Shown: positions 1 through 35,792 of the stretch, one piece after another | Layout of the letters: each line of letters begins with the position of its first letter | How positions within the stretch are numbered: position 1 is the first letter of the stretch | Assembly (NCBI RefSeq): GCF_014641495.1 | Contig: NZ_BMHV01000027.1 | Location: 1 to 35,792, forward strand | Length of the DNA: 35,792 bases | Direction of reading: 5' to 3' | DNA from: Terasakiella brassicae | Lineage (GTDB): Bacteria; Pseudomonadota; Alphaproteobacteria; Rhodospirillales; Terasakiellaceae | The notes under the pieces: generated by a model | The model's database searches: none | The model's input: only the letters and a program-made list of their open reading frames with translations | Told to the model about the DNA's origin: nothing | Made by a program: the position numbers and the translations under genes

Positions 1-95
1 TCCCAAATATGGTCACTAATGACAAAACGATCCGTATTCATTCTAAAAATCCCAAAAGGACTCTTGAATCATAAATTGGAACGTTTGGGAATCCC

Positions 96-491
96 TTAAT
101 TGTCAACAGGCCCTAAAAGACCTGCAATGAATTGGAATTTTCTTAAGCCATCAGGAATCAAATATAAAGCAGTTTCGGATGTTTTTTTAGGGTCAGACTT
201 TCTTCTATTTAAAGTCGGTGAAAGCAAAGGTTCTTCGGATGAAAATGTTTCTGAGAAATGATGCTCTCTTTTATTTAAATAGGATGGTGGAGCTTGCCAC
301 AAACAAAATGGCATCGACCGACGTTTTGACAAAAAAGGGCGTTTCCAAAAGAACCACCAGAAGTCTTTAGTTAAATAGTATGCTGAGATGATGTGGATAA
401 ATGCTTTAGCGGCAAAAAAGCGCTTTGACTTTATCTTAGCGTGTGCAAGCGCGTAACGGAATTTATTCAATACTTTTTTTAGTATTTTCAC
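96..491 (-). CDS. Hypothetical basic protein, GTG start
   Basis: I do not recognise this 131-residue protein. Its N-terminal half is strongly basic and aromatic, with a Trp/Phe-rich patch (KDFWWFFWKRPF, about residues 42-54); the C-terminal half is polar. No clear signal peptide or catalytic motif is visible. The GTG start is supported by a purine-rich AGGGGT about 6 nt upstream on the minus strand. It lies 29 bp downstream of another unrecognised small gene on the same strand, so the two may be co-transcribed. The surroundings are AT-rich and sit next to a replication-relaxation pseudogene and an insertion sequence, which suggests accessory DNA. It could still be a chance reading frame. Confidence 0.4.
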   Translation of the reverse strand: MKILKKVLNKFRYALAHAKIKSKRFFAAKAFIHIISAYYLTKDFWWFFWKRPFLSKRRSMPFCLWQAPPSYLNKREHHFSETFSSEEPLLSPTLNRRKSDPKKTSETALYLIPDGLRKFQFIAGLLGPVDN

Positions 492-520
492 AATGCTACC
501 CCTGAAAAAGCATCATAAAA

Positions 521-940
521 TTATCGTTTAAATGGAAGCGCTCTTTCCCAGTCGTTTCTATCATCTATAAAGAGAGAACCGCCACGTGGCATATACTCGG
601 GTCCACGAACATGATTTGGGAAATTGGGGAATTGTGAAAAATGTTGTTGAGTTTCGATTTTAGTGAAGCGATCTTCGATTTTTTCCATTACTCCTTTCAA
701 ATCTTCCATCTTTATAGACTTTGACTGAGATTTTTCTTGAGGTGCGGAACTATCATTTTGGTTTAAGGCACTACTGAATGGAGCGAGTGAGTTAGATGAA
801 AGAACATCGGATATTAATTCAGAAGCCCTAGATTGAAGTTGACTTATGATTTCTGGAGTTAAATTCAGCAACTCAGTTTTTAAAAGGAGGCCTTCTATTC
901 TTTCAAGTTCAAGATTCGCTTCGGTTTTATCTGTTGGCAT
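521..940 (-). CDS. Hypothetical polar/coiled-coil protein
   Basis: This 139-residue protein is not recognised. Residues 1-50 are rich in Glu, Leu and Ser and look helical (ELERIEGLLLKTELLNL). The middle is a Ser/Gln/Lys-rich linker, followed by a second helical stretch (MEDLKGVMEKIEDRFTKIE, about residues 78-96) and a Pro/Arg/Asp-rich tail. There is no signal peptide or membrane segment, so it is probably cytoplasmic. Only a weak AGAG lies upstream of the ATG. It is the first gene of a possible two-gene unit with the basic protein just downstream. The next 270 bp to the right (941-1210) hold nothing I can identify. Confidence 0.45.
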   Translation of the reverse strand: MPTDKTEANLELERIEGLLLKTELLNLTPEIISQLQSRASELISDVLSSNSLAPFSSALNQNDSSAPQEKSQSKSIKMEDLKGVMEKIEDRFTKIETQQHFSQFPNFPNHVRGPEYMPRGGSLFIDDRNDWERALPFKR

Positions 941-1210
941 AGAAAACTCTATTAATTAACACGAGTAAATAAAATTTACACCGCTCTTTGAGGTTGCACA
1001 ATAGCAAATTGAGGGAATTTATTCAGATCGCTTTTGGAAGTTTTGTCAAGCATAATAAATTTTGCCTTTAATTTTAGTCGAGTATAGGTTGATTATCTGG
1101 ACTGATGTTTGGGTAAGGTTCATCTAAGTTTTTGTTTTATTTGTATATTTTAAAATTATAGAATGTATGAATAATTTTACGCTTAAATATTGCAATGCGT
1201 TGGTCAACTT

Positions 1211-1868
1211 TTAAAAATTAAATATTTTGGGCTCTTTTTTACAAGAATCGCTTGGGTGTAGATTTTGTGTTTGATATGAGCCTGTGCAATGAGGCACGGC
1301 ATATTTGCACGTCAAAGCGCCTTGCTTTGCTTCCTCCATATGACTGAACAGGAAAACGCCCTGTGATTTGTAACATGCTCGGATGCTTAGTTTCTGAAGC
1401 ATGTTAATGGTGCGTTTTGCTGTATCGGTGATCACCACGACTTTAGCCCCTTTGAAGTGGTGAAATCTTGATCCAAGGTTTTGGATCGCCAGTTCCCAAT
1501 GATCGAAGATGTTTTGGATTTTCTCGATCTTGGTTGTTAGGTTACTACGGATTTTCAGGTTCTGGGAATTGGCAACCTTGATCTTTGATCCCGTAACAAT
1601 CGGCATGGTGCCTCGGTCAATTTCCAGCAGGAAGAGATGTTCCAACCCTGTGTGGCGATTGCGCAGGATGAACAGGGCATCGTTTCTGACTTGCAGGATT
1701 TCCCCATTTGCTAAATCGGCTTTCAGGGTAATGGACCCGTCCCCTAAAACTGGAGAGCACCTTCTCCATTTACCCGGATAATTCACAAACATCTTTTTTC
1801 GGATAAAATCTTATCCAAGTTACCCAAAAATCATTGGCAAAAGGGTGCAACCGATCCGCGCTCAGTGG
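1211..1868 (-). pseudogene. Replication-relaxation family protein, frameshifted and N-truncated
   Basis: The open part (1211-1792, 193 codons) carries the pattern HLFLLEIDRGTMPIV, which matches the core of the plasmid replication-relaxation family (PF13814) as I know it. Full-length members have an N-terminal winged-helix part that is missing here. A different minus-strand frame, from about 1868 to 1776, reads ADRLHPFANDFWVTWIRF and then stops. The NDFWVT stretch resembles the segment that precedes the LEIDRGT core in relatives. The simplest reading is one old gene broken by a frameshift near 1775-1785 and lacking its 5' part. The C-terminal tail (about 60 residues, Cys/Lys-rich) looks unlike the family and may be read-through. 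Probably a relic of an integrated plasmid or conjugative element. Confidence 0.5.
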
Positions 1869-1930
1869 TTTGTTCTGGTGTTGTGTGGATATTTACGCGC
1901 AAATCAACCTTACATGGTTTGTGTTTGATT

Positions 1931-1947
1931 TTGAGGCAGCATAAGAC
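1931..1947 (+). repeat. IS1380 left terminal inverted repeat
   Basis: This end reads TTGAGGCAGCATAAGAC and pairs with the right end at 3467-3483 (13 of 17 positions identical, including the outer eight). It lies 50 bp beyond the transposase stop codon. Confidence 0.6.
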
Positions 1948-1997
1948 GTCCTCTTTGACAGGGCTGGGAGAGGGTATTCAGTTTTAGGCTTTGGCTG

Positions 1998-3347
1998 TTA
2001 ACCCGGAGCCAGCCGCTTCCAGGCGGTGAAGAAGAGGGCTTGATAAGGATAAACATCCGGGAAGCTCAATTTAATCCGGCGCACGGAACGGATCACTTTT
2101 GCGCCGATCTTGAATAATTTGAGGCGGATGGTATGGGGGGCGGCTTGGGCCAGTTCGGTTCCCTTCAGCGCTTTCAGGCGAATATGGGTGACAAGCACAT
2201 AGGCAAAACCCTCCAGCAGGAGGCGCAGATAATTGGAGCGGAACTTATGGGCACTGGCGCGATAGCCGAACAGGTCCAACTGGCAATCCTTGATCCGGTT
2301 TTCCATATCCCCGCGCGGGCAGTAGATATTTTCGTAAAGCACACGCGCGACAATATCCTTGCCCGGCCTTTGCTTGTTGGCGAACATCTCTTTGCGCTTC
2401 TTTTTAACCGCGCGGATCACGCGCGGGCTGGCCTCATCCAGCGAGGTCATGAGAAAGCGCACATGTTGGCCTTTGCCCTCTTGATCCTCGACTTTGGCAA
2501 TCACATTGTAAGGCCGACCCCACGAACCGGTCTTGGGAATATGGGCGAACAGGCCGAAGTTTTTCAGGAAAGTGCGGCCCTCTTTCACCCGTTTTTTTGA
2601 TGTTTGCGATCGGGCCTCTGTTGCCTTGCGCAGCAGATATGAATTCCGCGCCAGCCCAAAGATAAAATCGACAGAGTTGGCCTTGCACCAGCGTTTGTGG
2701 ATTTGCTTGACGATGGTCGAAATCGCCCGGCGTGCGCCACGGGCCCCATCGCAATCGCCTTGGCGCAGTTGTGCCCAGAGTAAATGTGGTCCGGCAAAAA
2801 TGTACAGGGGCAGGAACCCGCGCTGTTCGTAATAGCCATTCCATGCAGAAAATTCCTGATGGCCATGCACTTTAATATCGGTGGCATCAATATCCAGAAT
2901 GATCTCATGGGGGTGCTGTGCGTGATGATCCAGAAACAGATCACACAGCAGTTCCTGCATTTTGTAAAACCGGGGGCTGAGCTTGTGATAGCGTGTGTTG
3001 CCCGTCGAGCTACAGCATTCTACTCGCCCCAAGGTAACGGAAGACGCCAGCTTGCCGCTGTCTTCTTCAGCCATCAATCGCAGGGCCGGATCAGTACACA
3101 AGGCATCATGGTCATTCAAATCTTCGTAACCAAGGGCGAGGCCTGTCACCCGTTGGGCTAACAGATTGGACAGATTATAACGCACGTACCGTCCGTCTCG
3201 CTGATCCCAAAAACAATCGGCCAAACGTGAAAATAAATCCATCCGATGCGCCGCCTCACGCAACAAAACCACGCCTCCATCTGACGTGATCTCCCCACCG
3301 TCAAACGCCGCAACAACCTGCTTTTTACCCTGATTGGAAAACAACAT
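1998..3347 (-). CDS. IS1380-family DDE transposase
   Basis: This 449-residue protein is full length for the family. It begins with the typical N-terminal block (FDGGEITSDGG, residues 15-25), has an acidic LDIDATD motif at 151-157 followed by GHQE and a GYYEQRGFLPL block, the LRQGDCDGARGA segment near 195-206, and the C-terminal CPRGDMENRIK motif that supplies the distal acidic residue of the DDE triad. It catalyses cut-and-paste movement of the surrounding element. No frameshift or internal stop is present, so it may be active. The upstream region (3348-3483) contains an AT-rich inverted repeat TAACATA-ACTC-TATGTTA (3386-3403) that could be a promoter or operator element. No strong ribosome-binding site is visible. 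Confidence 0.92.
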   Translation of the reverse strand: MLFSNQGKKQVVAAFDGGEITSDGGVVLLREAAHRMDLFSRLADCFWDQRDGRYVRYNLSNLLAQRVTGLALGYEDLNDHDALCTDPALRLMAEEDSGKLASSVTLGRVECCSSTGNTRYHKLSPRFYKMQELLCDLFLDHHAQHPHEIILDIDATDIKVHGHQEFSAWNGYYEQRGFLPLYIFAGPHLLWAQLRQGDCDGARGARRAISTIVKQIHKRWCKANSVDFIFGLARNSYLLRKATEARSQTSKKRVKEGRTFLKNFGLFAHIPKTGSWGRPYNVIAKVEDQEGKGQHVRFLMTSLDEASPRVIRAVKKKRKEMFANKQRPGKDIVARVLYENIYCPRGDMENRIKDCQLDLFGYRASAHKFRSNYLRLLLEGFAYVLVTHIRLKALKGTELAQAAPHTIRLKLFKIGAKVIRSVRRIKLSFPDVYPYQALFFTAWKRLAPG

Positions 3348-3466
3348 CGAAAAAACACTCTGTTATTTTTGCACATAGCATATTTTAACATAACTCTATG
3401 TTATTGTTCAGATTACTCTGTGAAGAGGTTAGGTTTGTGACGGATTCGGGGTTAAGCATGTGTTTT

Positions 3467-3483
3467 GTCCGATTTTGCCTCAA
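3467..3483 (-). repeat. IS1380 right terminal inverted repeat
   Basis: Read on the minus strand from 3483 inward this is TTGAGGCAAAATCGGAC, matching the left end at 1931-1947 at 13 of 17 positions. The TGA within it is used as the stop codon of the small gene that the element interrupts. Confidence 0.6.
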
Positions 3484-3821
3484 TGATCCGATGGGGCGAT
3501 GAATTTTTCACCGAGACCGGTGTCGTAGGCGAGGCCTTCGGCGCTTAGCGTCACGCCGAAATCGCCGTCTATGACTAGGCCTTTGCGCTTCAACGCCACC
3601 CAAACGGCCGGGTTGGAAAAACCACTGGCATCTTTGGCTGACACCACAAATGGACCGACATGCACATGATCACCGTGGGCGTGGGGCAGGTGCCTGATGG
3701 TGACGGCACCGCTCTCTTCGTTCCTGACAGATAAATTCGGTTCGTTCGCCAATACCTGAGACAGGGCAAGGGTGCGTAATTGTAGCTTATTCAGTTTGAG
3801 TGGGTTTTTCTTCGCGGCCAT
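3480..3821 (-). CDS. Conserved small protein, 3' end replaced by IS1380
   Basis: The product is about 113 residues and starts MAAKKNPLKLNKLQL. I chose the ATG at 3821 because AAGGA lies 7 nt upstream; longer in-frame starts have no such site. It resembles a conserved alphaproteobacterial hypothetical family, but I know no function. Visible features are a basic N-terminus, a His-rich loop (HLPHAHGDHVHVG, about residues 45-57) and a winged-helix-like AVWVALKRKGL segment. The His cluster could bind metal; this is inference. The stop codon lies inside the inverted repeat of the adjacent IS1380 element. If the element and one copy of TGAT are removed, the frame continues as SDQTQTM and then stops, so insertion replaced about five C-terminal residues with a single His. 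The protein core is intact and may still work. Confidence 0.65.
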   Translation of the reverse strand: MAAKKNPLKLNKLQLRTLALSQVLANEPNLSVRNEESGAVTIRHLPHAHGDHVHVGPFVVSAKDASGFSNPAVWVALKRKGLVIDGDFGVTLSAEGLAYDTGLGEKFIAPSDH

Positions 3822-3928
3822 GGGATTTTCCTTCATCTGGTTCTTTGAATCTAAAGATAATGAAGGACATGCTTTGAGCGCAATCACATTCTTTAGTTTC
3901 GAGAATTCAGGACCAGTGTGATCTTTTG

Positions 3929-4009
3929 TTAAGCTGCCTTCATAGAGATTTCCAGACAGGGTTGCAGAGGCGTTTTATATCCTATAGCCGAATGAAGCCT
4001 CTGCCGATT
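3929..4009 (-). pseudogene. Relic of an IS3-type transposase C-terminus
   Basis: This 81-bp stretch translates on the minus strand as NRQRLHSAIGYKTP, then LQPCLEISMKAA and a stop, the characteristic end of the integrase subunit (OrfB) of IS3-type elements (consensus like RxHSxxGYxTP). A stop codon lies just upstream in the same frame, so only the tail survives. The surrounding 3822-4245 has no gene. Its remaining sequence probably includes more of the decayed element and the promoter of the downstream hydrolase, but nothing else there is recognisable. Confidence 0.5.
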
Positions 4010-4245
4010 TGGAAGATTTTATACGGTGTTGTTTGAGGGTTTTGCGATAATCCTTGCAGGTATATTGGGCGCCACACCAATATTAAATTGATCCGTTGTT
4101 GCGCGGCGAGATTGGCACAAATTATATGGCGACGTACAATATGCGGGTCAAATATTCAAATATATGTTCGACTTTGCATTCGTGTCTTGCGTTTAGCCCG
4201 CCTTTTTTTATATGGTGCAAACCTTAATTGTAGGGAGAGCGAACA

Positions 4246-5043
4246 ATGAGCAAGGGCCATTACATTCAAACCGGTGAGGGAGATGTGGTTTTAATGCTCC
4301 ATAGTTCCATGAGTTCCAAATCACAGTGGAAAGGTTTGATGACGCAATTGTCATCTACACATCATGTGATCGCGATTGATTTGCTTGGTTATGGAAACGC
4401 CCCTTTCCCGTCACAGGGAGAGGGGTATAGTCTTAAATCTGAACTTGCACAAATTGATCAGGTTTTGGGTGAGCTTGATATTCTTGAAGAAACAACAGTG
4501 CATGTCATCGGTCATTCCTTTGGTGGGGCAACCGCTTTACGATGGGCGTATGAGCACCCCCTGAAAGTAAAATCATTACACCTGTTTGAACCTGTCGCCT
4601 TTCATTTACTGGAAGCGCCCTGTGAGGGGTTGAGCCAAATTCTTGGGATGATTGACGGGTTATATGAGGACTTTAAAAATGGAAATAAAGTTCGTTTATG
4701 TCAGGCTTTTATAGATTACTGGTCCGGTCAGGGTGCCTTTGATAGCTTTCCACCAAATGTGCAGCAAGCCATGATTGCTCAAGTGGATAAAGTTATTCTG
4801 GATTTTGAAGCTTTGTTGAAAGAGCCGCTTTCATTAAACGATTATGCTTCTTTTTCCTTTCCCATCAGTCTGATTATGGGGGAGCGTAGCCCGATATCCT
4901 CGCAAACCATCTCGCATAAATTAAAAGATACATTGCGCCATTTGACGTTCTACCAACTGGATTGCGGGCATATGGGACCCATCACGCATTCGGATTTGGT
5001 CAATGAGATCTGGTGTAATGAAGTTGTCAAAAATAGTATCTGA
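4246..5043 (+). CDS. Alpha/beta-fold hydrolase
   Basis: This 265-residue cytoplasmic protein has the alpha/beta-hydrolase layout: an N-terminal LMLHSSMSS oxyanion region (about 16-24), the nucleophile elbow GHSFGG at 89-94 (Ser91), and a C-terminal His242 in CGHMGP preceded by a MGERSP strand (211-216) where the acidic residue would sit. Family members hydrolyse ester, thioester or C-C bonds; the substrate cannot be told from sequence. GGGAGAG lies about 7 nt upstream of the ATG. It stands alone: a transposase relic is upstream and 258 bp without a gene separate it from the cytochrome gene downstream. Confidence 0.85.
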   Translation: MSKGHYIQTGEGDVVLMLHSSMSSKSQWKGLMTQLSSTHHVIAIDLLGYGNAPFPSQGEGYSLKSELAQIDQVLGELDILEETTVHVIGHSFGGATALRWAYEHPLKVKSLHLFEPVAFHLLEAPCEGLSQILGMIDGLYEDFKNGNKVRLCQAFIDYWSGQGAFDSFPPNVQQAMIAQVDKVILDFEALLKEPLSLNDYASFSFPISLIMGERSPISSQTISHKLKDTLRHLTFYQLDCGHMGPITHSDLVNEIWCNEVVKNSI

Positions 5044-5301
5044 GAAATGACATTAACCTTTTCATCATAATGATAATAATCAACGCTATATTTTAAATAT
5101 AAATTAGGGATCGTGTGCCAGCTTGTCTATTCGTCGGGTTGGGTGTTTTCTAATTTTGAACAATTATTATAAAGGCAGTTTGTCCCTGTGAAGTAATTGT
5201 ATTGTGATATTTATTTTGCCTCTATTAACATATGTAAATGACGAAATGACGTTTTTCTCCTACTCCATAAGTTTGGAAAGAATGACTAAGGAGACCGGAA
5301 C

Positions 5302-5709
5302 ATGTCAAATAAACTCGTCGTAACAAGCCTGATGGCACTCGCTATGATGACAGCACCTGCTTTTGCAGATGGCGATGCGGAAAAAGGTGAACGAGTTTTC
5401 AAAAAATGCAAAGCCTGCCATACGATTGAGCAAGGCGGCAAACATAAAGTCGGACCTAACCTGTTTGGTATTTTTGGCAGTAACGGTGCTTCGGCAGAAG
5501 GCTATAAATATTCAAAAGGCTATCTGGCTGCGGCGGAGAACCTGAGCTGGGACGCGGCCTCTTTAGATGAATATCTGCAGGATCCTTCCAAATACCTCTC
5601 TGCCAAGGCTGGTAAAAAAGTTAAATCAAAAATGACTTTCAAGCTGAAAGGCAAGAAGAAGGCGGATGACCGCGCGGATGTCATTGCTTATTTAGCAGCA
5701 CAGAAATAG
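5302..5709 (+). CDS. Secreted class I cytochrome c (c2/c-550 type)
   Basis: This 135-residue precursor has a Sec signal peptide (residues 1-22, cleavage after AFA). The mature domain of about 113 residues carries haem attachment site CKACH at 36-40, the [11 protein letters not shown] block at 49-59, and Met111 in KSKMTFK as the sixth haem-iron ligand. The spacing matches the mitochondrial-like cytochrome c2 family, which shuttles electrons in the periplasm between the bc1 complex and an oxidase or reductase. The C-terminal half is rich in Lys, giving a basic surface as expected for docking to oxidases. AAGGAG sits 9 nt upstream of the ATG. It is a single-gene unit with its own terminator. Confidence 0.92.
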
Positions 5710-5724
5710 GGATCTGAAGATTTG

Positions 5725-5750
5725 CACCCGCCTTTTGGCGGGTGTTTCTC
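5725..5750 (+). terminator. Rho-independent terminator after cytochrome c gene
   Basis: A perfect 8-bp stem CACCCGCC / GGCGGGTG with a TTTT loop, followed by TTTCTC, lies 15 bp after the stop codon. Confidence 0.85.
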
Positions 5751-5863
5751 GTATGGCCTGTGTTGATTGAAGTATCAACTATTTAGAGGCATTGTCGGAT
5801 GGATCGTCATCCGACCAAAATATTTTGCATCCACAAAAGAATAGACAAGAAACGGATCAAGTT

Positions 5864-7096
5864 ATGAGTGAGGATAAGCGAAACGACGACGGAAAAATTG
5901 TCGTCAAAAACTTATATAAGGTCTTTGGGAAAAACCCGGCCAAAGCAATGAAGCTTCTGAACCAAGGTGTTCCCAAATCAGAAATTTTTGACCGAACCGA
6001 ACAAGTCGTCGGTGTGTGTGACGCAAGTTTTTGCGTTCAGGAAGGTGAGATTTTTGTTGTCATGGGGTTATCCGGTTCGGGGAAATCCACCTTGGTACGC
6101 CTCCTCAATCGTTTGATCGAACCCACATCGGGGCAAGTTCTGTTTGATGGCAAGGACATTGCCAAAATGTCTGATAAAGAACTCATGGACCTGCGTCGTA
6201 ACGATATGAGTATGGTTTTTCAGTCTTTTGCTTTGATGCCACATCTTAATGTTATTGATAATGCGGCCTTTGGTCTGGAATTATCCGGTGTCGATCTTGA
6301 AGAACGTCACAAGCGCGCTCTGGAAGCCTTGGAGCAAGTTGGACTGGAGGCCTTTGCGCACAGCTATCCTGATGAACTGTCGGGTGGCATGCAGCAACGT
6401 GTCGGGCTGGCCCGTGCCCTTGCAAACGACCCGGCTGTTATGTTGATGGATGAAGCGTTTTCCGCCCTTGATCCTTTAATTCGCAGTGAAATGCAGGATG
6501 AACTTTTAACCCTACAAGAAAAACATAAGCGCACGATTATTTTCATTTCGCACGATCTGGATGAAGCCATGCGCATTGGGGATCGTATTGCCATTATGGA
6601 AGGCGGGCGCGTTATTCAAGTCGGTACACCGGAAGAGATCCTGAACAATCCGGCTGATGAATATGTGGAATCTTTCTTCCGTGGTGTCAATGTTTCCACT
6701 GTTCTCAGTGCCAAAGATATTGCGCGTAAAAGTCAGGTTACCGTGATCGGGCGTGCTGGTGTGGGTTTGCGTACCGCCTTGGAAGAATTGCGACAGGAAG
6801 ACCGCTCTTATGCCTACGTTCTCGGTAAAGATAGAAAGTTTGCCGGAATTGTCTCGTCCAAATCTTTAAAAGAGGCGATCAAGGTTGATCCGGCGCAAGA
6901 CCTGTCCTGTGCCTTTCTTAAAGATATCGACACCTTGCCGGCAGATACGGCCCTGTCGGAAATTATCGGCAGTGTCGCCAATGCCGAATGTGGTCTGCCC
7001 GTTGTCGATGAAAATCACAAATATATCGGTGTGGTCACAAAAACATCCTTGCTCGAAACACTGGATCAGGAAACGGAGGAAGTGGCACATGGCTGA
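5864..7096 (+). CDS. proV: Glycine betaine/proline betaine ABC transporter ATPase ProV
   Basis: This is the cytoplasmic ATP-hydrolysing subunit of the ProU-type osmoprotectant importer. The 410-residue product shows Walker [10 protein letters not shown] (68-76), Q-loop [10 protein letters not shown] (118-127), signature LSGGMQQR (172-179), Walker [12 protein letters not shown] (194-204) and the His switch [11 protein letters not shown]-terminal region from about 290 contains two CBS repeats, which in OpuA-type relatives sense ionic strength. I chose ATG 5864, which gives the normal family length and N-terminus; an in-frame TTG at 5792 would add 24 residues but has a poorly spaced ribosome site. 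The stop overlaps the proW start by 8 bp (ATGGCTGA), so translation is probably coupled. Confidence 0.95.
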
Positions 7097-8180
7097 TCAA
7101 GCAACAACAAACCCGTGGGGCGCGGCGCCTGAAGCTGCTGCACCTGCAACGCCAACTCCCCCCGCAACGGGAAATGAAGGCACGGCCTGGGGTGTTTCCG
7201 AACAATCCAGTACTGCCCCGCAGGCAGACTGGCTGGCCAATTCACATGCTGATAAGGTGGATTTCAATATCCTTGATCCTTTTTCCCATGCGGTCATCCC
7301 ACTGGATGTCTGGGTGGAAAACGGGCTGGAATGGCTCGTTACCAATTTCCGTCCGGTCTTTCAGGCCGTGCGTATCCCGATTGATGCGACACTCAGCGGG
7401 ATTGAGGCGGGCCTACAAGCGATGCCTGCGGCCCTTGTTATCGTGATCTTTGGCTTGATTGCTTGGCAAATGGCAAGTAAGCGGTTGGCTTTGGCCTCTG
7501 TCGTTTCGTTGGTGACGATCGGTTTGATCGGGGCATGGTCTGAAACAATGGTGACGTTGGCGCTTGTTTTAACGTCCGTGTTTTTCAGTATGGTGATCGG
7601 TTTGCCCATCGGCATATGGCTGTCGCGTTCGGACAAGGCGGCGACAACGGTGCGGCCCATGCTGGATGCCATGCAAACAACCCCGGCCTTTGTTTATCTG
7701 GTGCCGATTGTCATGTTATTTGGCATCGGCAACGTGCCCGGTGTCGTTGTCACCATTATCTTTGCTTTACCGCCCTTGATCCGTTTGACCAATTTGGGCA
7801 TCCGTCAGGTTCCTGATGATTTGATCGAGGCTTCACGTTCTTTTGGGGCCAGCCCGAGCCAGCTTTTGTTTAAAGTTCAGCTTCCGCTTGCCATGCCGAC
7901 CATTATGGCGGGGGTTAATCAGACGTTGATGTTGTGTCTGTCCATGGTGGTGATTGCCTCCATGATTGCGGTGGGCGGTCTGGGGCAAATGGTTTTGCGT
8001 GGGATCGGGCGACTGGATATGGGGCTTGCGACCGTTGGCGGTGTCGGCATTGTTTTGCTGGCTATTGTCTTGGATCGCATCACACAAGCAATGGGTGAAG
8101 AAAAACGCCACAAAGGCATTCGCCATTGGTACGAAACCGGGCCTGTCGGTCTGGTGCGCAGTCTGGTTGTGAAATCGTAA
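7089..8180 (+). CDS. proW: Glycine betaine ABC transporter permease ProW
   Basis: The 363-residue inner-membrane subunit begins with a Pro/Ala/Gly-rich cytoplasmic-looking stretch ([18 protein letters not shown]) and then HFxxLDPF-like and RPVFQAVR segments as in enterobacterial ProW. Several hydrophobic helices follow, and the EAA coupling loop [18 protein letters not shown] contacts the ATPase. From memory, the stretches [20 protein letters not shown] and [18 protein letters not shown] are nearly identical to E. coli ProW. The start ATG lies inside the end of proV and is preceded by GGAGGA about 8 nt upstream. The binding-protein gene follows 52 bp downstream. Confidence 0.95.
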
Positions 8181-8232
8181 AACGTCATTTTAATCACTTA
8201 ACTGTTGTTAATAATTTTTGAGGAGACAATCC

Positions 8233-9249
8233 ATGAAATTCAGTCATTTCATTCGTCACGGCGCAAAAGCGGCCGCTTTTCTCGCTGGGGCGATGATCTT
8301 GTCCGCGCCGGCTATGGCCGATCATCATATGCCGGGTAAAGGCGTTGTTGTGCAGCCCGGTCAAGACAATGTGGATGGGGAAAATTTCCAGACCATTCTC
8401 GTGATGAAAGCATTGAAAGAGCTGGGTTATGACGTCAAAGACGTCCAAAATGCCAAATATCCGGCCTTGCATATCTCTATCGCAAACGGCGATGTGACGT
8501 TTATGGCAGATCATTGGAACCCCTTACACCAAGCATTTTACGACAAAGCCGGTGGTGATGAAAAACTGTCACGCACAGGCGGCTATATCGAAGGCTGTGC
8601 CCAAGGTTATCTGATCGATAAAAAAACGGCTGAGAAGTATAATATCACCAACATTGGTCAACTGACCGACCCGAAACTTGCCAAGCTGTTTGATGCCAAT
8701 AACGATGGCAAGGCCGATCTGGCAGGTTGTGTCCCCGGTTGGGGTTGTGAACGTGTGATCGAACATCAAATGGATGCGTTTGATTTGCGCAAAACAGTCA
8801 CCCATAACCAAGGTGAATATTCTGCCATTATCGCAGAGACCATTACGCGTTATAAAGAAGGCAAGTCGATCCTGTACTATACATGGACGCCTTATTGGGT
8901 TTCCGGTGTCTTGGTCCCGGGCAAAGACGTCACATGGATCGAAGTTCCGAAATCGGCACACCCGAACGGTGTTGACACCAAGCTGCCGAATGGTAAGAAC
9001 TACGGTTTCGAAGTGAACGCACAAATGATCGTTGCAAACAAAGCGTTTGTCGAGAAAAACCCGGCAGCAGCCAAGTTGTTTGAAGTGATGTCTGTTTCTG
9101 TAAACGATGTTTCTGCGCAAAACCTGAAAATGAAGGATCAAGGCGAAGGCGGCTGGAAAGCAGCCCAACGTCATGCAGATGCGTGGATTGCAGCAAACCG
9201 CAAAATGTTTGATGGTTGGCTGGAAGCGGCCCGTGCCGCTGCTAAATAA
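8233..9249 (+). CDS. proX: Glycine betaine-binding periplasmic protein ProX
   Basis: The 338-residue precursor has a signal peptide (about residues 1-29, cleavage after AMA). The mature protein carries the ProX-type pattern: VVVQPGQDNV near the start, a WNPLHQ segment, AQGYLIDKKTAEKYNITNI, FDANNDGKADL, CVPGWGCE with two cysteines, and YYTWTPYWVSG with the aromatic residues that box the quaternary ammonium group. It delivers glycine or proline betaine to ProW/ProV. GAGGAG lies 8 nt upstream of ATG 8233; a TTG 15 bp earlier is not needed. It is the last gene of proVWX and is followed by a strong terminator. Confidence 0.95.
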   Translation: MKFSHFIRHGAKAAAFLAGAMILSAPAMADHHMPGKGVVVQPGQDNVDGENFQTILVMKALKELGYDVKDVQNAKYPALHISIANGDVTFMADHWNPLHQAFYDKAGGDEKLSRTGGYIEGCAQGYLIDKKTAEKYNITNIGQLTDPKLAKLFDANNDGKADLAGCVPGWGCERVIEHQMDAFDLRKTVTHNQGEYSAIIAETITRYKEGKSILYYTWTPYWVSGVLVPGKDVTWIEVPKSAHPNGVDTKLPNGKNYGFEVNAQMIVANKAFVEKNPAAAKLFEVMSVSVNDVSAQNLKMKDQGEGGWKAAQRHADAWIAANRKMFDGWLEAARAAAK

Positions 9250-9266
9250 GCCACTTTAGAAGACAG

Positions 9267-9305
9267 AAAAAGCCCTGATGTCTTTGGATGTCAGGGCTTT
9301 TCTTT
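9267..9305 (+). terminator. Terminator of the proVWX operon
   Basis: An AAAAGCCCTGA / TCAGGGCTTTT stem with a 12-nt loop ends in TCTTTT. It is roughly symmetrical and may also serve the convergent small membrane-protein gene. Confidence 0.85.
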
Positions 9306-9308
9306 TGC

Positions 9309-9551
9309 CTATTTTTTTCTGATCTTTGTGAGAACAAGAAGGCCAATAAGCGTTAAAGCAACGAATGTTGAGCTGAGGGGAAAAGCCAATGGAATACTGG
9401 CAATAAGTGTCAATACCCCTAAAAGGAAACTGCCAAAAAACGTGACGGCCAACATCAACAGGAACAGTAAAATCAAGGCACCTAAGGCAAGCCCCAACAA
9501 ATTTTCAACATGGCGTTTCATCAAAGAGAACCCGGTTTTGAAATGTCTCAA
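9309..9551 (-). CDS. Small hydrophobic membrane protein
   Basis: The product is up to 80 residues with two predicted membrane helices (about residues 19-40 and 44-73), a short basic N-terminus and a basic C-terminal TKIRKK. No family is recognised. The first in-frame start is TTG at 9551; ATG at 9521 would give 70 residues and keeps both helices, and neither has a clear ribosome-binding site. It lies between the proVWX terminator and the ectoine-operon terminator on the same strand as the ectoine genes, but the terminator upstream should separate it from them. A role in osmotic adaptation is only a suggestion from position. Confidence 0.5.
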   Translation of the reverse strand: MRHFKTGFSLMKRHVENLLGLALGALILLFLLMLAVTFFGSFLLGVLTLIASIPLAFPLSSTFVALTLIGLLVLTKIRKK

Positions 9552-9574
9552 AGCTTAACATGACAAGGGACATA

Positions 9575-9602
9575 AGAAAACAGCCCTGCCATCAGGCAGG
9601 GC
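9575..9602 (-). terminator. Terminator of the ectABC-ask operon
   Basis: On the minus strand, an 8-bp perfect stem GCCCTGCC / GGCAGGGC with a TGAT loop is followed by TGTTTTCTT. It lies 28 bp after the aspartokinase stop codon. Confidence 0.85.
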
Positions 9603-9630
9603 CGTTTCTTCAATGATATCATTACTGATT

Positions 9631-11082
9631 TTAAGCCGCCGCACAATCCAGTTTTTCAGGGGCTTCCATTAAGGTATCATGCAGGACTTTCACCGCTTGG
9701 GCGAATTCGCCTTCATGGGTGACAAACTGCATATCCACATTGCGACTGCCTGTATGGCAGAACAAAGTCGCAATCCCGTTTTCATGCAATGCGGAAACGG
9801 CACGCGGGAAATAGGTCTGGCATCCTAAATTGGCCCCAATGATAGAAACAAGGGCGACCTTCTGTGTGTTGATTTCAACATCGTCTGGCAAAATCTTTTC
9901 CAATGTTTCCACGCAACGGCGCACCTGTTTAATAGGAGCGGCGACATAATGGGTGATCGTATTGGCATTCATACTTTTGGTGACAGTGCGTACGTTAAAA
10001 CGACGGAAAGTCTCCAGTACTTTTTCCTGATTGCCGAAGGTGCCAACCATGTGTTGATTGAAAATCTCAACTTCATAGACATGTTCCAGACCCGTGACAA
10101 TCTCGGCCCGTGGCTTAGACGGATAGAAGTTATCGCGAATAATTGTTCCCGGATGTTCCGGTTCAAACGTATTTTTAATCCGCAACGGGATACCCAGCTC
10201 GCGCAATCCTTTGGCGGCCAGGGGATGAATGGCTTCCATTCCCATATTGGACAGCTGATCTGCGACATCATAGTTGGTTTCGCCAATCACATGGACATTT
10301 TCCGGACCGACCAGTCTCGGATCTGCGCTGCTCAGGTGAAATTCCTTATGAATGATGGCTTCGCGGGCTTGTGTTAAGCAGGCCACCTGTGAGAATGTCA
10401 CTTCGCTGTAACCACGTCCATAATGTTTCATCAAGCCATCGGATGTTTGGGCATACCCGGTCACGATGGGTAATTGTCTGGAGAGATCAATCTCATCAAA
10501 GGCTTCGTTGATGCGTTTTTCCAGCGTATAGCTATCCAAAGAACGCCAGCCGGATAAGTCCACAAAGGTTGCATTGACACCCCGGCGGTTTAAGAGCAAG
10601 GCTGTATTATAGGCACTGTGGACTTCCCCAAGGGCGCTGAGCATTTCACGCACGGTTGCCAGATGTTCTTCAAGCTGGAAATGTCCATAGGAACACAGGC
10701 GATGGAGATCAACCAGACAGGAACGCGTCCCTTCAATGCGATCTTCGATGAACTGGTTCGCCATTTGACGATCGGCAGCTTCATGGAAAATTTCATCGTT
10801 CATCTTGCGCATTTCACGCGCAACGTCACTGAGTGCATCCCCCCATGCCCAATCGCTTTCGCTATTGCTATAAAGGGCATAAACACCGGGTTTTTGTGAT
10901 TTCTTATGTTCAAGCAAACGGTCTGTCATACCGCCATAGGCAGATACGACAAAAACACGATTATAGATATCGGCTTTTTCACGGTTTCCCAACAGGATGT
11001 TCTTAAATACAGCATCCACATTGGTCATAGACGTTCCGCCTATTTTCTCAACCGTATGGGAGTTCAGGCTATTGTCTTGCAT
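9631..11082 (-). CDS. ask: Ectoine-pathway aspartate kinase (Ask_Ect)
   Basis: This enzyme phosphorylates L-aspartate, the first step toward aspartate-semialdehyde, the precursor used by EctB. The 483-residue length and the N-terminal signature VEKIGGTSM (replacing the VxKFGGTS of ordinary aspartokinases) fit the ectoine-dedicated subclass. A GRGYSEVTFSQVA block (about 222-234) and the HLSSADPRLVGPENV segment belong to the kinase domain. The last about 150 residues contain ACT-type regulatory repeats (VEIFNQHMVGTFG; KVALVSIIGANLG). This paralogue is generally thought to escape normal lysine/threonine feedback, keeping precursor flow up under salt stress. It is the last gene of ectABC-ask, 61 bp after ectC. 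Confidence 0.93.
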   Translation of the reverse strand: MQDNSLNSHTVEKIGGTSMTNVDAVFKNILLGNREKADIYNRVFVVSAYGGMTDRLLEHKKSQKPGVYALYSNSESDWAWGDALSDVAREMRKMNDEIFHEAADRQMANQFIEDRIEGTRSCLVDLHRLCSYGHFQLEEHLATVREMLSALGEVHSAYNTALLLNRRGVNATFVDLSGWRSLDSYTLEKRINEAFDEIDLSRQLPIVTGYAQTSDGLMKHYGRGYSEVTFSQVACLTQAREAIIHKEFHLSSADPRLVGPENVHVIGETNYDVADQLSNMGMEAIHPLAAKGLRELGIPLRIKNTFEPEHPGTIIRDNFYPSKPRAEIVTGLEHVYEVEIFNQHMVGTFGNQEKVLETFRRFNVRTVTKSMNANTITHYVAAPIKQVRRCVETLEKILPDDVEINTQKVALVSIIGANLGCQTYFPRAVSALHENGIATLFCHTGSRNVDMQFVTHEGEFAQAVKVLHDTLMEAPEKLDCAAA

Positions 11083-11111
11083 TGTTTTCTCTATAAAAAA
11101 TATCTAAAAGG

Positions 11112-11133
11112 CCTGCCCCCCGAAGGAGGCAGG
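11112..11133 (-). terminator. Intercistronic hairpin between ectC and ask
   Basis: Read on the minus strand, CCTGCC pairs with GGCAGG (with an inner mismatch and two further G-C pairs around a TTCG tetraloop) and is followed by CCTTTTAGATATTTTTT. It may act as a partial terminator or as an RNA-stabilising hairpin separating ectC from ask. Confidence 0.45.
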
Positions 11134-11143
11134 TATAAACGGT

Positions 11144-11545
11144 TTAGGCACATTCATCCTCAATTAAAGGATAAACACCGTCCGCGTCATGGTCTTCCAG
11201 TCCGGTCAGGGCCGGGGTGAAAACACAAATCATACGCAGGTCTGTTTTGGCCCGCAGATAATGCTTTTCATGCCCGTTGAGCGCATACATGGTGCCATCG
11301 CTAATGGGATGGATTTTACCGTCGCTCAGGTCTTCGATCTCACCTTCACCACCCACACAATAAACCGCTTCCAGATGGTTTTTATACCAAATGAGGGTTT
11401 CTGTACCGGCGTGAATAATGGTTTCATGGAATGAAAACCCCATACCGTCTTTGCGCAACAACAAGCGGCGACTGGTCCAGGTGTTGGTGTCCCCGGTTAC
11501 TTCGCGTTCTGTTCCTTTAATTTCATCGACGTGTCGGACAATCAT
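11144..11545 (-). CDS. ectC: L-ectoine synthase EctC
   Basis: EctC closes N-gamma-acetyl-diaminobutyrate to ectoine with loss of water. The 133-residue product is the normal size for this cupin enzyme and shows the family start MIVRHVDEIKGTEREV, WTSRRLLLRKDGMGFSFHETII, the LEAVYCVGGEGEIEDL strand and LNGHEKHYLRA, which supply the metal-binding Glu, Tyr and His of the cupin barrel. The C-terminus is acidic. Its ATG overlaps the ectB stop (ATGA-type overlap of 4 bp), indicating translational coupling in the ectABC-ask operon. Confidence 0.96.
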   Translation of the reverse strand: MIVRHVDEIKGTEREVTGDTNTWTSRRLLLRKDGMGFSFHETIIHAGTETLIWYKNHLEAVYCVGGEGEIEDLSDGKIHPISDGTMYALNGHEKHYLRAKTDLRMICVFTPALTGLEDHDADGVYPLIEDECA

Positions 11546-12819
11546 GATGCCTCCTGAATATAGACGGTGTTGTTCTGTTTCGTGAATTCACGAACGGACT
11601 CTTTAATGATTTCCAGTCCTTCGTTCAGTAGGTCTGGATCAATGACCAACGGGGCAAGGAATTTCAGGATACTGGAATCCGCACCGGCTGTTTCAATAAT
11701 CAGGCCTTTTTCAAACGCGATTGCAGAAATCTTTGAGGCCAAATCCGGTGCACCGAAATCAAGGCCCCACGCCATACCACGCCCACGAATGGACAGGTTA
11801 AGGTCGGGATGTTCGGCCACAATATCTTCCATGGCCGCTTTCACAACCTCGCCATACTGCAAGACCTGTTTGGTCAAGCTGTCGTCTTCCCACATCTTGA
11901 GGGCTTGAGTTGCGGCGACAAATGCCAGGTTATTGCCACGGAAGGTTCCGGTATGTTCGCCCGGTTGCCATTGATCTAGCTCAGGGCGCATCAACAGGAT
12001 GGACATGGGCAAACCACCGCCCAAGGATTTGGACAATGTAATCATATCGGGACGAATGCCAGATTCTTCAAAACTAAAGAAGCTACCAGTTCGACCATTG
12101 CCCATTTGAATATCATCAATGATCAGCAAAATATCAAAATCACGGCACAGTTTTTCAAGTTCCTGCAACCATTCGGCACTGGCGACATTGATCCCGCCTT
12201 CACCCTGAATGGTTTCGACAATCACGGCTGCCGGTAAATCGATCCCGCTGGAGGCATCGCTTAAAACCTTGCGGATATAATCAATGGTGTTGACGCCTTC
12301 GCCGAGATAGCCGTCAAACGGCATAAAGTCTGTATTGGCGCGAACCCCGTAGGATTCATCACGGTAGAAGCTGTTCCCGGTAACGGAAAGGGACCCCATC
12401 GTCAGGCCGTGATATCCATTTGTGAAGGTCAGGATGTTGGAACGCTGCTTGACCATACGGGCAAGTTTAATCGCGGTTTCAACCGCATTGGTGCCTGTCG
12501 GTCCGGTAAACTGGACCTTATATTCCATATTGCGCGGTTCCAGAATGGTATTGACAAAGGTTTGCAAGAAATCACGCTTGGCCGATGTTGCCATGTCCAA
12601 ACCGTGAATAATGCTGTTGCCTTTCAGGTATTCAATCATTGCTTCTGTAATCAAAGGATGATTGTGACCATAGTTCAAGGTGCCGGCACCGGCAAAGAAG
12701 TCGATATAACGATTGCCGTGCTCGTCAAAGAGAAGGGCACCTTCGGCTCTGTCAAAAATAGCGGGGAAAGAGCGGACATAACCGCGAACCTGCGATTCAA
12801 CTTGTTCAAAAATTCTCAT
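11542..12819 (-). CDS. ectB: Diaminobutyrate-2-oxoglutarate transaminase EctB
   Basis: EctB makes L-2,4-diaminobutyrate from aspartate-semialdehyde using glutamate as amino donor and PLP as cofactor. The 425-residue product starts MRIFEQVESQVRGYVRSFP, as is usual for the family. It has the cofactor-binding FTGPTGTNAVETAIKLAR block, the acidic LLIIDDIQMGNGRTG motif, and the Schiff-base lysine in TLSKSLGGGLP. I chose ATG 12819 because GGAG lies about 9 nt upstream and relatives start here; an in-frame GTG at 12840 overlaps the ectA stop. It follows ectA by 17 bp and overlaps ectC by 4 bp. Confidence 0.96.
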   Translation of the reverse strand: MRIFEQVESQVRGYVRSFPAIFDRAEGALLFDEHGNRYIDFFAGAGTLNYGHNHPLITEAMIEYLKGNSIIHGLDMATSAKRDFLQTFVNTILEPRNMEYKVQFTGPTGTNAVETAIKLARMVKQRSNILTFTNGYHGLTMGSLSVTGNSFYRDESYGVRANTDFMPFDGYLGEGVNTIDYIRKVLSDASSGIDLPAAVIVETIQGEGGINVASAEWLQELEKLCRDFDILLIIDDIQMGNGRTGSFFSFEESGIRPDMITLSKSLGGGLPMSILLMRPELDQWQPGEHTGTFRGNNLAFVAATQALKMWEDDSLTKQVLQYGEVVKAAMEDIVAEHPDLNLSIRGRGMAWGLDFGAPDLASKISAIAFEKGLIIETAGADSSILKFLAPLVIDPDLLNEGLEIIKESVREFTKQNNTVYIQEAS

Positions 12820-12836
12820 GGGGCTTACTCCGTAAG

Positions 12837-13367
12837 TCACTGTTTATCAAAAGAGATGATGATTTTTTTTTCGGCTTCGTGGTTTGATCCACCCCCGCTG
12901 AGGTCTTCCGCGCTCAGGTAATCGGATGTATCGACACGTGCGCTTTTACTTTCGGCAAAGCGGGTGAAAAAATTGTAGGAGGCCATGTTGGAAGGGGTGT
13001 AGGTGGCCTCGACTTTTTCAACAGGTGTCGGATCATTAACGCCAATGAGACGTTCCAGCATCATATGGGAGAGTTTATGTCCCCGGCATTTTTCGGAAAC
13101 GGCAATTTGCCAAACAAAAAGGGTTTCTGGCTCTGTCGGTTTGCGATAGCCGCCAATAAAGCCGACGACTTCTTCTTCATTGCTGATATCCCGGCAAATC
13201 ATACTGGTTTTTGAAAAGTGATCGCACAGTAAAAAATATGCATATCTGGAATTTAAATCCAGAGGTGGGCACGACTTGATAAAGTCATAAACTTCTCGCC
13301 CATCCCTTTTTTCAGGGATTTCGAAAGTAAAGATAGGAGCCTCCTGCATCCGTTTCAAAATATGCAT
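12837..13367 (-). CDS. ectA: Diaminobutyrate acetyltransferase EctA
   Basis: EctA transfers an acetyl group from acetyl-CoA to the gamma-amino group of diaminobutyrate. The 176-residue product has the GNAT fold with the hallmark SCPPLDLNSRYAYFLLCDHF (about 31-50), VVGFIGGYRKP, the acetyl-CoA loop VSEKCRGHKLSHMML and the ending NFFTRFAE. The first ATG (13367) is used here; a second ATG six codons later is possible, and neither has a convincing ribosome-binding site, so the exact start is uncertain. It heads the ectABC-ask operon. The 118 bp upstream contain a 27-bp inverted repeat and separate it from a Crp/Fnr-type regulator gene on the same strand. Confidence 0.95.
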   Translation of the reverse strand: MHILKRMQEAPIFTFEIPEKRDGREVYDFIKSCPPLDLNSRYAYFLLCDHFSKTSMICRDISNEEEVVGFIGGYRKPTEPETLFVWQIAVSEKCRGHKLSHMMLERLIGVNDPTPVEKVEATYTPSNMASYNFFTRFAESKSARVDTSDYLSAEDLSGGGSNHEAEKKIIISFDKQ

Positions 13368-13399
13368 GGAGGATACGTGTTAATGCTTCTTCGACATTC

Positions 13400-13426
13400 A
13401 CATATGTTAACGCGCTTAACTTATGT
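13400..13426 (-). promoter_or_regulatory. 27-bp inverted repeat in ectA promoter region
   Basis: The arms ACATATGTTAA (13400-13410) and TTAACTTATGT (13416-13426) are inverted copies at 10 of 11 positions around a CGCGC centre. On the minus strand the segment contains TTAACA, then 17 bp, then CATATG, a weak -35/-10 arrangement. A dimeric regulator bound here could therefore control ectA, which starts 33 bp away. A third TGTTAA occurs at 13378-13383. Confidence 0.6.
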
Positions 13427-13485
13427 TAATCATATAATGAAAAAAAGGCTGAAACAAATCCGATTTATCAGTCGTGATCTTGAAA

Positions 13486-14259
13486 TCAGGCGTCAGGGTC
13501 ATAGTCTGCGATTTCGGGGTGCAGGGTTCCCTCAAGATGATTGCTGTCGTATCCGCAGATACTGCGCAATTTCTTGGCATTTTTCAGGATGACATATCCG
13601 TTATAATATTCCAGCAAGCCTTCTTTGCGCATGGCCTTCAGGGTGCGATTGACATGCACAATACTTAAGCCCAGACAATCTGCGATCATTTCTTGTGTAA
13701 TGGGCATGCCGTAAGCGAGTTTTTCGACAAAACCGACAATTTCCAGACGGGAATGCAGTTCCAAAAACAAATGTGCCATACGCTCGCGTGCATTGCGCCG
13801 TCCCAGACTGACCACATGTTCGGTTAACATGGCCTCTTCACGGGCGGATGCCCAAGTAACAGCGGCGGCGAGACGGGGGGCTTCATAAAAAAGCCGGGCG
13901 ATATCTTTGCCATCAATTAACGTTGTGACGCAATCGGTCAGGGTTTCCGTATCAAAATCAGACACACCGAACAAGCAGGCGCGTACACCGGTTAAATCGC
14001 CGGGCAGAATAAAGCTGGTAATCTGACGGCGGCCATCGGATAAAATCTTGTAACGACAGGCCCAGCCATCCATCACCAGAGAGACATTTTCGGAATTCGA
14101 AGGGATCAACGATTGCCCCTTGGGCAATTTTTGCGTCTTGAAGCTTAAATCCAGAATGACCTGCACCTCATCGTCGGTGAGATCCATTAAAAGCTTCAAT
14201 TTCTCAATGAGTGGATTGGTCGCTAAATTTTCCATAACGCAATCATAGTTTTCTTGCAT
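13486..14259 (-). CDS. Crp/Fnr-family transcriptional regulator
   Basis: The 257-residue protein has an N-terminal cyclic-nucleotide-binding-like beta-barrel (about 20-135), a dimerisation helix, and a C-terminal winged helix with MPITQEMIADCLGLSIVHVNRTLKAM read in two parts as support helix MPITQEMIADCLGLS and recognition helix IVHVNRTLKAMRKEG (about 190-217). It lacks the N-terminal Cys cluster of FNR and the cAMP-contact Arg-Ser pattern of CRP, so its ligand is unknown. It sits upstream of ectA on the same strand. Ectoine operons in other bacteria are often controlled by a MarR-type EctR, which is absent here, so this protein is a candidate ectoine regulator by position only. The start could also be ATG 14235; no ribosome site decides. 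Confidence 0.85.
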   Translation of the reverse strand: MQENYDCVMENLATNPLIEKLKLLMDLTDDEVQVILDLSFKTQKLPKGQSLIPSNSENVSLVMDGWACRYKILSDGRRQITSFILPGDLTGVRACLFGVSDFDTETLTDCVTTLIDGKDIARLFYEAPRLAAAVTWASAREEAMLTEHVVSLGRRNARERMAHLFLELHSRLEIVGFVEKLAYGMPITQEMIADCLGLSIVHVNRTLKAMRKEGLLEYYNGYVILKNAKKLRSICGYDSNHLEGTLHPEIADYDPDA

Positions 14260-14402
14260 GAAAAAGCAACGTTTTTACCGCATGATACGAAGGGGAGGGA
14301 CGATTTTTTAACGCTGTTATTTTTAACGCTTTTCAGCGGTATGACATGCCTTGATATTTCTCTTTTGTTTATCTAAGATTGAGTAAGGGAGAAATAAATC
14401 TC

Positions 14403-15137
14403 ATGCTTTATTATATCGCGCGATTTTTTTGTTTTTTTGCCATGACGTTCACCTTTGTTAAAAATGCGCCAGCATCAGAGGTTGCAACGGTCTTTACGTC
14501 CTATTTTCCAACGGTTGTGATTGATAATCCACAAAATCCGGGGCTGGCCTACGAAATTGTTGCAGAGACATTTAAGCTTGCCGATAAGAAATTTCAAATT
14601 ATCCATCTGCCGTGGGCACGTGCGCAATATATGGCGAAGCACACACCGCAATCTCTTATTTTCCCGTTCTCTTGGACACCAACACGGGACAAGGATTATG
14701 TCTGGCGGGTCAATATTTTTAATAATCGCACCCATTTTATCACCTTCAATAAAACGAAGTTAACGGCTGAAAGTGCGCGTGACAAATATATTGGGGTGCA
14801 ATTGAAATCCAGCTGGGACAACTGGTTGACGGAACAAGGATATCAACGTGTCTATCGCGTTCCGGAAGATGGGAGCGAGCTGATCAAGCTCTTGCGTCTC
14901 AACCGGGTTGATGCATGGTACACCGATCAAATTATTGCCGATGGGGCCTTAAAGAAGCTCAATGACCCCAATATCACCTATAGTGACCCCATACAGACAT
15001 TTAAAACCTATCTGGCAACCAGTCGCGCAGCCCCCTATCCTCATATGGATGAACTGGAAGTTGCCTTTGAAAAATTGCGCGTGTCTGGCAAACTGGATCA
15101 ACTTTTTGATAAATACGGCATCACCCCGAATTATTGA
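14403..15137 (+). CDS. Periplasmic solute-binding protein (SBP family 3-like)
   Basis: The 244-residue precursor has a hydrophobic signal peptide (about 1-24, cleavage near APAS). The mature part resembles the transporter substrate-binding domain of polar-amino-acid binding proteins (PF00497): an early SYFPTVVIDNPQNPGLAYEI segment, LPWARAQYMAK, FPFSWTPTRDKDYVW, and a second-lobe LLRLNRVDAWYTDQIIADGAL. No permease or ATPase gene is nearby, as is common for this subgroup, so its role in uptake is unproven. I chose ATG 14403, preceded by GGGAG about 11 nt upstream; an upstream TTG (14379) is unlikely. A chemoreceptor gene follows on the same strand after 183 bp. Confidence 0.8.
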   Translation: MLYYIARFFCFFAMTFTFVKNAPASEVATVFTSYFPTVVIDNPQNPGLAYEIVAETFKLADKKFQIIHLPWARAQYMAKHTPQSLIFPFSWTPTRDKDYVWRVNIFNNRTHFITFNKTKLTAESARDKYIGVQLKSSWDNWLTEQGYQRVYRVPEDGSELIKLLRLNRVDAWYTDQIIADGALKKLNDPNITYSDPIQTFKTYLATSRAAPYPHMDELEVAFEKLRVSGKLDQLFDKYGITPNY

Positions 15138-15320
15138 GTGATTCTGTATTGTTTTTCTGCCATTCAATTTGGAAAAAAATGCGCACATAGGTAGATTTTA
15201 ATAATTCTAAATCAACTTTTCACCTTTACACATTTGTTGTATAGCTATAGCCCAAAGATATAAGCGAAATGCCTTAATAGTTGGGCGTTACAAATAATAT
15301 AAATGTAAAAGTGTGGAAGA

Positions 15321-17399
15321 ATGCGTTTTCGTTTTAAAACAGGATTGATTGTGGCCAGTTTTCTTTTAATTGGCCTTCCGTCTGCAACAATTTTGATTGC
15401 TCAATGGATTACAGGACAAGAAGCCGCTCATAAAGTTGCCCATAATCTTTTTGAGACAACATCGCGCCGGGTTGTAACTCAAGTTGACAATCTGATTGAT
15501 ATCCCCATGAAGATGTCAGGTGTGTTTGCAAACAGCACTGTCGCAGAAAAGCCAACGGATGACGGGCAGGCGATGGCTGTTCAACATCAGGTTTTTAATG
15601 TTTTGTCAGAAAACAGTTCTCTTTATTCCATTTACTTTGGGTTTGATGACAGCAGTTTCTATCAGGTGATTGCAACACGGGGGAACGATAAGGTTATCGT
15701 AAAACACAAAGCCCCGGAAAAAACCGCATGGATTGTCCGCACAATCTATATAAACGATCGTCAGGAACGTGTTCAAAGCTGGACATTTTTGGATGAAGAT
15801 AAAAACAAGCTGGATGGGCATGTCGAACCGGCACCGGATTATGATCCGCGCAAACGCCCTTGGTATGATGCGGCTGTTTCTGCCGGAAAGGCGACATTAT
15901 CGGATGTGTATGTTTTTAATTCGCTTGGCTTGCCGGGAATTACCGCTTCTCAAGGGTTGAAGCATAACAAAGGTGTGGTTGGGGTTGATATGACTCTTGC
16001 AGATCTCAGCCAATATGTGAGTGATCAAACATTGTCGCCCAACAGTCTTGTCTTTATTTATGACGGGAAGAACCGGGTCGTGGCCTTACCGAATAAGATG
16101 AAAGACATCGCTGTCCTCAGTGATATCAAGGCTGTTGCTTCAGACGCGATCCAAGCGGTCTTTAACGGCGGGGATCAGGGCGATTTTTATACAAGAGTTG
16201 TGGCGCTGGATATGGATGGGCCGGGGTTTAAGGTTGGCATTTCCGCACCGACCTCGGATTTCACGGAAAGTTATCAGGATATGCAGCAAAAGGTCTTTAT
16301 GATTATTATGGCCTGTTTGCTGATTATTGTGCCGTTTGTTGTTTATACCAGTCAACGCCTGTCTGTCCGGGTGAAGGAATTGGCAGATGATGTTCAGAGA
16401 ATTCAAAAAGGCGATTTCTCCTATACAGAGAAAGCCCCGGCAAATGTCATAGAGCTGGCGGAACTGGAAAGCAGTTTTGCCGATATGCGCGTGGCTTTGG
16501 CCGAAGTGGAAAAACTGCATCTTGAAAAAGAAAAAGAGCAGGAAGCTAAAATCCAGCTTCAGTCCCAGCGTGAGAAGGACATTCAGGAATTTCAGGCCGG
16601 GATCGCTTCGGTCTTTGAGGGGCTGGATACTGCAGATCGCACGATGAAAGTAACTGCCGAAGAAATGAAAGGTATTGCGCAGCATACACAGCAGCAATCT
16701 GCCTCGGTTTCGTCATCGGCAGAAGTCACATCTGGCAATGTGGAAACGGTTGCGAGTGCTGCAGAAGAATTGTCTGCATCGATTGGGGAAATTGCAACAC
16801 AGGTAAATCTGGCGGGTGAATCGACATTACGTGCGGTTCGCGAAGCCAAAGACACATCCGATAAAATCAGTGTTCTGGAACAAAATGTATCTCAAATCAG
16901 TGAATTGGTGGTGTTGATTAATGACATTGCCTATCAAACCAATATGCTGGCTTTGAATGCAACCATTGAAGCCGCGCGCGCTGGTGCCGCAGGTAAAGGG
17001 TTTGCGGTTGTCGCCGGTGAAGTGAAAACATTGGCGAACCAAACGGCCTATGCAACGGATGAAATTGCGAAACAGATTGAACTGGTGCAAACCTCCACGC
17101 GAACCTCTGTTGAGGCTATTAACAGTGTGTCAAATGTGATTGAGGAAATCCGGGTGGTGTCCACATCTATTTCAACGGCGATTGAACAGCAAAAAGCAAC
17201 CACGGTTGAAATTGCTCGCAACGTTGAACAGGCGGCAAACGAAACACAAAATGTCTCGCAGGAAATTAGGCATTTACAGGAAACGGCGGATCGGTCTCAA
17301 AGTGCGTCTAACGATATTGACGTTGCGGCGCAGGGTTTGTCTTCTCAAGGGGAGGTTTTACGCAAAAAAATCACAGACTTCCTTGAGCGGGTCAGCTGA
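15321..17399 (+). CDS. Methyl-accepting chemotaxis protein with dCache sensor
   Basis: The 692-residue inner-membrane chemoreceptor has a membrane helix at about 8-28, a large periplasmic double-Cache-like domain (about 35-320, containing [12 protein letters not shown]), a second membrane helix near 325-345, a HAMP region, a helical stretch rich in Glu/Lys/Gln (about 395-425), and a signalling domain. The hairpin tip, around [20 protein letters not shown] and [18 protein letters not shown], binds CheA/CheW. There is no CheR-tethering pentapeptide at the C-terminus. The ligand is unknown; dCache domains often bind amino acids or organic acids. It shares a bidirectional terminator with ahcY. 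Confidence 0.95.
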
Positions 17400-17423
17400 A
17401 AGAAAGCTTTAAAATGAAACAAA

Positions 17424-17462
17424 AAAAGAAGCCCTCGATCCAATGGTCGAGGGCTTCTTTTG
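17424..17462. terminator. Bidirectional terminator between chemoreceptor gene and ahcY
   Basis: The stem GAAGCCCTCGA / TCGAGGGCTTC has an 8-nt loop and is flanked by an A-run on the left and a T-run on the right, so it can stop transcription from both sides. Confidence 0.9.
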
Positions 17463-17479
17463 TTTAAGACGGTGAAGTC

Positions 17480-18886
17480 TTAGTAACGGTAGGTGTCCGG
17501 TTTGAACGGACCATTGATCGGAACACCGATATAATCCGCTTGTGCCTGAGACAGTTTGGTCAGTTTCACACCCAGTTTTTCGAGGTGCAGGGCCGCCACT
17601 TTTTCGTCCAGATGTTTCGGCAGAACGTAAACGTCTTTGGCGTATTGACCGTTTGCATTGTTTTTATACAGTTCGATCTGAGCCAAAACCTGATTGGTGA
17701 AAGAGGCAGACATTACGAAAGACGGGTGGCCTGTTGCGCAACCGAGGTTAACGAGACGACCTTCAGCCAACAGGATGATCTTGCGACCGTCCGGCAATTC
17801 GATTTGATCGACTTGCGGCTTGATGTTGGTCCATTTGTAGTTTTTCATCGCAGCGACTTGGATTTCGTTGTCGAAGTGGCCGATGTTACAAACGATTGCG
17901 CCATCTTTCATGTTGTCCATGTGGTCTTTGCGAATGATGTCGAAGTTCCCTGTTGTGGTGACATAGATGTCGCCTTCGGGCAGGGCGTCTTCGATGGTGA
18001 CAACTTCGAAACCTTCCATTGCCGCTTGCAGGGCGCAGATCGGATCGATTTCAGTCACCAGAACGCGACAACCGCAAGAACGCAGGGATTCCGCAGAACC
18101 TTTACCCACATCGCCGTAACCGCAAACCACAGCGACTTTACCCGCCATCATCACATCGGTTGCACGACGAATACCGTCTACGAGAGACTCGCGGCAACCA
18201 TATTTGTTATCGAATTTGGATTTCGTCACAGAATCGTTGACGTTGATCGCCGGGAACAACAATGTGCCTTTGCGCGCCATTTCGATCAGGCGGTGAACAC
18301 CGGTTGTTGTTTCTTCGGTAACGCCCATGATGTCTTTGGCGGCATTTGTGTACCAGTTGCCGTCTTCAGCCAGTTTGGCTTTAATGGCTGCAAACAGGAC
18401 TTCTTCTTCTTCGGAACCCGGGTTATCGAGAACGGAGATATCTTTTTCCGCATCCTGACCGAGGTGCAACAACAAAGTTGCGTCCCCACCATCGTCCAAA
18501 ATCATGTTCGGTGAGGAGCCATCGTGCCATGTGAACAGGCGGTGTGTGAAGTCCCAGTATTCTTCCAATGTTTCGCCTTTATGGGCGAAGACAGGAATGT
18601 TGGCCGCTGCGATTGCTGCCGCTGCATGATCCTGTGTTGAGAAGATGTTACAGGAAACCCAGCGGACTTCGGCACCCAAGGCCACCAGTGTTTCGATCAA
18701 CACAGCAGTTTGGATGGTCATATGCAGGGAGCCTGCAATTTTGGCGCCCTTCAACGGTTGAGACGCGCCAAATTCTTCGCGCAATGCCATCAGGCCCGGC
18801 ATTTCAGCTTCGGCCAGGTTCAGTTCTTTGCGGCCCCAGTCAGCGAGGCTGATGTCTGCAACCTGATAATCGGTAAAGTCACCCAT
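17480..18886 (-). CDS. ahcY: S-adenosylhomocysteine hydrolase (adenosylhomocysteinase)
   Basis: This enzyme splits S-adenosylhomocysteine into adenosine and homocysteine, relieving product inhibition of methyltransferases and feeding the methionine cycle. The 468-residue product includes [15 protein letters not shown], the [14 protein letters not shown] substrate-binding block, [17 protein letters not shown] with the catalytic Lys and Asp, the NAD-binding [13 protein letters not shown], and the C-terminal PFKPDTYRY that completes the partner subunit's cofactor site. It has the roughly 40-residue insertion found in many bacterial enzymes (about 145-185). GGAG lies about 10 nt upstream of the ATG. 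The leader contains a 20-bp palindrome and a terminator-like hairpin. Confidence 0.97.
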
Positions 18887-18936
18887 GTGTCTGTTCTCCA
18901 GAATGTCATGTCATAAGAATGTCTGTTGTTTGAAAA

Positions 18937-18965
18937 ACAGGATCGCCGGAAATAGGCAATCCTGT
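18937..18965 (-). promoter_or_regulatory. Terminator-like hairpin in the ahcY leader
   Basis: On the minus strand, an 11-bp stem ACAGGATTGCC / GGCGATCCTGT (one G-T wobble) with a 7-nt loop is followed directly by TTTTTC. It lies about 50 bp upstream of the ahcY ATG and downstream of the likely promoter. It could be an attenuator or an mRNA-protecting 5' hairpin. I do not recognise a known SAM or SAH riboswitch around it. Confidence 0.5.
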
Positions 18966-18985
18966 GTGTTTCTAACTTGCGGACA

Positions 18986-19005
18986 ATATAAAGAAATCTT
19001 TATAT
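18986..19005 (-). promoter_or_regulatory. SahR-like palindromic operator upstream of ahcY
   Basis: A perfect palindrome has arms ATATAAAGA and TCTTTATAT around AA. It lies 100 bp before the ahcY start, in the region shared with a divergent small gene. The AAAGA-NN-TCTTT core resembles the operator of SahR, the ArsR-type repressor that responds to S-adenosylhomocysteine, as I recall it. No sahR gene is in the window. Confidence 0.5.
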
Positions 19006-19104
19006 GTTTATCAAGAAGTATTTTGATTTATTTTTCTGGCATGTTTCCTGCTTAATCAATTGGTAATACCACTATCATAAAATGATAAAAAACAGGAGAA
19101 AATC

Positions 19105-19284
19105 ATGTCAGATGTAAGAATGTATATCCCGCCTAACAAGGATTATCAGGCCGATTTCGCACAACGTCTTGTAAATGCGGTTGGTTTCGAAAATGCTATT
19201 CGGGAATGTTATGAAAATCAGTGGCTGGGTACACTTATTCATGTCCGCTACCTGCAACAGCGTTATGGGCAACAGGGTCGGTAG
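19105..19284 (+). CDS. Small uncharacterised protein (59 residues)
   Basis: A 59-codon frame starts MSDVRMYIPPNKDYQADFAQ and ends LQQRYGQQGR. A strong AGGAGAA lies 4 nt upstream of the ATG, and codon use is like that of neighbouring genes. It is rich in Tyr, Gln and Asn, has no membrane segment or signal peptide, and matches no family I know. It is transcribed divergently from ahcY, so the palindrome at 18986-19005 might control both, and it converges with the Lrp-type gene, 24 bp from its stop. Confidence 0.65.
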   Translation: MSDVRMYIPPNKDYQADFAQRLVNAVGFENAIRECYENQWLGTLIHVRYLQQRYGQQGR

Positions 19285-19308
19285 GATTTACCGCAAACAG
19301 GTTGAAAA

Positions 19309-19800
19309 TTACGAATTTAAGATCTCGGTATTGGGCTGCACGGAATGTGATTTTTTGAAACAGCGCAGGATAAAGCTGGAACGGGAATGGCGAATGCCCG
19401 GAATCTTATAAAGCTTTTCGCGCAAAAATGCCTCGTATCCCTTCGTCCCTTTAACCGCGACTTTAAGCTGGAAGTCATATTCACCGGTGGTCAGGTAAAC
19501 TTCCAAGACTTCGGGCAGGGCCTCCATTGCCCGTTCAAATCGGGCCAATATGTCGTCGTCATGTCGCTCCAGGGTGACTTCGATGATGACCAGTTCACTT
19601 ATTCCCAATTTTTCAGAATTGAGCAAGGCGACATAGCCTTCGATATATCCTTCGTTTTCCAGCCTTTTTACCCGTTGCCAGCAGGGGCTTGGCGAAAGAC
19701 CGACTTTTTCTGCCAATTGATTGTTGTTTAACCGACCGTTGGCAGATAGTTCTTTCAGGATTTTCAGATCCATCAGGTCAAGTTTTTTAGATATGCTCAT
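19309..19800 (-). CDS. Lrp/AsnC-family transcriptional regulator
   Basis: The 163-residue protein has an N-terminal winged helix (LNNNQLAEKVGLSPSPCWQR, about 24-43, then VKRLENEGYIEGY) and a C-terminal RAM (ACT-like) ligand-binding and oligomerisation domain (about 65-145; LPEVLEVYLTTGEYDFQLKV). Members bind amino acids and act as global or local feast/famine regulators. A near-perfect 27-bp palindrome lies 15-41 bp upstream of its start, which suggests autoregulation. Tiny unrecognised genes flank it on both sides, one convergent and one divergent. The likely target is the divergent 75-residue gene, by the usual local-regulator arrangement. Confidence 0.92.
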   Translation of the reverse strand: MSISKKLDLMDLKILKELSANGRLNNNQLAEKVGLSPSPCWQRVKRLENEGYIEGYVALLNSEKLGISELVIIEVTLERHDDDILARFERAMEALPEVLEVYLTTGEYDFQLKVAVKGTKGYEAFLREKLYKIPGIRHSRSSFILRCFKKSHSVQPNTEILNS

Positions 19801-19814
19801 AATGTGAAAATATC

Positions 19815-19841
19815 ATTCTTAAAATTTAAAATTTAAAGAAT
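19815..19841. promoter_or_regulatory. 27-bp palindrome between lrp-type gene and divergent small gene
   Basis: Arms ATTCTTAAAATTT (19815-19827) and AAATTTAAAGAAT (19829-19841) are inverted copies at 12 of 13 positions around a single A. The AT-rich dyad, placed just upstream of the regulator's start codon, fits an Lrp-type autoregulatory site. Confidence 0.55.
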
Positions 19842-19933
19842 AGTAATCTGAAATATTACGAATTTAAAGAAAATTCAAAAACAAATTTTGCAGGCCTTCC
19901 CTTAGTATCGCTTCCTCGACGAAGGAGGAAGTT

Positions 19934-20161
19934 ATGAGTTTTCTAAGTTTCAATTCCCACAATCCATTGGATGATATCCCGCGTGTACTGGATCTCATGC
20001 GCACTATGAGTTTTCATCTGGATGAGCTAAAAGTTTTGCCCAACGCAAATCAGTCATTTTGCATAGAAATGACCTGTGCGGCGAACGGGCGGATTAATGC
20101 CCATACACTTAAGCACCGGATTGGTAAACTTCAGGGAATTGAGAAATTTCACTTCGTCTAA
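19934..20161 (+). CDS. Small uncharacterised protein (75 residues)
   Basis: The 75-residue product begins MSFLSFNSHNPLDDIPRVLD; the second half reads CIEMTCAANGRINAHTLKHR, then IGKLQGIEKFHFV. The pattern of a beta strand, a long amphipathic helix and a final beta strand faintly recalls ACT-like ferredoxin folds, but this is a weak impression. GGAGGAAG lies 4 nt upstream of the ATG, the strongest ribosome-binding site in this part of the window. It is divergent from the Lrp-type gene and its stop overlaps the convergent hydrolase gene by 4 bp. No function is claimed. Confidence 0.65.
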   Translation: MSFLSFNSHNPLDDIPRVLDLMRTMSFHLDELKVLPNANQSFCIEMTCAANGRINAHTLKHRIGKLQGIEKFHFV

Positions 20162-20949
20162 TGATCGTTGCTTTCAATTTGTGTCAGTAAAACTTCCAGC
20201 GTGTGTGTCAGGCGATCTAGATCCTTGTCTTCGCTTAGACGATGATCGCCGTTTTTGACAAAGGTGATTTCTACATCGTTGGACGCAATCATTTGCTGGA
20301 TCCGCAGGGCGGTTTGCCACGGCACGTCCGGGTCCTGCATGCCGTGGATTAGGCGCACGGGCATGTTCAGATCAATCGGGCGGCGCAAAAGCAGGTTTTC
20401 GCGCCCATCTTCCAGCAGGGTTTTGGAAATGACATAAGGGTCATCCCCATAATCGCTGGGCAGTTCCACATAGCCTTGTTCGGCAATTTTTTGATGTTGT
20501 TCGGCGCTGAGATCGTTCATCATCAAATCTTCGGTAAAATCGGGGGCGGCGGCAATGCCAAGCAACCCGGCGACACGTTCGGGGCGTTTTAAGGCGGTTA
20601 GCAGCATATTCCATCCCCCCATTGAAGATCCGACCAGAACTTGCGGTCCCGTTGTCAATTGATCCAGCACATCCACGCTGTCATTAGACCAGCGGGTCAT
20701 GCAACCGTCTTTAAACAAACCGTCTGATTGACCGTGGCCCTGACAGTCGAACCGTAAAAAAGCGTTGCCGCGTTTTTTGCAAAATTCTTCAAGGTGAAGG
20801 GCCTTGCCGCCGTCCATATCCGACATCAAACCATGTAAAAAAATCACACCGGGCGTGCGCCCCGGGCTATAGTGATAGGCGATCTTTTCACCATTCACTT
20901 GTGTTAAGTAGGCGGGTGGAGTATTTCCTGTAGGCATATCGGATGTCAT
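20158..20949 (-). CDS. Alpha/beta hydrolase, ABHD10-like
   Basis: The 263-residue protein has the oxyanion region IFLHGLMSDMDGGKA, the strand-loop FLRFDCQGHGQSDG, the nucleophile elbow GSSMGGW (about 107-113), an acidic residue in HGMQDPDVPW and the catalytic His in NGDHRLS. The KALHLEEFCKKRGNAFLRFD pattern resembles the ABHD10 group, whose mammalian member is a mitochondrial depalmitoylase/thioesterase. The bacterial substrate is unknown. It is transcribed divergently from the glycosyltransferase pair (43 bp apart) and converges with the 75-residue gene. Confidence 0.85.
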   Translation of the reverse strand: MTSDMPTGNTPPAYLTQVNGEKIAYHYSPGRTPGVIFLHGLMSDMDGGKALHLEEFCKKRGNAFLRFDCQGHGQSDGLFKDGCMTRWSNDSVDVLDQLTTGPQVLVGSSMGGWNMLLTALKRPERVAGLLGIAAAPDFTEDLMMNDLSAEQHQKIAEQGYVELPSDYGDDPYVISKTLLEDGRENLLLRRPIDLNMPVRLIHGMQDPDVPWQTALRIQQMIASNDVEITFVKNGDHRLSEDKDLDRLTHTLEVLLTQIESNDH

Positions 20950-20992
20950 AATCTATAAAAACCTGAAGAATTTACATTCAAGAACGAAGCGC

Positions 20993-22180
20993 ATGATTGA
21001 TAGCATTATTCAGCAAGACCCGCAAACCCCGCAAAAGACAAGCCGCCGTGCAACGGTGATGCAGGTGTTGCCTGCGATGGTAACGGGCGGCGTGGAACGC
21101 GGTACGGTTGAAATGGCGGAAGCCATTGTCAATGCCGGTGGTCGGGCCATTGTGGTTTCTGCCGGCGGACCGATGGTCCATGATTTGACCCGTGTTGGGG
21201 CCGAACATATTCAGATGCCGGTCGATTCGAAAAACTTTTTTATCATGCGTAAAAACGCCACACGGCTGGTCAATGTGATTAAACAGGAAGGCGTTGATTT
21301 GGTGCATGCACGATCACGCGCGCCAGCATGGAGTGCCTATTGGGCCTGCAAGCGTGCCCATGTGCCCTATATCACGACCTTCCACGGAACCTACAGCCAC
21401 GGTAACCCGTTTAAACGCTGGTATAATTCGGTTATGACCAAGGGGGAGCGGGTGATTGCCATTTCGTCCTTCATTGCCGGACATATGCGCAAAATTTACG
21501 GGGTGCGCCGCGAAACCATTCGCTTGATCCATCGTGGGGTGGATCTGTTCCGTTTCAACCCGGAAAAAATCACAGCCGAGCGGTTGGTGAAGTTATCGAC
21601 ACAATGGAATATCCCTGACGGGGTGCCGGTTGTGGCCTTACCGGGACGATTGACGCGCTGGAAAGGGCAGTTGGTCTTTATTGATGCGATTGCCAAACTT
21701 GGCCGCCGTGATATTTGTTGTTTGTTGATCGGGTCCGATCAGGGGCGCACGGAATATCGCAAAGAACTGGAAAAGCGTATTCAGCACCATAATCTGCAAG
21801 GCGTGGTGACGATCGTGGATGAATGTAACGATATGCCAACGGCTTATATGTTATGTGATTTGGTGGTTTCGGCATCGACGGACCCCGAAGCGTTCGGACG
21901 GGTTGCGATTGAAGCGCAAGCGATGGGGCGTCCGGTTGTGGCAACCGATCATGGCGGGGCGCGTGAAACGGTGATTGAAGATCAAACCGGTTGGCTCTGT
22001 AAACCCGGTGATGCGGATTCAATGGCGAGCGCGATTGAAAAAGGTCTCAATTTGTCGGCACAAAAACGTGAGCAAATGGCAAAACAGGCCAAAGCGCATA
22101 TCGCAAAAGAGTTTTCCAAAGAAGCCATGTGTGCCAAAACGCTGGAAGTTTATAACGAAGTCTTAAGTCTTGATGCATAA
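20993..22180 (+). CDS. GT4-family glycosyltransferase
   Basis: The 395-residue protein is a GT-B enzyme of family 4. The N-terminal domain begins VMQVLPAMVTGGVERGTVEM, with the glycine-rich acceptor-side loop. The C-terminal nucleotide-sugar domain shows ALPGRLTRWKGQ and the EX7E-type motif PEAFGRVAIEAQAMGRPVVA (catalytic-site glutamates), then GWLCKPGDADSMA. It transfers a sugar from an activated donor, most likely to lipopolysaccharide or another envelope glycan. Its stop overlaps the start of the GT9 gene by one base (TAATG), so they form an operon. Confidence 0.9.
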   Translation: MIDSIIQQDPQTPQKTSRRATVMQVLPAMVTGGVERGTVEMAEAIVNAGGRAIVVSAGGPMVHDLTRVGAEHIQMPVDSKNFFIMRKNATRLVNVIKQEGVDLVHARSRAPAWSAYWACKRAHVPYITTFHGTYSHGNPFKRWYNSVMTKGERVIAISSFIAGHMRKIYGVRRETIRLIHRGVDLFRFNPEKITAERLVKLSTQWNIPDGVPVVALPGRLTRWKGQLVFIDAIAKLGRRDICCLLIGSDQGRTEYRKELEKRIQHHNLQGVVTIVDECNDMPTAYMLCDLVVSASTDPEAFGRVAIEAQAMGRPVVATDHGGARETVIEDQTGWLCKPGDADSMASAIEKGLNLSAQKREQMAKQAKAHIAKEFSKEAMCAKTLEVYNEVLSLDA

Positions 22181-23112
22181 TGCCTAATCGTAACGAAAAA
22201 CAAGAACGCATTCTTGTGATTAAATTGAGTGCGCTCGGTGATTTTATTCAGGCCTTGGGGCCGATGAAAGCCATTCGTGACCATCATTGTAATGCCCATA
22301 TTACTTTGTTGACGACCAAGCCTTACATGGCTTTGGGCAAAGCTTGCGGTTATTTTGATGCGGTGTGGGAAGATGAACGACCGAAAGCATGGCAGGTGCG
22401 CCGTACGTTGAAGCTGCGTCAAAAATTGAAAAGCGGAAATTTTGACCGGGCGTATGATCTGCAAACATCTGATCGTTCTTCGGGCTATTTCAAATTGATG
22501 GGCAGTGCGGTGAAATGGTCGGGGATTGCGCGGGGCTGTTCGCATCCCCATGCCAATCCACAGCGTAATTTTATGCATACCATTGACCGCCAAGCCGAAC
22601 AGCTGGAAATGGCCGGGATCTATAAGACACCCATGCCGGATCTAAGTTGGGCAGAAGCCGATTTGTCGCGTTTTGATCTGGATAGCAATTTTGCTTTATT
22701 GGTCCCCGGTGGTGCCCCGCATCGCCCCGAAAAACGTTGGCCTGCGAAAAATTATGCCGCCTTGGCGCAAGCCTTGATCGAACGTAATATCCAACCTGTC
22801 ATGTTGGGTACGGCGAAAGAAAGCGATGTACTGGATGAAATTCTGGATCGTTGCCCGGACGTGTACGACCTGTCCGGTCAAACCGATTTTATCGAAATTG
22901 CCACCTTGGCCCGCCGGGCAAGATTGGCGGTGGGCAATGATACTGGCCCCATGCATATGATTTCATTGGCCGGGTGTCGTTCTATTGTGCTTTATTCCCA
23001 TGCCTCGGACCCGCAGCTTTGTGGACAGCGCGGGCCGGACGTCACGATTTTGCGTGAACAAAGTTTAAACGATCTATCTGTCGAAACCGTCTTAGCCGTG
23101 ATCGAAGGTTAA
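22180..23112 (+). CDS. GT9-family (heptosyltransferase-like) glycosyltransferase
   Basis: The 310-residue protein matches the ADP-heptose:LPS heptosyltransferase family: N-terminal ILVIKLSALGDFIQALGPMK, a middle YDLQTSDRSSGY, LLVPGGAPHRPEKRWPAKNY with the donor-binding Lys, and the C-terminal GNDTGPMHMISLAGC. It probably adds a heptose or related sugar to lipopolysaccharide core. Length is slightly short for WaaC/WaaF, and which step it performs cannot be told. It is translated with the preceding GT4 gene and overlaps the end of the convergent ptsI by 4 bp. Confidence 0.9.
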   Translation: MPNRNEKQERILVIKLSALGDFIQALGPMKAIRDHHCNAHITLLTTKPYMALGKACGYFDAVWEDERPKAWQVRRTLKLRQKLKSGNFDRAYDLQTSDRSSGYFKLMGSAVKWSGIARGCSHPHANPQRNFMHTIDRQAEQLEMAGIYKTPMPDLSWAEADLSRFDLDSNFALLVPGGAPHRPEKRWPAKNYAALAQALIERNIQPVMLGTAKESDVLDEILDRCPDVYDLSGQTDFIEIATLARRARLAVGNDTGPMHMISLAGCRSIVLYSHASDPQLCGQRGPDVTILREQSLNDLSVETVLAVIEG

Positions 23113-24860
23113 AAACCGCCCCGGTCACTGAAATCATCCAAGAGCATGGCAATCCGGCCACTGTCGGTTTGATCCATAATAATATTGGCGCGTTGCACAG
23201 CGGATTGTTCTGCCATTTCCAGAATGCGTTGTTTGATCTTGGGGATGTTGCTGGCACTCATGGACAAATCACGGATCCCCAAGCCGAGCAAAAGGGCCGT
23301 AAAACGTGGATTTCCGGCCATTTCCCCGCACAGGCTGACAGGGATATTGTTGCGCAGGGCCGCTTGCGTGGTGAATTGGATTAATCGCAAGACAGCCGGG
23401 TGCAAAGGGTCAAATAAATGGGCGACTTGTTCGTCGGCCCGGTCTGTCGCCAGCGTGTACATGGTGAGATCGTTTGAGCCGATGGCGAAAAAATCACAGA
23501 CACGCGCGAGAGCATCGGCTGAGAGGGCGGCACCGGGAACCTCGATCATGGCACCCAGCGGCGGCAAGGGATCGGGGATGTCCATACCTTCTTTGCGCAT
23601 TTTATCGGCGACTTGTTGCAGGAAAAGGCGGGCCTGACGGACATCGTTGATCGAAGTGACCATCGGTAATAAAATCTTGACCGGGCCATGTTGTCCGGCC
23701 CGCAGCAGGGCACGATATTGAGTTTCCAAAATATCGGGGCGGTTTAATGACAGTCGAATACCGCGCATCCCCAAGGGCGAACAAATGGAATTTCCGAAAT
23801 CCTCGATCAGGGATTTGGCGGTTTTATCTCCGCCAATGTCCAGAGTGCGTACGGTTAACGGTTTGCCGTCCAGACGTTCCAGTAACTCTTTGAATATTTT
23901 ATATTGAACATGTTCATCCGGCAGGCTGTCGCGGTTCATATACATGAATTCACTGCGCAACAGACCGACACCTTCGGCCCCGTTGTTGATGATATTGTCA
24001 ATCTCGACCGGCAGTTCCATATTGGCCTTCAGGGTGACTTTAACGCCATCGCTGGTTAAGGCTTCGCGGTCTTTTAAATAGGCAAGCCGCTTGTTTTTTT
24101 CTTCATTTTCAATGGCGCGGCGTTGGTAAAAACGGCGGGTTTTATCACTTGGGTTCACAATAACACGGCCCGCATCGCCATCAATAATGACGCTGTCGCC
24201 CGTATTGATCGCGCCAATGACACCAGCGGCCCCCAAAACAGCGGGCAGGCCAAGGGCGCGTGCCATAATGGCGGTGTGGCTTTCCGGTCCCCCCAGTACG
24301 GTCGTAAACCCGGCAACGGTTTTCGGGTTCATCAAGGCGGTGTCAGCCGGGGTGAGTTCTTCAGCGATAATGACGGAATTATCCGGCAAGTCATTAAAGG
24401 GTTGATGGGGTTCTTCACACAGGTTGCGCATAACGCGGGCTGCAACCTGATGCACATCGGATTGGCGCGAGGCGATATAGGCATCATCCAGTGCCTTGAA
24501 CCCTTCGCTGATTTCATCCAGAACGTGCTGCAAGGCGGCTTCGGCATTGATTTTGTAATCGCGGATATGCTGATTTACACCACGCACCAGACGGGAGCCT
24601 TTCAGCATATGAAGATGGGCATCCAGAAGAAAGCCAAGCTCTTCGGCAGCAGCCGGGGGCAACTGGTTTGCTTTTTGTCGGAGTTTTGAAAGCTGGTTTC
24701 GCGATTTTTCAAGCGCGTTTTCCAGACGGGTCAGTTCGTCGTCTATATGGTCGGTCGGGATGCAATATTCGTTGATCTCGCACACGCCACTTTCGCGGAT
24801 ATGGGCGATACCAAATCCGATACCGCCTGAAACGCCGAGACCGTCGAATATTTGTTCCAT
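23109..24860 (-). CDS. ptsI: PTS phosphotransferase enzyme I
   Basis: Enzyme I takes phosphate from phosphoenolpyruvate and passes it to HPr. The 583-residue product has the HPr-binding helical domain, the phospho-histidine motif GGPESHTAIMARALGLPAV with His195, and the PEP-binding barrel with LLRSEFMYM, the TLDIGGDK block and the catalytic Cys in SLCGEMAGN. It has no N-terminal GAF domain, unlike the PtsP of many nitrogen-PTS systems. It is the last gene of chvI-chvG-hprK-rapZ-EIIA-ptsH-ptsI, 9 bp after ptsH. With no EIIB or EIIC nearby, it most likely drives a regulatory relay. Confidence 0.95.
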   Translation of the reverse strand: MEQIFDGLGVSGGIGFGIAHIRESGVCEINEYCIPTDHIDDELTRLENALEKSRNQLSKLRQKANQLPPAAAEELGFLLDAHLHMLKGSRLVRGVNQHIRDYKINAEAALQHVLDEISEGFKALDDAYIASRQSDVHQVAARVMRNLCEEPHQPFNDLPDNSVIIAEELTPADTALMNPKTVAGFTTVLGGPESHTAIMARALGLPAVLGAAGVIGAINTGDSVIIDGDAGRVIVNPSDKTRRFYQRRAIENEEKNKRLAYLKDREALTSDGVKVTLKANMELPVEIDNIINNGAEGVGLLRSEFMYMNRDSLPDEHVQYKIFKELLERLDGKPLTVRTLDIGGDKTAKSLIEDFGNSICSPLGMRGIRLSLNRPDILETQYRALLRAGQHGPVKILLPMVTSINDVRQARLFLQQVADKMRKEGMDIPDPLPPLGAMIEVPGAALSADALARVCDFFAIGSNDLTMYTLATDRADEQVAHLFDPLHPAVLRLIQFTTQAALRNNIPVSLCGEMAGNPRFTALLLGLGIRDLSMSASNIPKIKQRILEMAEQSAVQRANIIMDQTDSGRIAMLLDDFSDRGGF

Positions 24861-24869
24861 ATAATCGGC

Positions 24870-25142
24870 CTAATCTTCGCCGAATTTGTCGTTTACCAGT
24901 AAGGAAATGGCACTTAAAGCTTCTTCAGCCTGCGGGCCATCGGTTTTGACCTCGATCGATGTCCCGATGGAAGCCGCCAGCATCAACAATCCCATAATGG
25001 AATTGCCGGACACTTCCTGTCCGCCTTTGGCAACCATAATATTGGTGCCTTCGAATTCTGCAGCGGTTTTGACAAATTTTGCGGCGGCACGGGCGTGCAG
25101 GCCGCGTTGATTTTGGATTTCCAGTGTTTGGGAAAGGCTCAT
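24870..25142 (-). CDS. ptsH: Phosphocarrier protein HPr
   Basis: The 90-residue HPr has the active-site His16 in RGLHARAAAKFV, which receives phosphate from enzyme I, and Ser48 in GNSIMGLLML, at the position phosphorylated by HprK. Both sites are therefore present for dual control. Its normal partners here are the EIIA(Man)-type protein encoded 15 bp upstream, enzyme I 9 bp downstream, and HprK further upstream in the same operon. Confidence 0.96.
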   Translation of the reverse strand: MSLSQTLEIQNQRGLHARAAAKFVKTAAEFEGTNIMVAKGGQEVSGNSIMGLLMLAASIGTSIEVKTDGPQAEEALSAISLLVNDKFGED

Positions 25143-25157
25143 GTGATAATCGTCGTC

Positions 25158-25559
25158 TTAATCTTGTCCCAGCAGGCTGGAAGCTATGTTGATATATTTA
25201 CGTCCGGCGTCTTGGCCTTGGGCTGCGGTTTCTGCCAAATCTTCGTTTTTCCGAACACTGGCGAGTTTGACCAGCATGGGCAGGTTGACCCCGGCGATAA
25301 CTTCGACCTTGGCCTTGTCCATAATGGAGATCGCCAGATTAGAAGGTGTGCCACCAAACATGTCGGTCAGCAAAATAACGCCGTTGCCGCTGTCGCAATT
25401 GGAAACCTGTTCCAGAATATCGCTGCGCCGCTGTTCCATATCATCGTCAGGCCCGATGCAAACCGAGGATACATTTTCCTGCGGTCCCACAACATGTTCC
25501 AATGCTGCAATAAGTTCGTCTGCCAGACGACCATGTGTTACCAACACCATACCGATCAT
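25158..25559 (-). CDS. PTS EIIA component, mannose type
   Basis: The 133-residue protein is a free-standing mannose-family EIIA with the phosphorylatable His9 in VTHGRLADEL, the strand VILLTDMFGGTPSNLA and GVNLPMLVKLA. It accepts phosphate from HPr. Without a matching EIIB/EIIC transporter it is the probable output of the relay, as described for such proteins in alphaproteobacteria. Its target here is unknown, though the co-transcribed ChvG/ChvI system is a candidate by position. The gene is sometimes called ptsM, manX or eiiA; I leave the symbol open. Confidence 0.94.
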   Translation of the reverse strand: MIGMVLVTHGRLADELIAALEHVVGPQENVSSVCIGPDDDMEQRRSDILEQVSNCDSGNGVILLTDMFGGTPSNLAISIMDKAKVEVIAGVNLPMLVKLASVRKNEDLAETAAQGQDAGRKYINIASSLLGQD

Positions 25560-25605
25560 ACGATCACTTCCCTCTCAAATCTTGTTTTAAGCGCGCTATC
25601 TTGGT

Positions 25606-26457
25606 TTAGTGTGCGCGGTTCGTCAACTCACGATGTTGCAATTGCGCATTTTCACCCCTTTCTTGCAACCATAAACATAATTTACGCGCGACATAGACCG
25701 AACGATGTTGCCCCCCTGTACAGCCGATGGCAATCGTCAGATAACTTTTGCCTTCTGCGCTATAACGCGGCAACAAGGGATGGATCAAATTTTTTAAATT
25801 GATGAGAAAATCGGCAAATCCATCGTCTTTTTCGATATAGGCACCAACTTGATCATCTTGCCCGGTTAATGGGCGCAAGGCGACATCATAGAACGGGTTG
25901 CGCAAGAATCGTACATCAAAGACCAGATCAGCTTCGAGCGGGATGCCTTTTTTATAGGAAAATGACGTTACAAAAACGCTCAAGGGCTTTTTATCGCTCA
26001 GGGCATATTGGCCTTGCAAAATACGCTTACAATCTTTAATCGCCATTTCTGTCGTGTCAATCACCAGGTCGGCCCGTTCGCGTAAAGGGGCCAGAAGTTG
26101 CCGTTCGTGGCGAATACCATCGGCAACGGGGCGATCATCGGCTAAGGGGTGGCGATGGCGGGTTTCAACGTAGCGCCGCTCAATGACTGCATTGTCGCAA
26201 TCTAAAAAAACAAGGGAGAGATCAAGCCCGTCTTGTGCTTTTAAAAGATCGAGTTCTTCCAGCAAGGGAGAAACACCAAAGCCGCGTGTACGGATATCCA
26301 CCCCAATGGCAAGCGGGGCATCTTTGCCAACCAGCTGTCCAAGCAGGGATAAGGGCACACCGTCGATGGTTTCATAGCCCATATCTTCGAGAATTTTCAG
26401 GCTTGTTGTCATGCCTGCGCCGCTTAGGCCGGTGACAACCAGTACTTTTTGCATCAT
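25606..26457 (-). CDS. rapZ: RapZ/YvcJ-family nucleotide-binding protein
   Basis: The 283-residue protein matches RapZ: an N-terminal P-loop region, the VDIRTRGFG segment, FLDCDNAVIERRYVETRHRH read as core nucleotide domain, and the C-terminal GCTGGQHRSVYVARKL block, which binds RNA or metabolites in relatives. The P-loop reads GLSGAGMTT (10-18), with Met where the canonical Lys would be, so nucleotide binding may be altered. In enterobacteria RapZ controls glucosamine-6-phosphate synthase through small RNAs; in alphaproteobacteria its role is less clear. It overlaps hprK by 4 bp and precedes the EIIA gene by 46 bp. Confidence 0.93.
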   Translation of the reverse strand: MMQKVLVVTGLSGAGMTTSLKILEDMGYETIDGVPLSLLGQLVGKDAPLAIGVDIRTRGFGVSPLLEELDLLKAQDGLDLSLVFLDCDNAVIERRYVETRHRHPLADDRPVADGIRHERQLLAPLRERADLVIDTTEMAIKDCKRILQGQYALSDKKPLSVFVTSFSYKKGIPLEADLVFDVRFLRNPFYDVALRPLTGQDDQVGAYIEKDDGFADFLINLKNLIHPLLPRYSAEGKSYLTIAIGCTGGQHRSVYVARKLCLWLQERGENAQLQHRELTNRAH

Positions 26458-26888
26458 TCGATCCGTTCAATATGTCCCAGTGCGATGGCAAGCCCCAAGG
26501 AAGCTTTGGCAGCGGCACTTTGTTCAAAAGGATTGAGGCGAAGGTGGGCAAGCGCAACCCCTTCCAGTTCGATATGGGTAGGCGCGGGCATGCGTTCCAG
26601 TTCTTCCGGAGAACAGAGGTCGATTACCAATCGCAGGGGGGCGGATTCCAGACTTTGTAATTTCAGAATGCCCAGATGGCGCACTTCGAATAAATCTTTT
26701 ATGGCTGGCGGGGCGAAGGCAATGACCTCGTTTCCCTTTTTGATCAATTCGACCCGGTCATCGCTGACGAGGCGGGCACCCTGTTCAATAAGACGTAAGG
26801 CAAGGTCGGATTTACCAGCACCGCTGGGACCACGCAGCAAGATGCCCTGTTCGTCAATGGCGATGGCGGTGGCGTGAATTTGGCTCAT
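26454..26888 (-). CDS. hprK: HPr kinase/phosphorylase, short alphaproteobacterial form
   Basis: The 144-residue protein corresponds to only the C-terminal catalytic domain of Firmicute HprK, the form usual in alphaproteobacteria. It has the P-loop GPSGAGKS (20-27), the LVSDDRVEL acidic pair (about 40-48) and the LEIRGLG-equivalent FEVRHLGILKL. It phosphorylates HPr on Ser48, which reduces phosphate transfer along the relay. It overlaps chvG and rapZ by 4 bp at each end, so the three should be translated together. Confidence 0.93.
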   Translation of the reverse strand: MSQIHATAIAIDEQGILLRGPSGAGKSDLALRLIEQGARLVSDDRVELIKKGNEVIAFAPPAIKDLFEVRHLGILKLQSLESAPLRLVIDLCSPEELERMPAPTHIELEGVALAHLRLNPFEQSAAAKASLGLAIALGHIERIE

Positions 26889-28498
26889 TTTGCAGGTAAG
26901 CTCACGCGAAAGCGTGCTCCTTTAATCTGTCCGTCTTCCATGCGGTTTTCGGCAATAATCGTACCGCCATGAGTTTCAACAATTTGTTTGGAAATGGCAA
27001 GACCCAGACCGGAATGATTACCGAAATCATCACTGTCCGGGCGTTCGGTATAAAACCGTTTGAAGATTTTTTCTTCATTACCGGGGGGGATGCCGGGACC
27101 TTGATCATCCACAATAATATCGATGGTATCTTTGTTTTTTTGCAGGCCCAAGGTAATGGTTCCACCCGCTGGGGAAAAGGTTAGAGCATTGCCGATCAGG
27201 TTTTGAAAAACCTGTACGAGCCGCCCGTCCATGCCTTCCACAATATAAGAGGTTTCCGTGTCGGCTTTTAAGACAAGGGCCGGTTCGGTTTGCGTGGTTT
27301 TATCTGTTTCGATTTGTGTCTGGCGAATATCGACCAAGGTGGAGAGCATGGCCTTCAGGTCAAGTTTTTCGGCTTTGGCGCGTGACATTTCCGCATCCAC
27401 GCGGGAGGCTTCGGAAATATCGCTGATCAAACGATCCAGACGAGATACATCATGTTGAATAATATCCATCAGGCGTTTTTGGGCATCCGGGTTGTTGATA
27501 TGGCTGACTGTTTCAACGGCGCTGCGCAAGGATGTCAGCGGATTTTTTAATTCATGCGAGACATCGGCGGCAAAGCTTTCAATCGCATCCATGCGTTGCC
27601 AGAGGGCCTGTGTCATTTGACGCAAGGCAGCGGACAAATCGCCGATTTCATCATTGCGATTGCTCAGGTCAGGGATTTCATCGCGCTGGTTCATCCCGGT
27701 GCGCAACTGGTGTGCGGCTTTTGAGAGTTTGCGCAAAGGTCGCGCGATTGTTCCGGCAAAATAAAGGGACAGTAAAATCGTGACCCCGAAGGACAATAAA
27801 AAGACCTTGAAGATATGCAGGCGAACATCAAACAAGGCCGCTTCGATATCTTCCGATCCTTTGGATAACATCAACGCGCCAAGGATATTGCCTTCGCGTG
27901 TTACTGGAACGGCAACGGAAATCATAATCCCACCGTCGACGGTTTCCCGGATCATGCCGCCATATTCACCGTCCAGTGCCATACCGGCTTCGGGAAAGTT
28001 TTTGGCACTTTGCATCGGCGGTTCGATATAAAGCGGCAGGTCCTGTTCTCCGAAAATGACGCGGGAACTGAATTCCTGTGCGAGACGCAATCCCTTTTCA
28101 ATCAGGCTTTCGTTTTGATGGATGGGATTGTCTGCGCTGCGTAAAATCAATTCACCACTATCGGCCATCAATGACCCATCCAAGGCGAAAAGGCGTGCAC
28201 GGGTGCCTTTTTGCACCAGTCGGGCGACCATTTGGCGCGCGACACTGAACACCAGTTGGTTATTGCGGTTGAGTTCACGTTGCTTGATCGAGGCCCCTTC
28301 GCCCAAGGCCGCAGCAAACATTTCACCTTGAATCTCAAGGCCGGAAACTTCGCTGAGGATCAAGGCGCGGCGATATTCACCCAGATAGAGAATACCGATG
28401 ACCAAAATGCCAAGCGCAAGCATGTTGACGGCCAGAATGCGTAATGTAATCGGTGAAAAAACGCGTTTCGGGCGCTCAAAGCGGGCAAAAGGTTGCAT
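26885..28498 (-). CDS. chvG: ChvG-type sensor histidine kinase
   Basis: The 537-residue inner-membrane kinase has a membrane helix near 22-40, a periplasmic sensor domain (about 45-228), a second helix near 229-250, a HAMP region, the phospho-acceptor His315 in DVSHELKNPLTSLR, and an ATPase domain with FQNLIGNALTFSP, VDDQGPGIPPG and SGLGLAISKQI. In rhizobia ChvG (ExoS) senses acidity and envelope changes and controls surface polysaccharide, motility and central carbon genes through ChvI. It starts 6 bp after chvI and overlaps hprK by 4 bp. Confidence 0.94.
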   Translation of the reverse strand: MQPFARFERPKRVFSPITLRILAVNMLALGILVIGILYLGEYRRALILSEVSGLEIQGEMFAAALGEGASIKQRELNRNNQLVFSVARQMVARLVQKGTRARLFALDGSLMADSGELILRSADNPIHQNESLIEKGLRLAQEFSSRVIFGEQDLPLYIEPPMQSAKNFPEAGMALDGEYGGMIRETVDGGIMISVAVPVTREGNILGALMLSKGSEDIEAALFDVRLHIFKVFLLSFGVTILLSLYFAGTIARPLRKLSKAAHQLRTGMNQRDEIPDLSNRNDEIGDLSAALRQMTQALWQRMDAIESFAADVSHELKNPLTSLRSAVETVSHINNPDAQKRLMDIIQHDVSRLDRLISDISEASRVDAEMSRAKAEKLDLKAMLSTLVDIRQTQIETDKTTQTEPALVLKADTETSYIVEGMDGRLVQVFQNLIGNALTFSPAGGTITLGLQKNKDTIDIIVDDQGPGIPPGNEEKIFKRFYTERPDSDDFGNHSGLGLAISKQIVETHGGTIIAENRMEDGQIKGARFRVSLPAK

Positions 28499-28504
28499 GG
28501 TGGA

Positions 28505-29215
28505 TTATTCCACGTTTTCGCGGTAACGGTAGCCAACCCCATATAGGGTTTCGATTTGGTTGAAATCATCATCGACCAGTTTAAACTTTTTACGCACGCG
28601 TTTAATGTGGCTGTCGATGGTGCGATCATCCACATAAATATGTTCGCCGTAGGCGGCATCAATGAGCTGGTCGCGGCTTTTGACGTGGCCGGGATGACGT
28701 GCAAGGGATTCCACAATTAAAAATTCGGTCACGGTCAAGTTGACATGTTCTTTTTTCCAGGCGCACAGATGGCGTCCTGCATCCAACAGTAGGGGACCGC
28801 GTTGCATGACATCTTTTTCATCCCGTTCCTTGCCGTTTTGCTGGCGTATGGCATCTTGGCGACGGATCAATACACGAATGCGTTCCAGTAACAGGCGTTG
28901 AGAAAAGGGTTTGCGGATGAAATCATCCGCCCCCATGCGCAGGCCGAGCAGTTCGTCTATTTCGTCATCTTTGGAAGTCAGGAAAATAACCGGAACGTGG
29001 CTTTCTTTACGCAATTGTCCCAACATCTCCATACCATCCATGCGCGGCATTTTGATGTCCAGAACCACAAGGTCGGGTGGATTATTGGTAATGCCGGCAA
29101 GACCTTCTTCGCCATCACGGTATGTTCTGACAGTATAGCCTTCAGCCTCCAATAAAATGGAAACAGAGGTGATGATATTGCGATCGTCATCTACAAGTGC
29201 GATTGTATGTGCCAA
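28505..29215 (-). CDS. chvI: ChvI-type response regulator (OmpR family)
   Basis: The 236-residue regulator has an N-terminal receiver domain with acidic pocket DDD (9-11), phospho-acceptor Asp53 in [11 protein letters not shown] and a conserved Lys in FIRKPF. A C-terminal OmpR winged helix includes [13 protein letters not shown] and [14 protein letters not shown] and ends TLYGVGYRY. It is the first gene of the long minus-strand operon that continues through chvG, hprK, rapZ, EIIA, ptsH and ptsI. Its promoter must lie in the 90 bp before the divergent HugZ-like gene. In rhizobia pckA lies next to chvI; here one extra gene separates them. Confidence 0.95.
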
Positions 29216-29305
29216 GGTTTTGTCTCAATCGGTTAGCATCGGAAATTTGAATGACTATATGGTCCTATGGCAGACAGGGTCAATGAAAAGAAAAGGGGAA
29301 AGCAA

Positions 29306-29998
29306 ATGACCACAGGATTTGAAGCCCGCAAAATAGCCCGTTCTTGTCGAAGCGGGGCATTGGCGACATTAGATCGCAATGACCAATCGCCCTATGTTTC
29401 TTTTTGCGCAACCGCTTTTGATATCTATGGCCAACCATTGTTTTTATTGTCAGACTTGGCCGATCATACACAAAATATAAATGTTGAACGGCGTGTATCG
29501 TTTTTATGTGAGCAGGCCTCAATGCGCAGCAACCCGCAAAGCGGCCCCCGCGTGACATTGGCGGGAAGGGTGGAGAAGGTGTTACAGGATGATCTGGTTG
29601 CGCGATATCTGGAAATTCATCCATCGGCAAAAATGTATGCGGAATTCGGTGATTTTAACTTTTACAGACTGATTGTTGAAAAAGCGCATTTTGTAGGTGG
29701 GTTTGGTCAGGCAGAATGGTTGCAAGGGAAAGATTATCTGGGCGACTCGGCGGCTTTCTTGAATTTTTCCAAAGAACAAGAAGGCGTAATTTCGTACCTT
29801 AATACCGAATTCCCCCAACTTTCAGCGGTTTGCGCAACAAAATTACTCAAACAACCGGGGGAGGCTTGGCAACTGTTGCGTATAGACGGGGATGGAATGG
29901 ACTTGAAACGGGCTTCGCGGATCATTCGTTATCCATTTGAAAAAGAAGTCAAAACAAGGGAAGAATTAAAGAAAGTTGTGCACGATATTTGTTCGTGA
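29306..29998 (+). CDS. HugZ-like haem-utilisation / PNPOx-fold protein with DUF2470
   Basis: The 230-residue protein has an N-terminal split-barrel flavin-binding-type domain (SGALATLDRNDQSPYVSF, about 19-36; RVSFLCEQAS; GPRVTLAGRVEKV) and a C-terminal DUF2470 domain (about 150-225; QPGEAWQLLRIDGDGMDLKR). This pairing is typical of the HugZ/HutZ group, some of which degrade haem to release iron; others have no proven activity. ATG 29306 is chosen because AGGGGAAAG precedes it by 4 nt, while the earlier ATG at 29267 has no ribosome site. It is transcribed away from chvI. Confidence 0.82.
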   Translation: MTTGFEARKIARSCRSGALATLDRNDQSPYVSFCATAFDIYGQPLFLLSDLADHTQNINVERRVSFLCEQASMRSNPQSGPRVTLAGRVEKVLQDDLVARYLEIHPSAKMYAEFGDFNFYRLIVEKAHFVGGFGQAEWLQGKDYLGDSAAFLNFSKEQEGVISYLNTEFPQLSAVCATKLLKQPGEAWQLLRIDGDGMDLKRASRIIRYPFEKEVKTREELKKVVHDICS

Positions 29999-30280
29999 AA
30001 CTTTTGTTGCAAAAAAAACGAAATAAAAATGCAATGAGGAGGTTGTCTCCCCGGCTTTCAGAGGTTATTCTCCGCCCGCTTTTTAGGCAGAAGTGCGCAT
30101 CGCAATTGCATTCTACCTTTTGAGAGAAGGAAAGTGGTCGTTTCGCAGGGGATTGTTTTATCAAAGTCTTGTTGTGTTATGTTCGAATTTAACAAGATTT
30201 TTGTGAAAATTACCTCAATGAAGTGACTTTATGAAAAAACACGGCACCAAAGCTTGCAAACTATGACACCGGAGTTGTAA
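29999..30280 (+). promoter_or_regulatory. pckA upstream region
   Basis: This 282-bp stretch has no gene. It holds the presumed pckA promoter. A CTTGTT / AACAAG inverted repeat with a 17-bp gap (30168-30173, 30191-30196) lies about 85-113 bp before the pckA start and could be a regulator site, though short matches like this arise by chance. I could not place a convincing -35/-10 pair. Confidence 0.3.
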
Positions 30281-31891
30281 ATGAGCCCGACCCAAACGAA
30301 TATCGACCTGTCGAAGTACGGTATCGAGAACGTCCAAGAAGTAGTCTATAACCCTTCGTATGATCTTCTGTACGCAGAAGAAACCAAAGCCGGTCTGGAA
30401 GGCTTTGAAAAAGGCATCGTGACTGAGCTTGGCGCAGTTTCTGTTGATACGGGCATCTTTACCGGTCGCTCTCCCAAAGATAAATACTTTGTGAAAGACG
30501 ACACATCTCGTGACACCGTTTGGTGGGCGGACCAAGGCAAGAACGACAACAAGGCAATCTCCGAAGAAGTTTGGGCAGACCTTAAAAATCTTGTGACCAC
30601 ACAATTGTCAGGCAAGCGCCTGTTTGTGGTCGATACATTTTGCGGTGCCAACGAAGATACTCGCTTGAAAGTACGCTTCATTACAGAGGTGGCTTGGCAG
30701 GCTCACTTCGTGAAAAACATGTTTATCCGTCCGTCCGATGAAGAACTCGTTGGATATGAGCCCGATTTTGTTGTGATGAACGGCGCAAAAACAACCAACC
30801 CGAACTGGGAAAAACAAGGTCTGAATTCTGAAAACTTTGTTGCTTTCAACCTGACGGAACAAATCCAGTTGATCGGCGGTACATGGTACGGCGGTGAAAT
30901 GAAAAAAGGTATGTTCTCTATTATGAACTACCTGTTGCCGCTTAAAGGTATTGCCTCCATGCATTGTTCTGCCAACGTGGGTGCAGATGGCGATACGGCT
31001 GTTTTCTTCGGCCTGTCCGGTACGGGCAAGACAACTTTATCAGCGGATCCGAAACGTCAGTTGATCGGGGATGATGAACACGGTTGGGATGACAACGGTG
31101 TCTTCAACTTCGAAGGCGGCTGTTATGCCAAAACCATCAACCTGTCCCAAGAAAACGAACCTGATATCTACAATGCAATCCGTCGTGATGCCTTGCTGGA
31201 AAACGTTGCGGTAAGCGAAGATGGCAAAATCGATTTTGATGATGGTTCCAAAACAGAAAACACACGTGTTTCCTATCCGATTTATCACATTGAAAACATC
31301 GTTAAGCCGGTTTCCAAGGCGGGTCACGCGAAGAAAGTTATCTTCCTGACAGCCGATGCATTCGGCGTTCTGCCCCCGGTTTCCAAACTGACACCGGAAC
31401 AGACACAATATTACTTCCTGTCCGGTTTCACCGCGAAACTGGCCGGTACCGAGCGTGGGATCACTGAACCGACACCAACGTTCTCGTCTTGCTTCGGTGC
31501 GGCGTTCCTGTCCTTGCACCCGACAACTTATGCCAAAGTTCTGGTCGAACGTATGAATGCTTCCGGTGCGGAAGCCTACCTTGTGAACACAGGCTGGAAC
31601 GGCACAGGCAAACGTATTTCCATTAAGGATACACGTGCCATCATCGACGGCATTCTGGACGGTTCCATTGAAGATGCAGAATTCAAACAACTGCCGTTCT
31701 TCAATCTGGCTGTTCCGCAATCTCTGCCCAATTGTGATCCGAGCATTATGAACCCGCAAGACACATATGCTGATGTGGCTGAATGGGAAGAAAAAGCCAA
31801 GAAACTGGCTGCCATGTTTGTTGAAAACTTCGGTCGTTTCACCGACAACGAAGAAGGCAAGAACCTGGTTGCAGCGGGCCCTGCCCTGTAA
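30281..31891 (+). CDS. pckA: Phosphoenolpyruvate carboxykinase (ATP)
   Basis: This enzyme converts oxaloacetate and ATP to phosphoenolpyruvate, CO2 and ADP, the entry step to gluconeogenesis. The 536-residue product shows [10 protein letters not shown] (61-70), MHCSANVG with the metal-binding His, the kinase-1a P-loop GLSGTGKTT (244-252), the kinase-2 motif [10 protein letters not shown] (261-270) and the adenine-binding C-terminal region, all typical of the ATP-dependent class. GGAG lies 6 nt upstream of the ATG. Codon use is strongly biased, consistent with high expression, and gives long antisense reading frames. The proximity to chvI-chvG recalls rhizobia, where ChvI affects pckA expression. 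Confidence 0.97.
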
Positions 31892-31921
31892 AATACGGTT
31901 CAAAGTACCTGTATATTCAAA

Positions 31922-31957
31922 AACACCTCGTATCTATTTGATGCGGGGTGTTTTTTA
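31922..31957 (+). terminator. Terminator after pckA
   Basis: The stem AACACCTCGTATC / GATGCGGGGTGTT (two G-T type pairs) with a TATTT loop is followed by a T-run. Confidence 0.85.
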
Positions 31958-32041
31958 TACTTTTTCTTAAGAAACCAATTGCAAGGTTGGCGTGTCCGAG
32001 ACACATTAAGGATGGAGAATTTGTTTGTTTAAGAGGACGTG

Positions 32042-33046
32042 ATGCAAAACCGGGTGGTGACACTGGAAACAACAAAGGCATATCGGGACGCCTTTAATAA
32101 TCGTGACCTTGCGGCGATTGCGGATCTTTTGGATGACCAAAATGTAATCTTTAGCCGACAGGAACAAAATACCATTGTCGGTAAGGAAAATGTCCTGCAT
32201 CGGATCAAAACACTTTTTAAACGCACAGACGAACGCAATCGAAAGCTGGAATTAATCAGTGCAATTATTGATTTGGGCAACAGTAAAGCACGTCCCTGTC
32301 TTTTGTGTTTGATGAACGGCATTCCGGTCGCCGTCTGTGTGATCAGTTGCAAAATCAATGGCAAAATAAATGGGATTGCTGTTTTGCTGAATGGGGCGAT
32401 TGTCTCAACGGCACGTCCAACGGAAAAGAAATATTCCGACAAAGGACAATTACCCGCAGAACCCAGCCGCAAAGCTGTCTTAGCCCTAACGAAAGCCTAT
32501 ATCAACGCGTTTAATCAACGCGACTTGAATGGTTTGTCCGATATGCTGGATGAAAGTCAGTCAGTTTTTACACGAACGGATCAGGAAGCCATCGTTGGAC
32601 GAGATGCGATTTTAGAGCGGGTACGTGATTTATATCGTCGTCTGGACAGTTACGGGCAGGACTTAACGGTCGTAAACGGGATTATTGATCATAAAGAACG
32701 CAAAGCATGGCCCTGTTCCATCGGTGTTTTGGACGGCAGTATTATTTCAATCGCCATATTAAGCGCAACGCCGACTAATTGTATTTCGGAAATCAATGTG
32801 ATCTTGACCCCGGCGATTGTGGAAAAAGCCCGCCCGACAGAACCTTTGCCGGAACCCAAAAAAGAACATCCCGATGCGGTGGTCTTGAAGGAGCGCGAAG
32901 CCTGGTTGTTGGAACGGGCCAAGAAAATCGAACGCATTATGAAACGGGACGGACGTTTACCGCATTTAATGACCAAGCAAATCCGGGTGGAACAGCAATT
33001 GGAAAAAATTGCCTTCCTTAAACGCAAGCTTGGCATAAAGACTTGA
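32042..33046 (+). CDS. Protein with two tandem NTF2-like (SnoaL-type) repeats
   Basis: The 334-residue protein consists of an internal duplication. Repeat 1 (about 9-128) and repeat 2 (about 148-267) share AYxxAFNxRDL, a DxLD block, FxRxxQxxIVG, a basic helix, an IIDxxxxKAxPC strand and the ending ARPTE. The layout (helices followed by strands, AFNxRDL start) resembles NTF2-like domains, which act as small-molecule enzymes or as protein-binding modules. Residues 268-334 form a charged helical tail (KEREAWLLERAKKIERIM). No signal peptide is present. GAGGA lies 5 nt before ATG 32042; a GTG three bases earlier is less likely. The function is unknown. Confidence 0.75.
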   Translation: MQNRVVTLETTKAYRDAFNNRDLAAIADLLDDQNVIFSRQEQNTIVGKENVLHRIKTLFKRTDERNRKLELISAIIDLGNSKARPCLLCLMNGIPVAVCVISCKINGKINGIAVLLNGAIVSTARPTEKKYSDKGQLPAEPSRKAVLALTKAYINAFNQRDLNGLSDMLDESQSVFTRTDQEAIVGRDAILERVRDLYRRLDSYGQDLTVVNGIIDHKERKAWPCSIGVLDGSIISIAILSATPTNCISEINVILTPAIVEKARPTEPLPEPKKEHPDAVVLKEREAWLLERAKKIERIMKRDGRLPHLMTKQIRVEQQLEKIAFLKRKLGIKT

Positions 33047-33109
33047 TCAAACGTGTGTTTGGGATAAGTTTAGATTCGTTCTGAATTTATTCTTAAAAAA
33101 AGGTATAAA

Positions 33110-33886
33110 ATGATGTTCTGTGTTGTCTCCCCTGCAAAAAAGCTGGATTTTGATACGCCGGTTTCCGGTCTATCTCATACGCAGCCCTATTTTCTGGAAG
33201 ACACAGAAGAACTATCGCAAACAACACGTAAGCTGACACGAGCTGATTTATCACAACTGATGAAAATTAGCGAGGCACTGGCCGATTTAAACTATGCCCG
33301 TTTCCAAGGGTTCTCAACGCCGTTTACACCGGATAATGCCAAACAAGCTGCATTGGCGTTTAGTGGGGATACCTACGTTGGTTTGGATGCAAAAAGCTTG
33401 AATGAAGACGATTTCAAATTTGCCCAGAACCATTTCGGGATTTTGTCCGGCTTTTATGGTTTGTTGCGCCCGCTTGATTTGATCCAGCCTTATCGTCTTG
33501 AAATGGGAACTCGTCTTTCCAACCCACGCGGCAATAATTTATACGATTTCTGGGGCAGTCAGATTTCACAACGTTTGAATGATGTTTTGAAAGATCAATC
33601 GCAAAAGGTTTTGATCAATTGTGCTTCCAACGAATATTTCAAGGCTGTGGATAAGAAGGCACTGGATGCAGAAATTATCACACCTGTCTTTAAAGAGATC
33701 AAGCAAGGCGTGGCAAAAACCATTGGCCTTATGGCAAAACGGGCACGTGGTTCAATGGCGCGCTATATCATCCAAAACCGCCTTGAAGACCCCGAAGGTA
33801 TTAAAAATTTCGATCTGGGCGGCTATGTCTATCGCGACGACCTTTCCAAAGGCAATGACTGGGTCTTTACAGCGGAACGCGATTGA
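33110..33886 (+). CDS. yaaA: Peroxide stress protein YaaA (DUF328)
   Basis: The 258-residue protein matches the YaaA family: start MMFCVVSPAKKLDFDTP, an early FAGDTYVGLDA-like segment (FSGDTYVGLDAKSL), FGILSGFYGLLRPLDLIQPY, RLEMGTRL, LINCASNEYFKAVD and the ending GYVYRDDLSKGNDWVFTAE. In E. coli YaaA limits free iron and thereby DNA damage during hydrogen peroxide stress, and it binds DNA. The family is single-domain and cytoplasmic; the length is normal. The thiaminase-like gene follows on the same strand after 71 bp. Confidence 0.94.
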   Translation: MMFCVVSPAKKLDFDTPVSGLSHTQPYFLEDTEELSQTTRKLTRADLSQLMKISEALADLNYARFQGFSTPFTPDNAKQAALAFSGDTYVGLDAKSLNEDDFKFAQNHFGILSGFYGLLRPLDLIQPYRLEMGTRLSNPRGNNLYDFWGSQISQRLNDVLKDQSQKVLINCASNEYFKAVDKKALDAEIITPVFKEIKQGVAKTIGLMAKRARGSMARYIIQNRLEDPEGIKNFDLGGYVYRDDLSKGNDWVFTAERD

Positions 33887-33957
33887 CGCCAAGACTTATT
33901 GAAAGGGAAGCTTGATTGTGTTCTGATATTTGCAACCATTATAATATGGAGGCATAT

Positions 33958-35355
33958 ATGGGACGGACGTTTCGAATTTTCTTCGCAATATTTCTTTTGG
34001 TTTTGGGGTTGGTTGCGCAGGCCCCAATTGCCCGTGCCGCAGATAGTCTGACGGTGGGGCTTTATCCGTGGGTGCCGCGCTTACAACAGTTTCAGGATGC
34101 GATTTCTACGCAATGGGCAAAGGTCCAACCCGATGTGAGCCTTCATTTTTTAACATCCGATGAATGGGACGGCGGCTATCATATGAACCCGCCGGCGAAC
34201 GCTGATGTTTATGTGATGGATGCCATGTTCCTGAACTATTTCAACAGCATTGGCTCGGTTGATCTTTTGCAAGATGACGAAGTTCTCAACAAGCAGGATT
34301 TTTTTGAGTACGCCATTGATGGTGTGAAAAATCCGTCCGGTGGGTATTTGGCAGTCCCTATGCTGGGCTGTGCCAATGTGTTGTTTTACCATCAAGATGA
34401 TAGCGCCGTTGCGAGCGCACAAACCATCAGTGCCTTAAAACAAACCTTAAAGACCTGTACCTTCACCAGCATGGTCCCGCCGGGACCACGCGGATTGATG
34501 ATTGATATGCAAGGGGCCTCGACGGCGGCGTGCCGTTATATTGAATCCGAAGCCGGTATTCAGGGGGCTTGGCCGATTAGTCTGCCGGAAACCATTGATC
34601 CCACCGCGATGGGTTTTTTGCGTACCATGATGGATATGACCAGTTTCTATAATGCGACCAAGGCCGGGGACAATACCTATAATCGGGGCACATGGTATAG
34701 TGAAGGATATGGGCGCGTCTTTGTCGGATATACCGAGACATTTTCCGCCATGTCGGCACAGACACGGGCGACGACAAAAATTAAACCTTTTCCGGCCTCC
34801 GACAATGCCGATGCCCCGACCATGTTTTATTCCGACCTGATTGCGATTAACCCGACCAGTGCCAGTCGTGGCACGCGCGATTTGGCGGTTCAACTTGCCA
34901 ATGTCATTGCGGATGCGCAAACCATTACGGCCAGTATTGGTCCCGGTGATGGCAAGGATTATCCGCAATACTTGATGCCGGTGCGTCCCAGTGTGTTTGA
35001 TACGCTGTCAAAGACCTACCCGAAATATCAGGAAATGAAGGAAATGGTGGAAAACAGCAACGCGACCCTGTTTTCACTGGATAGCAATTCACGTGATTGG
35101 TTTGATGCCATGCAGGATAAAATTCTGGCCGGGGCGCGGGCCGATTATGCGTGCGGGTGCGATATCGAAGCAATTTATCCCATCCCGGACAATGCGCGTG
35201 CCGGGGCCATTTGCCCACAAACCTGCGCATCACATGGCGGCTGGAACGGTCAGTGGACCAACCAATATCCGGCGGCCCAAAATGGCTCCGTCTGTGGGTG
35301 TAACACCTGCCCACCGTCTGTCGAGCAAGAGAAGACACCCCGAGCCAATGATTGA
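33958..35355 (+). CDS. Secreted thiaminase I homologue with C-terminal Cys-rich lectin-like domain
   Basis: Thiaminase I replaces the thiazole of thiamine with another nucleophile. The 465-residue precursor has a signal peptide (1-27, cleavage after ARA). The periplasmic-binding-protein-like body contains LTVGLYPWVPRLQQFQ (31-46), VYVMDAMFLNYF (84-95, Asp88), MLGCANVLFYH with Cys138 aligned to the catalytic Cys, YNRGTWYSEGYGRVFVGYTE with Tyr258 and Glu260 aligned to the active-site Tyr and Glu, and FYSDLIAINP with Tyr291 and Asp293. These alignments are from memory of the Paenibacillus enzyme. Residues 398-451 form an extra domain with seven cysteines (CGC, CPQTC, CGCNTC) and GGWNGQW, resembling the mannan-binding MVL-type lectin domain. 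GGAGG lies upstream of ATG 33958. No bacimethrin or thiamin genes adjoin. Confidence 0.82.
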   Translation: MGRTFRIFFAIFLLVLGLVAQAPIARAADSLTVGLYPWVPRLQQFQDAISTQWAKVQPDVSLHFLTSDEWDGGYHMNPPANADVYVMDAMFLNYFNSIGSVDLLQDDEVLNKQDFFEYAIDGVKNPSGGYLAVPMLGCANVLFYHQDDSAVASAQTISALKQTLKTCTFTSMVPPGPRGLMIDMQGASTAACRYIESEAGIQGAWPISLPETIDPTAMGFLRTMMDMTSFYNATKAGDNTYNRGTWYSEGYGRVFVGYTETFSAMSAQTRATTKIKPFPASDNADAPTMFYSDLIAINPTSASRGTRDLAVQLANVIADAQTITASIGPGDGKDYPQYLMPVRPSVFDTLSKTYPKYQEMKEMVENSNATLFSLDSNSRDWFDAMQDKILAGARADYACGCDIEAIYPIPDNARAGAICPQTCASHGGWNGQWTNQYPAAQNGSVCGCNTCPPSVEQEKTPRAND

Positions 35356-35415
35356 TAATTTAAATAGAGACATTTTATGCAGAAAATTCAGATATTGCCC
35401 TTGACGCTTAAATGG

Positions 35416-35447
35416 ATCCCGGATCTGCGCGAACGCTTGTCCGGGAT
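35416..35447. repeat. Intergenic hairpin, possible terminator or REP-like element
   Basis: ATCCCGGA pairs with TCCGGGAT, and an inner GCG-CGAA-CGC stem-loop sits within the 16-nt centre. It lies 60 bp after the thiaminase gene and is followed by TGTCTCTTT. The form resembles dispersed REP-like repeats common in alphaproteobacteria, and it could also stop transcription. Confidence 0.5.
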
Positions 35448-35497
35448 TGTCTCTTTAAAGCTTGCTATATTTTATCGAAAGCATGAATGCTGAATAT

Positions 35498-35527
35498 CCC
35501 AAGGGGCTATGGCCATAGCCCCTTGGG
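35498..35527. repeat. Perfect 30-bp palindrome
   Basis: CCCAAGGGGCTATGG is followed immediately by its exact reverse complement. There is no loop and no T-run, so it is not a standard terminator. It may be the outer part of the IS110 element or a pre-existing palindromic insertion target. Confidence 0.7.
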
Positions 35528-35682
35528 AGCGGTTCAGGCGACCGTTGCGGGATTGGGCTGGAGTTGTGAATGCCCGTCGTCATCGGGGTCCCTGAGGCCG
35601 TTTTCCTTAAAACGCTTGAAGAGTTGTAGGGGCTTATACGCCCGAAGACAATCCAAAGCACAGGAAACGAAGGTCGTTTATC
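35528..35682 (+). ncRNA. Candidate IS110 non-coding end (bridge RNA region)
   Basis: The 155 bp between the palindrome and the IS110 transposase contain three small hairpins: CGGT/ACCG (35530-35544), CGTTTT/AAAACG (35599-35614) and GGGC/GCCC (35630-35643). In IS110-group elements the segment upstream of the recombinase encodes the bridge RNA, which pairs with target and donor DNA. The RNA itself cannot be delimited here; assignment rests on position and folding potential. Confidence 0.35.
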
Positions 35683-35792
35683 ATGACCCATTCTTCCGAT
35701 AAATCTCTTGTTATTCTTGGCTGCGATATTGCCAAAGAAACCATTGTTATCTGTAACCGAAGCACAGGCGAGTTCAAAACCATCGCCAATCG
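35683..35792 (+). CDS. IS110-family transposase, N-terminal fragment at window edge
   Basis: The frame begins MTHSSDKSLVILGCDIAKET and continues open to the window end (36 full codons). LGCDIAKETIVI matches the start of the DEDD (RuvC-like) domain of IS110-family recombinases, with the first catalytic Asp. AGGAAACGAAGG lies upstream of the ATG. The rest lies outside the window, so intactness is unknown. Confidence 0.7.
   Translation, partial: MTHSSDKSLVILGCDIAKETIVICNRSTGEFKTIAN

What the first reader, a model, noticed from the sequence alone, without database searches (positions are those of the whole stretch)
33958..35355. Thiaminase I homologue fused to a cysteine-rich, MVL-like domain
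The sequence shows a signal peptide, a thiaminase I-like body with Cys138, Tyr258/Glu260 and Tyr291/Asp293 in the expected contexts, and a C-terminal domain of about 55 residues with seven cysteines and GGWNGQW. Thiaminase I is known from only a few lineages (Paenibacillus, Clostridium, Naegleria and some others), and I know of no described fusion to a glycan-binding domain. No bacimethrin or thiamin biosynthesis genes adjoin, so a role in thiamin-precursor salvage, in attacking neighbours' thiamin, or in surface attachment via the tail is open. The fusion and the active-site conservation are visible; the role is inference.
Basis: partly seen in the sequence, partly recalled or inferred. Interest (0 to 1): 0.75.

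Follow-up and report, generated by a model that had tools for sequence, protein, structure and literature searches.

The report
Thiaminase with a lectin-like tail
This bacterial gene encodes what looks like an exported vitamin-B1-destroying enzyme, with its known active-site residues intact, joined to a small cysteine-rich tail of a sugar-binding-protein family, which suggests (but does not prove) that the enzyme is held on a surface where it removes thiamin.

Summary
The finding holds. Window 33958-35355 (+) encodes 465 residues: a signal peptide (by eye), a full thiaminase I body (TIGR04541 351 bits, cut-off 175; PDB 4kys E 5.9e-58, 2thi E 9.7e-56) and a C-terminal MVL domain (PF12151 36.9 bits, cut-off 25). 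Nine of ten site positions mapped from 2thi are identical, Cys113->138 and Glu241->260 included; the tenth is Tyr->Trp. All 7 distinct genomes over the thiaminase cut-off that I reached carry the fusion (six Alphaproteobacteria, one Burkholderia); three of the other six came from a scan partly keyed on the tail. The tail is better conserved (60% mean pairwise) than body (44%) or linker (25%). A tail model ranks MVL 1zhq first of 350,542 chains, but at E 0.022. None of 7 tails keeps the Trp of MVL's GPxW loop, so MVL's sugar cannot be assumed. The gene stands alone after yaaA, is absent from 5 of 5 congeners, and its host has thiC beside a TPP riboswitch, which argues against salvage. Best reading: an exported thiaminase I tethered to a surface. 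Enzyme identity is near certain; tether and ecological role are inferred.

The parts
33948..33952 (+). GGAGG ribosome-binding site, 5 nt before the ATG
   Evidence: sequence
33958..35355 (+). gene for thiaminase I with signal peptide and C-terminal MVL-type tail (465 aa)
33958..34041 (+). signal peptide, residues 1-28 (ARA|ADS); no lipobox Cys (first Cys of the protein is 138)
   Evidence: read; not run through a predictor
34042..35109 (+). thiaminase I body, residues 29-384
   Evidence: TIGR04541 351 bits; PDB 4kys, 2thi
34369..34371 (+). Cys138, equivalent of nucleophile Cys113 of 2thi (role recalled)
   Evidence: Cys in 6 of 6 sequences that cover it, window included
34735..34737 (+). Glu260, equivalent of general base Glu241 of 2thi (role recalled)
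   Evidence: Glu in 7 of 7, window included
34828..34836 (+). Tyr291-x-Asp293, equivalents of Tyr270 and Asp272
   Evidence: in 7 of 7, window included
35110..35151 (+). linker, residues 385-398, poorly conserved
   Evidence: 25% mean pairwise identity
35152..35310 (+). cysteine-rich MVL-type tail, residues 399-451, seven Cys
35194..35301 (+). PF12151 (MVL) match, residues 413-448
33110..33886 (+). yaaA, the conserved upstream neighbour that marks the insertion point
   Evidence: PF03883; found in 6 of 6 genomes of the genus, with the NTF2-like gene beside it in the 5 others

Best explanation
It is a thiaminase I with a complete set of known catalytic residues, exported through Sec, that carries a small cysteine-rich (probably disulfide-bonded) MVL-family domain at its C terminus. 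The body should split thiamin by Cys138 attack and Glu260 base catalysis and pass the pyrimidine to an outside nucleophile (identity shown by homology; activity not assayed; chemistry recalled). The tail most likely holds the enzyme on a carbohydrate-bearing surface (matrix, own envelope or another cell), so that thiamin is destroyed locally, outside the cytoplasm of a host that can make the thiamin pyrimidine itself, to the cost of thiamin-needing neighbours. Shown: composition, active-site residues, constraint on the tail, recurrence, lone-gene context. Inferred: export, sugar binding, target surface, competitive role.
For: TIGR04541 and PDB matches; catalytic residues; PF12151 match, 1zhq the only PDB hit of the tail by sequence, E 8.7e-4, and first by fold, probability 0.97. 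Fusion in 7 of 7 distinct over-cut-off genomes reached; of these, 3 of 3 newly found by the body-only search of the class have it. Tail 60% mean pairwise identity, its core 76%, against body 44%, linker 25% and C-end 21% (15 pairs of 6 full-length sequences), so the tail seems to be under selection of its own. The same domain sits at the C-terminal end of unrelated bodies: CN-hydrolase (L031), VHL-beta (L040), a large unnamed protein (L009). Host has thiC (PF01964, 596 bits) beside a TPP riboswitch. Precedent: membrane- and vesicle-held (lipoprotein) thiaminase I of myxobacteria starves Phytophthora of thiamin (PMC10499793, passages).
Against: No binding or activity data. 0 of 7 thiaminase tails keep the Trp of the GPxW loop that both MVL repeats and L031, L036 and L040 have. 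One tail unit, where MVL has two per chain and is a dimer (PMC3407925). Tail scores are modest, and 2 of 7 (L020 19.4 bits, L026 17.8) fall under the PF12151 cut-off in single-protein scans. Foldseek E for 1zhq is 0.022, TM 0.47/0.30. A Sec signal gives the periplasm; how the protein would cross the outer membrane was not studied.
Confidence: 0.5

Rival explanations
1. The tail is not a sugar binder but a secretion, sorting or stability module: a compact cysteine-rich C-terminal knob that several unrelated exported proteins share.
For: Same domain at the C-terminal end of unrelated, signal-peptide-bearing (by eye) bodies; loss of the GPxW Trp in the thiaminase tails; seven cysteines and high conservation fit a structural role.
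Against: Family and fold point to MVL; the best conserved stretch includes non-cysteine residues, GGW-G-WTN in 7 of 7; patchy distribution, unlike a general sorting signal (9 of 337 genomes of the class); in L035 and L041 the domain lies near the N terminus.
Confidence: 0.3
2. A salvage enzyme: it splits thiamin or thiamin analogues outside the cell so that pyrimidine and thiazole can be taken up and rebuilt.
For: Salvage was proposed for Paenibacillus, where the gene lies in an operon with thiM, thiD and thiE (PMC5627462, passages).
Against: No thi genes among 30 window frames scanned and no riboswitch in the window; none recognised beside relatives (read by eye; three neighbours scanned); host has thiC beside a TPP riboswitch; salvage does not explain the tail. 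The rest of the host's thiamin pathway was not examined.
Confidence: 0.13
3. A former thiaminase now used as a periplasmic solute-binding protein.
For: Thiaminase I shares the solute-binding-protein fold (recalled); L019 also has a sub-threshold PF01547 match (23.2 bits vs 26).
Against: Catalytic Cys, Glu and Asp kept in every relative that covers them; equivalog score twice the cut-off; the only ABC transporter genes recognised in the window are an OpuAC-type set at 5792-9249, about 25 kb away.
Confidence: 0.04

Closest known systems
Thiaminase I of Paenibacillus thiaminolyticus / Clostridium (PDB 2thi, 4kys; TIGR04541, BcmE)
   Same: Whole body aligns (E 9.7e-56 and 5.9e-58); catalytic residues match.
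   Different: No MVL tail (matches end 18 and 11 residues before the chain ends); the Paenibacillus gene lies in a bacimethrin/thiamin operon (PMC5627462, passages), this one does not. Species of the PDB chains are recalled.
Myxobacterial thiaminase I CcThi1/MxThi1 (PMC10499793, passages)
   Same: Thiaminase I of a Gram-negative, exported and held on a surface, acting on neighbours.
   Different: Held by a lipoprotein signal peptide on membrane and vesicles; ours has no lipobox and has a C-terminal tail instead. The sequence of CcThi1 was not compared here.
MVL, mannan-binding lectin of Microcystis viridis (PDB 1zhq, PF12151)
   Same: Sequence (E 8.7e-4) and predicted fold (rank 1) of one repeat; GQWT motif as in the first repeat.
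   Different: MVL has two repeats and dimerises (PMC3407925) and has Trp in the PLW loop of both; ours has one unit with seven Cys and no loop Trp.
C-N hydrolase with MVL tail (L031, same order as the window's genome)
   Same: Enzyme with a Cys-bearing MVL domain at the C terminus.
   Different: Different enzyme; keeps the GPxW Trp.

Membership tests
Thiaminase I (TIGR04541, thiamine pyridinylase) | Full-length equivalog match over the curated cut-off | tested here: met
   351.1 bits vs 175, positions 10-380 of 381
Thiaminase I (TIGR04541, thiamine pyridinylase) | Catalytic Cys113 and Glu241 and the surrounding Asp/Tyr set | tested here: met
   C138, E260, D88, Y36, Y74, Y241, Y258, Y291, D293 identical; Y18 -> W38. 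The list of site residues is recalled.
Thiaminase I (TIGR04541, thiamine pyridinylase) | Catalytic residues in one pocket of a model | tested here: inconclusive
   AlphaFold2 model from 5 sequences has mean pLDDT 41.4
Thiaminase I (TIGR04541, thiamine pyridinylase) | Cleaves thiamin with an outside nucleophile | not testable with these tools
   needs an enzyme assay
MVL / mannan-binding (PF12151) | Pfam match over gathering score | tested here: met
   36.9 bits vs 25; 5 of the 7 fusions, window included, pass in single-protein scans
MVL / mannan-binding (PF12151) | Fold of one 1zhq repeat | tested here: inconclusive
   tail model pLDDT 73.6, strand-helix-strand-strand; 1zhq rank 1, probability 0.97, but E 0.022, rmsd 3.7, TM 0.47/0.30: supportive, not conclusive
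MVL / mannan-binding (PF12151) | Trp in the (G)PxW loop of both MVL repeats | tested here: not met
   0 of 7 thiaminase tails have it. Whether this Trp touches sugar was not established here, so this lowers 'binds what MVL binds', not Pfam membership.
MVL / mannan-binding (PF12151) | Binds oligomannose N-glycan core | not testable with these tools
   needs glycan array or calorimetry
Bacimethrin-operon thiaminase (BcmE in context) | Neighbouring bacimethrin or thiamin genes | tested here: not met
   none among 30 window frames scanned with Pfam, 24 of which matched a family; the contig ends 437 bases downstream

The most novel reading that the evidence does not exclude
A surface-guided vitamin destroyer: the tail recognises glycans on a particular class of neighbour (for instance N-glycan-bearing algae, fungi, oomycetes or protists, since MVL reads the Man-Man-GlcNAc-GlcNAc core of oligomannosides) and places thiaminase on thiamin-requiring cells, a form of antagonism by local vitamin depletion that spreads between bacterial lineages as a single gene.
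Probability: 0.17. Interest if true: 0.78.

Novelty: new variant of a known kind. Interest (0 to 1): 0.47.

Why it matters
What exported thiaminase I is for is still open (salvage, antibiotic partner, attack); the Paenibacillus paper calls the enzyme enigmatic (PMC5627462, abstract seen). A natural, conserved fusion to a lectin-family domain, in a host that has thiC and with no thiamin genes beside it, makes the 'hold it on a surface and starve the neighbours' idea directly testable: find what the tail binds. It would also be a second way to anchor thiaminase, beside the lipid anchor of myxobacteria.

Tried and rejected
Solute-binding protein rather than enzyme: rejected on scores and catalytic residues. 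Fusion as assembly or frame artefact: rejected, six other genomes have it. Phage origin: no relative in viral contigs and no PHROG match. Plasmid carriage: 3 of 72,556 plasmid records match, none over the tail (query ends at 389, 389 and 346). RNA element: no Rfam match in the window at gathering scores. Tree of 11 rows (tail columns not removed): two small groups of thiaminases supported (window+L004, L019+L020), long branches meet, so it does not say how often the tail was gained. Full-length model: useless. Residues of MVL that touch sugar: the 2009 MVL paper is not held and the 2005 structure paper was seen only as a reference, so no contact-level test was made. Of 105 papers that hold 'thiaminase I', 40 were listed and passages of two were read.

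Ascertainment: L004, L006 and L007 came from a scan with six patterns, five from the body and one from the tail, so their having a tail may be partly selected for. G344, G423 and G194 came from the body-only family search: 3 of 3 have the tail. The diverged homologue L030 (128 bits, under the cut-off) has none, nor has the Rhodococcus fascians plasmid enzyme.

Full report
What is there. Window 33958-35355 on the + strand is an open frame of 465 residues with a good ribosome-binding site (GGAGG at 33948-33952). The mechanical ORF starts upstream at a TTG (33916), but the ATG at 33958 has the binding site. Residues 1-28 read as a Sec signal peptide with an AxA-type end (ARA|ADS). There is no cysteine before residue 138, so no lipoprotein signal. 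This was read by eye.

Body. NCBIfam TIGR04541 (thiaminase_BcmE, equivalog) scores 351.1 bits against a cut-off of 175, over positions 10-380 of 381. Pfam PF22141 gives E 6.9e-37. The nearest solved chains are 4kys (E 5.9e-58) and 2thi (E 9.7e-56), over nearly the whole chain. Counting through the printed alignment by script, 2thi Y16, Y50, D64, C113, Y222, Y239, E241, Y270 and D272 are identical at Y36, Y74, D88, C138, Y241, Y258, E260, Y291 and D293; Y18 is W38. The choice of these positions as the active site is recalled from the crystal-structure literature. In the six relatives all are kept where covered, except that position 258 is Y or F and position 38 W or Y. The two proteins of the order that the same model picks up elsewhere score only 20.2 and 22.9 bits; one, L002, is an ordinary solute-binding protein (PF01547 172.8 bits), the other was judged alike by eye. 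L019, a true relative, also shows a sub-threshold PF01547 match (23.2 vs 26), as expected if the folds are related.

Tail. PF12151 (MVL) matches residues 413-448 with 36.9 bits, cut-off 25. Against the PDB by sequence the tail finds only the Microcystis lectin 1zhq, E 8.7e-4 for the whole sequence, with both repeats aligned. The tail has seven cysteines. A model of the 66-residue tail from 14 sequences (5 thiaminase tails, 9 from an unnamed protein family) has mean pLDDT 73.6 and a strand-helix-strand-strand order. Foldseek ranks 1zhq first of 350,542 chains with probability 0.97, but E is 0.022, no hit reaches E 0.001 and TM-scores are 0.47/0.30. So the tail is an MVL-type unit by sequence, with moderate structural support. 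The model of the whole protein was unusable (mean pLDDT 41.4).

Relatives. A scan of genome contigs gave 14 loci: four encode the thiaminase body with tail (L004 57% identical, L006 Roseibium, L005, and L007 Burkholderia multivorans, where the contig end cuts the gene). Nine others (L009-L017) are a large unnamed protein that shares the tail alone, and L008 is a 27-residue tail fragment at a contig edge. Body-only searches with TIGR04541 found over-cut-off matches in 1 of 100 relatives (the window's own), 4 of 385 genomes of the class (own included), 1 of 398 of the phylum (own), 1 of 300 of the order of L007's genome (its own), 2 of 17 of the family of G344 (a third genome is under the cut-off) and 1 of 219 of the order of L006's genome (its own); in the order of G194 only that genome is held. 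The draws overlap, and phyla beyond this one were not surveyed. L005 and L019 give the same protein on a contig of the same length and are counted once. That makes seven distinct over-cut-off genomes, and 7 of 7 have the tail. 5 of 7 pass the PF12151 cut-off in single-protein scans; L020 (19.4 bits) and L026 (17.8) do not, though L020 reaches 25.1 in the genome search and both align through the tail, L026 with one Cys fewer. Without the tail: the PDB enzymes, the Rhodococcus fascians plasmid enzyme and the diverged L030.

Constraint. In six full-length sequences (15 pairs; the partial L029 left out) mean pairwise identity is 44% in the body, 25% in the linker, 60% in the tail, 76% in the tail core (residues 426-451), 21% in the last 14 residues and 28% in the signal peptide. 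A tail that changes more slowly than the enzyme, between a fast linker and a fast end, is probably under selection for its own function. Conservation of cysteines counts in this, so it does not by itself show binding.

What the tail can and cannot tell. The same domain sits at the C-terminal end of a CN-hydrolase (L031), a VHL-beta protein (L040) and the large unnamed protein (L009), while in L035 and L041 it lies near the N terminus. In the class, 9 of 337 genomes have it, at 11 places, three of them the thiaminases of the window, G344 and G423. MVL reads the Man-Man-GlcNAc-GlcNAc core of oligomannosides with one cleft per repeat (PMC3407925, passages). Both MVL repeats and L031, L036 and L040 have a Trp in the (G)PxW loop; none of 7 thiaminase tails has it. 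I could not read the papers that list the sugar contacts, so I do not know if that Trp is one. This argues against assuming MVL's specificity; it does not argue against some sugar.

Context. Pfam on 30 window frames besides the thiaminase (24 matched a family, 6 did not; short overlapping frames were not scanned) finds no thiamin or bacimethrin gene. The nearest neighbours are PEP-utilising enzyme I-like, rapZ, histidine kinase and response regulator, CREG-like, PEP carboxykinase, NTF2-like and yaaA; a glycine-betaine-type ABC transporter (OpuAC) lies about 25 kb away. Rfam finds no riboswitch in the window. Beside relatives the neighbours differ: a CN-hydrolase gene at L004, an aconitase-family (leuC-like) gene at L005, a methionyl-tRNA synthetase gene at L006; none recognised by eye is a thi gene, but in these G+C-rich loci my frame picker often took the wrong strand, so this is a weak negative. 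The genome has one TPP riboswitch match; just downstream on the same strand is thiC (PF01964, 596 bits), so the host can probably make the pyrimidine; other thiamin genes were not sought. yaaA is in 6 of 6 genomes of the genus; in the five others the NTF2-like gene adjoins it in 5 and pckA is near in 4, but the thiaminase is in none. After yaaA the five have a glutathione-transferase gene (3; one scanned), an S-adenosylhomocysteinase gene (1; scanned) or a transposase-like helix-turn-helix gene (1; scanned). The gene is richer in G+C (52.0%, third positions 56%) than seven neighbours (44.9-50.2%; 43.4-53.2%). Together this looks like a lone gene gained at a variable site. The contig ends 437 bases after the gene.

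How it most likely works. Exported enzyme with a disulfide-bonded tail; thiamin is split by Cys138/Glu260 chemistry outside the cytoplasm, so the host's own cofactor is safe; the tail keeps the enzyme on a surface. Myxobacteria provide the precedent: a lipoprotein thiaminase I on membrane and vesicles starves Phytophthora of thiamin, and a double change at Cys148 and Glu269 was made there (PMC10499793, passages). The words 'domain' and 'lectin' do not occur in the main text of that paper. The Paenibacillus enzyme lies in a thiamin/bacimethrin operon and salvage was proposed for it (PMC5627462, passages); nothing of that context is here.

Print check. 'thiaminase' with 'mannan-binding lectin': 0 papers; with 'lectin domain': 2, which by title and start of abstract are unrelated; 'PF12151' anywhere: 1, on cyanobacterial lectins, without the word thiaminase; 'thiaminase I' with 'fusion protein', 'C-terminal domain' and 'carbohydrate-binding': 0. 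The library holds open-licence papers only, so a description elsewhere, or a listing in InterPro, is possible.

Verdict. A real, recurrent, conserved domain architecture of a known enzyme that I found undescribed; not a new kind of system. Interest is moderate: the enzyme is ordinary for its family, the fusion is a good handle on an old question, and the most exciting reading (glycan-guided vitamin depletion) is open but unproven.

Noticed in passing
L031:1480-2628 (-): Carbon-nitrogen hydrolase (PF00795, 77.5 bits) with a strong MVL tail (56.8 bits) in a genome of the same order: a second enzyme given the same kind of tail.
   Followed up: partly
L036:1132-1623 (+), L040:1126-1620 (+): Small proteins with an MVL tail; L040 has a VHL-beta domain (39.9 bits) and L036 looks alike by eye.
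   Followed up: partly
L009-L017: Large unnamed protein (about 480-560 aa) of Shewanella, Cellvibrio, Crenothrix and others with a CFGCHN/G motif and a C-terminal MVL unit; L009 has no Pfam body match over cut-off.
   Followed up: partly
window 35497-35528: Perfect 16-bp inverted repeat without spacer, about 140 bases after the thiaminase gene; possibly a terminator or mobile-element feature.
   Followed up: no
window 35683-35792: Start of an open frame cut by the contig end whose first residues resemble an IS110-type transposase by eye; Pfam gave no match for 36 residues.
   Followed up: partly
window 1998-3347 (-): DDE transposase (PF13701, 379 bits) near the other end of the contig.
   Followed up: no
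L030:1420-2760 (-): Diverged thiaminase-like protein (128 bits, under cut-off) without tail that keeps the Cys and Glu contexts but not the Tyr-x-Asp motif.
   Followed up: partly
L048:5959-7227 (+): Rhodococcus fascians plasmid pFiD188 carries a tailless thiaminase I with no bacimethrin or thiamin genes annotated within about 6 kb (that gene table is incomplete).
   Followed up: partly
L008:3-86 (+): Tail fragment of 27 residues with HGGWNGQWTNQ at a contig edge in a Xanthobacteraceae bin: probably another fusion, body not visible.
   Followed up: no
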